The position numbers were made by a program, and so were the translations under genes. Below the pieces are notes generated by a model, which was given only the letters and a program-made list of their open reading frames with translations, ran no database searches and had not been told where the DNA came from. Positions 1 through 64,000 of a stretch of DNA of 64,000 bases are shown here, in pieces; positions within the stretch are counted from its first letter, which is position 1; the number at the start of each line of letters is the position of its first letter. Source of the DNA: Salinibacterium sp. ZJ70 (lineage in GTDB: Bacteria > Actinomycetota > Actinomycetes > Actinomycetales > Microbacteriaceae); contig NZ_CP061770.1 of assembly GCF_011751865.2 (NCBI RefSeq), positions 62,001 to 126,000 on the forward strand, written 5' to 3'.

Positions 1-1034
1 AGGTGGGTGCGCAGGGCGACGATCGCGGGCGCCGCGGCAGCATCAGCGGCGAACTCGGAGGCCGCTCCCCCGATGATCGCGTGTGCCGCATCGGCGAGAG
101 CGGGGACCGGCGCGTGCAGGGCGAGCAGCTCGAGATCCAGCAGCTCCACATCCGGCACCGCGGCGACGTCGGGATCGACGTTGCGCGGCAGGCCCAGGTC
201 GATGATGAGCAGACGGCCCGTGGGCGCGACATCCTCGGCCGCGACGGTGTAGCGCGAGGTGCAGGTGATGACGACGTCCGCGTCCGCGATGGCGCGGCGG
301 AGCTCCGGCTCGGCGCGCAGACCGTACTTCGCGGCGAACATCTCGGCACGACCCGTGGCCGAGTGGACGCGGATCTCGCCCGCACCCCGCGCCCGCAGTG
401 ACGCGATCGTCGTGGCGGCATAGCGCCCGGTGCCCACGATCAGCACGCGCGCGGTCGACCAGTCGGAGATGCGGCTCGACGCCATGTCGAGGGCGAACCG
501 TGCGAGGCTGCGGTCGGCGCGGCTGACGTCGCTCACCGCGCGCACCGATCGTGAGGTGCGGGCCGCGCGTTGGAACAGTCGGTCGAGGGCGGGGCTCATG
601 GTTCCGACGCGACGTGCATGCTGCGCCGCTCGGAGCACCTGACCGGCGATCTCCTCTTCTCCGACCACCATCGACTCGAGCCCCGCGGTGACCGTGAACA
701 GGTGGCGCACCGCGCCCTCCCCCGTGTGTGCGGCAGCGGTACGGCGCAGACGGTCGGCGTCGATCGTCGCTGTGGCGGTCGCACCTGGGCCGTCGTCGGC
801 GGCCGACACGAGCGCCGAGACGATCGCCTCGCCGGCGAGCACGCTGGGCGCGGGGAGCGGCTCATCGAGATCGAGGTAGGCCTCGAAGCGGTTGCATGTC
901 GAGAGCACGACCGCGCCGCGGACGAAGTCGAGAGATGCGAGGTGGCGCGCCGTCGCATCCGCGGATGTGTGTGACACCCGCTCCAGAAGATCGAAGTCGA
1001 CGTTGCTGTGGCTCGCCGTCAGACAGAAGAGCAC
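1..1034 (-). CDS. hemA: Glutamyl-tRNA reductase, 3' end beyond window
   Basis: First committed enzyme of the C5 heme pathway; it reduces glutamyl-tRNA(Glu) to glutamate-1-semialdehyde, the substrate of HemL encoded at the far end of this cluster. The reading frame is open from a GTG at 1034 to the window edge, so the C-terminus is missing. Near the N-terminus STCNRFE holds the catalytic cysteine, and the visible part covers the catalytic domain and much of the NADPH-binding domain (VLIVGTGRYAA). No Shine-Dalgarno precedes the GTG; TACCAT lies 6 nt upstream (1041-1046), the geometry of a leaderless mRNA. An ATG at 1042 is out of frame. Transcribed away from hemE, with 37 nt between the two starts. 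Confidence 0.93.
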   Translation of the reverse strand, partial: MLFCLTASHSNVDFDLLERVSHTSADATARHLASLDFVRGAVVLSTCNRFEAYLDLDEPLPAPSVLAGEAIVSALVSAADDGPGATATATIDADRLRRTAAAHTGEGAVRHLFTVTAGLESMVVGEEEIAGQVLRAAQHARRVGTMSPALDRLFQRAARTSRSVRAVSDVSRADRSLARFALDMASSRISDWSTARVLIVGTGRYAATTIASLRARGAGEIRVHSATGRAEMFAAKYGLRAEPELRRAIADADVVITCTSRYTVAAEDVAPTGRLLIIDLGLPRNVDPDVAAVPDVELLDLELLALHAPVPALADAAHAIIGGAASEFAADAAAAPAIVALRTH

Positions 1035-1040
1035 CGGGTC

Positions 1041-1046
1041 ATGGTA
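1041..1046 (-). promoter_or_regulatory. Candidate -10 box of hemA (TACCAT)
   Basis: TACCAT on the minus strand ends 6 nt before the hemA GTG, so transcription would begin at or next to the start codon. No convincing -35 is visible. On the opposite strand CAAGAT (1060-1065) sits at the same distance before the hemE GTG, so two back-to-back start signals may share the 37-nt gap. Confidence 0.45.
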
Positions 1047-1071
1047 CGGGCGCGGGTGACAAGATGGCTGA

Positions 1072-2127
1072 GTGCTCTCCAGAGAACATCCCCTGACCGA
1101 CGGGCGCACCAGCTCGGCCCCCGTGATCCGTGCGCTGCGCGGCGACCGTCCCGCGCGCACCCCCGTCTGGTTCATGCGCCAGGCTGGGCGTTCGCTGCCC
1201 GAGTACCGGGAGTCGCGCGCCGGTGTCGACATGCTCGACGCGTGCCTCACCCCGGAGCTCGCGGCTGAGATCACCCTGCAGCCGGTGCGGCGTCACGGCG
1301 TGGACGCGGCGATCCTGTTCAGCGACATCGTCATCCCCGTGCTCCTCGCCGGCGTCGACGTGAAGATCGCGCCCGGCCGCGGCCCGGTGCTCGAGGATCC
1401 GATCCGATCGGCATCGGATGTGCTGCGACTGCGCCCGCTCGATCCGGAAGCCCTCGAGCCGATCCGCGAGGCGGTGCGCCTCGTCGTCGCCGAGCTCGGC
1501 GAGACTCCGCTCATCGCCTTCGGAGGTGCGCCCTTCACGCTCGCCTCCTACCTCGTGGAGGGTGGCCCGTCGAAGGACCAGCTGCGAGCTCGCTCCATGA
1601 TGTACGCCGATCCGCATGCATGGGCGTCGCTGCTCAACTGGTGCGCCGACGTGACGGGGGCGTTCATGCGCGCTCAGGTGGAGGCCGGGGCGAGCGCCGC
1701 GCAGCTCTTCGACTCCTGGGTGGGCTCGCTCTCGGTGCGCGACTATCAGCGTCGTGTCGCCCCGCACTCGAAGCGCGCGTTCGATGCGCTCCGCGGCCTC
1801 GATGTGCCGCGCATCCACTTCGGCGTCGGCTCGGGCGAGGTGCTGCACCTGCTGCCGGGCATCGGCGCCGATGCGGTGGGCGTCGACTGGCGGCTCCCCC
1901 TGGACGTCGCCAACGAACGGCTCGGCGGGCGTGTGCCGCTCCAGGGCAACATCGACCCCGCCCTGCTCTTCGCGCCGTGGCGCACGCTGCACGCTCACGT
2001 GGAGGATGTGCTCGATCGTGGACGCGAGGCACCTGCGCATGTCGTGAACCTCGGCCACGGCGTGCCGCCGGAGACCGATCCTGATGTGCTGACCCGCATC
2101 GTGGAGCTCGTGCATGCCCGCGGCTGA
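1072..2127 (+). CDS. hemE: Uroporphyrinogen decarboxylase
   Basis: Decarboxylates the four acetate side chains of uroporphyrinogen III to give coproporphyrinogen III. The 351-residue product has the family signature near the N-terminus (PVWFMRQAGRSLPEYR) and the conserved NLGHGVPPETDPD segment near the C-terminus. The GTG at 1072 is chosen because it leaves a normal N-terminus before the RALRG motif; a later in-frame GTG (1123) would cut into conserved sequence. CAAGAT lies 6 nt upstream and there is no Shine-Dalgarno. It overlaps hemY by 14 nt, and opens the rightward heme cluster. Confidence 0.95.
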   Translation: MLSREHPLTDGRTSSAPVIRALRGDRPARTPVWFMRQAGRSLPEYRESRAGVDMLDACLTPELAAEITLQPVRRHGVDAAILFSDIVIPVLLAGVDVKIAPGRGPVLEDPIRSASDVLRLRPLDPEALEPIREAVRLVVAELGETPLIAFGGAPFTLASYLVEGGPSKDQLRARSMMYADPHAWASLLNWCADVTGAFMRAQVEAGASAAQLFDSWVGSLSVRDYQRRVAPHSKRAFDALRGLDVPRIHFGVGSGEVLHLLPGIGADAVGVDWRLPLDVANERLGGRVPLQGNIDPALLFAPWRTLHAHVEDVLDRGREAPAHVVNLGHGVPPETDPDVLTRIVELVHARG

Positions 2128-3394
2128 GGCGACGCGCCCGGTGATCGTGGTCGGCGGAGGGATCGCCGGTCTCGTCGTCGCGCGCGAGCTCGTGCTGGCG
2201 GGTCGCGAGGTGGTCCTGCTCGAGAAGTCGGATCGGCTGGGCGGCCAGGTCGCGAAGCATTCCGTTGCGGGCATAGAACTCGACGCGGGGGCCGAGGCGT
2301 TCTCGACTCGGGGCACGGCGATCCCCGAGCTGCTCACCTCGCTCGGCCTCGCCGACGATGTCGTGCGCCCGTCGGGCGACTCTGCCTGGGTGCATCGTGC
2401 GCACCGTGGAGCGGTTCCTCTGCCCGCCACGAGCCTGCTGGGCATCCCGGCGGTTCCCCTGGCGGCGGACGTGATCGCCGCCATCGGAATGGGCGGCGCG
2501 CTCCGTGCTCAGATGGATGCGCTCCTTCCGTCGTTCGTGGGCGGGAAGGCGACCTCGCTCGGCGACCTCGTGCGACGCCGGATGGGGCGTGCGGTTCACG
2601 ATGAGCTCGTCGCACCCGTGGTGCGGGGGGTGCACTCGCTCACTCCCGACGAGCTGCCTATCGACCGCGCGCACCCGCGCCTCGCTGCCTCGCTCGTCGC
2701 CGCCGGAAGCCTGGCGCATGCCGTGCGCCGGCTACGCGGCGACGCCCCCGGTGGCACACTCGTGGCGACGCTGCGCGGCGGACTCTTCCGCCTCGCGGAC
2801 GCGCTCGAATCCGAGATGCACCGCTTCGGGGTGGACGTGCGCACGCGTACGGAGGTCGTCGAGCTCGACGCGGAAGGCGTCACCACCGCGACGGGCGAGC
2901 GCATCGAGGGCGAGGTGCTCCTCGCCGCGGCGGGGGGCACGGGTGTGCCGCGCACGCGCGTGCAGATCGCCACTCTCGCGCTCGACGCACCCCAGCTCGC
3001 CTCCGCCCCGCGCGGCACAGGGGTGCTGGTGGGGGCAGGCGTCACGGATGTCGCCGCTCGCGCACTCACGCATGTCACGGCGAAGTGGCCCTGGCTCGCC
3101 GAGAGCACTCCCCTTCAGGTGCTGCGGCTCTCGTATGACGCCGGCATCGAGGTGACTCCCGAGCGCGCGCGAGCCGACGCCGAGGTGCTGCTGGGACAGC
3201 CCATCCCCGCCCCCGTGGACAGCGCGATCGTCGCGTGGGAGCGCGCGGGCCGCCGGATGGACTCGTCACATGCCATTGACGGAATGCATTGCGTAGGGGA
3301 GGCTGAATCCGGGACGGGTCTCGCCGCCGTCGTCGCGCTAGCACGTGAGGTCGGCCGACGAAACCCCCCGGTCCCCGCCGACCCTGACGGGTAG
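2114..3394 (+). CDS. hemY: Coproporphyrinogen III oxidase (HemY/CgoX type)
   Basis: FAD-dependent oxidase of 426 residues. An N-terminal dinucleotide-binding motif VIVVGGGIAGLVVARE (about residues 9-24) and a C-terminal FAD-closing segment (MHCVGEAESGTGLAAVV) place it in the protoporphyrinogen/coproporphyrinogen oxidase family. Because HemQ and HemH lie downstream and no HemN/HemF is present in the window, the physiological substrate is probably coproporphyrinogen III, oxidised to coproporphyrin III, as known for Gram-positive bacteria. The ATG at 2114 lies inside the end of hemE, implying coupled translation. Confidence 0.92.
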   Translation: MPAAEATRPVIVVGGGIAGLVVARELVLAGREVVLLEKSDRLGGQVAKHSVAGIELDAGAEAFSTRGTAIPELLTSLGLADDVVRPSGDSAWVHRAHRGAVPLPATSLLGIPAVPLAADVIAAIGMGGALRAQMDALLPSFVGGKATSLGDLVRRRMGRAVHDELVAPVVRGVHSLTPDELPIDRAHPRLAASLVAAGSLAHAVRRLRGDAPGGTLVATLRGGLFRLADALESEMHRFGVDVRTRTEVVELDAEGVTTATGERIEGEVLLAAAGGTGVPRTRVQIATLALDAPQLASAPRGTGVLVGAGVTDVAARALTHVTAKWPWLAESTPLQVLRLSYDAGIEVTPERARADAEVLLGQPIPAPVDSAIVAWERAGRRMDSSHAIDGMHCVGEAESGTGLAAVVALAREVGRRNPPVPADPDG

Positions 3395-3460
3395 TCGACG
3401 GATAGTCTGGGCGTGGCCCCACATGGCACACCGCGTCATCCGCGGAGAATGGAGCACCCC

Positions 3461-3814
3461 ATGAAAGGCAAGATCCTCTTCGTCGCTGGACTCGGCGTCG
3501 GATACGTGCTCGGCACACGCGCCGGTCGTCAGCGCTACGAGCAGATGAAGTCCACCGCGCTGAACTTCTGGAACCAGCCAGGCGTGCAGCGGCGCGTCGA
3601 CGAGGTGCAGGACTTCGTGAAGGACAAGGCGCCCGACGTCGTCGAATTCGTCTCCGATGGAGCGAAGAAGGTCGCCGCGCAGGTCACCGGTCGCAACAGC
3701 ACGAAGAGCACCTCGAAGAGCTCGTCCTCGAGCACGAAGAGCTCCACGGCCGGCAAGCCGTCCTCCTCGTCGAGCACGACCTCGCAGAAGCCGAGCTCGT
3801 CGTCGGGTTCCTGA
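3461..3814 (+). CDS. Small YtxH-like membrane-associated protein
   Basis: A 117-residue protein. An N-terminal hydrophobic Gly-rich helix (ILFVAGLGVGYVLGTRAGR) is followed by an amphipathic stretch and a low-complexity Ser/Thr/Lys tail over about the last 45 residues. This resembles the YtxH/general-stress group of small envelope proteins; the function is unknown. The ATG at 3461 is chosen because GGAG (3451-3454) lies 6 nt upstream; a GTG at 3413 would add a non-conserved leader. A TAGTCT box at 3403-3408 may drive a separate promoter within the heme cluster. The next gene starts 1 nt after the stop. Confidence 0.7.
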   Translation: MKGKILFVAGLGVGYVLGTRAGRQRYEQMKSTALNFWNQPGVQRRVDEVQDFVKDKAPDVVEFVSDGAKKVAAQVTGRNSTKSTSKSSSSSTKSSTAGKPSSSSSTTSQKPSSSSGS

Positions 3815-3815
3815 G

Positions 3816-4247
3816 ATGACCGATCAGACCACTCGGCCGACCCCCGGGGCCGCTCGCCCGAAGCGCTCGCTCTTCGAGCTGCTCGGGAGCCTGCCTGATC
3901 AGGTCCGCGAGCTCGTGCAGCGCGAGATCGACCTCGTCAAGGCGGAGGTCATCGAGAAGGTCAAGGCGATCGGCACGGGCGCGGGTCTGCTCGTCGGCGC
4001 GGCGATCGTCGCGGTGCTGTTCGTCGGCGTGCTGCTGAGTCTCGCCATCATCGGACTCAGCTATGTGCTCCCCGCGTGGGCCGCTGCGCTCATCGTCGCG
4101 GGAGTCCTGCTCATCGTCGCGATCGTGCTCGCGCTTCTCGGCAAGCGCAAGCTCGACCAGGGACTGCCGCCTGTCCCCACCGAATCCATCGAATCGATCC
4201 GCAAGGACGTCAGCGCCGTCACCGGGCGCGGAAAGCGAGGAATGTGA
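3816..4247 (+). CDS. Actinobacterial holin-X-like membrane protein
   Basis: A 143-residue protein with an amphipathic N-terminal helix (SLFELLGSLPDQVRELVQRE), two strongly hydrophobic segments near residues 55-80 and 88-108, and a basic C-terminus. This layout matches the 'phage holin family' (Actinobacterial Holin-X), which despite its name is a common chromosomal envelope protein. The ATG at 3816 is chosen over earlier in-frame starts because those run through the preceding gene in another frame. It overlaps the next gene by one base (TGATG). No phage genes are nearby. Confidence 0.75.
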   Translation: MTDQTTRPTPGAARPKRSLFELLGSLPDQVRELVQREIDLVKAEVIEKVKAIGTGAGLLVGAAIVAVLFVGVLLSLAIIGLSYVLPAWAAALIVAGVLLIVAIVLALLGKRKLDQGLPPVPTESIESIRKDVSAVTGRGKRGM

Positions 4248-4486
4248 TGAACGACACCACCGCAAGCGCGAAGGCAGCCGCAGAGTCTGCTCGCCGCCAG
4301 GTCGCCGACACCCTCGAAGCCCTCGAGGACAAGTTCGACATCCCCGCCCGCACGACGGAGCTCGTCGAGAAGGCCAAGGTCGCCTACGAGCGCAACCCGG
4401 TTCCGTGGATCGTCGGGGCGGCCGCCGTGGGCGTCATCGCCGTGGGCCTCGTCGCCTGGGCGATCTTCGGCGGCGACGACGACTGA
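4247..4486 (+). CDS. DUF3618-like small membrane protein
   Basis: A 79-residue protein with an N-terminal helical region typical of DUF3618 (ESARRQVADTLEALEDKFDI), one membrane helix (WIVGAAAVGVIAVGLVAWAIF) and an acidic GDDD end. It forms a tight trio with the two preceding genes; such trios are common in actinobacteria and are thought to act in the envelope, but the role is not established. The trio sits between hemY and hemQ, so it is probably co-transcribed with heme genes. Confidence 0.75.
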   Translation: MNDTTASAKAAAESARRQVADTLEALEDKFDIPARTTELVEKAKVAYERNPVPWIVGAAAVGVIAVGLVAWAIFGGDDD

Positions 4487-4525
4487 CGATTTCGCGACCC
4501 ACCCGACCGGGGGGAGGATAGGCAC

Positions 4526-5221
4526 GTGACGAGCGAGCCCTCCTCCGTGTCCGATTCCGACCACACCGATTCCCTCGGGTTCACCCTCTGGGCTGTCTGG
4601 CGCCGCCCTGTCGGGGAGTCGCGCGCTGCCGACGTGACGGGGCTCGCTGAGGCTGTCGCAGGCGTGGAGCATGACGGCGTCGTGGTGCGCGGCTTCTACG
4701 ACGTGTCGGGGCTGCGCGCCGACGCCGACCTCATGGTCTGGCTCACCGGGACGAGTGCCGAGGAGCTGCAGACTGCTCTGCGGGCGATCCGCCGGGTGCC
4801 CGCGATCGCGGCACTCGAGCCCACCTGGAACGCGCTGGGTGTGCATCGCGAGGCCGAGTTCAGCCGCTCGCACTCCCCCAGCTTCATGCGCGGACTCCCG
4901 CCGAAGAAATGGGTCACCGTCTACCCCTTCGTGCGCAGCTACGACTGGTACCTGCTGCCCGATGACGAGCGCCGCGCGATGCTCGCCGATCATGGGCGCA
5001 AGGGGTCCGAGTATCCGAGCGTGCAGGCCAACACGGTCGCGAGCTTCGCACTCGGCGACTACGAGTGGCTGCTGGCGCTCGAAGCGGATGAGGTGATCGA
5101 TCTCGTCGACCTCATGCGGCACCTGCGGCAGACGGAGGCCCGCCGCCACGTGCGCGAGGAGGTGCCGTTCTTCACCGGGCGCCGCCTCGCGATCCCCGAG
5201 GTGGCGGAGGTGCTTTCGTGA
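4526..5221 (+). CDS. hemQ: Coproheme decarboxylase (ChdC/HemQ)
   Basis: Last enzyme of the coproporphyrin-dependent pathway; it converts coproheme to heme b with hydrogen peroxide. It is a 231-residue chlorite-dismutase-fold protein. The radical tyrosine is in TVYPFVRSYDWY (Y133), the probable proximal heme ligand is in MLADHG (H156), and H116 in FSRSH matches the distal histidine of actinobacterial enzymes. The GTG at 4526 has GGAGG (4513-4517) 8 nt upstream. It overlaps hemH by 4 nt (GTGA). Confidence 0.93.
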   Translation: MTSEPSSVSDSDHTDSLGFTLWAVWRRPVGESRAADVTGLAEAVAGVEHDGVVVRGFYDVSGLRADADLMVWLTGTSAEELQTALRAIRRVPAIAALEPTWNALGVHREAEFSRSHSPSFMRGLPPKKWVTVYPFVRSYDWYLLPDDERRAMLADHGRKGSEYPSVQANTVASFALGDYEWLLALEADEVIDLVDLMRHLRQTEARRHVREEVPFFTGRRLAIPEVAEVLS

Positions 5222-6393
5222 CGATCGCCGACGGCGAGGTGCCGGGCGTCGTGCTCGCGGCGAGTGACGCGGCCGCATCCGGGCACTGCCACGTCGAGGT
5301 TCCTGTCGCGTACGACGCGGTCGTCCTCGCCGGATTCGGGGGTCCGGAGGGCCAGGACGACGTCATCCCGTTCCTCCGCAATGTGACGCGCGGACGCGGC
5401 ATCCCGGACGAGCGCCTCGAAGAGGTGGCGCACCACTACCGGCACTTCGGCGGGGTGAGCCCCATCAACCAGCACAACCGCGAGCTGAGGGCGGCTCTCG
5501 AGGCGGAGCTCGCGAGCCGCGGCATCGACCTTCCGGTGATCTGGGGCAACCGGAACTGGGACCCGTATCTCAGCGAGGCCCTGCAGGAGGCCCACGACCG
5601 CGGCTTCCGCACCGTGCTCGGGCTCGCGACGAGCGCCTACTCGAGCTTCTCCAGCTGCCGTCAGTACCGGGAGGACTTCGCGCTCGCGCTCGAGCAGACC
5701 GGGCTCATGGGCGAGCTGAAGGTCGACAAGGTGCGCCAGTTCTTCGACCACCCCGGGTTCGTCACTCCGTTCACGGAGGGCGTGCGCGAGGCGATCGCGG
5801 ACTTCATGGCCCGCGGGTTCGCGATCGACGAGATCCACGTGCTCTTCTCGACGCACTCCATCCCCACCGCCGACGCCCAGCGCTCGGGTCCGCGCACGAT
5901 GGACTTCGGCGACGGAGGCGCCTATGCCGCGCAGCACCGGGCGGTGGCCGAGGTCGTCATGCGCGAGGTCGGCTCCGGAGCGGCGTGGCAGCTCGTCTAC
6001 CAGTCGCGATCGGGTCCGCCGACGCAGCCATGGCTCGAGCCCGACATCAACGATGCGATCGCCGAGCTGCCCGCACAGGGGGCGAAGGCTGTCGTGGTCG
6101 TTCCCCTCGGGTTCGTGAGCGACCACATGGAGGTGCTCTGGGATCTCGACACCGAGGCGATGGAGTCGTGCGAGGAGGCGGGTCTCGCCGTCATCCGCAC
6201 GCCCACGCCGGGGGCGCATCCGGTCTACGTCGCCGGGCTCGCGGATCTCGTGCTCGAGCGCGTGAACGGCACGCCGAAGGCGGACCGCCCCGCGTGCACG
6301 GAACTCGGACCCTGGTTCGATGTGTGCCGTCCGGGATGCTGTGAGAATGTTCGGGCCGGGTTCAAGCCGGCTGTCGCGGGGGTGGCGCCATGA
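5218..6393 (+). CDS. hemH: Coproporphyrin ferrochelatase with [2Fe-2S] cysteines
   Basis: Inserts ferrous iron into coproporphyrin III (CpfC in current naming). The 391-residue product has the catalytic histidine in STHSIP (H213). Cysteine 147 (SSFSSCRQY) and four C-terminal cysteines (C360, C370, C374, C375) fit the cluster-binding pattern known for actinobacterial ferrochelatases. A tail of about 15 residues follows the cysteines. GTG 5218 overlaps the hemQ stop, and its own stop overlaps hemC (ATGA), so translation is probably coupled across the block. Confidence 0.94.
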   Translation: MTIADGEVPGVVLAASDAAASGHCHVEVPVAYDAVVLAGFGGPEGQDDVIPFLRNVTRGRGIPDERLEEVAHHYRHFGGVSPINQHNRELRAALEAELASRGIDLPVIWGNRNWDPYLSEALQEAHDRGFRTVLGLATSAYSSFSSCRQYREDFALALEQTGLMGELKVDKVRQFFDHPGFVTPFTEGVREAIADFMARGFAIDEIHVLFSTHSIPTADAQRSGPRTMDFGDGGAYAAQHRAVAEVVMREVGSGAAWQLVYQSRSGPPTQPWLEPDINDAIAELPAQGAKAVVVVPLGFVSDHMEVLWDLDTEAMESCEEAGLAVIRTPTPGAHPVYVAGLADLVLERVNGTPKADRPACTELGPWFDVCRPGCCENVRAGFKPAVAGVAP

Positions 6394-7307
6394 GTGCTCT
6401 GAGAATCGGAACGCGAGCGAGCGCGCTGGCGATGGCGCAGGCGGGGATCATCGCCGAGAAGCTCGGCGGCGAGCTCGTGCCGATCGAGTCGGACGGCGAC
6501 CGCACGAGCGAGTCGCTCGCGCAGCTGGGCGGGACGGGTGTCTTCGCGGCCGCGCTCCGCGAGGCGCTTCTCGCCGGCGAGGTCGACGCGGTCGTCCACT
6601 CGTTCAAGGACCTTCCGACGGCGCCTCTCGACGGGCTCGTCGTCGCGGCCGTGCCGAAGCGCGCCGATGCCCGCGATGCCCTGTGCTCTGCGGGCGGCCT
6701 GCGCCTGGAAGAGCTGCCCGAGGGTGCCCGCGTGGGAACCGGCTCGCCTCGTCGGCGTGCGCAGCTGCTGTCGCGTCGCCCGGATCTCGACGTCGTCGAC
6801 ATCCGCGGCAACGTCGACACGCGACTCGCGCGGCTCGACGCGGAGGACGAGGAGCGTCGGCTCGACGCCGTCGTGCTCGCCGCGGCCGGGCTCGAGCGTC
6901 TGGGGCGCACCGATGCCATCGCGGAGCGTTTCGATCTGACCCCCTGGCCCACCGCACCCGGGCAGGGTGCGCTCGCGGTCGAGACCCGACGCGGCGACGA
7001 GAAGCGCGTCGCGAAGCTCGACCACCGCACCACGCGCCTCACAGCCGAGACCGAGCGCGCTGTGCTCGCGCGTCTCGACGCCGGGTGCGCAGCGCCCCTG
7101 GGCGTGACGGCGATGCTCGACGACGGGCTCCTGTTCGTCTCGGCGCGCATCTACGCGCTCGACGGTTCCGCGTCGCTCACCTCGTCGCACGCCGCATACC
7201 CGGAGGACAGCCGCGATCCGGCCGGCGAGCTCGCGCAGCGCGTGGCTGATGAGCTCTTCGCGGCGGGCGCCGCCGATCTCGCGCCCCTCGGCAGGGGGCA
7301 GGCGTGA
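6390..7307 (+). CDS. hemC: Porphobilinogen deaminase
   Basis: Hydroxymethylbilane synthase; it joins four porphobilinogen units. The 305-residue protein starts with the typical LRIGTRASALAMAQA and carries the dipyrromethane-cofactor cysteine in LDAGCAAPLG (C233). HSFKDLPT and the arginine-rich GTGSPRRRAQL substrate-binding segment are intact. ATG 6390 overlaps hemH by 4 nt and the stop overlaps hemD by 4 nt. Confidence 0.95.
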   Translation: MSALRIGTRASALAMAQAGIIAEKLGGELVPIESDGDRTSESLAQLGGTGVFAAALREALLAGEVDAVVHSFKDLPTAPLDGLVVAAVPKRADARDALCSAGGLRLEELPEGARVGTGSPRRRAQLLSRRPDLDVVDIRGNVDTRLARLDAEDEERRLDAVVLAAAGLERLGRTDAIAERFDLTPWPTAPGQGALAVETRRGDEKRVAKLDHRTTRLTAETERAVLARLDAGCAAPLGVTAMLDDGLLFVSARIYALDGSASLTSSHAAYPEDSRDPAGELAQRVADELFAAGAADLAPLGRGQA

Positions 7308-8074
7308 CCGACGCGAAGGCCACCAAGACGCTGACCGGCTGGCGCATCCTCGTGCCGCGCGGCGGCAAGTGGGGCGATGGTGTCGCGGCGACGGTGCGCG
7401 CGCACGGGGGCATCCCGGTGATCGCACCGCTCCTCAACTTCGCGAGCACCGAGGACCCGGTGGCGCTCGCCAACACCCTGCACGAGCTCGCCGACGGCCA
7501 GTACGCCTGGCTCGTGGTGACGAGTGCGACCACCGTGGATGTGCTCGTGAGCCAGCGGGTCGCCGTTCCGGACTCGACGCGCATCGCGGCTGTCGGCGAG
7601 ACGACCGCCGCGGCGCTGCAGCTCTCCGGCTATCGCGTGGACTTCGTGCCGAGCGCCGACAACTCGGCGCGCGGGCTCGTGAAGGAATGGCCCGTCGCGG
7701 GCGAGACCGGCGGCCGCGTGCTCGTGCCGCAGTCTGATCTCGCCGAGCCGACGCTCATCGCTGGCCTGCACAAGCTGGGCTTCCAGGTGGAGTCGGTGAA
7801 CGCCTACCGCACCGTGGGCGTTCCCGTCACCGACAAGGTGAAGGCGGATGCCGCCTCCGGCCGCATTCGGGCGATCCTCGTGACCTCCGGATCGGTCGCA
7901 CGGCAGGTGGCCGAGCAGCTCGCACCGCTCCCGGAGGAGACGGTGATGGCGTGCATCGGTCCGCGCACGGCATTCGACACGCGTGCCGCGGGTCTGCCCG
8001 TGCACGTGATCGCCGAGGAGCGGAGCGTCGAGTCGCTGCTCGAGGGACTCGCGGAGTACGCGGAGTCGGAGTGA
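7304..8074 (+). CDS. hemD: Uroporphyrinogen-III synthase
   Basis: Closes and inverts ring D of hydroxymethylbilane. The 256-residue protein belongs to the poorly conserved HemD family; recognisable are the N-terminal ILVPRGGKWGD, the mid-protein VTSATTVDVL and the second-domain VTSGSVAR segments. The position between hemC and hemB with 4-nt overlaps on both sides supports the call. The GTG start is inside the hemC stop. Confidence 0.88.
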   Translation: MTDAKATKTLTGWRILVPRGGKWGDGVAATVRAHGGIPVIAPLLNFASTEDPVALANTLHELADGQYAWLVVTSATTVDVLVSQRVAVPDSTRIAAVGETTAAALQLSGYRVDFVPSADNSARGLVKEWPVAGETGGRVLVPQSDLAEPTLIAGLHKLGFQVESVNAYRTVGVPVTDKVKADAASGRIRAILVTSGSVARQVAEQLAPLPEETVMACIGPRTAFDTRAAGLPVHVIAEERSVESLLEGLAEYAESE

Positions 8075-9048
8075 TCCAGCCGCTGATCCGCCCCCGACGC
8101 CTGCGCCAGAGCGCGGCGTGGAGGCGGCTCGCGGCGGAGACGCGCATGGCTCCGGCGCAGCTCGTGCTGCCGATGTTCATCGCCGAGGGGGCGGATGAGG
8201 CTCGCCCGATCACGTCGATGCCGGGTGTCGTGCAGCACTCGCTCGACTCGTTCCGCGCGGAGCTGCACCGTGCCGCGTCCGCGGGCATCGGGGGAGTGAT
8301 GCTGTTCGGCGTGCCCGAGTCGAAGGACGCGATCGGTTCGGGGGCGACCGACCCGGACGGCATTCTCAATGTGGCGACCCGGGTGGCAGCTTCCGAGGTG
8401 GGCGATGCGCTCGTCGTGCAGACCGACCTGTGCCTCGACGAGTTCACCGACCATGGGCACTGCGGCGTGCTCGACACCGCGGGGCGCGTCGACAACGACG
8501 CGACGCTCGAGCGCTACCGCGACATGGCACTCGCGCAGGCGGAGGCAGGCTCCCAGCTCCTCGGGCTCTCGGGGATGATGGACGGCCAGACGGCGGCCGT
8601 GCGCGACGCCCTCGACAGCGCCGGGCGCACGGATGTGCCGATCCTCGCCTACGCGGCCAAGTACGCGTCCGCTTTCTACGGTCCGTTCCGCGACGCGGTG
8701 CAGTCCTCGCTCACGGGCGACCGCCGCACGTACCAGCTCGACTCGGCCAACCGCCGCGAGGGTGTGCGCGAGGCCGATCTCGACATCGCCGAGGGTGCCG
8801 ACATCGTGATGGTGAAGCCCGCGATGAGCTTCCTCGACGTGCTCGCGGATGTCGCCGCCGTCTCGCCGGTGCCCGTGTGGGCGTACCAGGTGAGCGGCGA
8901 GTACGCGATGATCGAGGCCGCCGCCCGCAACGGCTGGATCGACCGCGATCGCGCCGTCGATGAGGCGCTCGTCTCGATCGTCCGGGCGGGCGCAGACGCA
9001 GTGCTCACCTATGCCGCGCTCGACGTGGCCGAGAGGTGGTCCCGGTGA
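8071..9048 (+). CDS. hemB: Porphobilinogen synthase
   Basis: Condenses two 5-aminolevulinate molecules. The 325-residue protein has both Schiff-base lysines (K197 in AYAAKYAS, K249 in MVKPAMS). The metal loop reads [16 protein letters not shown]121 and C131 are present, but the middle cysteine of the classical zinc triad is D123, an intermediate between Zn and Mg type enzymes. The GTG at 8071 is chosen because it overlaps the hemD stop (GTGA); earlier in-frame starts lie within hemD. Confidence 0.94.
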
Positions 9049-10361
9049 CCGACGGCAACGATCTCGCCTACGACCGCGCCCGCGCGGTGTTCCCCGGGGG
9101 CGTCAACTCCCCCGTGCGCGCGTTCGGCTCGGTGGGCGGCACGCCGCGCTTCCTCGTCTCGGCGCAGGGCGCGTACGTGACGGATGTCGACGGCCGCGAC
9201 TACGTCGACCTCGTCGCCTCGTGGGGTCCGGCGCTTCTCGGCCACGCGCATCCGGAGGTCGTGTCCGCGGTGCAGGAGGCGGCGGCGCGGGGGCTCTCGT
9301 TCGGGGCATCGACGCCCGCCGAGACGGAGCTCGCGGAACTCGTGCGCACCCGCCTCGGCACGGCAAGCGGCGTCGAGAAGCTGCGCCTCGTGTCGACCGG
9401 CACCGAGGCCACGATGACCGCCATCCGTCTCGCGCGCGGAGTGACGGGGCGCGACCTCGTGATCACGTTCGCGGGGCACTACCACGGCCACTCCGATGGC
9501 CTGCTGGCGGAAGCCGGCTCCGGCGTCGCGACGCAGGGACTGCCTGGTTCGGCTGGCGTGCCCGCACCGATCGCCGCGCAGACGCTCGTGCTGCCGTACA
9601 ACGACATCGATGCCGTGCGCACAGCGTTCCTCGCGCACCCGGGGCGCATCGCCGCGGTCATCACCGAGGCGGCGGGTGCCAACGCGGGGGTGCTCGCGCC
9701 CCAGCCGGGGTTCAACCGGGCGCTTCGCGAGCTCACCGAGGCCGACGGGGCGCTGCTCATCCTCGATGAGGTGCTCACCGGCTTCCGTGTCTCGGCCTCC
9801 GGATGGTGGGGTCTCGAGGGCGACGTCGAGGGCTGGGCTCCCGACCTGTTCACGTTCGGCAAGGTCATCGGTGGCGGGATGCCGCTCGCCGCGCTCGGAG
9901 GGCGCTCCGCGGTCATGGATCAGCTCGCGCCGCTCGGGCCCGTCTATCAGGCAGGCACTCTCAGCGGGAACCCGCTCGCCGTGACCGCGGGCCTCACGAC
10001 GCTGCGGCTGGCCGATGCGGCGGTCTACGCCCACGTCGACGCCGCGGCCGACGCCGTGGCGTCAGCCGTTGCGGACGCGCTCGCCGCGGAGGGCGTGGAC
10101 CATGTGATCTCGCGTGCAGGCAGCCTGTTCTCGATCGCGTTCCGCACGGATCCGGTGCGCGACTACGCCGACGCGAAAGCGCAGGACACGTGGCGGTACC
10201 CGCCGTTCTTCCATGCGCTGCTGGATCAGGGCGTCTCAGCGCCGCCGAGCGTATTCGAGGCGTGGTTCCTCACGGCTGCGCACGATGAGGCCGCCCTCGA
10301 TCGCATCCGCGAGGCGCTTCCCGCCGCGGCCCGCGCCGCGGCGCACGCGACGCCGCTCTAG
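9045..10361 (+). CDS. hemL: Glutamate-1-semialdehyde 2,1-aminomutase
   Basis: PLP enzyme that converts the HemA product to 5-aminolevulinate. The 438-residue protein has the PLP lysine in [11 protein letters not shown] (K273) and the signature LDEVLTGFR before it. The GTG at 9045 overlaps the hemB stop (GTGA) and gives [10 protein letters not shown]; a GTG 9 nt earlier is also in frame but less likely. It ends the cluster. Its stop TAG and the stop of the convergent DUF1304 gene share the sequence CTAG, with no terminator hairpin between. Confidence 0.94.
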
Positions 10362-10759
10362 ACGAGATCCGCGAGCTCGATGCCGAGCAGCACGACGGCG
10401 ATGAGCGGCGCGGCACCCTGCACGAGCGCAGCGCGCGCCATCCGTCCGTTCGCCGTCACCAGAACAAGCGCCGCAAGCGCCATGCACAGGCAGGTGAACA
10501 TCGTCAGCACGAGACCCGCGATGCGCGGCTCCGACCACGCGAGCACGAGCCCCGCGAAGGTGCCGAGGGCGAGGAACAGGTTGTAGAACCCCTGGTTGTA
10601 GGCCATCGAGCGCAGCGTCTCGGCTTCGGCTTCCGACGTCACCCCGAAGGTGCGTCGCACGCTCGGCCGCCCCCACAGCAGGCTCTCGAGAGCCCAGATG
10701 CACACGTGGATCAGGGCCGCGAGGGCCGCGAAGATGGTGCCGACGACGAGAAGCGTCAT
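10358..10759 (-). CDS. DUF1304 family membrane protein
   Basis: A 133-residue protein with four hydrophobic segments and the DUF1304 signature: E in the second half of helix 1 (IWALESLLW) and the [15 protein letters not shown] motif. Function unknown. It converges on hemL with a 4-nt overlap of the stop codons. AACACT lies 6 nt before the ATG and no Shine-Dalgarno is seen, so it may be leaderless. Confidence 0.85.
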
Positions 10760-10777
10760 GGGCTCAGTGTTCCACGG

Positions 10778-11761
10778 TCACATGGTGGGCGCTACGGACA
10801 CAGCGATGCGTCCGCGGGTGTCTCCGGTGAGGATGCGGGTCGCCCAGAGCTGCACCTCTTCGAGCGGGACCGTCTCGGTGAGCGAGTCGAGCAGCCCGAG
10901 GTCGAGGTCGCGTTCCAGACGCTTCCAGACCCGCTCGCGCGTGACGAGCGGCGCCTCCACCGAGTTGACGCCCGCGAGCGTGACGCCGCGCAGGATGAAC
11001 GGCAGGACCGTCGTATGCAGGTCGGTGCTCTCGACGAGACCGCACGCCGCGACCGCTCCGCCGTAGCGGGTCTGGGCGAGGAGGCTCGCGAGCGTCGTCC
11101 CGCCGACGACATCGATGGCCCCCGCCCACCGGCTCGCCTGCAGCGGCTTGCCCGTCTGCTGCAGCTCAGCGCGGTCGATCAGATCGGCGGCTCCGAGGCG
11201 CTGCAGGTAGCCGCGGTCGTCGGGGTGGCCGGTCGCCGCCACCACACGCCGGCCGGCTTCGGCCAACAGCATCACGGCGACGGAGCCGACGCCGCCCGTG
11301 GCGCCCGTGACGACGACGTCGCCGTCGGGGATGCCTGCCGCCTCGAGGGCGAGAACGGCCTGAGCGGCCGTGAAGCCCGCGGTGCCGATCGCGGCGGCGC
11401 GAGCCATGCCGAGCTTCGCCGGCACCCGCACGAGGTGCTCGGAGGGCACCCGGGCGCGCTCACTGTAACCGCCGTTGCGGGTCTCGCCGAGGCCGGCGCC
11501 GGTGAGCACGACCTCGTCGCCCGCGCTCCAGCGGGGGTCGGAGGACTCCCGCACGGTTCCGACGACGTCGATGCCGGGGATGAGCGGCGAGATGCGCGCC
11601 ACTCCGCGGTCGCCGCGCAGGGCGAGGCCGTCCTTGTAGTTGAGGCTCGAGTACGCGACGTCGATGAGCACGTCGCCCTCGCCGAGCTGATCATCCGCGA
11701 GATCGACGAAGTCGACCGTCACGCCCTCATCCGAGCGGGTCATCTGCAGTGCGCGCGTCAT
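10778..11761 (-). CDS. MDR-type zinc-independent reductase (YhdH/AcuI-like)
   Basis: A 327-residue medium-chain dehydrogenase/reductase of the quinone-oxidoreductase class. It has the SSLNYKDGLAL N-terminal motif typical of the YhdH/AcuI (acrylyl-CoA reductase) subgroup, a Rossmann motif VTGATGGVGSVAVMLL and no structural-zinc cysteine cluster. The natural substrate cannot be read from sequence. Its ATG overlaps the stop of the upstream metal-transporter permease (ATGA, 11758-11761), so it is probably translated as the last gene of that transporter operon. Confidence 0.85.
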   Translation of the reverse strand: MTRALQMTRSDEGVTVDFVDLADDQLGEGDVLIDVAYSSLNYKDGLALRGDRGVARISPLIPGIDVVGTVRESSDPRWSAGDEVVLTGAGLGETRNGGYSERARVPSEHLVRVPAKLGMARAAAIGTAGFTAAQAVLALEAAGIPDGDVVVTGATGGVGSVAVMLLAEAGRRVVAATGHPDDRGYLQRLGAADLIDRAELQQTGKPLQASRWAGAIDVVGGTTLASLLAQTRYGGAVAACGLVESTDLHTTVLPFILRGVTLAGVNSVEAPLVTRERVWKRLERDLDLGLLDSLTETVPLEEVQLWATRILTGDTRGRIAVSVAPTM

Positions 11762-12624
11762 GCCCCCACGATAGCCGCGCGTCTGCGCGGCCGACCCGTG
11801 GATCCGGTGCGTCTCAGCGGACTCACGAGCCAGACGACGGCGAACACCGCGCCCTGCACGACGACCACGAGGGGGCCGGATGCGGTGTCCCACCAGAAGC
11901 TCAGATAGATGCCCACGACCGCCGCGGCGGCCGCGATGATCGGCGCGATCACGAGCATCCGCCCGAACCGGTCGGTGAGCAGGCGCGCGGTTGCGCCCGG
12001 GATGACGAGCATCGCGACCACGAGGATGACGCCCGCGACCTGCAGGGCGACGACTGCGGTTGCCGCGAGCACCGCGAGCAGCAGAGCACGCAGGCGCCCC
12101 GGCGAGAGCCCGATCGCGAAGGCGTGCTGCGCGTCGAACGCATAGAGGGTCAGGTCGCGGCGCTTCACGATGACGGTCACGGCGACCGCGGCCGAGAGCA
12201 GCCCGATCTGCAGCAGGTCCGCATTCGAGACACCCAGCACATCGCCGAAGATGATGTGCTGCAGATCGGTCTGGCTGGGGATCACGGAGATGAGCACGAG
12301 GCCGCTGGCGAACATCGTCGTGAAGACGATGCCCATCGCCGCGTCCTCTTTCACGCGACTGCGGTCGCGGATGACGCCGATCGCCCCGACCGCCACGAAA
12401 CCGGCGATGAGCGCCCCGACGGCGAACGGCAGCCCCACGATCGAGGCCACCACGACCCCCGGCAGCACGGCGTGCGAGACCGCGTCGCCCATGAGCGACC
12501 AGCCGATGAGCACGAGCCAGCACGACAGCAGCGCGCACACCGCGGCGGCGACCGTCGCGGCACCGAGCGCACGGAGCACGAAGTCGTACTGCAGCGGATC
12601 GAGCAGGAGGTCGAGAGGATTCAC
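11758..12624 (-). CDS. Metal ABC transporter permease (Mn/Zn/Fe family)
   Basis: A 288-residue ABC-3 family integral membrane protein with about eight hydrophobic segments. The cytoplasmic-loop motif SLMGDAVSHAVLPGVV is characteristic of the ZnuB/MntB/SitC family. It starts at a GTG that overlaps the stop of the ATPase gene (GTGA) and its own stop overlaps the downstream reductase. It forms the channel of the transporter with the ATPase and the lipoprotein upstream. Confidence 0.92.
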   Translation of the reverse strand: MNPLDLLLDPLQYDFVLRALGAATVAAAVCALLSCWLVLIGWSLMGDAVSHAVLPGVVVASIVGLPFAVGALIAGFVAVGAIGVIRDRSRVKEDAAMGIVFTTMFASGLVLISVIPSQTDLQHIIFGDVLGVSNADLLQIGLLSAAVAVTVIVKRRDLTLYAFDAQHAFAIGLSPGRLRALLLAVLAATAVVALQVAGVILVVAMLVIPGATARLLTDRFGRMLVIAPIIAAAAAVVGIYLSFWWDTASGPLVVVVQGAVFAVVWLVSPLRRTGSTGRPRRRAAIVGA

Positions 12625-13349
12625 GGCGCCTCCTCCAATCCGAATGCGCGCGAGAGACGCTCCGGGCGGAGAGCCTCGGCGGTGGGGCCCGTGAACAGGA
12701 TGCGCCGCAGCAGCAGGGCCACCTCGTCGGCGAGCTCGGGGAGCATGTGCAGATCGTGCGTCGAGACGAGCACGGCGGCGCCGTCGGAGGCGAGCTCACG
12801 CACGACCGCGGTGATGAGCGCCTCGGAGCGCTTGTCGACGCCGGTGAACGGCTCGTCGAGCAGCAGGATGCGCGCCTCCTGCGCGATCGCCCGCGCGAGG
12901 AAGGCGCGCTGGCGCTGCCCCCCGGAGAGCGCCCCGATGGGACGGTCGGCGAGCTCCGTGAGCTGCACCCGGTCGAGGGCGACGCGCACGGCCTCGCGGT
13001 CGGCGGCGCGCGGCCTCCGGGTGATGCCGAGGTGGGCGTACCGGCCCATCATGACGACCTCCGCGACCGACACCGGGAAGTCGTGGTCGACCCCGGCATC
13101 CTGCGCCACATACGCGACCATGCCGCTCGCACGCGCCGCCCGGGGTGTGCCGCCGTCGACCTGCACCGAGCCGTGCAGCGGCGCAAGCTGGCCGAGCACG
13201 GTGCGGAACAGCGTCGACTTGCCGGAGCCGTTCATGCCCACAAGGCCCGTCACCTGGCCCCACGGAACGTCGAGCGTCGCGCCGTCGAGAGCGACGACCT
13301 CGCCGTAGCTCACGTGCACATCCTCGATGCGGATGGCGGGGGTGCTCAT
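12621..13349 (-). CDS. Metal ABC transporter ATP-binding protein
   Basis: A 242-residue ABC ATPase with Walker A GMNGSGKST (residues 38-46), signature LSGGQ (141-145), Walker B ILLLDEP (161-167) and the H-loop STHD. It belongs with the adjacent permease and substrate-binding lipoprotein. The ATG at 13349 overlaps the stop of the lipoprotein gene (ATGA). A longer in-frame extension upstream is rejected because it runs antiparallel within the lipoprotein gene. Confidence 0.93.
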   Translation of the reverse strand: MSTPAIRIEDVHVSYGEVVALDGATLDVPWGQVTGLVGMNGSGKSTLFRTVLGQLAPLHGSVQVDGGTPRAARASGMVAYVAQDAGVDHDFPVSVAEVVMMGRYAHLGITRRPRAADREAVRVALDRVQLTELADRPIGALSGGQRQRAFLARAIAQEARILLLDEPFTGVDKRSEALITAVVRELASDGAAVLVSTHDLHMLPELADEVALLLRRILFTGPTAEALRPERLSRAFGLEEAP

Positions 13350-14272
13350 GAGCGGCTCGTCGCCAGGGCGCCCGCGATGAGCGAGACGTCGTGTCGGATG
13401 AGGTCGAGGTAGGTGGGGACGGGGCCGTCCGGCTCCGAGAGCGAGTCGACGTACAGGACCCCGCCGAACTCCGCATCCGTCGCCTCGACGACCTGGCGCA
13501 TGGCGCGGTCCGACACCGTCGATTCGCAGAACACTGCGCGCACGTCGTGCTCGTCGACCGCGTCGATGACCCGGGCGACGCGCTGCGGGGTGGCCTGTGA
13601 CTCGGCGTTCACGGGCCACAGGTACAGCTCCTCGAGCCCGGCGTCGCGGGCGAGGTAGGAGAAGGCCCCCTCGCACGTGACGAGCGCGCGCTGATTCGCG
13701 GGGAGGCCATCCAGGGCGCTCACGAGCTCGTCGTGCAGGGTGCGCAGTTCGGCTGTGTAGCGCGCGCTGTTGGCGGCGAAGTCGCCCGCATGCTCGGGCA
13801 CGAGCTCGGTGAGGGCCGCGGCGATGTTGGCGACGTAGGTCTCCGCGGCGACGGGGCTCATCCAGGCGTGCGGGTTGGGGGCACCAGCGTAGGCGTCCGA
13901 GGCGATGTCGATCGGCTCGATGCCCTCGGTGACGGTCACGTGCGGGGCGTCGATCCGATCGGTGAACTGCGCGAACCATGCCCCGAGCCCGAGTCCGTTG
14001 TCGAGGATGAGCTGGGCACCGGACGCGCGGCGGATGTCGCCGGGGGTCGGCGAGTAGCCGTGGATCTCGGCGCCGACCTTCGTGATCGACTCGACGCGCA
14101 CATGGTCGCCCGCGACGTTGCGGGCCATGTCGGCGATGACCGTGAAGGTCGCGAGCACGAGGGGGCGGTCGTCCTCCGGTGCGGCGTCGGAGGGCGCGCA
14201 GGCCGAGAGCGAGGTCGCGAGCACGACCCCGGTGAGCAGCGCGACGACCCTGTGGCGCACATTTTTCGGCAT
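13346..14272 (-). CDS. Manganese/iron-type ABC substrate-binding lipoprotein
   Basis: A 308-residue cluster A-I binding protein. The N-terminus is a lipoprotein signal with lipobox LSAC (C25). The four metal ligands can be placed as H71 (EIHGY), H135 (NPHAWMSP), E201 (CEGAFSY) and D276 (YVDSLSE). Glu at the third position and no His-rich loop favour Mn or Fe over Zn. ATG 14272 has no Shine-Dalgarno but TAATTT lies exactly 6 nt upstream, so the mRNA is probably leaderless. The start codon lies inside a 22-bp perfect palindrome. Confidence 0.92.
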   Translation of the reverse strand: MPKNVRHRVVALLTGVVLATSLSACAPSDAAPEDDRPLVLATFTVIADMARNVAGDHVRVESITKVGAEIHGYSPTPGDIRRASGAQLILDNGLGLGAWFAQFTDRIDAPHVTVTEGIEPIDIASDAYAGAPNPHAWMSPVAAETYVANIAAALTELVPEHAGDFAANSARYTAELRTLHDELVSALDGLPANQRALVTCEGAFSYLARDAGLEELYLWPVNAESQATPQRVARVIDAVDEHDVRAVFCESTVSDRAMRQVVEATDAEFGGVLYVDSLSEPDGPVPTYLDLIRHDVSLIAGALATSRS

Positions 14273-14284
14273 GCCGAAAAATTA
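14261..14284 (-). promoter_or_regulatory. Operator palindrome over leaderless promoter of the metal transporter
   Basis: Positions 14261-14282 form a perfect 22-bp palindrome with half-site ATTTTTCGGCA. It contains the lipoprotein start codon (14270-14272) and overlaps the candidate -10 TAATTT (14279-14284). A regulator bound here would cover the -10 and the transcription start. Size, symmetry and target suggest a DtxR/MntR-type metalloregulator; that assignment is an inference. No such regulator gene is in the window. Confidence 0.75.
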
Positions 14285-14320
14285 GCAGAGGCCCGGGGGA
14301 GGTGGGCAGTCTCGTGCACA

Positions 14321-14367
14321 GAAAACGACGAAGCCCGCGGGCTCCCGGTGGGGGAGCGCCGCGGGCT
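14321..14367 (-). terminator. Rho-independent terminator after pfkA
   Basis: Arms AGCCCGCGG (14332-14340) and CCGCGGGCT (14359-14367) enclose a second stem GCTCCC/GGGAGC. Read leftwards the hairpin is followed by TTCGTCGTTTTC, a T-rich tail. It separates pfkA from the metal-transporter operon. Confidence 0.8.
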
Positions 14368-14389
14368 CGAGTCGTTGCAGCCGCAGGGC

Positions 14390-15415
14390 TCAGCCGAAGA
14401 GGATCGCCGCCTCGTCGTAGCGCGACTGCGGAACGGTCTTCAGGCGGCCGAGGGCGTCCTCGAACGGGACCGTCACGATCTGAGTGCCGCGAAGCGCCAC
14501 CATCTTGCCCCACTGGCCCTCGAGGGCCAGGTCGAGCACGGCCATGCCGTAGCGCGTCGCGAGAACGCGGTCGTACGCCGTCGGCGTGCCGCCGCGCTGG
14601 ATGTGGCCGAGCGTCGTCGCGCGCGTCTCGATGCCGGTGCGCTCCTCGATCTCGGGGGCGAGCATGTCGCCGATGCCGCCGAGGCGCGGGCGCCCGAACG
14701 CATCCAGTCCGCGCTCCGAGAACGCGTCATCCATCGTGTCGAGCTGGAAGCCCTCCGCGACGACGACGAGCGGCGCGCGACCACGGGCACGGGCGCTCTG
14801 CACGTGCTCGCAGATCTCCTCCATGCTCGTCTTGCGCTCGGGGATGAGGATGACGTGCGCACCCGCGGCCATGCCGGAGTGCAGGGCGATCCAGCCGACG
14901 TGGCGACCCATGACCTCGGCCACCATGCAGCGGCCGTGCGAGTCGCCCGTGGTGCGCAGGCGATCCATCGCCTCGGTCGCGATCTGCACCGCGGTGTCGA
15001 AGCCGAAGGTGTAGTCGGTGGCCGAGAGGTCGTTGTCGACCGTCTTCGGCACGCCCACGATCTGCACGCCCTCGTCGGTGAGGCGCTTCGCGGCCGCGAG
15101 GGTGCCCTCGCCGCCGATCGCGATCACGGCGTCCATGCCCGACTCGGACATGACCTCCTTGACGCGCTGCACGCCGCCGAACTCGAACGGGTTGGTGCGC
15201 GAGGAGCCGAGGATCGTGCCGCCCTGCTTCGAGATGCCCATCACCTGGGGGCGCCCGAGAGGCTGAAGATCGGCCTGGACGAGACCGCGCCAACCATCGC
15301 GGATCCCGACGAACTCGACGTCGTCGTGCTGGGTGATGCCCTTGAGCACCGTGCCGCGGATGACCGCGTTGAGGCCGGGACAGTCGCCACCGCTAGTGAG
15401 GATTCCGATTTTCAC
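14390..15415 (-). CDS. pfkA: 6-phosphofructokinase
   Basis: A 341-residue phosphofructokinase of the PfkA superfamily. It has GGDCPGLNAVIR at the nucleotide site, GGEGT with G104 (the position that favours ATP over pyrophosphate when glycine) and PKTVDNDL with K124 (the residue usual in pyrophosphate enzymes and in the actinobacterial ATP group). The best reading is an ATP-dependent enzyme of the mixed actinobacterial subgroup. The GTG at 15415 gives the standard MKIGILTSGG start; GATGAT lies 6 nt upstream, a weak leaderless signal. Confidence 0.92.
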   Translation of the reverse strand: MKIGILTSGGDCPGLNAVIRGTVLKGITQHDDVEFVGIRDGWRGLVQADLQPLGRPQVMGISKQGGTILGSSRTNPFEFGGVQRVKEVMSESGMDAVIAIGGEGTLAAAKRLTDEGVQIVGVPKTVDNDLSATDYTFGFDTAVQIATEAMDRLRTTGDSHGRCMVAEVMGRHVGWIALHSGMAAGAHVILIPERKTSMEEICEHVQSARARGRAPLVVVAEGFQLDTMDDAFSERGLDAFGRPRLGGIGDMLAPEIEERTGIETRATTLGHIQRGGTPTAYDRVLATRYGMAVLDLALEGQWGKMVALRGTQIVTVPFEDALGRLKTVPQSRYDEAAILFG

Positions 15416-15494
15416 GGACTCATCATCCCCTATTTCCTGTGAAGACGGGTGCGCGGAGTATCCCTCACTCGCTAGAGTGCGGCGTGGCCGGGGA

Positions 15495-15500
15495 TATCCT
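15495..15500 (+). promoter_or_regulatory. Candidate -10 (TATCCT) for the DUF4190 gene
   Basis: TATCCT lies 29 nt before the ATG at 15530, giving a short leader that contains the AAGGAG ribosome-binding site (15520-15525). No clear -35 is visible. Confidence 0.4.
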
Positions 15501-15529
15501 CGCCACCACCACCGCTCCGAAGGAGAATC

Positions 15530-15871
15530 ATGACCGATCCGAACGCCACCCCCGTGGCCCCCACCGCCCCCGCCGGCGCGCCCGCCGCCGTACCCGGCAA
15601 GACGCTCGGCATCGTCGGCCTCATCCTCAGCATTGTCGCCGCGATCGTCGGCCTCATCATCAGCATCGTCGCGCTGCGCCAGTCGAAGAAGGCCGGGTAC
15701 GGCAATGGCCCCGCCGTCGCGGGCATCGTCATCGGCATCTTGGGCACCATCGGATGGATCCTCTTCTGGGCCCTCATCGGCGTGGGCCTCGTGTTCGCCG
15801 CCCAGACGTGCGGCGACCTCGGTCCTGGTGAGTACGTTCTCGAGAACGGCACCGCGATCACCTGCCGCTGA
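15530..15871 (+). CDS. DUF4190-type small membrane protein
   Basis: A 113-residue protein: Pro/Ala-rich N-terminus of about 22 residues, then two hydrophobic helices separated by a short basic loop (LRQSKKAGYGNGPAVAG), as in DUF4190 proteins, and a short extracytoplasmic tail with two cysteines. Function unknown. The start is supported by AAGGAG 4 nt upstream. A hairpin follows the stop. Confidence 0.8.
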   Translation: MTDPNATPVAPTAPAGAPAAVPGKTLGIVGLILSIVAAIVGLIISIVALRQSKKAGYGNGPAVAGIVIGILGTIGWILFWALIGVGLVFAAQTCGDLGPGEYVLENGTAITCR

Positions 15872-15884
15872 GCTTCGCACTCGT

Positions 15885-15917
15885 GAGAGGCCGGGGCGCT
15901 CATCGCCTCGGCCTCTC
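15885..15917 (+). terminator. Hairpin terminator after the DUF4190 gene
   Basis: A 14-bp stem (GAGAGGCCGGGGCG with its complement, one G-T pair) closes a short loop 14 nt after the stop codon. There is no T-run, as is common in high-GC genomes. Confidence 0.6.
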
Positions 15918-15961
15918 GCCGTTCGGGCTGGCTGTCAGAGCGCCCAGCTAGCCTGGCCGCG

Positions 15962-16870
15962 ATGGACCCGATCACGACCCGCTACGCGCCCGCCGCGCCG
16001 GTGTCGCTGCGTCTCGTGATCGGACACCTCGCGCAGGGACGCGGCGACCCCACCGTGCAGCGCACCCCCGAAGGCTGGTGGCTCACCATGCGGCTCGCGA
16101 CGGGGGCCGCGACGCTGCTCCTGCGCGAACGCCCCGACAGCATCGAAGCGACAGCGTGGGGCGATGGCGCCGCCGAGGCGATCGACGGTGTGCCGCGACT
16201 CCTCGGGGCCCACGATGACCTCGACGGGTTCGACGCTTCCCGGCATCCGCTCATCGCCCGCCTCCATCACGAGACCCCGGGGCTCCGCCTCGGCGGCACG
16301 GGTCGCGTGCTGCCTGCCCTCGTTCCGAGCGTGCTCGGGCAGAAGGTCACCGCCATGGAGGCCAAGCGCGCGTGGCGCATCCTCGTGAGCCGCCACGGCG
16401 ACCCGGCCCCGGGCCCCGCACCGCTCGGCATGCGCGTGCTGCCCACGCCCGACACCTGGAAGCGCATCCCCTCCTGGGAGTGGCATACGGCCGCCGTCGG
16501 TCCGCAGCGATCCGACACCCTCATGCGGGTGTTCGCCGTGGGCTCCGCGATCGCCCGGTGCGACCGACTGGATTCCGCGGAGAGCGCGCGCCGACTGGCC
16601 TCGATCCACGGCATCGGACGCTGGACGGTCGCCGAGACCCTGCAGCGTTCGCACGGCGATCCGGATGCCGTCAGCTACGGCGATCTGCACATCTGCAAGC
16701 GGGTGGGAACCGCCCTCATCGGAGAGCGCGTCGACGACGACGGAATGATGGAGCTGCTCGAACCGTGGCGGGGCCACCGCCAGCGGGTGGTTCGGCTCAT
16801 CACGATCGCGGGCATCGACTACCAACGCCACGCCCCGCGCCTCACGATCCCCGACCACCGCGCCCGCTGA
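15962..16870 (+). CDS. DNA-3-methyladenine glycosylase (AlkA-like, HhH-GPD)
   Basis: A 302-residue base-excision-repair glycosylase. The helix-hairpin-helix is at about 214-227 (SIHGIGRWTVAETL), followed by the catalytic aspartate in SYGDLHI (D241). The N-terminal half matches the AlkA-type beta domain. It probably removes alkylated purines. TAGCCT lies 7 nt before the ATG, with no Shine-Dalgarno, so the mRNA may be leaderless. Confidence 0.88.
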   Translation: MDPITTRYAPAAPVSLRLVIGHLAQGRGDPTVQRTPEGWWLTMRLATGAATLLLRERPDSIEATAWGDGAAEAIDGVPRLLGAHDDLDGFDASRHPLIARLHHETPGLRLGGTGRVLPALVPSVLGQKVTAMEAKRAWRILVSRHGDPAPGPAPLGMRVLPTPDTWKRIPSWEWHTAAVGPQRSDTLMRVFAVGSAIARCDRLDSAESARRLASIHGIGRWTVAETLQRSHGDPDAVSYGDLHICKRVGTALIGERVDDDGMMELLEPWRGHRQRVVRLITIAGIDYQRHAPRLTIPDHRAR

Positions 16871-16941
16871 GCGCTCGGGGCGGTTGTGTCGATCGTCAAC
16901 GATTGGGCGGCCCCGGCTGCGTCGATCTAACGTGGACCCTC

Positions 16942-17499
16942 GTGGGTCTCCTCCGTCGCTCTGCTCGTCTCGCCTGGCTCAGCCTGTGCGCCCCGAAGCT
17001 TCCTCCGCTCGGTCTCTACGACGTGTGTCATTCACCGCGTCGGGTGATGCCCGGCGATCTCGACGAGCTGCGTCACATGAACAACGGCGCGTACCTCTCC
17101 AACCTCGACCACGCCCGCGTGGAGCTCGTGGTGCGCACGGGGCTCTGGAAGCGTCTGAACGAGGCGGGCATGTATCCCGTCGTGTCGGCGCAGACGATCA
17201 CCTACCGCAAGTCGCTCGAGCTGTGGCAGAAGTACACGATCGAGTCGCGTCTGCTCGGAGTCGACGACCGCTCGGTGTACGTGGAGCAGCGCTTCGTCGT
17301 CGACGGCGAGGTCTACGCGCGGGCCCACATCCAGGCGCGGTTCCTCTACCGGAAGGGCGGCACCGTCACCGTGGAGGACCTCGCGGCCGTCACCGGCGTC
17401 GATCCGGTGGCCCACCCGATCCCCGAATGGCTGCACGAGTGGGCCGCGCAGGTGCGCCTGCCCTCCACACGCCAGCCCGCCGAGAGCACCTGGGAGTAG
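16942..17499 (+). CDS. Hotdog-fold acyl-CoA thioesterase-like protein
   Basis: A 185-residue 4HBT-type protein; the conserved DELRHMNNGAYLSNLDHARV segment (about residues 43-62) matches the thioesterase/THEM6-like subgroup, in which the Asn/Asp region lines the active site. The substrate is unknown. GTG 16942 is chosen because the upstream in-frame sequence overlaps the glycosylase gene in another frame; TAACGT lies 8 nt upstream. The stop codon is one nucleotide from that of the convergent oxidoreductase gene. Confidence 0.8.
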   Translation: MGLLRRSARLAWLSLCAPKLPPLGLYDVCHSPRRVMPGDLDELRHMNNGAYLSNLDHARVELVVRTGLWKRLNEAGMYPVVSAQTITYRKSLELWQKYTIESRLLGVDDRSVYVEQRFVVDGEVYARAHIQARFLYRKGGTVTVEDLAAVTGVDPVAHPIPEWLHEWAAQVRLPSTRQPAESTWE

Positions 17500-17500
17500 C

Positions 17501-19048
17501 TCAGCCCTCGAGAACGGCCATCGCGGCGTGGAAGCCGCCGAGCCCCGACACGGCGCCGCCACGCCGCGAACCCGAACCGCACACGAGGATGCGCTCGTGC
17601 GGCGTCGCGACACCCCAGCGCTCGGCGGGAGTCGACATCTCGGCATCGTCTTCGGCGAACGGCCACGACAGTGGGCCGTGGAAGATATTGCCGCCCGACA
17701 TGCGCAGGCTCTGCTCGAGGTCGCGGGTCGTGGCCGTCTCGATGCACGGGCGTCCCTCGCCATCCGTGAGCAGCACATCCGCGATCGGCTCGGCGAGCAC
17801 CGAGTCGAGCGAACGGATGACGGCCGCCTGGAACTCGGCACGACGCGCGTCGAGGTCGGCGCCCTCGAGCAGACGGTCGGGCGCCTGCAGGGCGAAGATG
17901 GTGAGCGTCTGCGCGCCGGACGCTCGCAGCTCGGGGGAGAGGATGCTGGGGTCGGTGAGCGAGTGGCAGTAGCTCTCGAGCGGCACCGGCTCGGGCAGCG
18001 AACCCGCGCTCGCCGCGGCGTAGGCGGCGTCGATCTGGGTGAAGCCCTCGTTGACGTGGAAGGTGCCCGCGAACGCGGCCACCGGATCCGCGGCCGCCTC
18101 GCGCAGGCGCGGCAGACGCTTCAGCAGCAGGTTGACCTTGATCTGGGCGCCCTCTGGCCGCTCGGCCGTCTCGCCCATCAGCCGGGCGAGCTCGTAGGGG
18201 GCGACGCCCGAGAGGATCGTCTCGCCGGCGAGCCGCAGCTCCTCGTCGCCGTGGCGGTACACGACCTCGCCGTCGGGCGACACCGACGTGACCTCGGCAT
18301 CCGTGACGAGCTCTGCACCCGCGTCGCGCGCGGCACGCACGAGCGCACCTGACACGGCGCCCATGCCGCCCACCGGCACATCCCAGTGCCCGGTTCCGCC
18401 GCCGATCACGTGGTACAGGAAGCAGCGGTTGGCGTCGAGGCTCTCATCGATCGACGGCGCGAACGTGCCGATGAGTCCGTCGGTGAGCACGACGCCGCGC
18501 ACCAGGTCGTTCCCGAAGCGGTCGGCGATGGTGCGGCCGATGGGCGCCTCCATGAGATCCGCCCACACGCGGTCGTCGCCGACGGCGCGACGCGCTTCGG
18601 AGCGGGTGAGGAGGGGATCGGTGACGCTCGGCCAGAACGCCGACGCGAGCTTCGCGGTGTCGTCGCCGAACGCACGCCACGCATCCCAGTCGGCGGCTGC
18701 TCCGATGTCCGCAAACGAGGCGGCGGTCGCCGCAGCATCGCCCGTGTCGACGAGCAGGCCGCGATCGGTGCCCGGCAGGGGCGTGTAGGAGGAGTACCGG
18801 CGGCGGGCGAGCCGCACGTCGAGGTTCAGATCCTTGCGGATCCGCTCGGGCAGCAGGCTCACCAGGTACGAGTAGCGCGAGAGGCGCGCGTCGACCCCGG
18901 GGAAGACGGGCGTCGAGATCGCGGCGCCGCCGAGGTGCGACGAGCGCTCCAGGAGCGTCACGCTGCGCCCGGCTCCGGCCAGGTATGCGGCTGCCACGAG
19001 GGCGTTGTGGCCGCCCCCCACGATCACGATGTCGCGCCTTAGCGTCAT
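17501..19048 (-). CDS. FAD-dependent oxidoreductase, phytoene desaturase (CrtI)-like
   Basis: A 515-residue flavoprotein of the NAD(P)/FAD-dependent amine oxidase/CrtI superfamily, nearest in look to PYROXD2-type proteins. The dinucleotide motif DIVIVGGGHNALVAAAYLAG is at the N-terminus, and a C-terminal flavin-closing segment (LVCGSGSRRGGAVSGLGG) is present. No carotenoid genes are nearby, so the substrate is open. ATG 19048 is preferred over an in-frame GTG at 19075 because TACAGT ends exactly 6 nt before the ATG, the leaderless geometry. Confidence 0.85.
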   Translation of the reverse strand: MTLRRDIVIVGGGHNALVAAAYLAGAGRSVTLLERSSHLGGAAISTPVFPGVDARLSRYSYLVSLLPERIRKDLNLDVRLARRRYSSYTPLPGTDRGLLVDTGDAAATAASFADIGAAADWDAWRAFGDDTAKLASAFWPSVTDPLLTRSEARRAVGDDRVWADLMEAPIGRTIADRFGNDLVRGVVLTDGLIGTFAPSIDESLDANRCFLYHVIGGGTGHWDVPVGGMGAVSGALVRAARDAGAELVTDAEVTSVSPDGEVVYRHGDEELRLAGETILSGVAPYELARLMGETAERPEGAQIKVNLLLKRLPRLREAAADPVAAFAGTFHVNEGFTQIDAAYAAASAGSLPEPVPLESYCHSLTDPSILSPELRASGAQTLTIFALQAPDRLLEGADLDARRAEFQAAVIRSLDSVLAEPIADVLLTDGEGRPCIETATTRDLEQSLRMSGGNIFHGPLSWPFAEDDAEMSTPAERWGVATPHERILVCGSGSRRGGAVSGLGGFHAAMAVLEG

Positions 19049-19054
19049 GGGGTC

Positions 19055-19060
19055 ACTGTA
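19055..19060 (-). promoter_or_regulatory. Candidate -10 (TACAGT), leaderless start of the CrtI-like gene
   Basis: TACAGT ends 6 nt before the ATG at 19048 with no Shine-Dalgarno between. It decides the start codon of the oxidoreductase and separates it from the upstream SDR gene. Confidence 0.55.
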
Positions 19061-19111
19061 CTGGTGGTGTGTCACCGGCTGGTTTCGCAGGTGCGGGCGG
19101 TGCGGGGTGCC

Positions 19112-19711
19112 TCAGACGACGAAGTGGGCGGAGCTCGCGACGGGGGCTGCGATCCAGCTCACGAGACGCTCGGCGAGGACCGCTGCAGGGGTGCCGTCCT
19201 CGCCGAGCGAGCGGATCGCGAGGATGCCGGTGGCACCGCCCCCCGCGTCGTCGAGTCGATCTCCGAGGTCGCGCACGAGCCGCTCGGCATCGGCTTTCGC
19301 GCGCGTGTAGGAGTTGGTTCCGTCGCCCTTGACCGCGGTGGAGCTCACGATCGCGAGCCGCCCGTCGGATGCGGTGAGCTCGGGCTCGAAGGCCTGGATG
19401 ACGTTGTCGACGGTGTCGACGAGCCGAGGACGCAGCCACGCGTCTGCTTCGGGACTGTCGCCACCCCGCCATCCGCCGACGAGGTGCACGACAGCGTCGA
19501 CGCGGCCGTGGCTCTCGACGACCGATCGGGCGAGCGCCTTCGCGGCGGCGAGCTCCGTGAGGTCGGCGACGCGGTGGTCGTCTGCATGCACCGACAGGAG
19601 ACGCTCGGCATCGGTGCCGACGGCGATGACGGTGTCACCGCGATCCGCGAACCGAGCACAGACCGCCCGGCCCGCTTCACCCGTCGCGCCCGTCACCACC
19701 ACGACCTTCAC
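19112..19711 (-). CDS. Short-chain dehydrogenase/reductase family protein
   Basis: A 199-residue Rossmann-fold protein with VTGATGEAGRAV at the N-terminus and the SDR catalytic pair SYTRAK (YxxxK), preceded by the serine motif VSSTAV. It is shorter than typical SDRs, lacking much of the C-terminal substrate loop. The GTG start is 4 nt after the stop of the DUF6421-like gene, so the two form an operon. Substrate unknown. Confidence 0.82.
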   Translation of the reverse strand: MKVVVVTGATGEAGRAVCARFADRGDTVIAVGTDAERLLSVHADDHRVADLTELAAAKALARSVVESHGRVDAVVHLVGGWRGGDSPEADAWLRPRLVDTVDNVIQAFEPELTASDGRLAIVSSTAVKGDGTNSYTRAKADAERLVRDLGDRLDDAGGGATGILAIRSLGEDGTPAAVLAERLVSWIAAPVASSAHFVV

Positions 19712-19715
19712 CGTG

Positions 19716-21104
19716 TCACCCGTTCCCGGTGATCCCTCGCGTGGATTCGATCACGGCTGTCATCTTCCTGCCCAGCGCCTCGTAGAACATCGACAGCGGG
19801 AACTCGTCATCGAGGACCGCATCCGTGAAGCCCTTCGGGGGCCCGGCGAGAACCTCGTCCGAGAGACCTCGCGCCCAGGCCGACGCGGGATGCGGCGCGA
19901 GGGTGCTGCGGATGAGCTCGTAGGCGGCGAGCCAGTGGGTGGTCTTCGGGCGGTCGATCGAGCGCCAGTACAGTTCGTTGATCGCATCCGAGAGCGCCAC
20001 GACGGCAGCCGGCACGGCATCCCAGTCGAATGCGAGCTGGGTGTCGGTCCAGTGCAGAACGCCCCGCTGGTGCAGCCACGCGAAGAGAAGCTGCCCACCG
20101 AGCCCGTCGTAGTTGCGCACGCGCGAGCCGGTGAGCGGGAACCGGAACAGGCGGTCGAACAGGATCGCGTGCTGCACGTGCACGGCCCGATCGCGGGTCT
20201 GCACGTCGAACGCCTCATCGTGCGCGATGTCGACGCACTCGCGGAACGCGGTCAGATCGCAGCGCAGCTCCTCGAGCGAATACAGGAAGTACGGCATCCG
20301 CTGCTTGATCATGAACGGATCGAACGGCAGGTCGCCGCGCATGTGGGAGCGGTCGTGGATGAGGTCCCACATCACGAACACCTCCTCGGCGAGGTGCTGG
20401 TCGGCGACGAGCGTCTGCTGCGAGGGCAGCAGCTCGAGCTTCGTGATGTCGGCCGCTGCGGCCGTCACCCGACGGAAGCGCGCCGCCTCGCGGTCCTGGA
20501 AGATCGCACCCCAGGTGAAGGTGGGGATCTCGCGCATCGCGACCGTCTCCGGGAACAGCACAGCCGAGTTGGTGTCGTAGCCGGGCGTGAAGTCGATGAG
20601 CCGCAGTGAGACGAAGAGCTTGTTGCTGTAGTGCTCTTCGAGGTGGGCGATGAACTCGGGCCAGATCACTTCGACGATGAGCGCCTCGATGAGGCGATCG
20701 GGCGAGCCGTTCTGCGTGTACATCGGGAACACGACGAGGTGCCGCAGCCCGTCGACACGGTGCTCGGCGGGAGCGAACGCGACGAGCGAGTCGAGGAAGT
20801 CGGGCTCGGCGAAGCCGGACGCCACCCAGCGCTCGAAGTCCCCGGGGAGCGCCGCGAGATAGGCGGCGTCGTGCGGGAACGCCGGAGCGAGCGCGCGGAC
20901 GGCGGCGACGATCGTCTGCACGTGCCCGCGTGCGGCCTCATGGTGCGCGGGGTCGGGGATCGAGCCGTCCGCGTCCTGGAGGAGCCGGATGGCCTCGGCA
21001 GCTGCCTTGAGCTGGGCCCAGGCGGTGCTCTGCTCGGCCGTGGAGGCGTCCTCGACGACCTCCGGTTCTCCGATGATGGACGTGGTGGGGCTGAGCGTGG
21101 TCAT
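19716..21104 (-). CDS. DUF6421-like protein of unknown function
   Basis: A 462-residue protein without signal peptide or membrane helix. It resembles the actinobacterial DUF6421 group; conserved-looking blocks include MWDLIHDRSHMRGDLPFDPFM, with paired histidines and acidic residues suggestive of a metal site, and RMPYFLYSLEELRCDLTAF. No function is known. The start is secure: AAAGGAGG precedes ATG 21104 at normal spacing. The SDR gene follows 4 nt after the stop, so the product may act with that reductase. Confidence 0.75.
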   Translation of the reverse strand: MTTLSPTTSIIGEPEVVEDASTAEQSTAWAQLKAAAEAIRLLQDADGSIPDPAHHEAARGHVQTIVAAVRALAPAFPHDAAYLAALPGDFERWVASGFAEPDFLDSLVAFAPAEHRVDGLRHLVVFPMYTQNGSPDRLIEALIVEVIWPEFIAHLEEHYSNKLFVSLRLIDFTPGYDTNSAVLFPETVAMREIPTFTWGAIFQDREAARFRRVTAAAADITKLELLPSQQTLVADQHLAEEVFVMWDLIHDRSHMRGDLPFDPFMIKQRMPYFLYSLEELRCDLTAFRECVDIAHDEAFDVQTRDRAVHVQHAILFDRLFRFPLTGSRVRNYDGLGGQLLFAWLHQRGVLHWTDTQLAFDWDAVPAAVVALSDAINELYWRSIDRPKTTHWLAAYELIRSTLAPHPASAWARGLSDEVLAGPPKGFTDAVLDDEFPLSMFYEALGRKMTAVIESTRGITGNG

Positions 21105-21211
21105 GGCGCCTCCTTTCGCCCCCGAGCCTAGGGAGAAGCGCCCAGCGGAGGTTTGTCTCGCGCGCACGTTTCGTGCGCAGACGCACGATCCGCGCACGTC
21201 TGCGCTTCGCA

Positions 21212-21217
21212 TAGGCT
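21212..21217 (+). promoter_or_regulatory. Candidate -10 (TAGGCT), leaderless start of the AEC transporter
   Basis: TAGGCT ends 6 nt before GTG 21224 and there is no Shine-Dalgarno. It lies in the 119-nt gap shared with the divergent DUF6421-like gene. Confidence 0.5.
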
Positions 21218-21223
21218 CGACCC

Positions 21224-22147
21224 GTGGTGGGCGTGCTGATCGGCTTCGCGATCATCGCCGTCATCATCGCGACCGGCTACGTCGTGGGGCGCTTCGATCT
21301 GCTCGGCCCTGACGCCCATCGCGTGCTGTCGCGGCTCGCGTTCTTCGTGCTCTCGCCGGCGCTGCTGTTCACAGTGCTCGCCGAAGCGGATGTCGCTGTG
21401 CTCTTCTCTGTGCAGCTGCCGACGGCGTCGGTCGCGGCCATCGCGGCGATCCTCGCGTATCTCCTGATCGCGCTCGCCGTGTGGCGGCGCCCGGTGCCGG
21501 ATGCGACGATCGGCGCGCTCTCGTCCGGGTACGTCAATGCGAACAACATCGGCATCCCGGTGGCGGTGTACGTGCTCGGCGATGCCACGGCATCGGCTCC
21601 CGTCATCCTGCTGCAGCTCGTGCTGCTGGCGCCGATCGCGCTCGGGGTGCTCGACGTCACGACGTCGGGCCGTGTGTCGGTCGGCCGCATCCTGAGCCAG
21701 CCGATCCGCAATCCGCTCATCATCGCGTCGCTCCTGGGGCTGCTCGTCGCCGTCTCGGGCATCGAGCTGCCGGAGCCGGTGCTCGCGCCGTTCGAGCTCG
21801 TGGGCGCTGCGGCGGTGCCCGTGATCCTCATCTCGTTCGGGATGTCGCTGCATGGCCGTCGCGTCCTGGATGCGAAGGGGCATCGCCGCGATGTCGTCGT
21901 CGCCGTCGTGCTCAAGCTCGTCTTCATGCCGCTCGTGGCGTGGGTGATGGGCGCTTTCGTCTTCCAGCTCGACGGGCACCACCTGTTCGTCGCCGTCGTG
22001 CTCGCTGCGCTCCCGACGGCGCAGAACGTCTTCACCTACGCCCAGCGCTACCGCACGGCGGAGGTCGTGGCGCGTGATGCGGTGCTGCTCACGACGCTCC
22101 TCTCGCTGCCGGTGCTCGTCATCATCGCGTGGCTTCTCGCGGCCTGA
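21224..22147 (+). CDS. AEC family transporter (auxin efflux carrier-like)
   Basis: A 307-residue integral membrane protein with about ten hydrophobic segments. The conserved NANNIGIPVAVYVLG in the middle and PTAQNVFTYAQRY near the C-terminus are typical of the auxin efflux carrier/malonate-type permease family. The substrate is unknown, probably an organic anion. The GTG start has TAGGCT 6 nt upstream. Confidence 0.88.
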   Translation: MVGVLIGFAIIAVIIATGYVVGRFDLLGPDAHRVLSRLAFFVLSPALLFTVLAEADVAVLFSVQLPTASVAAIAAILAYLLIALAVWRRPVPDATIGALSSGYVNANNIGIPVAVYVLGDATASAPVILLQLVLLAPIALGVLDVTTSGRVSVGRILSQPIRNPLIIASLLGLLVAVSGIELPEPVLAPFELVGAAAVPVILISFGMSLHGRRVLDAKGHRRDVVVAVVLKLVFMPLVAWVMGAFVFQLDGHHLFVAVVLAALPTAQNVFTYAQRYRTAEVVARDAVLLTTLLSLPVLVIIAWLLAA

Positions 22148-22189
22148 ATCTCAGCTCGCTGAGTTCGCTATCGGGTGATCAGCACTAGT

Positions 22190-22203
22190 TATAGTTGTCT
22201 ATA
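22190..22203 (+). promoter_or_regulatory. Palindromic operator/-10 region of the cupin operon
   Basis: TATAG and CTATA flank TTGT in a perfect inverted repeat, overlapping a TATAGT box that could serve as -10, about 60 nt before the cupin ATG. The 8-mer ATAGTTGT inside it recurs before the VOC gene at 59471-59478. A MarR/HxlR-type repressor is the likely reader, by inference. Confidence 0.5.
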
Positions 22204-22256
22204 CGACATCGGGGCCGAGTGGTTCGGCGTCCGACAGTGCTGTCCGGAAGGAACCC

Positions 22257-22595
22257 ATGTTTTCTCCTGAACTCGTCTGGGCTGAGCCCCAGCCCCTCGC
22301 CGCCGAGCGCATCATCTCCGGCAGCCCCGTCGGCCGCATGGCATTGGGTGTCGAACACCCGTCGTGCACCTTCGGGCAGTGGGAGGGGACGCCCGGCCAC
22401 TTCACCGCGATTCCGTCGCCCCGCGACGAGGTCGTCACCATCCTCAGCGGTCGGGGCCTGCTGCGTGGGCGCGACGGCAGCGAGTTCGCACTCGAGCCGG
22501 GCCTCACCTTCGTGATCCCCGCCGGATTCGATGGCGAGTGGGAGATCCACGAGACCATCCGCAAGGCCTTCGTCTTCATCGCGCCTCAGGCCTGA
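22257..22595 (+). CDS. Cupin domain protein
   Basis: A 112-residue single-domain cupin. The two motifs are degenerate: the first runs through HFTAIPSPRDEVVTILSGRG and the second near LEPGLTFVIPAGF; metal-ligand histidines are few, so catalysis is uncertain. The start is set by GGAAGGAA just upstream of ATG 22257. It is 41 nt upstream of the flavin oxidoreductase gene and is probably co-transcribed with it. Confidence 0.8.
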   Translation: MFSPELVWAEPQPLAAERIISGSPVGRMALGVEHPSCTFGQWEGTPGHFTAIPSPRDEVVTILSGRGLLRGRDGSEFALEPGLTFVIPAGFDGEWEIHETIRKAFVFIAPQA

Positions 22596-22636
22596 GCTGC
22601 ACCCCCCCTCACGACCAGAACACAACGGAGTATTCA

Positions 22637-23983
22637 ATGTCCCTTCCTGCCCTCCAGCTCGACGGCGAGTTCGTTCTCCCCACGGACGAGGCCTACGAGA
22701 CCTACCGCGCGATCGAGAACATGCGCCTCGCGCGCAACCCGATCGCCATCGTCCGCCCGGCGAGCGTTGCCGACGTGCAGGCTGCGCTCGCGTACGCCCG
22801 TGAGAACGACCTGAAGATCGCCGTGCGCTCGGGTGGCCACAGCGCCGCCGGCTGGTCGAGCATCGAGGGCGGACTCCTGATCGACATGCGCTCGATGGAC
22901 AGCATCGACATCGACACCGAGACCCAGACCGCCTGGATCGGCGGCGGCGTGCTCGCCGGCAACATGGTCGCCGCGGCGAGCGAAGTGGGTCTCGCCCCCG
23001 TCAGCGGTGTGCACACGACCGTCGGTCTCGCCGGCCTGCTCCTCGGCCTCGGCGAGGGCTACCTCACGGCGCGCCGCGGATACGGCGTCGACAACGTCCT
23101 CGAGCTGCAGGTCGTCACGGCCGCGGGCGAGGTCATCAACGTCTCCCCGACGTCTCACTCGGAGCTCTACTGGGGCATCCGCGGCTCCGGCGGCAACTTC
23201 GGCGTCGTCACCGCCATGAAGCTGCAGCTGCACCCCATGCCCCAGGTGGCCATCGGCGGCACCATCGCCTTTGCCGGCGACGACCGCGACGCGGCCGCTG
23301 ACTACACGTGGAACCTCCTGCGGGGCGCCTCGATCGACTCGTGGCCGAGCGTCTGCTTCACTCTCGCCGACGGCGTGCCGAAGGTCGCCATCACCCCCGG
23401 CCACGTGGGCGACCTCGAGGAGGGCTACGCCGAGCTCGAGCGCATCCGCGCCATCGGCGACCCCGTCTCCGACACGACCTCCGAGCTCACCTACCGCCAG
23501 CTCCTGAACGGCGGCGGCTCGGTCAAGGAGAACACGCTGCGTCCGCGCGCCCTGTGGGCCGTGTACCGCTTCCCGTTCGACGGCGACATCGACGCCCAGA
23601 AGAAGCTCATCGCGGAGCAGCAGATGCAGCTGCTCAACAGCCCCGCGACGTACATCTCGATGTGGCGCTCGGCGATCCTCGACGAGCCCACCTACCCGTC
23701 GGTCGCTCCGCGCACCCCCGGCATCTCCGTGTTCGTGCGCACGATGTGGGATGAGGAAGCCGACGACGCCGAGAATGTCGCATGGTTCGAGCGCACCACG
23801 GCTGCGTTCGAGAACAGCGGCCTCGTCGACTACTCGGCCAACACGCTCAACCACGTCAGCCAGCTGACGAACCAGCAGCTGCGCGAGCTGCTGGGCGCCG
23901 AGAACTACGACCGCCTCGTCGAGCTGAAGCGTCAGTACGACCCGGAGAACGTGTTCTCGAACAACTTCAACATCGCTCCGTAA
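22637..23983 (+). CDS. FAD-binding oxidoreductase, berberine-bridge-enzyme type
   Basis: A 448-residue flavoprotein with a PCMH-type FAD domain and a C-terminal BBE segment (YDPENVFSNNFNIAP). RSGGHSAAG carries the histidine (H68) that usually binds FAD covalently. The second covalent site (a cysteine in the GVCG-like loop) is replaced by GLAGLLLG, so monocovalent FAD is expected. No signal peptide is seen. CGGAG lies 7 nt before ATG 22637. Codon use is very biased to C-ending codons, suggesting good expression. The substrate is unknown. Confidence 0.88.
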   Translation: MSLPALQLDGEFVLPTDEAYETYRAIENMRLARNPIAIVRPASVADVQAALAYARENDLKIAVRSGGHSAAGWSSIEGGLLIDMRSMDSIDIDTETQTAWIGGGVLAGNMVAAASEVGLAPVSGVHTTVGLAGLLLGLGEGYLTARRGYGVDNVLELQVVTAAGEVINVSPTSHSELYWGIRGSGGNFGVVTAMKLQLHPMPQVAIGGTIAFAGDDRDAAADYTWNLLRGASIDSWPSVCFTLADGVPKVAITPGHVGDLEEGYAELERIRAIGDPVSDTTSELTYRQLLNGGGSVKENTLRPRALWAVYRFPFDGDIDAQKKLIAEQQMQLLNSPATYISMWRSAILDEPTYPSVAPRTPGISVFVRTMWDEEADDAENVAWFERTTAAFENSGLVDYSANTLNHVSQLTNQQLRELLGAENYDRLVELKRQYDPENVFSNNFNIAP

Positions 23984-23994
23984 CCCGAGCACGG

Positions 23995-24035
23995 CAGAAG
24001 CCGCACGAGTCGCACCCCGACACGTGCGGCTTCTG
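23995..24035 (+). terminator. Terminator between converging oxidoreductase and hydrolase genes
   Basis: A 13-bp perfect stem (CAGAAGCCGCACG and its complement) with a 15-nt loop lies 11 nt after the oxidoreductase stop and could act on both converging genes. Confidence 0.75.
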
Positions 24036-24050
24036 TGCGTTCGCAGCAGC

Positions 24051-24917
24051 TCAGAGTGCGTGCTTGTTCGCGGGAGCGGGGCGCGTCGGGCTCGTCGTAG
24101 CGGGGTGGCGCGAGAGCCAGTCGCGCAGGTGCCCGGTGAAGCGCTCCGGGTGCTCGACCGTGAGCAGGTGGGCGGCATCCGGATACCGCAGCTCCTCGAC
24201 ATCGGCGATGTCGTCGAGCAGCACCTGCGACGCCGTGCGCACGACCGACACGTCGTGTTCGCCGACGACGACGAGCACCGGCACCTGCACCTCGGCGAGG
24301 CGCTCGATCGCCGGCCGGGCGGGGGGCCGCGCCGAGCCGTTGAAGCCGCGGTGCTCGGCGCCCACATTGAGCTCGATCGCCCGCTGCAGGAATTCCGCAT
24401 CCACCTCGTCGGTGTCGCGTGTGGGCCCCACGTCGTAGAGCTGCACCTCGAGCCGCACCACCGCATCGAAGTCGTCGGCTTCGACCGCCACATCGACGGC
24501 GTCCCAGAGCTCGAGCTCCAGCTCCGTCCACTCCGACTCGGCGGGCGCGTACCCGCTCGGACGCGAACCCACGAGCACGAGACCCGTCACGCGGTCCGGC
24601 TGCGCGAGGGCCGCATCGAGAGCGAAGCGTCCGCCGCGCGAGGCACCCACGATGACGGCGCGCTCGATCTCGGCGGCGTCGAGGACGCGGATGAGGTCGT
24701 CGGACTCAGAGAACGGGACCGCCTCGCCGGGAGATTCGCCGTACCCGCGGGTGTCGTAGCGCACGACGCGGTGGTCGGCGGACAGGTCGTCGAACTGCGG
24801 ATCCCACATGGCACGGGTGGTCACGCCCGCGTGCACGAAGAGCACTGCGGGCGCATCCGCGGGACCGGCGACGTCGTAGGCGAGCGTCGCGCCCGGCACG
24901 CGCACTGTGGGGGGCAC
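24051..24917 (-). CDS. Alpha/beta hydrolase
   Basis: A 288-residue alpha/beta-hydrolase with nucleophile motif GASRGG, an aspartate in VVVGEHD and the catalytic histidine in DAAHLL, plus an oxyanion region FVHAGV in place of the common HG. It resembles esterases and lactonases such as 3-oxoadipate enol-lactonase. Substrate unknown. GTG 24917 has TAGTCT 6 nt upstream and no Shine-Dalgarno. Confidence 0.85.
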   Translation of the reverse strand: MPPTVRVPGATLAYDVAGPADAPAVLFVHAGVTTRAMWDPQFDDLSADHRVVRYDTRGYGESPGEAVPFSESDDLIRVLDAAEIERAVIVGASRGGRFALDAALAQPDRVTGLVLVGSRPSGYAPAESEWTELELELWDAVDVAVEADDFDAVVRLEVQLYDVGPTRDTDEVDAEFLQRAIELNVGAEHRGFNGSARPPARPAIERLAEVQVPVLVVVGEHDVSVVRTASQVLLDDIADVEELRYPDAAHLLTVEHPERFTGHLRDWLSRHPATTSPTRPAPANKHAL

Positions 24918-24923
24918 CTCGTC

Positions 24924-24929
24924 AGACTA
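24924..24929 (-). promoter_or_regulatory. Candidate -10 (TAGTCT), leaderless start of the hydrolase
   Basis: TAGTCT ends 6 nt before the GTG at 24917, consistent with transcription starting at the start codon. Confidence 0.5.
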
Positions 24930-24963
24930 TGCCTCACATACCGTTCTGCACACCCCCCGCGCG

Positions 24964-25806
24964 TCAGGTGGTGCGGAAGCTCTGCGTGCCGAGCACGGTC
25001 AGCAGAGCGAGCTTCTCGGCATCCGGCGACCCGGGCGCAGCGGTGAAGACGAGCAGGCGCTGACCGGTCTCGGTGTCGACGAGCGTCTGACAGTCGAGGG
25101 TCATGGTGCCGAGCTCGGGGTGCACGAGGCGTTTCGTTCGCGGATGCTTCTCGGTCACCTCGTGCGCGGCCCAGAGATCGGCGAACTCGGTGCTCGACTC
25201 GAGGAGCGACTGCACGACGTGCGCCGCGCGCGCCTGGCTGCCGGGTCGAGCGGACGCGGCCCGCAGCTCGGAGACGAACACGTGCCCGTGCCCCGCGCGA
25301 TCCTCTGCAGGGTAGATCTCGCGCGAGCGCGGGTCGGTGAACCAGCGGTACACGGTGATCCGGTCGAAGTCGCGCAGGCTGTCGGCGTCGCCGAGCAGCG
25401 CTTTCGCCGGGGGCGTCTGCACGAGCGTCTCGCCCAGGTCGCTCATGATCTGGGCGGGCGTGTCGGCGAGACGATCGAGGATGCGCAGCATCGAGGTTGG
25501 CACCTGCGTGCTGCCGGCACCGCGCTCAGGCGCCGGATGCCCGGCGAGCCGGAAGAGGTAGTCGATCGCGTCGGCGTCGAGTCGCAGCGCGCGCGAGAGC
25601 GAGGTGAGGATCTGCGGCGACGGCTGCGGGCCGCGCGCCTGCTCGAGTCGGTGCAGGTAGTCGGTCGACATCATCGCGAGCTGGGCGACCTCTTCGCGCC
25701 GCAGGCCCGGCGTCCGTCGGCGCACGCCGGGCGGGAGCCCCACGTCCTCGGGGTGCAGCGCCTCGCGCCTCGAGCGGAGGAACTGCGCAAGCTGTTCGCG
25801 ATCCAT
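24964..25806 (-). CDS. Helix-turn-helix regulator of the MmyB family
   Basis: A 280-residue regulator: an XRE-type HTH at about residues 10-75 (GLRREEVAQLAMMSTDYLHR) followed by the MmyB-like ligand-binding domain, with the DRITVYRWFTDPRSREIYP segment. Regulators of this group commonly sit beside, and control, a divergent SDR gene; here the divergent SDR is a remnant. AGAGG lies about 8 nt before the ATG. A 15-bp palindrome lies in the divergent gap. Confidence 0.87.
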   Translation of the reverse strand: MDREQLAQFLRSRREALHPEDVGLPPGVRRRTPGLRREEVAQLAMMSTDYLHRLEQARGPQPSPQILTSLSRALRLDADAIDYLFRLAGHPAPERGAGSTQVPTSMLRILDRLADTPAQIMSDLGETLVQTPPAKALLGDADSLRDFDRITVYRWFTDPRSREIYPAEDRAGHGHVFVSELRAASARPGSQARAAHVVQSLLESSTEFADLWAAHEVTEKHPRTKRLVHPELGTMTLDCQTLVDTETGQRLLVFTAAPGSPDAEKLALLTVLGTQSFRTT

Positions 25807-25840
25807 GCCTCATCCTCTCTCCCGATCCGCGTGCGATCCA

Positions 25841-25855
25841 GGGATCGCCGATCCC
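25841..25855 (+). promoter_or_regulatory. Perfect palindrome, probable operator of the MmyB-type regulator
   Basis: GGGATCG-C-CGATCCC is perfectly symmetric and lies between the regulator and the SDR remnant, where a divergent operator is expected. A related GATCC repeat occurs just upstream at 25824-25839. Confidence 0.55.
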
Positions 25856-25903
25856 CGGACGAGTGCGGCCTGGTTGCCGCGCGGCGGAGGGTCGAGCCTG
25901 GGG

Positions 25904-26165
25904 CCATGACCGAATCGCGCCGCTGCTCGCCGACGGCGGCGGCCTCACCGTCAACGTCATCGCCCCCGGCGCCACCGCGACCGACTTCGCGGGCGGGGCG
26001 CTGCTCAGCAACGCGCAGTACCGCGCGATGATCGAGGCGACCGTGGCGCTCGGGCGCGTGGGCGAGCCCGACGACATCGGGGCGGCCGTCGCTGCCGTGC
26101 TCGACCCGCGGATGGGATGGGTCACCGGTCAGCGCATCGAAGTATCCGGAGGGCAGCGGCTGTAG
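25904..26165 (+). pseudogene. SDR gene remnant, 5' stub plus last ~75 codons
   Basis: From about 25940 to the stop the frame encodes a typical SDR C-terminus (VNVIAPGATATDF, ALGRVGEPDDIGAAVAAVL, TGQRIEVSGGQRL). No nucleotide-binding motif, serine or YxxxK precedes it. An ATG at 25904 (MTES...) at the place expected for the gene start is in a different frame from the C-terminal part. The simplest reading is an internal out-of-frame deletion of roughly 500 nt that left the start and the end. The divergent MmyB-type regulator is its expected partner. Confidence 0.8.
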
Positions 26166-26198
26166 CGCGTCGAGCACGTATCGCCGCGCTGCGCCCGC

Positions 26199-27035
26199 CT
26201 AGAAGATCATCGGGCGGTCGTCGTCGTCCGCATCCAGTTCGAGGTCGACGACCACCGGCACGTGGTCGCTCGGGCCGTCGCCCTTGCGCTCGTCACGGTG
26301 GATGGATGCGTCGACCACGAGATCCGCGAACGCGCGCGAGCCGAGGATGAAGTCGATGCGGAGCCCCTCATTGCGGGGGAAGCGCAGCTGCTTGTAGTCC
26401 CAGTAGGTGTAGCCCTCGGGCACGATCGGGCGCACCACATCCGTGAGCCCGGCCTTCTCGAATGCGCTGAACGCGCTGCGCTCCGGCGGCGAGATGTGGG
26501 TGGAGACGCCGGGAGTGAACGTCGGGTCGCCGACATCCGAATCCAGTGGCGCGATGTTGAAGTCGCCCATGAGCGCGAGTGGCAGGTCGGGGTTCCGGGT
26601 GAGCCAGTCGTGCACGTTGCCGGTGAGCGTCGCGAGCCAGTCGAGCTTGTACGCGTAGTGCGGATCGTCGAGCGCGCGGCCGTTCGGCACATACAGGCTC
26701 CAGAGGCGCAGGCCCTCGATCGTCGCGCCGATGGCGCGCGCCTCGATGGGCAGGTCGTGGCCCTCATGGCCCTTCAGGAACCCGGGCTGATCGGGGAAGC
26801 CGATCTCCACATCCTCGATCGGCAGGCGCGACGCGATCGCGACGCCGTTCCACTGGTTGAGTCCGTGCAGCACCACCTCGTAGCCGGCGTCCTCGAACGC
26901 CTGCATCGGGAACTGCTCGGGCTTGCACTTGATCTCCTGGAAGGCGACGACATCGATGTCCTCGCGCACCATCCAGTCGATGGCGCGGGCATAGCGGGTG
27001 CGGATCGAGTTGATGTTCCAGGTGGCGATGCGCAT
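26199..27035 (-). CDS. xth: Exodeoxyribonuclease III
   Basis: A 278-residue AP endonuclease/exonuclease III of the EEP fold. Active-site segments are present in order: TWNINSIRTR, FQEIKC, SLYVPNG, GDFNIAP and GPSDHVPVVVD. It cleaves at abasic sites in base excision repair. The C-terminus has an acidic DADDDDRP run. ATG 27035 has TAGCGT 6 nt upstream; GGAG lies only 2 nt from the ATG, too close for normal pairing, so a leaderless start is likelier. Confidence 0.92.
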   Translation of the reverse strand: MRIATWNINSIRTRYARAIDWMVREDIDVVAFQEIKCKPEQFPMQAFEDAGYEVVLHGLNQWNGVAIASRLPIEDVEIGFPDQPGFLKGHEGHDLPIEARAIGATIEGLRLWSLYVPNGRALDDPHYAYKLDWLATLTGNVHDWLTRNPDLPLALMGDFNIAPLDSDVGDPTFTPGVSTHISPPERSAFSAFEKAGLTDVVRPIVPEGYTYWDYKQLRFPRNEGLRIDFILGSRAFADLVVDASIHRDERKGDGPSDHVPVVVDLELDADDDDRPMIF

Positions 27036-27041
27036 GGCTCC

Positions 27042-27047
27042 ACGCTA
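27042..27047 (-). promoter_or_regulatory. Candidate -10 (TAGCGT), leaderless start of xth
   Basis: TAGCGT ends 6 nt before the ATG at 27035. Confidence 0.5.
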
Positions 27048-27069
27048 GCGCCCTGATCCGTGGGACCCT

Positions 27070-27825
27070 GTGGCGGTGACGATGAAGAACGAGCTCGCCG
27101 AGAAGAAGCGAAACGAGCGGGGTGTGCGCGAATTCAGGATCAGCCTTCGACGCGCGTTCAGCATCCCGGTGTTGGCCGGCATCGTCGGGTTCGCACTGGT
27201 CGTGGTATGGGGCATGTTCGAGTCCGCCGCCGACCCGGACGGAGACACCCGGTGGGGCTACGTCGTTCTCCTGTCGCCCGTCGCCCCCACCGTGTTCGCC
27301 GTACTCCTGCTGGCGTTCTCCCGGCGTCCGGGAATCGTCAGGGAGGGCCTGCAGCGCTCCCTGTTCGTGAGCCTGCCCGTCGGGCTGCTGTACGGCGTCG
27401 TCGTGGGCGTCGTCTTCGAACTGCCCGTCTTCCGCGAGGCGATCGTCTTCGGACGCGACGGCGGCCATTCCATGTGGCCGGAGGGCATCGGCAACCCGTT
27501 CCTCGCGCCGGCGATCGGCGGCGCAGGTTTCGCGCTGCTCGCCGGCGCCGCTGCGGTCGTCTGGCTGCTCCTGCCCCTCGTCGCGATCCTGCGGCCGGAA
27601 GACCTGGGACCCCGCGGCCGGGGCACCCGCGACGAACACGGCCGCTACCGCCGCGCGCTGGTGAGCTACGTGCGACTCAACGTGGCTGTGATCGACGTGG
27701 TGCTTCTCACGGCCATCGCGTTCCCGCTCGAATGGCATCCGTGGTCGTGGATCGGCGTCGCGGCGAGTGTCGTGCTCGTCGTGCTGCTCTTCCGGCAGGG
27801 ACGAATCGCGTTCGCGAAGTGGTGA
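27070..27825 (+). CDS. Hypothetical membrane protein
   Basis: A 251-residue protein (from GTG 27070) with a basic N-terminus (KNELAEKKRNERGVREFR) and about six hydrophobic segments. No family is recognised. GTG 27076 and ATG 27082 are equally possible starts; none has a clear ribosome-binding site. It is divergent from xth with a 34-nt gap and upstream of pyrE by 50 nt. Confidence 0.7.
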   Translation: MAVTMKNELAEKKRNERGVREFRISLRRAFSIPVLAGIVGFALVVVWGMFESAADPDGDTRWGYVVLLSPVAPTVFAVLLLAFSRRPGIVREGLQRSLFVSLPVGLLYGVVVGVVFELPVFREAIVFGRDGGHSMWPEGIGNPFLAPAIGGAGFALLAGAAAVVWLLLPLVAILRPEDLGPRGRGTRDEHGRYRRALVSYVRLNVAVIDVVLLTAIAFPLEWHPWSWIGVAASVVLVVLLFRQGRIAFAKW

Positions 27826-27875
27826 GTCCCCGCTCAGAATCCGCTCCTGGGCCCTGGCGCTCTAGGCTGGTGGGC

Positions 27876-28430
27876 GTGACTGACGCCCGCACCCAGCTCA
27901 TCGAGTACATCAAGAACGATGCCGTCTTCCACGGCGATTTCACGCTCACGAGCGGCAAGAAGGCCACCTACTACATCGACCTGCGCAAGCTGAGCCTCGA
28001 CCACCGCGCGGCTCCCCTCATCGGCCAGGTCATGACCGACCTCATCGCCGCCATCCCGGATGTCGCGGCGGTCGGCGGTCTCACCATGGGTGCCGACCCG
28101 ATCGCCTCCGCCGTGCTGCACCAGGCGGCCGCCCGCGGGCTCGCCTACGACGCCTTCGTGGTGCGCAAGGAGCCGAAGGATCACGGACGCGGACGCCAGG
28201 TCGAGGGACCGGACCTTGCCGGCAAGCGCGTCATCGTGCTCGAAGACACCTCGACGACCGGCGGCTCGCCGCTCAAGGCCATCGAGGCGCTCGAGAAGGT
28301 CGGCGCTGAGGTCGTGGCCGTCGCGGTCGTCGTCGACCGGGCCACCGATGCGCAGGCGCGCATCGAAGCCGCCGGCTACCCCTACCTGGCGGCGATCCGG
28401 CTCGCCGACCTGGGCCTCGAGCCGCAGTGA
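27876..28430 (+). CDS. pyrE: Orotate phosphoribosyltransferase
   Basis: Adds phosphoribose to orotate in pyrimidine synthesis. The 184-residue protein has FTLTSGKKATYYIDLR near the N-terminus, VRKEPKDHGRGRQVEG in the catalytic loop and the PRPP motif VIVLEDTSTTGGS. GTG 27876 (an in-frame GTG at 27870 is the alternative) has TAGGCT 7 nt upstream (27863-27868) and no Shine-Dalgarno. Confidence 0.93.
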   Translation: MTDARTQLIEYIKNDAVFHGDFTLTSGKKATYYIDLRKLSLDHRAAPLIGQVMTDLIAAIPDVAAVGGLTMGADPIASAVLHQAAARGLAYDAFVVRKEPKDHGRGRQVEGPDLAGKRVIVLEDTSTTGGSPLKAIEALEKVGAEVVAVAVVVDRATDAQARIEAAGYPYLAAIRLADLGLEPQ

Positions 28431-28455
28431 CCCCCGACCCCCGACGAGACCGACG

Positions 28456-30225
28456 ATGACCGATCGACCCGATGACGAGTTGACGCCGAGCGACTGGCTC
28501 GCCGCGCAGTTCCCGAAGCCCGCTGGCGACCCGCCGACGACTCCCACGCCGACCCCGACCACGCCGCCGTCTGGCGTACCCGGGGCGGGTGCCCCCGCCG
28601 CGGGTGCGGTCCCACCCCCCGCGGCGCCGCCCACCTTCCAGAGTCCGCTCGTGAACCCCTTCACGACCCCGCAGGCGCAGCAGTACCAGCAGCCGCTCGT
28701 GTCGCAGCCTGCGCCCTCCCAGCCCGCACCGTCGCAGCCTGCTGCACCGCAGACGCCTCCGGTGCAGGTGCCGCCCACGATCCAGCAGCCCGTGGTGCAG
28801 CCCCCTGCCTCGCCGCTGGCAGCCGCGTCCGCACCGCAGCCACCGTCGACCGAGCCGCAGAACGCCGCGCCCGGCGGGTTCGCGTGGGGGCTCGCGCCGG
28901 GCGGATCCGTGCCGCCCGCGGCTGCGACGACTCCGCCGCCCGCAGCTCCGGCTTCACCCGATGCGGGTGCGCCTCTTCCGCCTCCCGTCGGCGCCCCGGC
29001 CTTCCCTTTCGCCGCTCCCGACTCCCCGTCAGCGAACCCGATCTCGTCGACGCCGCCCGTGGCATCGACGCCGCCCTCACCGGCCTTCGCTGGCCCGCCC
29101 GCCGCGAGCGTGCCGCCCGCCGCGAGCGTGCCTCCTGCATTCGGCGTGCCTTCTGTCGCGAGCGTTCCTCCTGCGGCCTCGGGTCCGGTCGCTCCGTCGG
29201 CGATGCCCGCGCCCACGCCGCCGCCGCTCATCGAGCCGCCCGCAGCGGAAGCCGCCCCGCCCACAGCCTGGACGCCGAGCTTCGACCTGCCGGCACCCGC
29301 GCCGGCGACGTCGTCCGCGCCCCCGCAGCCGCCGTCGTGGGAGCAGCCGACGCAGGCGATCTCGTTCCTGCCCGAGCCGACGCAGGCGATGCCGTCGCCC
29401 ACCGTCGTGTATCCCGCGGTGCCCGACGATGGCCCGAGTGCCGCCGAGCTGCTCGGCGCGGCACCCGCACCTGCCGAGGCAGCCGTCGACCCCGCCGCCG
29501 CCGCGCCCGTCGACGACTCGGCCCTCGACTCGCTCTTCGGTGAGCAGAACTTCCGTGACTACGAGAGCGAGCCTCCCGTCGTCGTCGCCGAGCGCCCGCC
29601 GCTCGCCGATCGCGTGAACCCCGGCCACATCACGAAGCGCCAGAAGGTGCTGCTGTGGGTCGCGGGTGGCGTCGTGGCCGTGCTCGCGCTCGCGGCCCTG
29701 TTCCTGCTCGGCACGCGTCTGCCCGCGCTCACTGCCGCGGAGCCGACGCCCACCCCCACGGCGACCGAGACGGCTCCCACACCTGACCCGGAGCCCACAG
29801 CGCTGCCCGTCGGGCCCGTCGAGCCGGGCGAATACGCGTGGGACGAGCTGCTCGGCGGCGAGTGCATCGATCCGTACAACGATCCGTGGGTCGAGGAGTT
29901 CACGGTCGTCGACTGCGCCGAGCCGCACCGCGCCCAGATGGTGATGCGCGGAACGTTCGCCCCCTCTGCGGAGGGCGTCACCGACGATCCGTTCCCGGGC
30001 GCTGACGCGCTGCAGGGTCAGCTCTCGCTGCTGTGCTCGGCACCGGGCGTGATCGACCTCGCGGCAGCCGGGCAGTACCCCGATGTGCAGTTCCAGGGCT
30101 CCTACCCGCCGAACGAGGAACAGTGGGCCGCGGGCGACCGCACCTACTTCTGCTTCGTGAGCCGCGCGTCCGGCGAGCCGCTCGTCGGCTCGGTCGCGGT
30201 GCCTCAGGCCCCGCCCGCCGCCTGA
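28456..30225 (+). CDS. Pro/Ala-rich membrane protein with septum-formation-type C-terminal domain
   Basis: A 589-residue protein. About 370 N-terminal residues are low-complexity Pro/Ala/Ser/Gln-rich and cytoplasmic, with short repeats such as PPAASVPPAASVPPA. A single membrane helix follows (VLLWVAGGVVAVLALAALFL), then a Thr/Pro linker and an extracytoplasmic domain with the GECIDPY...VDCAEPHRAQ pattern of the 'septum formation' family and four cysteines. It probably acts in the envelope; the family name does not prove a division role. ATG 28456 is 25 nt after pyrE. Confidence 0.78.
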   Translation: MTDRPDDELTPSDWLAAQFPKPAGDPPTTPTPTPTTPPSGVPGAGAPAAGAVPPPAAPPTFQSPLVNPFTTPQAQQYQQPLVSQPAPSQPAPSQPAAPQTPPVQVPPTIQQPVVQPPASPLAAASAPQPPSTEPQNAAPGGFAWGLAPGGSVPPAAATTPPPAAPASPDAGAPLPPPVGAPAFPFAAPDSPSANPISSTPPVASTPPSPAFAGPPAASVPPAASVPPAFGVPSVASVPPAASGPVAPSAMPAPTPPPLIEPPAAEAAPPTAWTPSFDLPAPAPATSSAPPQPPSWEQPTQAISFLPEPTQAMPSPTVVYPAVPDDGPSAAELLGAAPAPAEAAVDPAAAAPVDDSALDSLFGEQNFRDYESEPPVVVAERPPLADRVNPGHITKRQKVLLWVAGGVVAVLALAALFLLGTRLPALTAAEPTPTPTATETAPTPDPEPTALPVGPVEPGEYAWDELLGGECIDPYNDPWVEEFTVVDCAEPHRAQMVMRGTFAPSAEGVTDDPFPGADALQGQLSLLCSAPGVIDLAAAGQYPDVQFQGSYPPNEEQWAAGDRTYFCFVSRASGEPLVGSVAVPQAPPAA

Positions 30226-30244
30226 GACGCACACGCCAGACGAA

Positions 30245-30274
30245 GAATGCCCCGCGATCGCTCGCGGGGCATTC
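30245..30274 (+). terminator. Bidirectional hairpin terminator
   Basis: A 13-bp perfect stem (GAATGCCCCGCGA and its complement) around the tetraloop TCGC lies between two converging genes. Confidence 0.8.
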
Positions 30275-30289
30275 TCACGTGACGGGGTG

Positions 30290-31075
30290 TCAGGGAAGCA
30301 GCTCGTGCACGCCCGGGAGGATCTCGTCGGGGCGGAACGGGTAGCGCTCGATCTCCTTCTGGTCACTGATGCCCGTGAGCACGAGGACCGTATGCAGGCC
30401 AGCCTCGATGCCGGCGACGATGTCGGTGTCCATGCGGTCGCCGATCATCGCGGTGGTCTCCGAGTGCGCGCCGATCTTGTTCATCGCCGAGCGGAACATC
30501 ATCGGGTTCGGCTTGCCCACGATGTAGGGATCCTTGCCGGTCGCCTTCGTGATGAGCGCGGCGATCGCACCCGTCGCGGGAAGGACGCCCTCGGCCGAGG
30601 GGCCCGTCGCGTCGGGGTTCGTCGCGATGAAGCGCGCGCCGCCGATGATGAAGCGGATCGCCTTGGTGATCGCCTCGAACGAGTAGTTGCGCGTCTCGCC
30701 GACGACGACGAAGTCGGGGTTCGTCTCCGTCATCACGAAGCCCGCCTCGTGCATCGCTGTCGTGAGGCCCGCCTCACCCATGACGAACGCGGTGCCGCCG
30801 GGGATCTGGCTCTTGCAGAAATCGGCGGTCGCCAGGGCACTCGTCCAGATGCGCTCCTCGGGCACGTCGAGCCCGGATGCGCGGAGTCGCGCCGCGAGGT
30901 CGCGCGGCGTGAAGATCGAGTTGTTGGTGAGCACGAGGAACGGGGTGTCGGTGTCGACCCAGTGCTGGATGAGCTCGGGCGCTCCCGGCAGCGGCTGGTT
31001 CTCGTGCACGAGCACGCCGTCCATGTCCGTCAGCCAGCTCTGGACGTGCGCGCGGCCGTCGTGATGGGTGGTCAT
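30290..31075 (-). CDS. HAD-IIA family phosphatase (NagD-like)
   Basis: A 261-residue HAD hydrolase. The nucleophile motif is DMDGVLVHE, the second motif VLTNNS, the lysine is in VGKPNPMMF and the final acidic motif is GDRMDTD. The cap-domain arrangement is that of NagD/PGP-type sugar-phosphate phosphatases. ATG 31075 is preferred because TACGCT lies exactly 6 nt upstream; an in-frame start at 31129 would add a leader of poor character. Confidence 0.88.
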   Translation of the reverse strand: MTTHHDGRAHVQSWLTDMDGVLVHENQPLPGAPELIQHWVDTDTPFLVLTNNSIFTPRDLAARLRASGLDVPEERIWTSALATADFCKSQIPGGTAFVMGEAGLTTAMHEAGFVMTETNPDFVVVGETRNYSFEAITKAIRFIIGGARFIATNPDATGPSAEGVLPATGAIAALITKATGKDPYIVGKPNPMMFRSAMNKIGAHSETTAMIGDRMDTDIVAGIEAGLHTVLVLTGISDQKEIERYPFRPDEILPGVHELLP

Positions 31076-31081
31076 GCTCCC

Positions 31082-31087
31082 AGCGTA
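31082..31087 (-). promoter_or_regulatory. Candidate -10 (TACGCT), leaderless start of the HAD phosphatase
   Basis: TACGCT ends 6 nt before the ATG at 31075; GGGAG between them is only 1 nt from the ATG. Confidence 0.5.
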
Positions 31088-31138
31088 TCGAGGTGAGCTC
31101 ACCCCGATGGCCGCACCGCCCGTCCGCACGGCGGAGGG

Positions 31139-32353
31139 TCAGCCGAACAGACGCTCCGACGCGATCCGCGCCCCCTCGGTGAGCGAGGCGACCTTCGCCC
31201 AGGCGATGTCGGGGTGCACGCGACCGCCGAGTCCGCAGTCCGTCGAGGCGATGACGTTCTGAGGCCCGACGACCGAGGCGAACGCCTCGATGCGGTCGGC
31301 GACGAGCTCCGGATGCTCGACGACGTTCGTCGAGTGACCGACGACGCCGGGGAGGATCTTCTTGCCCGCGGGCAGCTCGACGTCGCGCCACAGCTTCCAC
31401 TCGTGCTCGTGGCGGGCGTTCGCCGCCTCGAACGAGTACGCGCCCGCGTTCACGGAGAGCATGAGGTCGATGATGTGGCGGAACTCGAGATCCGTCGTGT
31501 GGGGACCGTGCCAGCTTCCCCAGCACAGGTGGTAGCGGATCTGATCCTGCGGCAGGTCGCGCAGCGCCCAGTTGAGCGCCTCGAGGTTCTCGCGTGAGAA
31601 GGCGCGGTAGTCCTCGATCGACGGCTCGGGGTTGATCTGGTCCCAGTTCTCGGCGAGCGAGGGGTCGTCGATCTGCAGCACGAGGCCCGCCTCGATGATC
31701 GCCACGTACTCCTCGCGGAGCGCCTCGGCCCACGCCCACACGTAGTCCTTCTCGGTGGCGTAGTGCTGGTTGAGCACGCGCGCCGCGGATCCGGGGGCGA
31801 TGCTCGTGATGAACCCGGTCTCGAGGTCGTTCGCCGCGAGGGCGGCCTTGAGGTTGGCGATGTCGGCGGCGACAGCCTCCAGGCCGATGTAGCGCAGCGG
31901 CCCGGTGGCGCTCGGGAAGGGCGTCGCCACGCGTCCTGTGGGAACCGTCTCGGCGTCCGCATACACCGCGGGGAACGCGCCGCGATCGCGGCGGTCGGTG
32001 AACGACGTGAGGCGGATGTGCCCGGGCTCCGAGTGCACGGGGGCCTGGGTGAGGGCGTTCTCCTCGGTGAGGGAGAGGCCCGAGACGCGCTGGAACGAGT
32101 ACGACCACCAGGCGCCGTAGTCGACGGCGCTCGACATCGCCTTGCCGAACTCGCCGTCGCCCACGAGCGTGAGTCCGGCGGCCTTCTGCTGGGCTACGAG
32201 CCCGCCCACGGCGTCGGCGACGAGTGCGTCGAACTCGGGGGTGCGCTGCAGGGTGAACCCGTCGTCGGCGAACGTGCGCGCGCGGTTCGCGGCGATCAGC
32301 TCGGGCGTGCGGGGGAGGCTGCCGGCGGTCGTGGTCTCGATGCGCCCTGTCAT
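31139..32353 (-). CDS. Core-MetE-like cobalamin-independent methionine synthase family protein
   Basis: A 404-residue protein equal to only the C-terminal catalytic half of MetE. The zinc/homocysteine ligands can be placed: H275 and C277 (YHLCWGSWHG), E309 (YSFEAANARHEHEW) and C373 (STDCGLGG). The N-terminal half that binds the polyglutamyl folate tail in full MetE is absent, so the methyl donor may differ. The start is secure: AAGGAG lies 8 nt before ATG 32353. It is monocistronic, with a 149-nt upstream region containing an inverted repeat. Confidence 0.85.
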   Translation of the reverse strand: MTGRIETTTAGSLPRTPELIAANRARTFADDGFTLQRTPEFDALVADAVGGLVAQQKAAGLTLVGDGEFGKAMSSAVDYGAWWSYSFQRVSGLSLTEENALTQAPVHSEPGHIRLTSFTDRRDRGAFPAVYADAETVPTGRVATPFPSATGPLRYIGLEAVAADIANLKAALAANDLETGFITSIAPGSAARVLNQHYATEKDYVWAWAEALREEYVAIIEAGLVLQIDDPSLAENWDQINPEPSIEDYRAFSRENLEALNWALRDLPQDQIRYHLCWGSWHGPHTTDLEFRHIIDLMLSVNAGAYSFEAANARHEHEWKLWRDVELPAGKKILPGVVGHSTNVVEHPELVADRIEAFASVVGPQNVIASTDCGLGGRVHPDIAWAKVASLTEGARIASERLFG

Positions 32354-32407
32354 GAGCGACTCCTTTGCGTGTACGGCGGTGCCGTGTCGGATGGAATCGC
32401 AGGCGGT

Positions 32408-32426
32408 GTCCGGTTCGAACCCGGAC
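32408..32426 (+). repeat. Inverted repeat upstream of the core-MetE gene
   Basis: GTCCGG and CCGGAC flank TTCGAAC, 55-73 nt upstream of the core-MetE start. It could be an operator or an RNA hairpin in the leader. It looks like a tRNA T-arm, but no acceptor or anticodon arm can be paired around it. Confidence 0.4.
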
Positions 32427-32502
32427 GCGAGGCTTCGCGTGATGCTCTGCGTCCCTCCATCATGCGCCTGGTCACGGGTCGTGTGACAGCGGATGACGCG
32501 CG

Positions 32503-33456
32503 CTATATGGCGGCGGCGATCTCCGATGCGCCGATGTCGTCCGCGTCGTCCGCGTCGTCTGCATCCGCCGCGTCCGTCTCGATCGGCGTCTCGAGGATGC
32601 GCGCATGCGGCAGTCGGGAGCGCATCACCTCGACCGCGGCGAGGTTGGCGTCGATGAGCAGGAATCGCCGCTCGAGGTCGCGCGCGACCGCACCCATGGT
32701 GCCGGATCCGGCGAACATGTCGAGCACGGCGTCGCCCTTCTCGCTCGACGCGGCGACCATGCGACGGATGATGCCCTCGGGCTTCTGGGTGGGGTAGCCG
32801 GTGCGCTCGGCGCCGCCCGTGGCGACGATCGTGTGCCACCAGACGTCGGTCGGCAGCTTGCCGCGCTCCACCTTCTCGGGGGTGACGAGCCCCGGTGCCA
32901 TGTAGGGCTCGCGATCCACCTCGGCGTTGTCGAAGTGGTAGAGCTCCGGATCCTTCACGTAGACGAGGATCGTGTCGTGTTTGGCCGGCCAGCGCTTGTT
33001 GGTCTTGCCGCCGAAGTCGTACGCCCAGATGAGCTCGTTGAGGAAGCACTCGCGCCCGAACAGGGCGTCGAGCGCCACCTTGGCGTAGTGCGCCTCGCGG
33101 TAGTCGAGGTGCAGGTAGAGGGTGCCGCGCTCGTCGAGCAGCCGCCACGCCTCGGCGAGCCGCGGTTCGAGGAAGCCCCAGTAGTCCTCGAAGCGGTCGT
33201 CGTAGCCGTAGAGGGTGCGCACGACGGTGCGGTAGCGGTTGCCGCCGAAGCCGTGCTTGGCGCCCTCCGGGTCGCGGATGGTGTCGACCGCGCGGTGCTT
33301 CTGGGTGCGCCCGGTGTTGAAGGGCGGATCGAGGTAGATGACGCGGAAGCTGCCGCTCGGCAGGCTGCGGACGACCTCGAGATTGTCACCCCACACGACG
33401 GTGTCGGGGCTGTGCGCGTGCCACGCATCCGGAGTCCAGATCGTGTCGGCGGGCAT
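32503..33456 (-). CDS. Site-specific DNA methyltransferase (N4-C/N6-A, beta class)
   Basis: A 317-residue amino-methyltransferase. Catalytic motif IV YLDPPFNTG (D43-F46) comes before the SAM motif DMFAGSG (246-252), the order of the beta class, and TGYPTQKPEGIIRRMV is motif X. No restriction enzyme gene lies beside it, so it appears to be an orphan. The C-terminus carries an Asp/Ala run encoded by tandem 9-bp units. ATG 33456 has TAACCT 6 nt upstream. Confidence 0.88.
   Translation of the reverse strand: MPADTIWTPDAWHAHSPDTVVWGDNLEVVRSLPSGSFRVIYLDPPFNTGRTQKHRAVDTIRDPEGAKHGFGGNRYRTVVRTLYGYDDRFEDYWGFLEPRLAEAWRLLDERGTLYLHLDYREAHYAKVALDALFGRECFLNELIWAYDFGGKTNKRWPAKHDTILVYVKDPELYHFDNAEVDREPYMAPGLVTPEKVERGKLPTDVWWHTIVATGGAERTGYPTQKPEGIIRRMVAASSEKGDAVLDMFAGSGTMGAVARDLERRFLLIDANLAAVEVMRSRLPHARILETPIETDAADADDADDADDIGASEIAAAI
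32536..32566 (-). repeat. 9-bp tandem repeat in the methyltransferase 3' end
   Basis: Three and a half near-identical copies of GTCGTCCGC encode the DADDADDADD stretch. Such units can gain or lose copies by slippage without changing frame. Confidence 0.6.
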
Positions 33457-33462
33457 GGGCTG

Positions 33463-33468
33463 AGGTTA
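33463..33468 (-). promoter_or_regulatory. Candidate -10 (TAACCT), leaderless start of the methyltransferase
   Basis: TAACCT ends 6 nt before the ATG at 33456. Confidence 0.5.
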
Positions 33469-33556
33469 ACAGCCCACACGGGGAGGGCCGCGCGAGGCGA
33501 GCCGGGTGTCGACCCGTCGCTCCCGAAGCCGACAGCTCCTCCTGTGCCAGGGGCCG

Positions 33557-33562
33557 TACCCT
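33557..33562 (+). promoter_or_regulatory. Candidate -10 (TACCCT) deciding the SpoU start
   Basis: TACCCT lies 3 nt before ATG 33566 but exactly 6 nt before the in-frame GTG at 33569, favouring GTG as first codon. Confidence 0.45.
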
Positions 33563-33568
33563 CGGATG

Positions 33569-34201
33569 GTGGACAACGAGTCGGATCGCGCACCCGTCGG
33601 CGTGGGGCCCTGGCCGGGCGGGCGTGGTGCCTGGCCGGTCGATGAGCGCTACGACCCCGAGCTGCTCGAGAACGGCGATGCGCGCAACGTCGTCGACCAG
33701 TACCGGTACTGGCGACTCGACGCGATCGTCGCCGACCTCGACGCGCGTCGGCACCCCTTCCACGTCGCGATCGAGAACTGGCAGCACGACCTCAACATCG
33801 GCTCCATCGTCCGCACCGCCAACGCCTTCCTCGCCGACGCCGTGCACATCATCGGCAACCGCCGGTGGAACCGCCGCGGCGCGATGGTCACCGACCGCTA
33901 CCAGCACGTCATCCACCACCCGACGATCGAGGACTTCACCGCGTGGGCGCAGGGCGAAGGGCTCATGATCATCGCGGTCGACAACCTCGACGGGGCCGTG
34001 CCCGTCGACGCCTTCGCGATGCCCGAGCGGTGTGTGCTGCTCTTCGGCCAGGAGGGCCCAGGGCTCACGGATGCGGCGCTCGCCGCCGCCGACGCGCACG
34101 TCGAGATCCGTCAGTTCGGGTCGACGCGGAGCATCAACGCGGCGGCCGCGGCGGCCATCGTGATGCACGAATGGGTGCGGCAGCGGGTCCCCGCGAACTG
34201 A
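33569..34201 (+). CDS. SpoU/TrmH-type 2'-O-ribose RNA methyltransferase
   Basis: A 210-residue SPOUT-class enzyme. The three motifs are present: NIGSIVRTANAF (motif 1), CVLLFGQEGPGLT (motif 2) and STRSINAAAAAAIVMHEW (motif 3, the SAM knot). An N-terminal extension of about 60 residues precedes the catalytic domain. The RNA target (tRNA or rRNA) cannot be told. GTG 33569 is preferred over ATG 33566 and over earlier in-frame starts because of the TACCCT spacing. Confidence 0.88.
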   Translation: MDNESDRAPVGVGPWPGGRGAWPVDERYDPELLENGDARNVVDQYRYWRLDAIVADLDARRHPFHVAIENWQHDLNIGSIVRTANAFLADAVHIIGNRRWNRRGAMVTDRYQHVIHHPTIEDFTAWAQGEGLMIIAVDNLDGAVPVDAFAMPERCVLLFGQEGPGLTDAALAAADAHVEIRQFGSTRSINAAAAAAIVMHEWVRQRVPAN

Positions 34202-34230
34202 CATCCGGCCTCCTCGCGCGGAACGTTCGA

Positions 34231-34236
34231 TAGGCT
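34231..34236 (+). promoter_or_regulatory. Candidate -10 (TAGGCT) of purA
   Basis: TAGGCT lies 37 nt before the purA ATG, leaving a short leader with the ribosome-binding site AAGGGAGA. Confidence 0.4.
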
Positions 34237-34273
34237 GGGGTGTAATCCCCACTTCGAAACAAGGGAGACAGGC

Positions 34274-35560
34274 ATGCCCGCAGTCGTTCTCATCGGCGCC
34301 CAATGGGGCGATGAAGGCAAGGGCAAGGCGACCGACCTGCTCGGCGACCGCGTCGACTACGTCGTCAAGTTCAATGGCGGCAACAACGCCGGCCACACCG
34401 TCGTCATCGGCGACCAGAAGTACGCGCTGCACCTGCTGCCGTCGGGCATCCTGAGCCCCGGTGTGACGCCCGTCATCGCCAACGGCGTCGTCGTCGACAT
34501 CGAGGTGCTCTTCAGCGAGCTCGAGGCGCTCAGCGCCCGCGGCGTCGACGTCTCCAAGCTCCTCGTCTCGGCGAACGCCCACGTCATCACGCAGTACCAC
34601 CGCACGATCGACAAGGTCACCGAGCGCTTCCTCGGCAAGCGTCAGATCGGCACCACCGGCCGCGGCATCGGCCCCGCCTACGCCGACAAGATCAACCGCG
34701 TCGGCATCCGGATGCAGGACCTCTTCGACGAGAACATCCTGCGTCAGAAGGTCGAGGGCGCCCTCGACGTCAAGAACCACCTGCTCGTCAAGGTCTACAA
34801 CCGTCGCGCCATCACGGCCGACTCGGTCGTCGAGGACCTGCTGAGCTACGTCGACCGCCTGCGGCCGATGGTCGCCGACACCGCGCTCGAGCTCAACCGC
34901 GCGCTCGACGCTGGCAAGACGGTGCTCTTCGAGGGCGGCCAGGCCACGATGCTCGACGTCGACCACGGCACCTACCCGTTCGTCACGTCGTCGAATGCCA
35001 CCTCCGGCGGCGCTGCCACCGGATCCGGTGTCGCCCCCAACCGCTTCGACCGCGTGATCGCCGTCGTCAAGGCGTACACGACGCGCGTCGGCGCGGGTCC
35101 GTTCCCCACGGAGCTCTTCGACGAGAGCGGCGAGTTCCTGCGCTCGGCTGGCTTCGAGTTCGGCACCACCACGGGTCGCCCCCGCCGCTGCGGCTGGTAC
35201 GACGCCCCCATCGCGCGCTACTCGGCGCGCATCAACGGCGTCACCGACTTCGTGCTCACGAAGCTCGACGTGCTCACCGGCCTCGAGACGATCCCCGTGT
35301 GCGTCGCGTACGACGTCGACGGCGTCCGCTTCGACGAGGTGCCCGTCAACCAGTCCGACTTCCACCACGCGAAGCCCATCTACGAGGAGTTCCCCGGATG
35401 GTCGGAGGACATCACGGGTGTGCGCCGCTTCGAGGATCTGCCGAAGAACGCGCAGGACTACGTGCTCGCCGTGGAGGCGATGTCGGGTTCGCGCATCTCG
35501 GCTATCGGCGTCGGCCCCGGCCGCGACGCGATCGTCGTGCGTCACGACCTGCTCGACTGA
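34274..35560 (+). CDS. purA: Adenylosuccinate synthetase
   Basis: Converts IMP and aspartate to adenylosuccinate using GTP. The 428-residue protein begins with the GTP/IMP-site [14 protein letters not shown] and contains [20 protein letters not shown] and the C-terminal KLDVLTG. It is preceded by AAGGGAGA and a TAGGCT box, and is followed by a strong terminator; it appears monocistronic. It is separate from the other purine genes at 51605-62655. Confidence 0.96.
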
Positions 35561-35577
35561 GCTCGCTCTGATCTGAC

Positions 35578-35610
35578 GAGGGCCCGGATGCTGCGCGCAT
35601 CCGGGCCCTC
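35578..35610 (+). terminator. Rho-independent terminator after purA
   Basis: A 14-bp stem (GAGGGCCCGGATGC and its complement) with loop TGCGC, followed by TGCTTTCC, starts 18 nt after the purA stop. Confidence 0.85.
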
Positions 35611-35647
35611 TGCTTTCCCGTGGGGCTCCGGCGGCCTCTCCCTCGGT

Positions 35648-35702
35648 GAGGGGTCGCAAATGACAGGTCTCCCGGCGTGTCGCTGGTGATTTGCGACCCC
35701 TC
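35648..35702 (+). repeat. REP-like palindrome, copy A
   Basis: A perfect 14-bp inverted repeat (GAGGGGTCGCAAAT and complement) around a 27-nt loop. Its left half continues GGGTCGCAAATGAC, sharing the core GGGTCG-N-AA-N-TGAC with the two palindromes around the DUF559 gene at 53993-54060 and 55019-55086. It stands alone after the purA terminator. Confidence 0.65.
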
Positions 35703-35822
35703 CCCGGAACGCGGGGACCAGAGGGGACCAGAGGGGCGCAGAGGGGCGCGGAGGGGGCGGGGCGCGGAGGGGTGCCGGGACGCGGGGGCGGGGCGCGGAG
35801 GGACGAGCGAGCGGGGCGCGGG
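35703..35822 (+). other. G-rich tandem tract between copy A and the symporter
   Basis: About 100 nt built from variants of AGAGGGGACC and AGAGGGGCGC, then runs of GGGGCGCGGAGGG. The plus strand is nearly free of T and poor in C. The leftward symporter transcript would therefore have a C-rich, G-poor 3' region, suited to Rho loading; the plus strand could form G-quadruplexes. No gene is seen here. Confidence 0.5.
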
Positions 35823-37277
35823 TCAGCGCTCGGGCACGTGGATGCGGGCGAGGAAGCGCTCGACGCCTCGCGGCGCCCGGCCGCGGTCAGCGCGCGACAC
35901 GAGCACCATCACGAGCGCGGCGAGCGGCACCGACCATGCTGCGGGCTGCGCCAGCAGGTGCGCCGCCATCGTGTCTGCGGGCACCGCCCAGCCGAACAGG
36001 ATCGCCCCACCGCACGCCACCGCGCCTGTGAGCATCCCCGCCACGGCCCCCCGCGCGGTGAGGCCACGCCACCAGATGCCGAGCACGAGCGCGGGGCAGA
36101 GCGTCGACGCTGTGAACGCGAAGACGAGCCCCACGGATCCGGCGAGCCCCGCCGACTCGGTGATGCCCGCGATCGCGAGCGGCACGAGCACCGAGCCGAG
36201 TGCGGCGATCCGGAACCCGCGCACCGAGCCCGCGAAGAGCTCCTGCGACACGACGCCCGCGAGCGAGACGACGAGCCCGGAACTCGTCGACAGGAACGCG
36301 CCGAACGCGCCCGCGATCACGAGTGCCGTCACGGCCTCCGCGAGCGGCGACGGCAGCACCGCGCGCGGCAGCAGCAGCACGAGCGCATCCGGATCGCCCG
36401 CAGCGAGCTCCGGCAGGAAGACACGCCCGAGCATCCCGATCGCGACCGGGAACAGGTAGAAGACGCTCAGCAGTCCCAACACGATGAGGGTCGTGCGCCT
36501 GGCCGCGCGGCCGTCGGGGTTCGTGTAGAACCGCACGAGAACATGCGGCAGGCCGAGGGTGCCGAGCAGCAGCGCGACCATGAGCGAGACGGTCCGGTAG
36601 ATCGATTCCGGATCCGACACCGCGAACGGCGGGAACGCGTCGGCGACGGCGCGGGCATCCAGCTCCGCGCCCGGCTGCAGCAGCATGATGAACACGACCG
36701 GCGCGGCCACCGCCGTGAGCTTCAGCCAGTACTGGAACGCCTGCACGAAGGTGATGGAGCGCATGCCGCCCGCGGCCACCACGACGCCCACGATGACCGC
36801 GACGGCGACCGCGCCCGTCCAGCGCGGCAGCCCCGTCGTGATGCCGATGGTGAGGGCTGCCCCCTGCAGCTGCGGCACGATGTACAGCCACCCGATGAGG
36901 ATCACGAGCACCGAGGTGACGCGGCGCACCGCACGGGATTCGAGCCGAGCCTCGGTGAAGTCCGGCACCGTGTACGCACCCGATCGCCGCAGCGGTGCCG
37001 CCACGAACAGCAGCAGCATGAGATACCCGGCGGTGTAGCCGATGGGGAACCACAGCGCCGCCTCGCCCTGCAGCAGCACGAGCCCGGCGATGCCCAGCAC
37101 GCTCGCCGCCGACAGGTACTCGCCGCCGATCGCGGAGGCGTTGAGCCACGGACGCACGGTGCGGCTCGCCACGTAGAAGTCGCTCGTGGTGCGCGACAGG
37201 CGCACCCCGTAGAAGCCGATGAGCACGGTCGCGATCGTCACGGCGGCGATCGAGCCGTAGCCGAGCAGCGGGTTCAT
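35823..37277 (-). CDS. Sodium:solute symporter (SSS family, acetate-permease-like)
   Basis: A 484-residue membrane protein with about 13 hydrophobic segments; FYVASRTVRPWLNASAIGGE and LGTLGLPHVLVRFYTNP are typical of the cation/acetate symporter branch. It is somewhat shorter than the ActP-like protein across the regulator genes. Its ATG overlaps the stop of the small membrane protein gene (ATGA). It probably takes up a short-chain monocarboxylate with Na+; the substrate is inferred. Confidence 0.85.
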   Translation of the reverse strand: MNPLLGYGSIAAVTIATVLIGFYGVRLSRTTSDFYVASRTVRPWLNASAIGGEYLSAASVLGIAGLVLLQGEAALWFPIGYTAGYLMLLLFVAAPLRRSGAYTVPDFTEARLESRAVRRVTSVLVILIGWLYIVPQLQGAALTIGITTGLPRWTGAVAVAVIVGVVVAAGGMRSITFVQAFQYWLKLTAVAAPVVFIMLLQPGAELDARAVADAFPPFAVSDPESIYRTVSLMVALLLGTLGLPHVLVRFYTNPDGRAARRTTLIVLGLLSVFYLFPVAIGMLGRVFLPELAAGDPDALVLLLPRAVLPSPLAEAVTALVIAGAFGAFLSTSSGLVVSLAGVVSQELFAGSVRGFRIAALGSVLVPLAIAGITESAGLAGSVGLVFAFTASTLCPALVLGIWWRGLTARGAVAGMLTGAVACGGAILFGWAVPADTMAAHLLAQPAAWSVPLAALVMVLVSRADRGRAPRGVERFLARIHVPER

Positions 37278-37672
37278 GCGTCGTCGTCCGCGTCGTCGGC
37301 GAGCGAACGGTAGCGGGCTTCGTTGCGGTTCGCGGCGCGTTCGTACAGCGCGGCGATCGCGAGGATCACGGGGAACAGCCCAGCGCCCAGCACGATCCAG
37401 GAGGCCGGGACGGCGCACACCCGCGCCTCGTCGAGCCAGGGCAGCAGCGTGAACACGGTCGGCACGGCGATGAGCACGACCCCGAACGCCACCGCGCACA
37501 CGATCCCGAGTCGCCGCTGCGACCGGATGAGGGAGCGGATGTACAGCGCCGACGGATCGCTCGCCTCCGTGGTCGGGGCGGGGACCGGCGGCTCGGTGCC
37601 GGCTCGGGGGGCGGTCACGCGCACACGAGTGGGGCGGGGGGCCTCGACGTCCAGGTCAGGTGCGTCCGTCAT
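37274..37672 (-). CDS. Small two-helix membrane protein accompanying the symporter
   Basis: A 132-residue protein with a Pro/Thr-rich N-terminus of about 40 residues, two membrane helices (VCAVAFGVVLIAVPTVFTLL and VPASWIVLGAGLFPVILAIA) and an acidic end. The size and position match the small accessory subunits that precede acetate-type symporters (compare the DUF485 gene at 39760), though the sequence is divergent. It overlaps both neighbours by 4 nt. Confidence 0.75.
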   Translation of the reverse strand: MTDAPDLDVEAPRPTRVRVTAPRAGTEPPVPAPTTEASDPSALYIRSLIRSQRRLGIVCAVAFGVVLIAVPTVFTLLPWLDEARVCAVPASWIVLGAGLFPVILAIAALYERAANRNEARYRSLADDADDDA

Positions 37673-38400
37673 CCGCCCGCCCGCAGTCGTCGGGTGTCGA
37701 TCGCTTCGCGCAGCGCCGGCAGAAGGCGCCGCGAGACGGGCAGCTCGACGGCGCCGATCGTCACCGTCGCGCTGCCGGGCGTGCCCCGCAGCCGCGACAC
37801 GTGGTCGAGCTGCACGAGGTACGAGCGGTGCACCCGCAGGAATCCCGCCTCAGCCCACTGGCGTTCCAGATCCGACAGCGGGATGCGCACCAGGTAGCTC
37901 GAATCCTCGGTGTGGAGGCGCGCGTAGTCGCCCTGAGCCTGCACGTAGCGCACGTCGTCGCGGCGGATCATGCGCGTGGTGCCGCCGAGCGTCACCGCCA
38001 CGAGCTCGGGTCGCTGGATGGATCCGGTCGCCGTCGTGTGGCCGCCGTCGATGATCCGGTCGAGGGTGCGGGTGAGGCGCTCCAGCCGCACGGGTTTGAG
38101 CAGGTAGTCGACGGCTGCGAACTCGAACGCCGCGAGCGCCTGATCTTCGTCGGCGGTCACGAACACGAGGGCGGGGCGCTTCTCGAAGCGCGTGAGCGCC
38201 CGCGCGAGGTCGAAGCCCGACAGTCCCGGCATGTGGATGTCGAGGAACGCCGCATCCACGGTGCGCTCCGACAGCAGCCGCACCGCCTCCGCCCCCGACG
38301 CTGCCCGATGGATGGCTGTGATGCGCGGATCCTGCCCGAGCAGGTACGCGAGCTCGTCGAGCGCCGGCGGTTCGTCGTCGGCGATGAGCACCGAGATCAT
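37669..38400 (-). CDS. LytTR-type response regulator
   Basis: A 243-residue regulator: receiver domain with acidic pair DDE, phospho-acceptor aspartate in FLDIHMPG and lysine in LLKPVR; then a LytTR DNA-binding domain (EDSSYLVRIPLSDLERQW...FLRVHRSYLVQL). Its gene overlaps the histidine kinase gene by 4 nt. It probably activates a symporter gene beside it. Confidence 0.92.
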   Translation of the reverse strand: MISVLIADDEPPALDELAYLLGQDPRITAIHRAASGAEAVRLLSERTVDAAFLDIHMPGLSGFDLARALTRFEKRPALVFVTADEDQALAAFEFAAVDYLLKPVRLERLTRTLDRIIDGGHTTATGSIQRPELVAVTLGGTTRMIRRDDVRYVQAQGDYARLHTEDSSYLVRIPLSDLERQWAEAGFLRVHRSYLVQLDHVSRLRGTPGSATVTIGAVELPVSRRLLPALREAIDTRRLRAGG

Positions 38401-39587
38401 GCGACCAGCCTCCCCTGTCCCGCGCGCAGCGGCTGCGATTTCGGCACGCGCATCGACACGAGCGTGCCCGCACCGACGGCTGTGTCGACGACGAGACCGA
38501 ACGAGTCGCCGTACACCTGCCGCAGGCGCGTGTCGACGTTGCGCAGGCCCACGTGGTCTCCCGCGCGCCCGGCGAGCACCGAGCGGGCGAACTCCGGATC
38601 GATGCCCACGCCGTCGTCTTCGACCGTGATGAGCGCGTAGGCGCCGTCATCCGTCGCGGTGATCGTGACGCGCCCGCCGCCCTCTTTGCGCTCGAGCCCG
38701 TGGCGCACCGCGTTCTCGACGAGCGGCTGCACCGACAGGAACGGGATGACCGTGGCGAGCAGCTCGGGCGCGATCTGCAGTGTCACCTGCAGGCGCTCGC
38801 CGAAGCGCGCCCGCTCGAGCCGCAGGTAGCCGTCGACGCTGCGCAGCTCTTCGGCGATCGTCGTGAAGTCGCCGTGGCGGCGGAAGCTGTAGCGGGTGAA
38901 GTCGGCGAATTCGACGACGAGCTCGCGGGCTTTCGCGGGGTCGGTGTGGATGAAGGAGGCGATCGCGGTGAGGGCGTTGTAGATGAAGTGGGGGCTGATC
39001 TGCGCGCGCAGCGCCTTCACCTCTGCTTCGGCGAGGGCGGTCCGCGACGCGTCGAGCTCCCCGAGCTCGAGCTGCATCGACACCCAGCGCGCCGCCTCCC
39101 CGACCGCCCGGATGAGGCCGGGTCGCGCCTTGCGCACGAACGCCACGAGCGTGCCGGCCCTCTCGCCTCCCCGCACGATCGGCGCCGAGACGGCATCCAG
39201 CGCGTCGCGGCCCTGGCCGGTGACTGCGCGATGCAGGTGCGGTTTCGACGCCGTGTGGGCGAGCGCGATCGGCACGGCGATGCGGCCCAGCTCATCGCGT
39301 CCGTCGACCGCGAGCAGCGCCTCGGTGTTCACGAGCGCGAGCGCCTCCACCTCGAGCATCGCGCGCAGGTCGCGGGCGGCACGCGTCGTGTCGCCCTCAT
39401 CGAGGCCTGCCCGCAGGTGCTCGGCGGCCCGTGTGGCGAGGTGCAGCGTGGTGAAACGCGCCCGCTCCGCCTCCGTGCCCAGCTCGCCCTTGCCACGGGC
39501 AAGACGCCGAGCCACCAGATATCCGGCCACGCCGAGGAGCGCCACGGTGACTGCGATCACCAGCCCGCTCGACACCGATTCGGCCAT
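38397..39587 (-). CDS. LytS/BtsS-type sensor histidine kinase
   Basis: A 396-residue kinase with one N-terminal membrane helix (LVIAVTVALLGVAGYLVARR), a GAF-like segment (about 60-180), the His_kinase motif ISPHFIYNALTAI and an ATPase domain with NAVRHGLE, DDGVGI and GLRNV. The architecture resembles kinases such as BtsS and YpdA, which sense pyruvate and control carboxylate uptake, but lacks their multi-helix sensor. ATG 39587 has TAAGGT 6 nt upstream. Confidence 0.9.
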   Translation of the reverse strand: MAESVSSGLVIAVTVALLGVAGYLVARRLARGKGELGTEAERARFTTLHLATRAAEHLRAGLDEGDTTRAARDLRAMLEVEALALVNTEALLAVDGRDELGRIAVPIALAHTASKPHLHRAVTGQGRDALDAVSAPIVRGGERAGTLVAFVRKARPGLIRAVGEAARWVSMQLELGELDASRTALAEAEVKALRAQISPHFIYNALTAIASFIHTDPAKARELVVEFADFTRYSFRRHGDFTTIAEELRSVDGYLRLERARFGERLQVTLQIAPELLATVIPFLSVQPLVENAVRHGLERKEGGGRVTITATDDGAYALITVEDDGVGIDPEFARSVLAGRAGDHVGLRNVDTRLRQVYGDSFGLVVDTAVGAGTLVSMRVPKSQPLRAGQGRLVA

Positions 39588-39593
39588 TCCGTC

Positions 39594-39599
39594 ACCTTA
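39594..39599 (-). promoter_or_regulatory. Candidate -10 (TAAGGT), leaderless start of the kinase operon
   Basis: TAAGGT ends 6 nt before the ATG at 39587. It would drive kinase, regulator, small membrane protein and symporter as one unit. Confidence 0.5.
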
Positions 39600-39759
39600 A
39601 CCGTTCATTCATCGTGCGCGCACTGCCGTTCGTCGCACGCTCGCGTCCGTCCGGCGACGAGCAGCGGCAGGGAGATGCGTCGGCTGCGCTGCGGTTCCAG
39701 AGTGTTCCGCAGTCACACGAGACGGTCGCGCAATGGTGCGCGGCGGATGAGGAGAGACG
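39600..39759 (+). promoter_or_regulatory. Divergent regulatory region of the symporter system
   Basis: The region between the kinase and the DUF485 gene contains direct repeats ACCGTTCAT (39600-39608) and GCCGTTCGT (39625-39633), which may be LytTR-type half-sites; the 25-nt step is longer than the usual 21-22. No gene is seen here. Confidence 0.35.
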
Positions 39760-40107
39760 ATGGGCGACGAAGCCCCCACCCCAGTCGCAGAACAGGATGT
39801 CGACTTCGTCGCCATCCAGCAGTCCGAGAAATTCCAGGAGCTGCGCAAGCGGCACCGATCGTTCGTGTTCCCCGTGCTCGCGGTCGCGCTGCTCTGGTAT
39901 CTCGCGTACGTGCTGCTCGCGGGCTACGCGCCCGAATTCATGGCGACGCCGGTCTTCGGGCTCGTCAATGTGGGACTTCTGATCGGTCTCGCGCAGGTCG
40001 TCACGACCTTCGCGATCACGATGATCTACGTCTCGTACGCCAACCGGAAGCTCGACCCCCTCGCTGAAGAGCTGCGCGAGGCCGCAACCTCGGAGGTCCG
40101 TCGATGA
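39760..40107 (+). CDS. DUF485 family membrane protein
   Basis: A 115-residue protein with two membrane helices; the N-terminal SEKFQELRKRHRSFVFPV is the DUF485 signature. DUF485 genes usually precede acetate permease genes, as here (4-nt overlap, ATGA at 40104-40107). GAGGAGA lies just before ATG 39760. Confidence 0.92.
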   Translation: MGDEAPTPVAEQDVDFVAIQQSEKFQELRKRHRSFVFPVLAVALLWYLAYVLLAGYAPEFMATPVFGLVNVGLLIGLAQVVTTFAITMIYVSYANRKLDPLAEELREAATSEVRR

Positions 40108-41717
40108 CCCTGCCCACCGCCCAGATGGCCACCACCGCGCCCGGCGACCCCTGGCTCAACATCGCGATCTTCGGAGCCTTCGTGCTCGTGACGATGATCA
40201 TCGTGTTCCGGGCCAGCCGGAACAACAAGACCGCCGCCGACTACTACGCCGCCGGCCGATCCTTCTCCGGGCCGCAGAACGGCACCGCGATCGCGGGCGA
40301 CTACCTCTCCGCGGCGTCGTTCCTCGGCATCTGCGGCGCCATCGCGATCAACGGCTACGACGGGTTCCTCTACTCGATCGGCTTCCTCGTCGCCTGGCTC
40401 GTCGCTCTGCTGCTCGTCGCCGAGCTGCTGCGCAACACGGGCCGCTTCACGATGGCGGACGTGCTCTCGTTCCGTCTCAAGCAGAAGCCGGTGCGCATCG
40501 CCGCCGCGACCACGACCCTCGTGGTGTGCTTCTTCTACCTGCTCGCGCAGATGGCGGGAGCGGGCGGTCTCGTCTCGCTGCTGCTCGGGATCCCCGACAA
40601 GGTCGGTCAGGGCGTCGTCATCGCGGTCGTCGGCGCGCTCATGATCATCTACGTGCTCGTGGGTGGCATGAAGGGCACCACGTGGGTGCAGATCATCAAG
40701 GCGTTCCTGCTCATCGTGGGTGCGGGCGTCATGACGATCTGGGTGCTCGCGCTCAACGGCTTCAACCTCTCGACGCTGCTCGAGAACGCGGTCGCCATGG
40801 CCGGCAGCGACGACATCCTCGCGCCGGGCAAGCAGTACGGCCTCAGCGCGCTCACGCAGCTCGACTTCCTCTCGCTCGGCCTCGCGCTCGTGCTCGGCAC
40901 CGCGGCCCTGCCGCACGTGCTGATGCGCTTCTACACGGTGCCGACGGCGAAGGAGGCGCGTCGCAGCGTCGTGTGGGCGATCTGGCTCATCGGCATCTTC
41001 TACGTGTTCACCCTCGTGCTCGGCTACGGCGCCGCCGCCCTCATCGGCGCGGAGACGATCAAGGCAGCTCCGGGCGGCGCGAACTCGGCGGCCCCGCTGC
41101 TCGCGTTCGAGCTCGGCGGGCCGCTGCTGCTGGGCCTCATCTCGGCGATCGCGTTCGCGACGATCCTCGCGGTGGTCGCGGGCCTCACGATCACGGCCGC
41201 CGCATCCTTCGCCCACGACATCTACGCGAGCGTCGTGAAGAAGGGCAAGGCGGATGCCACCGACGAGGTCAAGGTCGCGCGCCGCACCGTGGTGATCATC
41301 GGCATCGTCGCGATCCTCGGCGGCATCGCCGCGAACGGGCAGAATGTCGCGTTCCTGGTGGCGCTCGCGTTCGCGGTCGCCGCATCCGCGAACCTGCCGA
41401 CGATCGTCTACTCGCTGTTCTGGAAGCGCTTCAACACGGCGGGCGCCCTGTGGTCGATGTACACGGGCCTCGGCTCGGCGATTCTCCTCATCGCGCTCTC
41501 GCCGGTCGTCTCGGGTGCTGAGACGTCGATGATCCCGGGTGCCGACTTCGCCATCTGGCCGTTGTCGAACCCCGGCATCGTGTCGATCCCGCTGGCGTTC
41601 CTCGCCGGATGGATCGCGACGCTCGTGTCGAAGTCCACGGAGGACCCGGCGAAGCAGTCCGAGATGGAGGTGCGTTCGCTCACCGGCATCGGAGCCGAGA
41701 AGGCCAGCTCCCACTGA
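40104..41717 (+). CDS. actP: Cation/acetate symporter
   Basis: A 537-residue SSS-family permease with about 13 membrane helices. TAADYYAAGRSFSGPQNGTAIAGDYLSAASFLG at the N-terminus (positions about 44-76) and GTAALPHVLMRFYTVP are diagnostic of the ActP/MctC branch, which takes up acetate and related monocarboxylates. Translation is coupled to the DUF485 gene; a strong terminator follows. Confidence 0.9.
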   Translation: MTLPTAQMATTAPGDPWLNIAIFGAFVLVTMIIVFRASRNNKTAADYYAAGRSFSGPQNGTAIAGDYLSAASFLGICGAIAINGYDGFLYSIGFLVAWLVALLLVAELLRNTGRFTMADVLSFRLKQKPVRIAAATTTLVVCFFYLLAQMAGAGGLVSLLLGIPDKVGQGVVIAVVGALMIIYVLVGGMKGTTWVQIIKAFLLIVGAGVMTIWVLALNGFNLSTLLENAVAMAGSDDILAPGKQYGLSALTQLDFLSLGLALVLGTAALPHVLMRFYTVPTAKEARRSVVWAIWLIGIFYVFTLVLGYGAAALIGAETIKAAPGGANSAAPLLAFELGGPLLLGLISAIAFATILAVVAGLTITAAASFAHDIYASVVKKGKADATDEVKVARRTVVIIGIVAILGGIAANGQNVAFLVALAFAVAASANLPTIVYSLFWKRFNTAGALWSMYTGLGSAILLIALSPVVSGAETSMIPGADFAIWPLSNPGIVSIPLAFLAGWIATLVSKSTEDPAKQSEMEVRSLTGIGAEKASSH

Positions 41718-41736
41718 GCTGCCTCTCCTGAGATCT

Positions 41737-41772
41737 CGGGGCGACCGGTCTGTGCCTGGACCGGTCGCCCCG
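41737..41772 (+). terminator. Terminator after actP
   Basis: A 14-bp perfect stem (CGGGGCGACCGGTC and complement) with a loop of 8 nt, 19 nt after the stop. Confidence 0.8.
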
Positions 41773-41800
41773 AAGCATGTGCCGGTGATTGGATGGGCGG

Positions 41801-42439
41801 GTGACCGCGACCTCACCACCACGCGTGCCCCTCGCCGGCCGGTTCATCCGCCTCGATCCGTTCGCGCTCGATGATGTGCCCGCGCTCTGGCGGGCGCTCG
41901 GGCATCCGGAGGTGTTCGCGGGCGGATACGGCGGCGGCCCCGCCGGTCTCCCCGCGGATGAGGCCGCGTTCGCCGAGTGGGCGCCGCAGTACTTCCCGTA
42001 CGCGAGCGGCAACACGTATGTCGTGCGGATCGCCTCCGGACCCCACGCCGGGGATGTGGTCGGAACCTCGACCCTCGCCGACTTCGAACCCCTGAACGGG
42101 GCCGCGCACATCGGATGGACGGCCTACGCTCCCTGGGTCTGGGGTACGCAGGTCAACGTCGAGGCGAAGCTGCTCCTTCTCGGCACCGCATTCGATCACG
42201 GATTCGGTCGGGTGAAGCTTCAGGCGGATGCGCTCAACGAGCGTTCCCGTGCCGCGATCGCGAAGCTCGGCGCGACCTTCGAGGGTGTCGCGCGCCGCGA
42301 TCGGCCCCGGGCTGACGGCACGTGGCGCGACACCGCGATCTACTCGGTGCTGGCCGACGAGTGGCCTGAGGTGCGGGCGGGCCTCGAGCGCCGCCTCGCC
42401 GAGTGGGGCGACGCTCCCGTCAGCTACCTCGCGAGCTGA
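41801..42439 (+). CDS. GNAT family N-acetyltransferase
   Basis: A 212-residue acetyltransferase of the RimJ/RimL-like type (LAGRFIRLDPFALDDVPALW at the N-terminus; AHIGWTAYAPWVWGTQVN as core strand and acetyl-CoA region; NERSRAAIAKLGATFEGVAR at the C-terminus). The substrate is unknown. GTG 41801 gives MTATSPP; a TTG 12 nt earlier is in frame but unlikely. Confidence 0.88.
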   Translation: MTATSPPRVPLAGRFIRLDPFALDDVPALWRALGHPEVFAGGYGGGPAGLPADEAAFAEWAPQYFPYASGNTYVVRIASGPHAGDVVGTSTLADFEPLNGAAHIGWTAYAPWVWGTQVNVEAKLLLLGTAFDHGFGRVKLQADALNERSRAAIAKLGATFEGVARRDRPRADGTWRDTAIYSVLADEWPEVRAGLERRLAEWGDAPVSYLAS

Positions 42440-42456
42440 GGTCGGTCTTCGGATGC

Positions 42457-42495
42457 GCAGAGGCCCCGGACGCGATGTGCATCCGGGGCCTCTGC
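42457..42495 (+). terminator. Bidirectional terminator hairpin
   Basis: A 14-bp stem (GCAGAGGCCCCGGA and complement) between the converging GNAT and antitoxin-like genes. Confidence 0.75.
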
Positions 42496-42502
42496 GTCGG
42501 CG

Positions 42503-42718
42503 TCATTCGGTGCCGACAGCCTTGTCCGCTGCGTCGCGCACGCCGTCGACCTGCTCGGCGAACTTGCCGCCCGTGAGCTTGTTGGCGAAGTCGGCGGCCG
42601 CGTCGAGTGCGGTGTCGCTGATGCCCTCTGCCTGTTCGCTCTTGAGCGCCGCCGCGATGGTGTCCTTGTTCTGCTCGAAGAGGCCGGAGGCCTGCTTGGC
42701 GAGATCGTCGAGTCCCAT
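42503..42718 (-). CDS. MT0933-like (Rv0909-type) small protein, annotated antitoxin family
   Basis: A 71-residue acidic, helical protein; MGLDDLAKQASGL, ISDTALDAAADFANKLTGGKF and VRDAADKAVGTE match the MT0933/Rv0909 family, named as an antitoxin. The partner toxin gene (Rv0910-like) is not adjacent, so the role may be different here. GAGGA lies about 6 nt before ATG 42718. Confidence 0.8.
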   Translation of the reverse strand: MGLDDLAKQASGLFEQNKDTIAAALKSEQAEGISDTALDAAADFANKLTGGKFAEQVDGVRDAADKAVGTE

Positions 42719-42791
42719 GGTGTCCTCTGTCTGTCGGGGCTTCGCGGGTGAAGCCGTCGACACGATCGTAGGTGGATGAGCGATCACCTAT

Positions 42792-44408
42792 CTACCTGCT
42801 CGATGACGATGACGCGGCGGGCTCGGTCTCGGGCGGCGTCGTGGCGGCGCCGTCGCGGCGGGTCGCCGACGCACCGAGTGAGAGTGTCGCGAGCAGACCG
42901 ACCACGAGGAACCCCATGGCGGTGATCGCGTTCCAGCGGGCCGCATCCGTGAACGCCTCGCGGGCGATCTGGGCGACGATCGGCGACTGCTGCTCGAGAC
43001 CCGGGATGGCTGCGCCCGCACTGTCGACGACGACGTCGACGATCTCGGTGCGGGTCTCGGCCGGAAGCGAATCCGGCAGCTTCGCGTCGAGGCTCGCGCC
43101 GAGCGAACCGAAGAGCACCGTTCCGAGGATCGCGATGCCGAGGGCCGAGCCCACCTGGCGCGACGTCGACTGCGTGCCCGACGCCTGACCGCTCTGCTCG
43201 ATCGGCACATCCGCGAGGATCACGCCGGTGAGCTGGGCGGTCGCGAGGCCCACGCCGAAGCCGTAGACCGCGAGGCCGATGCCCAGCTGCCACCACTGCG
43301 CGTCGAGCGAGATGAACGCGGCGAGGATCCCGAGTCCGATGATCTCGGACAGCAGACCCATGCGCACCGTCCAGACGGGCGCGACCTTGCCGACCATGCT
43401 GCCGGCGGCGCCGGAGGCGAGGAACGAGCCGCCCGCGAGCGTCAGCAACAGGAAGCCCACGTGCAGCGCGTCGTAGCCGAGTGCGTTCTGCAGCCACAGC
43501 GGCAGCGACAGGATGATGCCGAATTCGCCGAGCGAGACGAGGAGCGCGGTGATGTTGCCGTTGCGGAACGAGGTGAGCCGGAAGAGCGAGAAGGCGATCA
43601 TCGTCGACTTGCCCTGCTTCTGGCGGTGCAGACCCCAGGCGATGAAGGCGACGAGCGCGACGAGGGAGAGGGCGAACACGAACGGGATGGGCGAGATGCC
43701 GAGTGTCCAGAAGTCCGGGACCTTCTCCGACTCCCACCAGCCGAACGTGCGGCCTTCGATGAGGCCGAAGACGAAGCTCGTGAACAGCACGACCGAGAGC
43801 GCGGCTCCGACGAGGTCGAGCCGACCCGGCTGCGGTGCCTTCGACTCGCGCACCCACAGGAGCGCGCCGATGATGATGATGATGCCGAGCGGCACGTTGA
43901 TGCCGAACGCCCAGCGCCACGAGAACGCGGTCGTCAGCCAGCCGCCGAGGAGCGGACCGACGGCAGCCATGCCGCCGATGGTGGAGCCCCAGATGGCGAA
44001 CGCGATGCCGCGCTCGCGGCCGGTGAAGTTGGCGTTCACGAGGGAGAGGGTGGTGGGCAGGATCATGGCGCCGCCGACGCCCTGCACGACGCGCGAGGCG
44101 ATGAGGAGCTCGCCGCTGCCGGCGAGTGCGGCGAGCACGCTCGAGGCGCCGAAGATGATGACGCCGAGGATGAGCATGCGTCGTCGGCCGATGCGGTCGG
44201 CGATCGTGCCGAACACGAGCAGCAGCGCCGCGAAGACGAGCGTGTAGGACTCCTGCACCCACTGCACTTGAGTGGAGGTGATGTCGAGATCATCGACGAC
44301 GGCGGGGATGGCGACGTTGACGATGGTCGAGTCGACGATGATCAGCGACACGGCCACAGAGATGACGACGAGGCCGAGCCAGCGGCGCTTGTCGGGCGAA
44401 TTCTCCAC
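42792..44408 (-). CDS. MFS exporter of the DHA2 (EmrB/QacA) type
   Basis: A 538-residue, 14-helix drug/H+ antiporter. Motif C-like (WGSTIGGMAAVGPLLGGWL) and IVDSTIVNVAIP in helix 1 are diagnostic. A poly-Ser C-terminus follows. The GTG start is preceded by TTGGAGAGA. It is divergent from a MarR regulator with 61 nt between, so it is very likely the target of that regulator. The exported compound is unknown. Confidence 0.92.
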   Translation of the reverse strand: MENSPDKRRWLGLVVISVAVSLIIVDSTIVNVAIPAVVDDLDITSTQVQWVQESYTLVFAALLLVFGTIADRIGRRRMLILGVIIFGASSVLAALAGSGELLIASRVVQGVGGAMILPTTLSLVNANFTGRERGIAFAIWGSTIGGMAAVGPLLGGWLTTAFSWRWAFGINVPLGIIIIIGALLWVRESKAPQPGRLDLVGAALSVVLFTSFVFGLIEGRTFGWWESEKVPDFWTLGISPIPFVFALSLVALVAFIAWGLHRQKQGKSTMIAFSLFRLTSFRNGNITALLVSLGEFGIILSLPLWLQNALGYDALHVGFLLLTLAGGSFLASGAAGSMVGKVAPVWTVRMGLLSEIIGLGILAAFISLDAQWWQLGIGLAVYGFGVGLATAQLTGVILADVPIEQSGQASGTQSTSRQVGSALGIAILGTVLFGSLGASLDAKLPDSLPAETRTEIVDVVVDSAGAAIPGLEQQSPIVAQIAREAFTDAARWNAITAMGFLVVGLLATLSLGASATRRDGAATTPPETEPAASSSSSR

Positions 44409-44426
44409 GGATTCTCTCCAAAGGTA

Positions 44427-44448
44427 AGCAAACTGAGTAAACTAGATT
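44427..44448 (+). promoter_or_regulatory. Direct-repeat operator and -10 between exporter and MarR genes
   Basis: AGCAAACTG (44427-44435) and AGTAAACTA (44436-44444) are tandem 9-bp near-repeats, overlapping a TAGATT box (44443-44448) that fits a -10 for the marR gene. A regulator bound here could block both divergent promoters. Confidence 0.5.
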
Positions 44449-44469
44449 GTAGACCCGTAAGGAGCGCTC

Positions 44470-44934
44470 ATGCACGACGAGATGTCCGACTGGCCCACTG
44501 GGCGGCTCCTCTCCGTCGCCGCGCGCTCCGTCGAGCAGGCGTGGCGCCGCACACTCGAAGATCTCGACCTCAGCCGCGCGGGCCTCATCGTGCTGCACCT
44601 GACCGGCTCCGGGCCGGTCGCCCTCAGCGAACTCGCGCGCGGAGCCCACGTCACCGTGCAGACCATGAGCCGCACCGTCGAGAACCTCGTCAAGAGCGGG
44701 CACGTGAAGCTGACGCGCGACGAGTCGGATGCGCGCCGCCGGCTTGTGGAGCGCACGCCGCTCGGCGACGAGACCTTCGCGCGCATCCACAACCTCGAGG
44801 GCCACGGATTCGACCAGATGGCCGAAGAGCAGCAGCTGCGGGCGCTCCTCCTCGAGATCATACGCACGCATCGCGGCGACTTCACGGGCGGTGCCACCCT
44901 CCTCGCGCATCCGGCCGCTACTCTCGAAGGGTGA
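44470..44934 (+). CDS. MarR family transcriptional regulator
   Basis: A 154-residue winged-helix regulator; VALSELARGAHVTVQTMSRTVENLVKSG is the recognition region and TRDESDARRRLVERT the wing. TAAGGAG precedes ATG 44470 at good spacing. It probably represses the divergent exporter. Its stop overlaps the chorismate mutase GTG (GTGA). Confidence 0.92.
   Translation: MHDEMSDWPTGRLLSVAARSVEQAWRRTLEDLDLSRAGLIVLHLTGSGPVALSELARGAHVTVQTMSRTVENLVKSGHVKLTRDESDARRRLVERTPLGDETFARIHNLEGHGFDQMAEEQQLRALLLEIIRTHRGDFTGGATLLAHPAATLEG
44919..44924 (+). promoter_or_regulatory. Candidate -10 (TACTCT) inside the end of the marR gene
   Basis: TACTCT ends exactly 6 nt before GTG 44931, so the chorismate mutase gene could be transcribed from its own leaderless start as well as by read-through. 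Confidence 0.45.
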
Positions 44935-45260
44935 CCTCCGACGCACTCCACCAGGACCCGATCGCCGAACTCGCGGGCTACCGCAAGAGCATCGACAACA
45001 TCGATGCGGCGCTCATCCACCTGCTTGCAGAGCGCTTCAAGTTCACACAGGCCGTCGGGCGACTGAAGGCCACGAGCGGCATGCCCGCCTCCGACCCGGG
45101 CCGCGAGAAGGAGCAGATCGCGCGACTCCGGGCGCTCGCGGAGGACTCGCACCTCGACCCCGAGTTCGCCGAGAAGTGGTTCACCTTCGTGGTCGCCGAG
45201 GTCATCCACCACCACGAGCGCATCGCCAACAGCGGTGCCGGCGGCACCTCGCCGGAGTGA
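44931..45260 (+). CDS. Chorismate mutase, AroQ type
   Basis: A 109-residue all-helical AroQ domain: YRKSIDNIDAALIHLLAERFKFTQAVGRLKA contains the conserved Arg/Asp/Lys residues of the first helix (positions 18-48). It converts chorismate to prephenate for Phe/Tyr synthesis. No secretion signal. GTG 44931 overlaps the marR stop; its own stop overlaps the SDR start (GTGA). Confidence 0.9.
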   Translation: MTSDALHQDPIAELAGYRKSIDNIDAALIHLLAERFKFTQAVGRLKATSGMPASDPGREKEQIARLRALAEDSHLDPEFAEKWFTFVVAEVIHHHERIANSGAGGTSPE

Positions 45261-46174
45261 GCTGGGACCCGCGCGCGCTCCCGTCGCTCGCGGGACGCAC
45301 CGTCGTCGTCACGGGCGGCAACGCCGGGATCGGCTACTTCATCTCCGAACAGCTCGCGGGGGCGGGTGCGCGGGTCGTCATCGCGTCGCGATCCGCCGAG
45401 AAGACGGATGCGGCGATGCGCTCCATCCGCCTGCGCGTTCCGGGCGCCGAGCTCGCGCACGTGCCGCTCGACCTCACCTCGCTCTCCTCGGTGCGTGAGG
45501 CGGCTACGGCGCTCGCCGCGTATCGGCCGCTGCATGGCCTCGTGAACAACGCGGGTCTCGTGCTCACGCCTCGGCATCGCGCAACCACCGTGGATGGTGT
45601 CGAGCTCGCCATCGGCGGCAACTTCCTCGGGCACTTCGCCCTCACGGCGCTGCTGTTCCCTGCGCTCGCCCCGGATGCGCGCGTCGTGGGCCTCGGCAGT
45701 CTCTCGACGCGCATGAGCCGGCTGCACCCGGACGACCTCTGGTCTGAGCATGCGTACGCCCGCTTCCGCGCCTACGCCGCGTCCAAGCACGCGGTGCAGA
45801 TCTTCGGGTTCGAGCTCGCGCGCCGTCTCGACGCGGTGGGCGATGCGCGCCGCTCGCTCATCGCCCACCCGGGGTGGGCCACGAGCGCCTACGCGAGCCC
45901 TCGCCCCGGCATCACCGACCGGAACCCTGCACCTGGGCGTGTCTTCGAGAGGCTCACCGGATGGGTCGGCCAGGGCAAGGACCGTGGCGCCTGGGAGCCC
46001 GTGCGCGCGTTCGCCGATCCTGACGCCCCCAACGGCGGTTACGTCGCGCCGCGGTTCGGGCTCGCGGGTGCCCCCGTCCTCATGCACGCGCCTGCGCGCT
46101 CGACGGACCCCGAGCTCGGAGCCGCAGTATGGGCGGACGCCGAATCGCGGTCAGGGGTGCGGTTCCCCGTCTAG
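45257..46174 (+). CDS. Short-chain dehydrogenase (retinol dehydrogenase-like)
   Basis: A 305-residue SDR: cofactor motif VTGGNAGIGYFI, NNAG, a serine in GLGSLSTR and the catalytic YAASK. The length and HPGWATSAY segment match the WW-oxidoreductase/retinol-dehydrogenase-like group. Substrate unknown. GTG 45257 overlaps the chorismate mutase stop. Two fragments of this gene recur at 48312-48460 as a decayed copy. Confidence 0.88.
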   Translation: MSWDPRALPSLAGRTVVVTGGNAGIGYFISEQLAGAGARVVIASRSAEKTDAAMRSIRLRVPGAELAHVPLDLTSLSSVREAATALAAYRPLHGLVNNAGLVLTPRHRATTVDGVELAIGGNFLGHFALTALLFPALAPDARVVGLGSLSTRMSRLHPDDLWSEHAYARFRAYAASKHAVQIFGFELARRLDAVGDARRSLIAHPGWATSAYASPRPGITDRNPAPGRVFERLTGWVGQGKDRGAWEPVRAFADPDAPNGGYVAPRFGLAGAPVLMHAPARSTDPELGAAVWADAESRSGVRFPV

Positions 46175-46182
46175 CCGTACGG

Positions 46183-46228
46183 GCAGCGGGCACTCGCGCT
46201 CCGAAGACGGAGGGCGAGCGCCCGCTGC
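46183..46228 (+). terminator. Terminator hairpin between SDR and LAATG protein genes
   Basis: Three stacked stems (GCAGCGGGC, CTCGC and CTCCG with their complements) form a long hairpin just after the SDR stop, between converging genes. Confidence 0.75.
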
Positions 46229-46253
46229 GAGCGGGGGGTCGGGGGTCGGTGGG

Positions 46254-47921
46254 TCAGTGGGGGCGGCGAATCGCGCGGGTGCGCACGGCGAGCAGCGCAC
46301 CGCCCGCTGCGAGCAGCGCCAGTGCGCCGGCGCCGATCGCGAGGCCGGATGCGCTGAGTCCCGTCGCAGCCAGCTCCTGATCGCGCACCGTGAAGACGCA
46401 GGAGATCTGCGCACCCATCGTCGCGGTCGCCGGGGCGTCAGCGATCTTGAGGGAGATCTGCGAAGCGGATGCGGAGGCGAACGCCGTGTCGCCCACGCCC
46501 GTGGTGCACTGGACCGTCACAGCGAAGCGCGAGGTCGGGCCGGTCGCGGTGAGCGAGAGGTCGAGAGTGCCATCCGCGAGGATCGGCAGGGCTCCGATCC
46601 TCTCCGCCTGGAGACCGCGGCCGGTTCCGGAGGTCGTGGCCGGTCCGAACGCGTACGCGGAACCGGATCCGAGGGTCTGGGTGCCGGAGATCGTGAACTG
46701 CTCATCCGCTCCGCGATCCGTCTGCACATCCACCTGCACGGTGAGCGTGGGCGGGCCGGTGTGGGTGGCGAGATCGACCCAGCTGACGTCAGCCGACTTG
46801 ACGCCGTTCGCCTGGCTCGGGCCGAGGGCGGAGAAGTCGACAGGGTTGGTGAGCGTGTGGGTGTTGCCCTGCTCGACGATGAGCTTGCCCGAGCGAGTGA
46901 AAGCGAGCCCGTTGTAGGCAGCGCCGGCGTGCGTGTTGTAGACCGTGGGCTGGCCCGCGGTGCCGATCGTCGCGGCGGGCGCGATGGTCGGGACCGGTCG
47001 CGTGTCGGCGACGGGGTCGATGTTGGGCCGGTGGCCGAAGTCCGCGTAGTCGAACGTGGCCATCATCGCCGGCCCGGGGCCGCCTGACTTCGTGGCGTCA
47101 TGCAGCACGCTGGTCACGAGGATGAGGTTGCCGCTGCTGTCGAAGGTGATGTCTCCGTTGAGCAGCTGCGGCAGCTCGAGGTTCACTGCGCTGTTCTTGA
47201 AGAAGTCGATGTGGGCGACCTCGCCGGTGGCGACGTTCCCCAGGCTCACCTGTTTGGGGTCGTAGCGGTAGAGGTGCGCCCGGACGGCTTCGGCCCAGCG
47301 GCTCGGCTCGGAGACGCCCGCGCTGGTGGCCGAGGCCTCGCTGGTGAAGTTCGAGAGGTAGATGAAGTAGTACGCACCGTCGCGGGGGTTGACGGCACCT
47401 CCGTTGATGTTGCCGCCGCCGCGCGAGTTGAGCTGGAAGTTCTGGGCCACGCGGGTCGGGGTTCCGAGAACGCCCTGCGGGTGCGCCTCGCTCGGTGCCT
47501 CGACGAGCTCGACTGACCAGATGTCGATCGTCCCCACCTGGGACTCGCTGCCGAGCTGGGTCGTGAAATAGAACATCCCATCCGGTGAGACGCCGAGCGC
47601 GTTGGCGTTATCGCGCAGCGAGTTGCTCGTGCCGGACTTCACGGGAAGGTCGATCAGCTCGCCGCCGAGAAGGACGTTGTCTGCGGAGATGGAGTTGGTG
47701 CGCTCGTCGTACGTCACCTGGCGAATGCCCGCCGCGATCGGGCGGTTGAGGTAACCCTGGCGGGCCTCGAGCACGTAGAAAACACCGTCGGCGGGCGGCG
47801 CAACTGCGTGCGCCGGCGCGTCAGACGACGTAGCGGCGACGCCCATTCCGATCATCAGCGCGGAGGCGGCGGCGAGCAGGCGTCGAGTGTGGGCGAACGG
47901 GCGAGTGGGGGCGGGTGTCAT
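46254..47921 (-). CDS. Secreted surface protein with LAATG sorting signal
   Basis: A 555-residue protein: a signal peptide ending near APAHA, a large central domain with repeated short motifs (GVSPDGMFYFTT, AVNPRDGAYYFIY, TFDSSGNLILVTS) that suggest a beta-propeller-like fold, a beta-rich region before the end, then the sorting signal LAATG (517-521), a hydrophobic helix and a basic tail. LAxTG signals are those known for class E sortases. No sortase gene is in the window. The ligand or substrate is unknown. Confidence 0.82.
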   Translation of the reverse strand: MTPAPTRPFAHTRRLLAAASALMIGMGVAATSSDAPAHAVAPPADGVFYVLEARQGYLNRPIAAGIRQVTYDERTNSISADNVLLGGELIDLPVKSGTSNSLRDNANALGVSPDGMFYFTTQLGSESQVGTIDIWSVELVEAPSEAHPQGVLGTPTRVAQNFQLNSRGGGNINGGAVNPRDGAYYFIYLSNFTSEASATSAGVSEPSRWAEAVRAHLYRYDPKQVSLGNVATGEVAHIDFFKNSAVNLELPQLLNGDITFDSSGNLILVTSVLHDATKSGGPGPAMMATFDYADFGHRPNIDPVADTRPVPTIAPAATIGTAGQPTVYNTHAGAAYNGLAFTRSGKLIVEQGNTHTLTNPVDFSALGPSQANGVKSADVSWVDLATHTGPPTLTVQVDVQTDRGADEQFTISGTQTLGSGSAYAFGPATTSGTGRGLQAERIGALPILADGTLDLSLTATGPTSRFAVTVQCTTGVGDTAFASASASQISLKIADAPATATMGAQISCVFTVRDQELAATGLSASGLAIGAGALALLAAGGALLAVRTRAIRRPH

Positions 47922-48029
47922 GTGGCGCGTCTCGTGTCGCCGAGCCGTGGGGCCAGCCCGGGTTGGATAAGTGACACCTCAACAATATCGGAGCGCAGAT
48001 TGGCCCACCAGAACCCCGAACGGGGTGAC

Positions 48030-48296
48030 GGCGCGGGCTCGGCAGCTCCCGGATGAAGGCCGTGGTGCCGGCGACGGTATCGCGAACGAATACGTGGAAA
48101 CCCGTGCTGGTGACGAGGGCGAGCGTGGTGGCCTGGACCGGTACGAGACGAACCTTCCGTCACCCGAGATCGCGGGGGTGTAGCTCGTGCCGTCGCTCTG
48201 GGTGCCGTCGGTGGCGGTGGAGATGCGGGTGATGGTGCCCGCGATCCTGTCGTGCACGAAGATGTCTTCGACGCCGTTGGTGTCGCCGGGAACTGG
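48030..48296 (-). pseudogene. Decayed propeller-gene fragment with frameshift
   Basis: On the minus strand, 48135-48296 encodes PVPGDTNGVEDIFVHD... and PAISGDGRFVSYRS, matching one blade of the two propeller genes next door. The following blade continues in another frame (ATTLALVTSTGFHVFVRDT, about 48033-48130). The remaining blades, signal peptide and sorting signal are missing. Confidence 0.75.
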
Positions 48297-48311
48297 CTGC
48301 GGTCGTCGCCC

Positions 48312-48460
48312 TGCGGGTCGTCGGCCTCGGCAGTCTCTCGACGCGGATGAGCCGCGTGCACCTGGACGACCTCTGGTCAGAGCACGCGTGCGCCCGCTTC
48401 CGCGGCTATGCCGCATCCAAGCAGGCCGCCCCCAGGAGGTTACGTCGCGCCGCGCTCGCG
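48312..48460 (+). pseudogene. Fragmentary copy of the SDR gene at 45257-46174
   Basis: 48312-48427 matches 45679-45798 of the SDR gene at the DNA level with few differences (GGCCTCGGCAGTCTCTCGAC is identical), encoding GLGSLSTRMSR and the YAASK region. 48426-48459 then matches about 46022-46067 (GGYVAPR). The sequence between these blocks and both ends of the gene are missing. The high identity implies a fairly recent local duplication. Confidence 0.8.
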
Positions 48461-48464
48461 GATG

Positions 48465-49913
48465 TCAGTTCGCGCGTGGCCGGCGAGCAGCGAGAAGCCC
48501 GAGGATGCCGGCCCCTGCCACGAGGGCGGCGAGGCCGAGCGCGCCGAAGATCGAGCTGTCGGCGCCGGTCTCGGCGAGTGCTGCGCCCGGAGTGGCCGTG
48601 GGTGTGGGCGCGGCTGCGGGTGTCACGTGAAGGAAGATGTCGGTCACGTCGTTGGTGTCGCTGTCGACGAGGTTGTTTGCGTCTGAGGTGAACGCGATGG
48701 CGCGCCCGTCAGCGGAGATCGCGGGGGCGGAGCTGGTGGGGACGTGGTCGCCTTCGATGTGGCGGGAGATGAGCGATGTGGTGCCGGTGGTGGTGTCGTG
48801 GAGGAAGACGTTGCCCCAGCCGAAGATCTCGCCGGTGACGAGGTTGGTCGCGTTCGAGGTGTAGGTGACGTAGCGTCCGTCGGCGGAGATCGCGGGGTTC
48901 TGGCTGGAGTCGTCGCCTTGTGTGCCGTCGGTGTGGGCGGAGATGAGGGTGGTGACGCCGGTGGTGGTGTCGCGGAGGAGCACGTCGTACGTGCCGTTGC
49001 CGTCTCCCGAGAACAGGTTGGCTGCGAATGTCTCGAAGGTGACGTAGCGTCCGTCGGCGGAGATCGCCGGGTTCTGGCTGACGTTGTTTCCCTGCGTGCC
49101 GTCGGTGTGGAGCGAGACGCGGGTGGTGGTGCCGTGGGCCGTGTCGTGGAGGAATACGTCCCCCCAGAGGTTCGTGTCACCAGAGACGAGGTCGTCGGCC
49201 CACGACGTGTAGGCGATGTAGCGGCCGTCGGCGGAGATCGCGGGGCCGAAGCTGTTGCCGCCGCCTTGGGTGCCGTCGGTGTGGCGGGAGATGAGGGTGG
49301 TGGTGGCGGTGGTGGTGTCGTACACGAACACGTCTTCGGATCCGTTGGTGTCGCCGGTGACGAGGTTGCTCGCAAGTGATGAGTACGCGATGTAGCGGCC
49401 GTCGGCGGAGATCGCGGGACCGTAACTGACGTCGTGGCCAGGTGAGACGAGGGTGGTGGTTCCGGTGGCTGTGTCAGAGAGGAACACGTCCCAGGTGCCG
49501 TTGAAGTCACCGTCGACGAGGTTGTCCGCCTCTGACTCGTACGCGATGTAGCGGCCGTCGGCGGAGATCGCCGGGCCGTAGCTGCTGTAGCTGCCTTGGC
49601 TGCCTTCGCTGTGGCGGGAGATGAGCGTGGTGGCACCGGTGGTGGTGTCGTGGAGGAACACGTCAGATGCGCCGTTGGTGTCGCCGGGAACGAGGTTGTC
49701 CGCGTCTGAGTGGAAGGCGATGTAGCGCCCATCGGCGGAGATCGCGGCACCGTCACTCTCGTTGTTGCCTCCGGTGCCGTCGCTCGCGACCGAGACCCGG
49801 GAGATTGTGGCCGCACCAGTGGCGCTCGCCGACGAGGCGAGGCCCAGGGCGAGCATCCCCGCCACTCCGAGTGCAGAAGCGGACATTGCGGCGCGGCGAG
49901 ATGTGGTGGTCAC
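48465..49913 (-). CDS. Seven-bladed propeller surface protein with LAETG signal
   Basis: A 482-residue protein: signal peptide ending near ASSASA, then seven repeats of about 55 residues, each with AISADGRYIAY followed by a D-x-N-G type loop and DVFLHDT (TolB/PD40-like blades). A Pro/Thr linker leads to LAETG (446-450), a hydrophobic helix and RRPRAN. It is probably anchored to the wall by a class E sortase. The D/N/G loops could bind calcium. GTG 49913 has TAGGAT 7 nt upstream. It is a tandem paralog of the next gene. Confidence 0.87.
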   Translation of the reverse strand: MTTTSRRAAMSASALGVAGMLALGLASSASATGAATISRVSVASDGTGGNNESDGAAISADGRYIAFHSDADNLVPGDTNGASDVFLHDTTTGATTLISRHSEGSQGSYSSYGPAISADGRYIAYESEADNLVDGDFNGTWDVFLSDTATGTTTLVSPGHDVSYGPAISADGRYIAYSSLASNLVTGDTNGSEDVFVYDTTTATTTLISRHTDGTQGGGNSFGPAISADGRYIAYTSWADDLVSGDTNLWGDVFLHDTAHGTTTRVSLHTDGTQGNNVSQNPAISADGRYVTFETFAANLFSGDGNGTYDVLLRDTTTGVTTLISAHTDGTQGDDSSQNPAISADGRYVTYTSNATNLVTGEIFGWGNVFLHDTTTGTTSLISRHIEGDHVPTSSAPAISADGRAIAFTSDANNLVDSDTNDVTDIFLHVTPAAAPTPTATPGAALAETGADSSIFGALGLAALVAGAGILGLLAARRPRAN

Positions 49914-49920
49914 CCGAGGA

Positions 49921-49966
49921 ATCCTAGTGAACGGTGGTCTTGGCGCGCTTCCCCCCGGATGAGGGG
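49921..49966 (-). promoter_or_regulatory. Promoter region of propeller gene 1, with shared box
   Basis: TAGGAT (49921-49926) lies 7 nt before the start, and a GCGCTTCCCCC...GGGG box (49945-49966, plus-strand reading) begins 32 nt upstream. The same layout precedes the paralog (51496-51540). Confidence 0.5.
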
Positions 49967-49988
49967 CATTGGTGACGGGAGCTCGGTT

Positions 49989-51488
49989 TCAGTTCGTCCG
50001 CGTGTGCGGGCGGCGTGCGGCGAGCAGGCCGAGGATGCAAGCACCTGCCACGAGGGCTGCGAGGCCGATCGCTGCGGGGGTGGATCCGTCGGCGCCGGTC
50101 TCGGCGAGTGCGGCCCCCGGCGTCGCTGCGGGAGTGGCGGTGGGGGCGCTCGTGGGGGTGGGGGCGGGGGCGGGAGCTGCGAAGAGGAATACGTCGATCC
50201 ACTCGTTCTCGTCGCCATCGACGAGGTTGTCTGCCCATGACTCGTAGGCGATGTAGCGGCCGTCGGTGGAGATCGCGGGACCCTCGCTGCTGCTGTTGCC
50301 GGGTGTGCCGTCAGTGTGGCGCGAGATGAGGGTGGTGGTGCTCGTGGCGGTGTCGCTGAGGAATACGTCCCAGGCGGCGTTGGTGTCGCCCGTGACGAGA
50401 GTGCTCGCATACGACTTGTAGGTGATGTAGCGGCCGTCGCCGGAGATGGTGGGGTGCTGGCTCCAGCTGTCGCCTTCGGTGCCGCCTGTGAGGCGGGAGA
50501 CGAGGGTGGTGGTGCTGGTGGCGGTGTCGTGGAGGAATACGTCGGGATAGCCGCCGTCGTCGTCGTCGTCCACGAGGTTGTCTGCCCGTGATTCGTAGGC
50601 GATGTAGAGGCCGTCGGCGGAGATCGCGGGACCGCTGCTGCTGTCGTTGCCTTGGGTGCCGTCAGTGTGACGGGAGATGAGGGTGGTGGTTCCCGTAGTG
50701 GCCTTGTAGAGGAAGATGTCGTGCGCGTCATTGCTGTCGTCATCGACGAGGTTGTCTGCCCATGAATCGTAGGCGATGTAGAGGCCGTCGGCGGAGATCG
50801 CGGGACCGCTGCTGCTGTCGTTGCCCTGGGTGCCGTCGCTGTGGCGGGAGATGAGGGTGGTGGTGCCCGTGCTGGTGTCGAAGAGGAAGATGTCCGCGGA
50901 GCCGTTGCTGTCGTCGGCGACGAGGGTGGTCGCGTACGACTCGTAGGTGACGTAGCGCCCGTCGGCGGAGATCGCGGAGGCGTAGCTGTCCTTGTCGCCT
51001 TGGGTGCCGTCAGTGTGGCGCGAGATGAGGGTGGTGGTGCCCGTGCTGGTGTCGAAGAGGAATACGTCTGCGGAGCCGTTGCTGTCGTCGGCGACGAGGG
51101 TGGTCGCGTACGAGTCGTAGGTGACGTAGCGCCCGTCGGCGGAGATCGCGGGGTCGAAGCTGCCGTAGTTGCCCTGGGTGCCGTCGGTGTGGCGGGAGAT
51201 GAGGGTGGTGGTGCCCGTGCTGGTGTCGAAGAGGAATACGTCTGCGGAGCCGTTGCTGTCGTCGGCGACGAGGGTGGTCGCGCTGGAGTGATAGGCGACG
51301 TAGCGCCCGTCGGCGGAGATCGCAGGGGAGTGGCTGTTCTGGTCGCCTTCGGTGCCGTCGCTCGCGATCGAGACTCGCGTGGTGGTGACTGCGCCGGTCG
51401 CGCTCGCTGAGGCGGCGAGGCCCAGGGTGAGCAGTCCTGCGACTCCGAGAGCGAAAGTGGACACGATGGCGCGACGGGGGGTGAGCAT
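49989..51488 (-). CDS. Seven-bladed propeller surface protein with LAETG signal (paralog)
   Basis: A 499-residue paralog of the preceding protein: signal peptide (ending ASASA), seven blades with a 58-residue step (AIS-type motifs start at 55, 113, 171, 229, 287, 346, 404), a Pro/Thr/Ala linker, LAETG (462-466), hydrophobic helix and basic tail. Blades 1-3 are nearly identical to each other. ATG 51488 is chosen because it gives a good signal peptide and has TAGCAT 7 nt upstream; in-frame sequence before it overlaps purL antisense. Confidence 0.87.
   Translation of the reverse strand: MLTPRRAIVSTFALGVAGLLTLGLAASASATGAVTTTRVSIASDGTEGDQNSHSPAISADGRYVAYHSSATTLVADDSNGSADVFLFDTSTGTTTLISRHTDGTQGNYGSFDPAISADGRYVTYDSYATTLVADDSNGSADVFLFDTSTGTTTLISRHTDGTQGDKDSYASAISADGRYVTYESYATTLVADDSNGSADIFLFDTSTGTTTLISRHSDGTQGNDSSSGPAISADGLYIAYDSWADNLVDDDSNDAHDIFLYKATTGTTTLISRHTDGTQGNDSSSGPAISADGLYIAYESRADNLVDDDDDGGYPDVFLHDTATSTTTLVSRLTGGTEGDSWSQHPTISGDGRYITYKSYASTLVTGDTNAAWDVFLSDTATSTTTLISRHTDGTPGNSSSEGPAISTDGRYIAYESWADNLVDGDENEWIDVFLFAAPAPAPTPTSAPTATPAATPGAALAETGADGSTPAAIGLAALVAGACILGLLAARRPHTRTN
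50805..51326 (-). repeat. Three near-identical 174-bp blade repeats
   Basis: The DNA encoding blades 1-3 of the second propeller gene is repeated almost exactly at a 174-bp step (for example GTTGCTGTCGTCGGCGACGA recurs at 50903, 51077 and 51251). This indicates recent tandem amplification or gene conversion within the gene. Confidence 0.8.
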
Positions 51489-51495
51489 GTGAGGA

Positions 51496-51540
51496 ATGCT
51501 AGCGACCTGCCGCTCCGAGTGCGCTTCCCCCGTATGGGGG
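51496..51540 (-). promoter_or_regulatory. Promoter region of propeller gene 2, with shared box
   Basis: TAGCAT (51496-51501) lies 7 nt before the ATG and GCGCTTCCCCC...GGGGG (51521-51540, plus-strand reading) begins 33 nt upstream, matching the first propeller gene in spacing and sequence. Confidence 0.5.
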
Positions 51541-51555
51541 TGTCCCCGTGCAACA

Positions 51556-51590
51556 GAGGGGGCGCGAGGCCGAAGCCCCACGCCCCCTTC
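51556..51590 (-). terminator. Terminator after purL
   Basis: AGGGGGCG and CGCCCCCT arms with an inner GGC/GCC stem, 15 nt after the purL stop; read leftwards it is followed by CTGTTGC. Confidence 0.65.
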
Positions 51591-51604
51591 AGCAGCAGAT
51601 CGGA

Positions 51605-53896
51605 TCAGGCGAAGCGCGCGCGCAGCGTCTCCGTGAAGGTCTTCGACAGCTCGTCCAGCGACGCTGTGAAGACGTCCTGCACCTCGAGAGCGGGCTCCGA
51701 GTCCGTCACGCCGATGCGGAGGACGGGGTAGCCGCGGCCCTCGCACAGGCGCGTGAACTTCACATCCTCCTCGCGCGGCACCGCGACGAGCACGCGACCC
51801 GTCGACTCCGAGAAGAGCGCCGTCGCGACATCGACGCCGTCGCGCGCGATGAGCTCATCGAGGAACACGCGGGCACCCACGCCGAAGCGCAGCACGCCCT
51901 CGGCGAGAGCGATCGCGAGACCGCCGTCGGAGAGGTCGTGGGCGGCGTTCAGAAGACCCTCGTGCGCGGCGGCCTGAAGAAGCCCGCCGAGGTTCATCTC
52001 GGCCTCGAGGTCGACCTTCGGCGGGCGTCCGCCGAGGTGGTCGTGCACGACGCCGGCCCACGCCGATCCGTCGAGCTCGAGGGCGGTCGTGCCGAGCAGG
52101 TACAGGTTGTCGCCCGCATCCTGCCAGCCCGACGGCACGCGGCGGCCCACGTCGTCGATCGTGCCCATGACGGCGATGACGGGCGTGGGGTGGATCGGCA
52201 CATCGCCCGTCTGGTTGTAGAACGACACGTTGCCGCCCGTCACGGGGATGCCCATCGTGAGGCAGGCGTCCGAGAGGCCCTCGACGGTCTGGCTGAACTG
52301 CCACATGACCTCGGGGTTCTCGGGGCTGCCGAAGTTGAGGCAGTCGGAGACCGCGACGGGCGTCGCACCCGTCACCGAGACGTTGCGGTAGGCCTCCGCG
52401 AGAGCCAGCTGCGCACCCTGGTACGGGTCGAGGTAGCAGTAGCGGCCATTCGCATCCGTCGCGAGCGCGAATCCGAGACCGGAGGTCTCGTCGACACGAA
52501 CCATGCCGCCGTCGTCGGGGTAGCTGAGGGCCGTGTTGCCGAGCACGTACTTGTCGTACTGGCTCGTGATCCAGCTCTTGTCGGCGAGATTCGCAGAGCC
52601 CAGCAGCTGCAGCACCTGCGCCTTGAGCGCGGGACCCTCGGTGGGGCGGGGCAGAGCGGATGCGGTGTCGGCGTTGAGCGCGTCCATCCACGTGGGGTAG
52701 CTGAGCGGACGCTCGTACACCGGACCGTCGATCGCGACCGTGCGCGGGTCGACGTCGACGATCGTCTCGCCCTTCCACTCGATGATGAGGCGGCCCGTGT
52801 CGGTGACCTCGCCGAGCACGCTCGCCTCGACATCCCACTTCTTCGTCACCGCGAGGAAGCCCTCGAGCTTCTCGGGGGCGACGACCGCCATCATGCGCTC
52901 CTGGCTCTCCGACATGAGGATCTCCTCAGCCGTGAGCGACGGGTCGCGCAGCAGCACGTCGTCGAGGGTGATGTGCATGCCGCCGTCGCCGTTGGAGGCG
53001 AGCTCGGAGGTCGCGCACGAGATGCCGGCGGCGCCCAGATCCTGGATGCCTTCGACGAGCTCGTTCTTGTAGAGCTCGAGGCAGCACTCGATGAGCACCT
53101 TCTCCATGAACGGGTCGCCCACCTGCACGGCGGGGCGCTTGCGGCCCGAGCCCTCATCGAACGACTCGGATGCGAGGATCGACGCGCCGCCGATGCCGTC
53201 GCCACCCGTGCGGGCGCCGAACAGCACGACCTTGTTGCCCACACCGCGCGCGTTCGCGAGGTGCAGATCCTCGTGGCGCAGCACGCCCACCGCGAGCGCA
53301 TTGACGAGCGGGTTCGCCTGGTAGATCGGGTCGAACCAGGTCTCGCCGCCGATGTTCGGCAGGCCCAGGCAGTTGCCGTAGAAGCTGATGCCCGAGACCA
53401 CGCCGGGAACGACGCGCGCCGTGTCGGGGTGGTCGATCGCGCCGAAGCGCAGCGCATCCATGACGGCCACGGGGCGCGCACCCATCGAGATGATGTCGCG
53501 CACGATGCCGCCGACGCCCGTCGCCGCACCCTGGAAGGGCTCGACGTAGCTCGGGTGGTTGTGGCTCTCGATCTTGAAGGTGACCGCCCAGCCTTCGCCG
53601 ATGTCGACGACGCCCGCGTTCTCACCCATGCCGACCATGAGGTTCTTCTTCATCTCGGGCGTGACCTTCTGCCCGAACTGGCGCAGCCACACCTTGCTCG
53701 ACTTGTAGGAGCAGTGCTCGCTCCACATGACGGAGTACATGGCGAGCTCGCCGCTCGTGGGGCGACGGCCGAGGATCTCGCGGATCTTCGCGTACTCGTC
53801 GTCCTTCAGCCCGAGGGCGCCGTACGGCTGCTCCTTCTCGGGTGTGGCGGCTGCGTTCTCGACGGTGTCGACGACGTGCGTCGAGGGAGTGCTCAC
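51605..53896 (-). CDS. purL: Phosphoribosylformylglycinamidine synthase, subunit II
   Basis: The 763-residue small-type PurL, which needs PurQ and PurS (both encoded at 56127-57076). Signatures include [38 protein letters not shown] and [11 protein letters not shown]. It makes FGAM from FGAR with ATP and glutamine. GTG 53896 has AAGGAG 8 nt upstream. The purQS genes lie 2.2 kb upstream, separated by the nuclease cassette and two small genes. Confidence 0.96.
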
Positions 53897-53992
53897 GGGG
53901 GTTGCTCCTTGAAACGGGGCGGATGTGACGGCGCCTCCATCCTACCGGCGCGCGCATACGCCGATGGCGGTGCGCGCGAACAGCCGTGCCGC

Positions 53993-54060
53993 GCATCGAG
54001 ACGGCGCTTTCGACCCCTCCTGGAGTGAATTCGGGGTCGGAACTGACGTCTCGGCGCGGG
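53993..54060 (+). repeat. REP-like palindrome, copy B
   Basis: Nested arms CGAGACG/CGTCTCG (53997-54003, 54047-54053) and CGACCCC/GGGGTCG (54011-54017, 54033-54039) fold into one long hairpin. It ends 13 nt from the stop of the DUF559-type gene. Ungapped alignment with copy C (55019-55086) gives 50 identities in 68 by eye, with half of the differences in the loop. Confidence 0.75.
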
Positions 54061-54073
54061 TGCGCGGCGCGGC

Positions 54074-54967
54074 TCAGCGAGTGAGCGCGGAGCGGATGCG
54101 CGCGAGCGTCTCCGGGAGGTCGGGCCCGAGTCCGCGGGCGCGCACCCGGATGACGCGGTATCCCGCCTCGGTCGCCCGGTCGAAGCGCCGGATGTCGCGG
54201 TCGTACTGATAGGTCGAGGTGCGGTGCTGATCGCCGTCGTATTCGGCGATCACGCGACGGTCGGGCCAGGCCAGGTCGAAGTATCCGATGTGTCGGCCGC
54301 GTGCATCCCGGATGGCGACGCCGCACTGCGGATCGGGCAGTCCCGCATCCGCGAGCAGCAGCCGCAGCAGCGTCTCGGCCCGCGACTCGACCCCCTCCCG
54401 TACACGCGCGGCCGCGCGGCGGGCGGCGCGCACGTGGCGCCCGGTCGCGGCCTCCATGTGCGCGCGCAGCTCGTCGAGCCCGATGTGGGGGCGGATGTCG
54501 AGCGGGTCGAGCACGCGAGGGTCGAGCACGAGGTGGTCGCCCGCCGCCACGAGATCCTGCTCGCGGAGCACCCCAGCGGCTTCGAGGAACGCGAGCGCGG
54601 GAGGCGACCCGGGAAGCCCGTGCCGGGTGACCGGCTCGGCGCGCGGGCCATCATGCCCGACCATCCCCGCGCGACGCGGGCGCGTCCGCCCGCTCGCCGC
54701 GCTCACGTGCACGGGGTGAGGCGGGTGAGGAAGGGGCGCTCCCCAGAGCGCGAGCGCTGTGACCCCCGAGAAGCGGTCGCCGGGTCGTAGCAGCGGCGCA
54801 TACCCTTCGATCGCGCTCAGGGCGCCGTCGCGTCGCGCGCGGACGCCCCGGAACGGGCGCTCGAGGTCTCTGCCGCGCAGGCGCGAGGCGGAGTGCCCGA
54901 GCGCCAGGGCCTCGGCGACGGTGAACGACACACCGAGCTTCGGCTCGAGAGGTGTGCGGCGCGGCAT
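54074..54967 (-). CDS. AbiEi-like N-terminus fused to DUF559 (Vsr-like) nuclease domain
   Basis: A 297-residue protein. Residues 10-45 (VSFTVAEALALGHSASRLRG..) look like the winged-helix AbiEi-type domain. The C-terminal 100 residues form a DUF559/Vsr-like PD-(D/E)xK domain: E197 (SRAETLLRL), D231 (GYFDLAWPD), E242 (IAEYDGDQH). The family is widespread and often single-copy in actinobacteria, with unproven roles in defence or repair; no AbiEii toxin is near. ATG 54967 is chosen; CATGAT lies 6 nt upstream. REP-like palindromes flank the gene. Confidence 0.8.
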   Translation of the reverse strand: MPRRTPLEPKLGVSFTVAEALALGHSASRLRGRDLERPFRGVRARRDGALSAIEGYAPLLRPGDRFSGVTALALWGAPLPHPPHPVHVSAASGRTRPRRAGMVGHDGPRAEPVTRHGLPGSPPALAFLEAAGVLREQDLVAAGDHLVLDPRVLDPLDIRPHIGLDELRAHMEAATGRHVRAARRAAARVREGVESRAETLLRLLLADAGLPDPQCGVAIRDARGRHIGYFDLAWPDRRVIAEYDGDQHRTSTYQYDRDIRRFDRATEAGYRVIRVRARGLGPDLPETLARIRSALTR

Positions 54968-54972
54968 CCCTC

Positions 54973-54984
54973 GATCATGTGATC
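54973..54984 (+). promoter_or_regulatory. Palindrome GATCA-TG-TGATC over the DUF559 gene start region
   Basis: A 12-bp palindrome 6 nt upstream of the start, overlapping the weak -10 CATGAT. It may be an operator, perhaps bound by the gene product's own winged-helix domain; that is speculation. Confidence 0.4.
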
Positions 54985-55018
54985 CGAGGCCCCGGCGCGC
55001 GCACACTCATCCACAGGG

Positions 55019-55086
55019 GCATCGAGACGTCGATTCCGACCCATCCGAGGGGGGCTATCGGGTCGAAAGTGACGGCTCAGCGGGGG
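55019..55086 (+). repeat. REP-like palindrome, copy C
   Basis: Arms GAGACGTC/GACGGCTC (55024-55031, 55071-55078) and TTCCGACCC/GGGTCGAAA (55034-55042, 55060-55068) nest as in copy B. It lies 51 nt upstream of the DUF559-type gene start and 31 nt before the next gene. Same orientation and length as copy B in the best alignment. Confidence 0.75.
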
Positions 55087-55117
55087 CGTGGCGAGTGGGT
55101 GCGCCAGGATGGAGAGT

Positions 55118-55684
55118 ATGAGCATCCGCCGCGTCATCATCCTGCACGGCTACACCGCGCACCCCGGCAAGCACTGGTTCGGATGGCTCGCCGAGCAGCT
55201 CGCCCCGCACGGCATCGAGACGCACATCCCCGCGCTTCCCAACACCGACAGCCCGGATGCGGCGGCGTGGACGGATGCGGCGCTCGCCGCCATCGGCACC
55301 CCGGCGTCCGACACGGTCGTCATCGGCCACAGCCTCGGCACGATCACGGCGATCCGCGCCCTCGGTCGCGCGTTCGCCGCCGACGAGGATGCCCGCCTCG
55401 GCGGCCTCGTGCTCGTGGCGCCGTTCGTCGATCCGGTTCCGGGGCTCTCCGAGCTCGACCCGTTCGTCGATGACGTGCCTGAGCTCGCGCCCCTCGCCGG
55501 GCGCATCGACCGCCGCCTCGCGATCCATTCGGACCACGACTCTGTCGTGCCGATCGCGCTCGCGGCCCCCGTGATCGCGGGGCTCGACGCGGAGGTCATC
55601 GAGGTCCCCGGAGGCGGGCACCTCATGGAATCCGAGGGATGGACGACCCTGCCCCCGCTCGTCCCCTGGATTCTCGCGGACTGA
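55118..55684 (+). CDS. RBBP9/YdeN-type alpha/beta hydrolase
   Basis: A 188-residue small serine hydrolase: RRVIILHGYTAHPGKHWFGW at the N-terminus, nucleophile GHSLGT, an acidic residue in HSDHDSVVP and the histidine in PGGGHL. The substrate is unknown. ATG 55118 is preceded by GGAG 3 nt upstream; an in-frame ATG at 55109 is an alternative. Confidence 0.87.
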   Translation: MSIRRVIILHGYTAHPGKHWFGWLAEQLAPHGIETHIPALPNTDSPDAAAWTDAALAAIGTPASDTVVIGHSLGTITAIRALGRAFAADEDARLGGLVLVAPFVDPVPGLSELDPFVDDVPELAPLAGRIDRRLAIHSDHDSVVPIALAAPVIAGLDAEVIEVPGGGHLMESEGWTTLPPLVPWILAD

Positions 55685-55745
55685 CGCGCTTGGATGTGGG
55701 CGTGACCGCATCCATCTCCTCGCCGACCGCGATCGCGGGCCGCGG

Positions 55746-56099
55746 ATGACGCCCGAGCCACAGGCCGCGCTCGGCTGGATCGCGGCGCGCCGCGCCCGGG
55801 TCGAGGAGCGGCTCGCATCCGTCGAGGGTCGGCTCGTGAGTGTGCGCGAGGCGCGCAGCGAATGGTCGGATGAGGAACACGATCCCGAGGGCTTCGCGCT
55901 CACCTTCGAATGGCAGCAGGCGGAGGGAGCGGCTCGCGAGCACCGACAGGAGCTCGTCGAGCTCGATCAGGCCGCGGCGCGCGTGCGGGAGGGGCGCTAC
56001 GGGATCTGCACGGTGTGCGGCAACCCGATCCCCGACGCGCAGCTCGAGCGCACGCCCACGCGCACGACGTGCGTGGCGCACGCCGCCGCGCGACGCTAG
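55746..56099 (+). CDS. TraR/DksA-type zinc-finger protein
   Basis: A 117-residue protein: a long helical coiled-coil-like N-terminus (about 1-80) and a C-terminal finger CTVCGNPI...CVAH, in which the last cysteine of the usual four is histidine. TraR/DksA-like proteins bind RNA polymerase or act as small regulators. The start is less certain, as no ribosome-binding site is seen before ATG 55746. Confidence 0.8.
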   Translation: MTPEPQAALGWIAARRARVEERLASVEGRLVSVREARSEWSDEEHDPEGFALTFEWQQAEGAAREHRQELVELDQAAARVREGRYGICTVCGNPIPDAQLERTPTRTTCVAHAAARR

Positions 56100-56126
56100 A
56101 AGCGCAGCCGCCGGGCGCGCCGAGCC

Positions 56127-56830
<704 letters not shown>

Positions 56831-56831
<1 letters not shown>

Positions 56832-57076
56832 CAGACGACCTTCACCGCGACGACGTCTTCGATGACCTGGTTGGAGAGGAAGTCCTCGGCGAGCTTCTGC
56901 GCCTCGGCGAGCACCTCGTCGGTGACCTCGCCCTCGACGGTGATCTCGAAGCGCTTGCCGATGCGCACATCGGCGAACGCGCTGTGGCCGCGCTTGGCGA
57001 GCGCGCCTGCGGTGGCCTTGCCTGCGGGGTCGAGCAGCTCGGGCTTCGGCATGACCTCGACGACGATGGTGGGCAC
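56831..57076 (-). CDS. purS: Phosphoribosylformylglycinamidine synthase subunit PurS
   Basis: The 81-residue bridging subunit of the PurLQS complex: [30 protein letters not shown]-like core and the C-terminal [14 protein letters not shown] 57076 has AGGGAG about 8 nt upstream. It begins the purSQ pair. Confidence 0.93.
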
Positions 57077-57114
57077 GGCGGATCTCCCTGAATTTTCGAG
57101 GGGCGGGGACCTCC

Positions 57115-57723
57115 TCAGTCTACGGGCACCTGCATGTCGGCGCGGTTCGCGCCCGCGCGGATGAGCGCGGCGTTCTGCTCGTCGGGGCCGAGGGCCCACG
57201 CGCGGGCGGCATCCGGGGTCTTCCCGTGTCGGATGTGGCGCGCGATGAGGCGCTCCTGGCGCACGTTCGCGTCGAGCTGCAGGAACGCGGTGATGTCCAG
57301 CAGCGGGGCGATGCGCTCCCATCCGTCGGCGTCGTGCAGCAGGTAGTTGCCTTCGACGATCACGATGCGGTGGCGCTCCTCGATCCGGATCGCGTCGGGC
57401 ACGGCCTCTTCGGTCCCGCGGTCGAAGTCGGGGGCGGCGACGGGCACGTCGTCGGCGAGGAGGGCGACCAGCAGCGCGGCGAATCCGTCGACGTCGAACG
57501 TGTCGGGTGCGCCCATCCGATCACGGCGCCCGAGCTCTGCGAGCTGCGCCTGCGGCAGGTGGAAGCCGTCCATGGGCACGACGATCGCGTCGTCGCCGAG
57601 GTGGATCGCGAGGCCTGTCGCGAAGGTCGACTTGCCGGCGCCCGGCTCCCCTGTGATGCCGACGATCACGCGGCCGTCTGCGGCGAGCTCGCGGATGCGG
57701 GCGGCGAGGTCGAGGGCGCTCAT
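57115..57723 (-). CDS. Uridine kinase-like nucleoside/nucleotide kinase
   Basis: A 202-residue P-loop kinase (Walker [10 protein letters not shown], residues 25-33) of the uridine kinase/PRK group, nearest to YggC-type proteins: [12 protein letters not shown] and EGNYLL are the substrate-side motifs. The substrate is unknown. ATG 57723 overlaps the stop of the SGNH hydrolase gene (ATGA). Confidence 0.87.
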
Positions 57724-58502
57724 CCGTCGATCTGGCGTCCGGCGTGCTCGATGCGGCGCAGGCCACGCGTCCACGCTTCGTCGATGGCGAAGCGCGCCCA
57801 GTCGGCGTAACCGGAGGCGGAGGGGTGGAAGCCATCGCGCGCGAAGAACTGCGGACCGTACTCGGGCGGGAGCGCTTCGGTCATCATCCATCGATCATCT
57901 CGCGCCACAACGGTCTGTGCGGCGTGTTCGAGGGCGCGGGCGTGCCGGTGCAGCACGCTGCGCAGCGGTTCGGGGAGCACCTCGAACCGCGCGAAGACGG
58001 GCAGGTTGGAGACGAGGATGAGCGCATCGGGGTGGCGGTCGCTGACGGTCTCGAGCAGGGTGCGGAGGTCGCGCGCGTAGGCGCGGGCGCTGCGGGCGCT
58101 GAGGGCGTCGTTGGCGCCGAGGCTCACGAAGACCAGATCGACGGGCCGTGCGATGGCGTCGGTGAGGTGGTACGTGAGGAAGTGCTCGGTGTCGGCGCCG
58201 CTGCTGCCGATGGCGCGCCACATGACGCCGCGGCCCGTGCGGGCGCTCAGCTCCCGGGCGACGGATGCCGCGAGGCCGTCATCCTGGGTGTCGACACCCA
58301 CGCCCGCGGCGGTCGAGTCGCCCGCCACGACGAGGCGCAGCGCGCTGTGGCCGTCGACCCGCCCCTCCCACGGGCGCGCAGCTTCCGGGAGGTGCTCGAT
58401 GCTCGCCTCCAGCGCCTTCTTCTGCTTCAGGATGCGCGGCGCGCGCAGCAGAAGCTGCAGGCGTGTGGCGCGCGGAGCGGAGGGGTGCTGGGGGGTGGGC
58501 AC
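57720..58502 (-). CDS. SGNH/GDSL-type hydrolase
   Basis: A 260-residue esterase-like protein. Block I is VVAGDSTAAG (nucleophile Ser), block III GANDAL, and block V DGFHPSASGYADWA with the catalytic Asp and His. No signal peptide is evident, though a basic N-terminus with LQLLLRAPRIL may associate with membrane. GTG 58502 has TAGAAT 8 nt upstream. Confidence 0.88.
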   Translation of the reverse strand: MPTPQHPSAPRATRLQLLLRAPRILKQKKALEASIEHLPEAARPWEGRVDGHSALRLVVAGDSTAAGVGVDTQDDGLAASVARELSARTGRGVMWRAIGSSGADTEHFLTYHLTDAIARPVDLVFVSLGANDALSARSARAYARDLRTLLETVSDRHPDALILVSNLPVFARFEVLPEPLRSVLHRHARALEHAAQTVVARDDRWMMTEALPPEYGPQFFARDGFHPSASGYADWARFAIDEAWTRGLRRIEHAGRQIDG

Positions 58503-58558
58503 GATCTCAGATTCTACGTGGGTGAGTGCTGCTCACTCGCGGGGATCGGCTCCTGCGG

Positions 58559-59446
58559 CTACCCGCGTTCGGGGGTGGTGACGAGGATGAGGTTGCCCCA
58601 CGGGTCGTCGACCTCGACCGCGCGGCCGTCGTCGCGGGTGGCGATGCCGTAGTGGTCGAGGCGCTCGCCGAGGGCTCCGAGGTCGTCGGTGCTCGGCACC
58701 TCGATGTCGACGCGACCGAGGCCGAGGGTCTGCTGGCGGCGGCCGGCGCCGCGCGAGTTCCACACGTTCATGGCCATGTGGTGGTGGTATCCGCCGGCGG
58801 AGACGAACACGGCCTGGCCGGGGATTGCGATGGTCTCGTCGAAGCCGAGCTGGTCGACGTAGAAGGCGCGCGCGGTCTCGGTGTCGCCGACGGAGAGGTG
58901 GATGTGGCCGACGCGCGCGTCGCCCGCGAGGGGGCCGGAGAGTCCCTCTTCGGTCATGTTCTCGGCGAGGAAGCGGTTGGGGTCGAGGAACACGGTGCCC
59001 ATCTCGATGGTGCCGTGCACCCAGCTCCAGCTGCTGCGTTCGGTGTCCCAGTAGAGCTCGACGCCGTTGCCTTCGGGGTCGTCGAAGTAGAAGGCGTTGG
59101 AGACGAAGTGGTCGCTCGATCCGGTGAAGGTGCCGGGGTGCTTCTGCGCGACGGAGTACACGGCGGCGGCGAGGGCGGCTTTGGTGTCGAAGAGGATCGC
59201 GGTGTGGAAGAGGCCGGCGTCGCGTGGGCCGGCGTGGCGCAGCTCGGGGGTGTGGTGCAGCGCGACGACCGGGCGCGGGCCTTCGGCGGCGTTCGCGCGG
59301 CCGAGCACGACGCGGGGTCCGGTTGCGTCGAGCACGTCGAGGCCGATGGCGTCGCCGTAGTAGCGGGTCATCCCGTCGAGGTCGGCGACGTTGAGGGTGA
59401 CGGCGCCCATGGAGGTGTCGGCGGCGAAGCGTGTGGTCTCGGTCAT
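58559..59446 (-). CDS. VOC family dioxygenase-like protein (CatE type)
   Basis: A 295-residue protein with two glyoxalase/bleomycin-resistance modules. Probable metal ligands are a histidine in GLFHTAILF or VGHIHLSV, and the acidic residues in GNGVELYWD and DDPWGNLI. The layout matches catechol-2,3-dioxygenase CatE-like proteins, often induced by quinones. Its upstream region carries TACAACT repeats. Confidence 0.85.
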   Translation of the reverse strand: MTETTRFAADTSMGAVTLNVADLDGMTRYYGDAIGLDVLDATGPRVVLGRANAAEGPRPVVALHHTPELRHAGPRDAGLFHTAILFDTKAALAAAVYSVAQKHPGTFTGSSDHFVSNAFYFDDPEGNGVELYWDTERSSWSWVHGTIEMGTVFLDPNRFLAENMTEEGLSGPLAGDARVGHIHLSVGDTETARAFYVDQLGFDETIAIPGQAVFVSAGGYHHHMAMNVWNSRGAGRRQQTLGLGRVDIEVPSTDDLGALGERLDHYGIATRDDGRAVEVDDPWGNLILVTTPERG

Positions 59447-59452
59447 GATGCG

Positions 59453-59478
59453 TACAACTTACTTGAAGCTACAACTAT
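59453..59478 (-). promoter_or_regulatory. Operator-like repeats upstream of the VOC gene
   Basis: TACAACT occurs at 59453-59459 and 59470-59476, flanking the near-palindrome TACTTGAAGCTA. On the minus strand 59471-59478 reads ATAGTTGT, identical to the 8-mer in the cupin-operon palindrome at 22191-22198. A MarR/HxlR-type regulator is likely, by inference. Confidence 0.45.
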
Positions 59479-59548
59479 TCCGCAATCGGGCGCGGCGCCG
59501 CTCAGGCATCCGGCAGGATGGGGGCGAATGCAAGGAGGCGATTCAGCC

Positions 59549-60454
59549 ATGGATCAGCGCACCGTCCTCGTGATCGGCGAGAGCCTCATCGACGTCGTTC
59601 CCCGCAACGGCATCGATGAGCGGATCGTCGGCGGCTCGCCCGCCAACATCGCGTTCGGGCTCGGCCGCCTCGGCATCCCCGTGCGCTTCCTCACCGGCAT
59701 CGCCAGCGATCCCGATGGCGAGGCGATCGCCTCGCACCTCGCGAGCTCCGGTGTGCAGCTCGACGACGCATCCTGGGCGCTCGGCGCCACGAGTGTCGCC
59801 CGTGTCGAGCTCCAGCCCGACGGCTCCGCGCGCTACGACTTCACGATCGACTCGAGCCTCCCCGAGCCCGAGCTTCGCGGCGAGACCGTCGTGCACATCG
59901 GATCCATCAGCGCGTTCCTCGCGCCCGGGGCGGATGTCGTCGAGCAGTTCATCCGCACGTTGCCGGATGACGTGCGCGTCACCTTCGACCCCAACATCCG
60001 CGCGAGCCTCGTCACCGACCATGAGGCCGCCGTCGCGCGCTTCGAGCGTCTCGCCTCACGCTGCACGCTCGTGAAGATGAGCGACGAGGATGCCGAGTGG
60101 CTCTACCCCGCGCTCGAGCTGCCCGGTGTGCTCGCGCACGTGCGCGGCCTCGGCGCCGCGCTCGCCGTCATCACCCGCGGAGGCGAGGGCGCGCTGCTGC
60201 AGAGTGCGGCCGCGGATGCCGTAGCCCGCGCCCCGAAGGTGACCGTCGCCGACACGATCGGCGCGGGCGACACGTTCATGACGGCGCTCATCTCGCGCCT
60301 CGCGACCGACCTGCCGGGCGACCTCGCGCTCGATGCTGCGGCGCTCGTGGAGCTCGGCTCCTTCGCCGCGACCGCGGCTGCCATCACCGTGCAGCGCACG
60401 GGCGCCGATCTGCCGTGGCGCGCCGAGCTCGATGCGGCGCTCGCGGCAGGCTGA
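59549..60454 (+). CDS. PfkB family carbohydrate kinase (fructokinase-like)
   Basis: A 301-residue ribokinase-family enzyme: GGSPANIAFGLGRLG is the first PfkB signature and DTIGAGDTFMTAL the second, with the catalytic Asp in GAGD. Fructose is the likeliest substrate by resemblance. AAGGAGG lies 11 nt before ATG 59549; an in-frame ATG at 59528 is less likely because the AAGGAGG would then be inside the gene. Confidence 0.87.
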   Translation: MDQRTVLVIGESLIDVVPRNGIDERIVGGSPANIAFGLGRLGIPVRFLTGIASDPDGEAIASHLASSGVQLDDASWALGATSVARVELQPDGSARYDFTIDSSLPEPELRGETVVHIGSISAFLAPGADVVEQFIRTLPDDVRVTFDPNIRASLVTDHEAAVARFERLASRCTLVKMSDEDAEWLYPALELPGVLAHVRGLGAALAVITRGGEGALLQSAAADAVARAPKVTVADTIGAGDTFMTALISRLATDLPGDLALDAAALVELGSFAATAAAITVQRTGADLPWRAELDAALAAG

Positions 60455-60473
60455 GCGCGCCCGCGGCGCTCAG
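60451..60473. terminator. Palindrome spanning two convergent stop codons
   Basis: CTGAGCGC (60451-60458) and GCGCTCAG (60466-60473) pair; the left arm contains the kinase stop TGA and the right arm the purC stop. It may act as a bidirectional terminator. Confidence 0.6.
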
Positions 60474-61372
60474 TACGTCAGGCGCTCGATGAGCTCGCGG
60501 TAGCGGGCCGCGGTGCGCTCGACGATCTCGACGGGGAGCGTGGGCGGGGTGCCCTGCTTGTCCCAGTTGTCGGCGAGCCAGTCGCGCACGATCTGCTTGT
60601 CGAAGCTGTCGAGGCGGTTCGCGCCGCCCGCGGCGTAGAGCTCGGCGTCCCAGAAGCGTGACGAATCCGAGGTGAGCACCTCGTCGCCGAGCGTGATCTC
60701 GCCCGTCTCGGGGTCGCGTCCGAACTCGAACTTCGTGTCGGCGAGGATCACGCCGCGCGCCTCGGCGATCGCCGACGCCTGGGCGAAGATCGCCAGGCTC
60801 AGGTCGCGGATCGCGGTGGCATCCGCTTCGCCCACGAGCTCGATGGTCTGCTCGAAGGTGATGTTCTCGTCGTGCTCGCCCATCGGCGCCTTGTAGGCGG
60901 GCGTGTAGATCGGCTCGGGCAGGCGGTCGCCGTTCTGCAGGCCCGCGGGCAGCGCGATGCCGCACACCGACTGCGTCTGCTGGTACTCGGCCCATCCGGA
61001 GCCCACGAGGTAGCCGCGCACGACCGCCTCGATGGGGAACATGTCGAGGCGCTTCACGAGCATCGCGCGCTCGGCGATGTCCGCCGGAAGCGGGGTCTCC
61101 AGGGCGGCGAGGCCGCCGCGCGTCGGCTCGACGAGGTGGTTGGGCACGTCGAGCTGCGCGAACCACCACAGGCTCAGCGTCGTCAGCAGGGCGCCCTTGC
61201 CGGGAATGCCGGGCTCGAGCACATGGTCGAAGGCGCTCACGCGGTCGGAGGCGACGACGAGGGCGCGGCCCGGTTCGAGATCCGAGAGGTAGAGGTCGCG
61301 CACCTTGCCCGAGTACTCGTGCTTCCAGCGGAGCGCGGCGAGGCGCGAGTCGCCGGAGCCTGCGGCGGTCAC
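60470..61372 (-). CDS. purC: Phosphoribosylaminoimidazole-succinocarboxamide synthase
   Basis: SAICAR synthetase, 300 residues: YSGKVRDLYL near the N-terminus, VVRGYLVGSGWAEY, and the EFGRDPETGEITLGDEVLTSDSSRFW block with LADTKFEFG (the family signatures). GTG 61372 overlaps the purD stop (GTGA), so it is the second gene of a purDC unit. Confidence 0.95.
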   Translation of the reverse strand: MTAAGSGDSRLAALRWKHEYSGKVRDLYLSDLEPGRALVVASDRVSAFDHVLEPGIPGKGALLTTLSLWWFAQLDVPNHLVEPTRGGLAALETPLPADIAERAMLVKRLDMFPIEAVVRGYLVGSGWAEYQQTQSVCGIALPAGLQNGDRLPEPIYTPAYKAPMGEHDENITFEQTIELVGEADATAIRDLSLAIFAQASAIAEARGVILADTKFEFGRDPETGEITLGDEVLTSDSSRFWDAELYAAGGANRLDSFDKQIVRDWLADNWDKQGTPPTLPVEIVERTAARYRELIERLTY

Positions 61373-62655
61373 TGGGCGACTCGCTCGGCGATGTCGCGGC
61401 GGTGGTGGCTGCCCTCGAGAGTGATCTTGTCGAGCGCCTCGTAGGCGGCGCTGCGGGCGGCGCGGAAGTCAGCGCCGCGCGCCACGACGCCCAGCACACG
61501 GCCGCCGGTCGCGAGGTAGCGCCCGTCGACGACGCTCGTCGCCGCGTGGGCGATCGTGACGCCGGGAACGGATGCGGCCTCCGCGAGCCCCGTGATCTCG
61601 CGACCGGTCACCGGGTCCTCCGGGTAGCCCTCGCTCGCGAGCACCACCACGACCGCGGCCTCGTTGGAGAACTTCGGATACGGCAGACGGCCGAGTCCGC
61701 CCGTCGCGGCGGCGAGCAGCAGCTCCGAGAGCGGGGTCTCGAGGCGCGGCAGCACGACCTGCGTCTCGGGGTCGCCGAAGCGCGCGTTGAACTCGATCAC
61801 CTTGACGGCGCCCGCGGACGGCGAGCCCTCATCCGCGACGATGAGTCCGCAGTACAGCAGACCGATGAACGGCGTGCCCTCGGCTTCGAGGGTGCGGACG
61901 GTGGGGAGCGCGACCGTGTCGAGCACCTCGTCGACGAACGACGACTCCGAACCCCAGCGGGCGTTGAGCCACGGCAGCGGCGAGTACGCGCCCATGCCGC
62001 CCGTGTTGGGGCCGGCGTCGCCGTCGAAGGCTCGCTTGTAGTCCTGGGCAGGGCTGAGCGGCACCACATCGTGGCCGTCCGAGAGGAAGAAGAGCGAGAC
62101 CTCCTGGCCCGTGAGGAACTCCTCGACGAGAACCGGACCGTGCTGCAGGTAGTACTCGGCGTGCGCGATCGCGGCGTCGCGGTCCTCGGTCACGAGCACG
62201 CCCTTGCCGGCGGCGAGACCGTCGGCCTTCACGACATGCGGGGCGCCCAGGTCGTCGAGAGCCGCCACGAGCTCCTCGCGGGTGGTGGCGCGCACGGCGC
62301 GACCCGTGGGCACGTTCGCGGCATCCATGATGCGCTTCGCGAACGCCTTCGAGCCTTCGAGTGCGGCCGCCGCCTTGCCGGGGCCGAACACCGGCACGCC
62401 CTTCGCGCGCAGCGCATCTGCGACGCCCGCGACGAGCGGAGCCTCGGGGCCCACGACGACGAGCTCGATCCCGTTGTCGAGCGCGTAGTCGGAGACGATG
62501 GCGCCGTTGGTGGGGTCGAGGCTCACCGTCTCGACCTCGGCCGCGATGCCGGCGTTGCCGGGGGCGGCGGTGATCTGGTGGCCGGCGTTCTCCGCGAGCA
62601 GAGCGGAGACGATCGCGTGCTCACGAGCACCGGAGCCGAGAACGAGGATCTTCAC
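61369..62655 (-). CDS. purD: Phosphoribosylamine-glycine ligase
   Basis: GAR synthetase, 428 residues, ATP-grasp fold: [15 protein letters not shown] at the N-terminus, [12 protein letters not shown] in the ATP site and the signature [11 protein letters not shown] 62655 has no Shine-Dalgarno; TAACCT lies exactly 6 nt upstream, so the purDC mRNA is probably leaderless. Confidence 0.95.
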
Positions 62656-62661
62656 CCGTCA

Positions 62662-62667
62662 AGGTTA
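62662..62667 (-). promoter_or_regulatory. Candidate -10 (TAACCT), leaderless start of purDC
   Basis: TAACCT ends 6 nt before GTG 62655. It faces the TAGCGT box (62680-62685) of the divergent gene; the two starts are only 36 nt apart. Confidence 0.5.
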
Positions 62668-62679
62668 CCGGCGTCGGGG

Positions 62680-62685
62680 TAGCGT
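62680..62685 (+). promoter_or_regulatory. Candidate -10 (TAGCGT), leaderless start of the sterol-carrier-like gene
   Basis: TAGCGT ends 6 nt before GTG 62692 and there is no Shine-Dalgarno. Confidence 0.5.
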
Positions 62686-62691
62686 CGAGGC

Positions 62692-63054
62692 GTGGCTGTG
62701 CGACGCAGGATCGACCCGGACGCGGGGCGTGCCGCCGTGCGCGCCTGGCAGGGGGGCACATCCGATCGCAGCACGACCGCGACCGCCGTGCGATTCCTGC
62801 TCGAGCAGCTCGCCTCCGACCACGAAGGCAACTCGGTCGAGGTGCGCGTGCCGCCCTTCGGGGCCACCCAGGCGATCGAGGGCCCGCGGCACACGCGCGG
62901 CACCCCGCCCAACGTCGTCGAGATGGATGCCGCCACCTGGCTCGAGCTCGCGACGGGGGCTCTCACCTGGGATGCCGCGGTCGATGCGGCGCGCGTCTCG
63001 GCGTCGGGAACGCGGGCCCACCTCGGCGACGTGCTCCCGATCCGCTGGAGCTGA
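62692..63054 (+). CDS. Sterol carrier-like family protein
   Basis: A 120-residue protein with VEVRVPPFGATQAIEGPRHTRG, PPNVVEMDAATWLELATG and GTRAHLGDVLPI, as in actinobacterial 'sterol carrier family' proteins commonly found next to purine genes. No ligand is known. It is divergent from purD. Confidence 0.72.
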   Translation: MAVRRRIDPDAGRAAVRAWQGGTSDRSTTATAVRFLLEQLASDHEGNSVEVRVPPFGATQAIEGPRHTRGTPPNVVEMDAATWLELATGALTWDAAVDAARVSASGTRAHLGDVLPIRWS

Positions 63055-63098
63055 CGAGCAGCGAGCGAGCGCTCAGGCGGGTGCGCGACAATGGAGGG

Positions 63099-63440
63099 GT
63101 GACCGAGCTTCCGAACCCCGCCGAGCAGACGCCCGACGACGCCCCGACGACCGCCCCGGCCGTCGAGACGTACGAGACGACCGTGCGCCGTGCGCCCAAG
63201 CTCGGTGTGTTCCTCCTGGTGGGCGGCGCGCTCGGCGCGCTGCTGACGCTCATCATCACGAGCCTGTTCCCCGCGGATCCCGCGTTCGGCTTCGCCGCGT
63301 CGTACGGCTACTTCCTGATCTACGGCGTGCCGTTCGGCGTGCTCGTAGGTGCCCTCATCGGCCTCGCGCTCGACCGCCGCAGCAAGCGCCGCACGCACAC
63401 CGTCGTGGTCGAGCACGAGCGCGTCGACGACGACCGCTGA
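63099..63440 (+). CDS. Small two-helix membrane protein
   Basis: A 113-residue protein: acidic N-terminus (about 35 residues), two membrane helices (LGVFLLVGGALGALLTLIIT and the segment around FGVLVGALIGLAL), and a basic/acidic C-terminus. No family is recognised. GTG 63099 is preferred over GTG 63081 because GACAAT (63087-63092) lies 6 nt upstream, a weak leaderless pattern. Confidence 0.7.
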   Translation: MTELPNPAEQTPDDAPTTAPAVETYETTVRRAPKLGVFLLVGGALGALLTLIITSLFPADPAFGFAASYGYFLIYGVPFGVLVGALIGLALDRRSKRRTHTVVVEHERVDDDR

Positions 63441-63478
63441 CCACCCGCTGACCTCTCGAGCGGTCGTCGAGCCGGGAG

Positions 63479-64000
63479 CTAGGCCTGAATCTGGCGGCGA
63501 CGCGCGAGCATCGTCGAGCCGAGGATCAGTGCGGCGATTCCCCCTGCTGCGCCGAGCCCAATGGAGGACTCGGGGCCGGTTGCCGCCAGCTCCAGCGCAG
63601 CGGGCGCCGGTGTCGGCTCGACGGCGACTGGCGCCCCGGCGACGGTGATCTCGACGGCATCCGACTGTGCCTGGTGCACCGCGGCGGTGCCCGAGTACAC
63701 CGCGACGATGGAGTGAACGCCCGCGGCGAGACGCGTGCGGAAGGATGCAGCCGACCCGGAGGGCGGGACCGCGCTCACGCCGAGGATCGTGTCGCCCGCA
63801 AAGAACTCGACGGTGCCCGTGAGGTCGAGGTCGGGCGTCGCGGCGGCGACGGCCGCATCGAGGACGAGTTCCTCGCCATCCGTGAGGGTGGTGGCGGCCG
63901 CGCCGAGGCTGATCGACGAACTGATCTTCACGGGGGTGGCGAATTCTCCGGGCCCGGTGACGCTCCAGGTGAAGGTACCGAGCCAGCCTTCGCGGCCCGC
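63479..64000 (-). CDS. LAATG-anchored surface protein, 5' part beyond window
   Basis: The reading frame stays open to the right edge (GWLGTFTWSVTGPGEFATPV... continues upstream of a possible internal GTG at 63931), so this is the C-terminal 173 residues of a larger protein. It contains a bacterial Ig-like repeat (LDLTGTVEFFAGDTILGVSAV, AGVHSIVAVYSGTA), a Pro/Ala linker, the sorting signal LAATG, a hydrophobic helix and a basic tail. It is the fourth LAxTG protein in the window. Confidence 0.82.
   Translation of the reverse strand, partial: AGREGWLGTFTWSVTGPGEFATPVKISSSISLGAAATTLTDGEELVLDAAVAAATPDLDLTGTVEFFAGDTILGVSAVPPSGSAASFRTRLAAGVHSIVAVYSGTAAVHQAQSDAVEITVAGAPVAVEPTPAPAALELAATGPESSIGLGAAGGIAALILGSTMLARRRQIQA

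Follow-up and report, generated by a model that had tools for sequence, protein, structure and literature searches.

Palindrome-bracketed nuclease genes in Microbacteriaceae: a probable RAYT/REP-like arrangement built on an AbiEi-like/Vsr-like enzyme

Introduction

In the purine region of Salinibacterium sp. ZJ70 a single nuclease gene stands between two palindromes of similar sequence, and the locus raises the question of whether the protein and the palindromes belong together and what such a pairing would do. The window, that is, the whole stretch of DNA that was analysed, is 64,000 nucleotides long (contig NZ_CP061770.1, positions 62,001 to 126,000). A preliminary description of it compared the locus with the REP-associated transposases (RAYTs) and offered as alternatives a compact defence or repair unit and a shared target for some outside enzyme.

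As set out in passages of PMC2817692 and PMC8266576, the RAYT (TnpA-REP)/REP systems, or REPtrons, consist of a gene bordered by its cognate palindromes, with further copies outside genes whose presence correlates with that of the gene; RAYT orthologs are less conserved than their neighbours, and the flanking palindromes change along with the gene. Parts of PMC3733652 place REPs downstream of genes and recognize one class, CGTC, for which no transposase is known; a term search of that text for 'Actinobacteri' returned nothing. Passages of PMC3710099 name the Vsr-type REase domain MTES_1575 with no mention there of palindromes, and among open-licence PMC papers we found no description of the nuclease/palindrome pairing.

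The window locus

The features on which the analysis is built are as follows.

53993..54060, no strand assigned: palindrome 1, 13 nt beyond the stop codon of the nuclease gene; 50/68 identical to palindrome 2
54074..54967, minus strand: nuclease gene, 297 codons plus stop (open reading frame, coding call, Pfam DUF559)
54398..54967, minus strand: residues 1-190, AbiEi-like half, the putative palindrome-reading part
54077..54391, minus strand: residues 193-297, Vsr/EDxHD-like nuclease half
55019..55086, no strand assigned: palindrome 2, 51 nt ahead of the start codon of the nuclease gene
35648..35702, no strand assigned: dispersed type D palindrome with perfect arms, one of eight in the window genome; its cognate is the paralog L028, elsewhere in the genome

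The two 68-nt palindromes are as first described: aligned without gaps they share 50 of 68 positions, the stems being mostly kept and the loops different, and their distances from the gene are those originally given. Elsewhere in the window the runner-up ungapped match to palindrome 1 on the plus strand reaches 38/68; the best on the minus strand reaches 44/68, a figure that includes the element region and so could reflect the palindrome in reverse reading. A search of the window for the arm pattern, at most three mismatches being allowed, gave three matches where 0.03 would be expected by chance: the two elements themselves and the reverse arm of one of them. The gene would have 310 codons if it started instead at an in-frame GTG further upstream. 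The placement of the cassette in the purine region also stands: purL lies on one side, and on the other come a serine-hydrolase-type gene, a DksA/TraR-zinc-finger gene and then purQ, both pur genes being identified from sequence. At 49989-51746 on the minus strand of the window there is, in addition, a long open reading frame with repeated ISADGRYVAY-like units, perhaps encoding a beta-propeller-type surface protein (by eye).

The assignment of the protein to two halves was likewise upheld. Pfam DUF559 scores 22.0 bits, just above the cut-off of 20.6, with DUF559/MTES_1575 as the family of the nuclease half, and a confident structure model resolves into an AbiEi-like half and a Vsr/I-Bth0305I-like nuclease half; the fold comparison was a second-look PDB listing, and families beyond the listed ones may match as well. 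The window protein has no PADLOC hit, so the evidence for the AbiEi-like half comes from the fold match together with profile hits obtained for paralogs. The best E value in a PDB sequence profile search with the window protein was 0.09, which is not significant. The idea of a defence or repair unit found no support: the window bracket contains a single open reading frame, and the protein had no match in plasmid and phage collections. At the window locus no AbiEii-type toxin gene lies next to the nuclease gene.

The closest named matches are proteins of Protaetiibacter sp. (70%) and of a Leifsonia xyli MAG (72%), both Microbacteriaceae. Homologs were found in 9/9 genomes of the genus, in 90/120 sampled genomes of the family and, at E 1e-15, in 69/246 genomes of the phylum, a set that takes in the window genome and one family member. 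The window gene belongs to a large group of AbiEi-like/Vsr-like nuclease genes that diversify fast and whose hosts are probably Microbacteriaceae.

As single-strand DNA hairpins the window palindromes are modest (z -2.2 and -0.68), and the hairpins of two paralogs reach z -12.9 and -8.4. In its own genome the window palindrome is present as two imperfect copies, both flanking the gene, and a high-copy REP identity was rejected on that count.

The purL slot in relatives

The preliminary description looked to relatives for clean empty sites between purL and purS. Seven relatives in the genus yielded purL and the hydrolase gene on a single fetched locus, and in all seven the interval between the two is free of a DUF559 gene; the borders of an empty site could not be recovered since the relatives are too diverged. 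The interval is about 75, 142 and 270 bp long in three relatives and 0.8-1.3 kb, with other open reading frames, in four. One of the three short intervals carries a weak hairpin of other sequence, and the other two carry none at the same threshold. G001 has a 66%-identical relative of the window nuclease near purL; an MscS-like gene (by eye) parts this gene from the purL-side palindrome, and just upstream of it is a palindrome of another sequence. In G036 and G015 the purL slot is occupied by nuclease-family members with other palindromes.

An MscS-like gene (by eye) is seen in or beside the purL-hydrolase interval at L037 (G004), L040 (G007) and L041 (G001), and the spot therefore accepts different inserts. 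At two places in G001 (L139 2883-3025 and L041 9888-9946) a further palindrome type, CGAGAGGGCGC..., is found beside palindromes of the window type.

Bracketing across the nuclease family

We surveyed 120 loci, 30 from a search of the genus (some of them weak or partial) and 90 among the matches listed in a search of the family (60 of these in order of listing), and 117 of these remained after the removal of three duplicates. Strong hairpins (score 15 or more; counted in all 120 loci, duplicates included) fell within 300 bp upstream of the gene in 52 cases and within 200 bp downstream in 57, with 11 elsewhere in the flanks and 6 inside genes. At a score of 10 or more, a flank hairpin is present upstream in 87/117 loci, downstream in 72/117 and on both sides in 58/117, leaving 59/117 without hairpins on both sides at this threshold. 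The window locus is outside the 58, its upstream palindrome being under the threshold.

Of the 58 two-sided loci, 49 have sides that match each other at a score of 18 or more. When sides were swapped between loci, 0-3 of 56-58 matched in 20 trials, and among 80 other genes from the window and one relative, five had two-sided hairpins and none a matching pair. In the 49 matching loci the arms are 86% identical between the sides (1688/1968) and the loops 59% (307/518), with variation from L013, identical throughout (62/62 bases), to loci that keep the arms only. In RAYT/REP systems the two flanking copies are inverted relative to each other; here the best alignment of the two sides is inverted in 28 and direct in 21, an orientation that is poorly defined for near-symmetric palindromes. 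Among 28 loci from outside the family, six have a clear one-sided palindrome of the same form, and none has a persuasive pair on both sides: at L240 the pair scores 22, above the cut-off for a match, with weak hairpins. On the sequences compared, then, nuclease genes bracketed by a matching palindrome pair are a family-wide arrangement.

Palindrome type and protein type

A slot beside deoA (identified by sequence) separates protein from place. In seven genomes of the genus it holds a nuclease gene with palindromes of two quite different types, type A in G000 (the window genome), G004 and G006, and type B in G002, G003, G007 and G008. The second neighbour of the slot is add in G000, G002, G003 and G007 and another gene in G004, G006 and G008, so that each palindrome type is found in either version of the slot. 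Syntenic pairs with less than 45% protein identity have similar palindromes in 2/23 cases, and non-syntenic pairs with 55% or more in 5/5, at scores that just reach the cut-off and with L013 in four of the five; the background is 154/3434 pairs. At the deoA slot, the one slot compared in this way, identity between the nuclease of L020 (type A) and the six others is 41-63%, against 83-87% for deoA and 84-87% for add.

Across these comparisons the palindrome tracks the protein more closely than the chromosomal position. A shared target for an outside enzyme is unlikely because the palindrome changes together with the protein in one slot.

An attempt to locate the recognition domain by covariation was dropped as evidence: palindrome similarity tracked residues 150-195 best (rho 0.28) and then residues 245-297 (0.20), over 331 pairs that are non-independent.

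Dispersed copies and the cognate gene

Patterns for the individual palindrome types were searched one at a time in nine genomes of the genus; the patterns are strict and undercount. Type A is found in 25 copies in the window genome, 15 in G006, 3 in G004, 4 in G005 (where no type A gene was seen) and 0 in five genomes. Type B has 28, 22, 18 and 17 copies in its four carriers, 10 in G001, 5 in G006, 1 in G004 and 0 in two; type D has 21, 8 and 5 in three carriers, 1 in G001 and 0 in five; type E has 5, 3 and 2 in carriers, a single copy in G001, another in G004 and 0 in four, its gene in G002 (L026) looking truncated. The window type is present twice in its own genome, as the flanks of the gene, three times in dispersed form in G001, the genome with the 66%-identical relative, and in none of the other seven genomes. 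Reversed patterns, used as a control, gave zero for every type in all nine genomes.

Since types were assigned from flanking palindromes, flanking copies were left out of the co-occurrence count. Of the 180 copies outside nuclease cassettes, 157 are in genomes with the cognate gene, a proportion reached in 0/200,000 permutations; copies are present in 14/15 carrier cells and in 7/30 others (6/200,000 permutations). These permutations overstate independence because the species are related. With G001, the least complete genome, removed, 154/165 copies are in carriers. The outcome that would have spoken against the preliminary description, palindromes spread at random and not enriched near such genes, was not observed.

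The copies in non-carriers are chiefly type B (the 10 in G001 and the five in G006), and those in G006 mostly share an arm variant of their own (by eye); they may be relics, or the cognate gene may have been missed. For one type from another genus, two carriers have 2 and 3 copies (4/5 being flanks) and 11 other genomes have none. For several members of the family, pattern searches in sequence establish dispersal between genes together with co-occurrence with the cognate gene.

In the window genome the stretch at about 1.22-2.16 Mb of G000:C1, a third of the chromosome that is possibly the terminus side, is free of type A copies; all 25 lie outside it.

Form and position of the palindromes

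The types counted genome-wide are 55-59 nt long; their arms are conserved and their loops for the most part unrelated. The search patterns permitted 11 lengths for types A and D and 17 for type B, and in copies taken from fetched loci the length is nevertheless close to fixed: 56 nt in 35/35 distinct copies of type A, 55 nt in 12/13 of type D and, of 43 copies of type B, 58 nt in 37 and 57 nt in 6. Near-fixed length and kept arms suggest two half-sites read at a fixed spacing.

For position we examined 67 of the sites found, spread over four genomes, with own cassettes excluded and genes called by a home-made caller. Sixty-four are intergenic: 23 between convergent, 35 between tandem and 6 between divergent genes (5, 16 and 8, respectively, for window gaps of 60 bp or more), and dispersed copies are mostly near the 3' ends of genes. 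Three type A palindromes are seen inside called genes, at L182 (G005) 1488-1661 and L177 (G006) 1473-1529. The loop motif CGTGTC/GACACG is present in 13/13 type D, 11/43 type B and 0/35 type A copies (L144-L223), with shuffled-loop means of 0.18 and 0.49.

Signs of movement

One filled/unfilled pair was found. In G003 the L013 palindrome-gene-palindrome cassette is located beyond xthA and ahead of an acyl-CoA dehydrogenase gene (names by eye). The flanks of this site in G002 align to about 60 bp before the first palindrome and 15 bp after the second, and between them G002 has one imperfect solo palindrome, under the hairpin threshold, that resembles the type of its own L014, with 53/71 bases matching (best elsewhere in 1.4 kb, 32).

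Identical or near-identical palindromes also occur as close pairs, at G007 865410/866169 (inverted), G007 806369/808015 and G000 2430088/2431988. The first and last of these surround ordinary genes, at L223 (G007) 1411-2227 and L158 (G000) 1474-3429, with about 0.8 and 1.9 kb respectively between the palindromes, which hints at local copying. Since most copies have loops of their own, plain copy-and-paste is visible in just a few close pairs.

Twelve cross-species pairs of loci have palindromes in one intergenic region, with differing type in seven; chance would give 2.9-5.8 by a crude guess that assumes 500-1000 shared intergenic regions, and the loci had been selected because they hold palindromes. 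That sites are common to species beyond chance is suggestive only. One site, recognized by a common left-hand gene and adjoining sequence, has type A in G006, type B in G003 and type D in G007, and none of the three in G000.

Discussion

We propose, with a probability of roughly two in three, that these are fast-diversifying AbiEi-like/Vsr-like nucleases, each with its own palindromes, that work like RAYT/REP on an unrelated enzyme. The AbiEi-like half would bind the palindrome and read the two conserved arms at their fixed spacing; the Vsr-like half would cut at or near it; repair or strand exchange afterwards would copy or convert palindromes; and the palindrome-gene-palindrome cassette would sometimes be carried to another site. 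The window copy would be a low-copy member, fading or young. Of the original comparison with RAYTs, the part that concerns the gene family is strongly supported by matching flanks, copies linked to the cognate gene, palindrome type that follows the protein and fast divergence; the window palindrome itself was found in its own genome only at the two flanks of the gene.

More tentative, and a little short of an even chance, is the fuller version of this proposal: a second, non-homologous class of REPtron, in which AbiEi-Vsr nucleases would recognise palindromes of fixed length and type-specific arms and spread or convert them genome-wide, cassettes would enter solo palindromes, and rivals of other specificity would replace them in fixed slots and overwrite the old palindrome set.

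The likeness to RAYT/REP comprises the two cognate flanking palindromes (49/58 two-sided loci of 117, and the window pair), the intergenic copies correlated with the cognate gene (the window type being dispersed in G001 and not in G000) and a gene less conserved than its neighbours, as seen at one slot. The enzyme differs: RAYT is an HUH tyrosine transposase, related to IS200/IS605, that processes its palindrome. The repeats, too, are unlike REP in their near-fixed length and variable loops, and REPs usually exceed 100 copies per genome, whereas here the strict patterns, an undercount, find at most 28 of one type. Nor did we see the GTAG (or CGTC) tag beside the REP palindrome: GTAG is beside 2/182 flanks of 12 nt and CGTC beside 15/182, counted without a shuffle control. 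IS200/IS605 elements, in passages of PMC8266576, also have a gene bordered by palindromes; the enzyme is another one, and here slots are often common to species and many palindromes are solo. The predicted catalytic fold is that of Vsr and of the EDxHD homing endonuclease I-Bth0305I; in the present proteins the nuclease is fused to an AbiEi-like half, its gene has palindromes on both sides, and no intron was seen. A homing endonuclease cuts the allele that lacks its cassette and copies its gene there, and on this point the sequences offer the one filled/unfilled pair, with a solo palindrome at the unfilled place. By sequence family the nuclease half is a DUF559/MTES_1575 REase domain. By analogy the system would work like a REPtron; by its enzyme it is not a RAYT.

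The strongest rival, itself unlikely, is that the palindromes serve the host as binding sites, with the protein acting as a DNA-binding factor and the 3'-end palindromes as roadblocks, insulators or chromosome-organising sites; the arms would be held by selection and co-evolve with the protein, with little or no movement. Arms conserved among copies with differing loops, the fixed length and the intergenic position of 64 of the 67 sites would all suit such a role, as would L198/L206, a site pair of the same type in two species with similar loops and a common arm change (by eye). Host-serving sites do not readily account for whole sets that switch type between sister species, for apparent relic sets in some genomes, for a cassette in one genome facing a solo palindrome in a relative, or for close identical pairs, which suggest recent copying.

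Quite improbable is autoregulation of the kind seen in AbiEi antitoxins, in which the palindromes beside the nuclease gene would be its own operators. This reading draws on the AbiEi-like half and on the binding of AbiEi to inverted repeats at its own promoter, described in a passage of PMC7319586, and leaves the downstream copy and the dispersed copies unexplained. The present proteins also differ from AbiEi antitoxins in the fusion to a nuclease, in the lack of a toxin partner within the bracket and in the dispersal of the sites.

Ordinary transcription-terminator or mRNA hairpins with no link to the protein, an idea suggested by the many strong hairpins near 3' ends, can be largely set aside, as the sides match, copies co-occur with the cognate gene and stem mismatches have no clear excess of G.T over A.C (79 vs 59 in gene orientation; 42 vs 42 in a second count). 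An RNA element was rejected on the same mismatch counts, which lack a clear RNA bias, and on the best Rfam hit, far under the gathering score and outside both elements (E 0.76).

Returning to the preferred reading, of nucleases working with their own palindromes in the manner of RAYT/REP, the family looks like an independent construction of a bacterial repeat system that is already known and still puzzling. Why bacteria keep a RAYT gene and scattered REP palindromes together is an old question; if an unrelated enzyme reached the same arrangement, then the arrangement itself would be favoured and would not be a quirk of a single transposase lineage. With several types per genome, slots of differing type in sister species and apparent gene-less relic sets, spread, maintenance and decay become directly testable, and the many natural nuclease/palindrome specificities would help in learning how such proteins choose their DNA.
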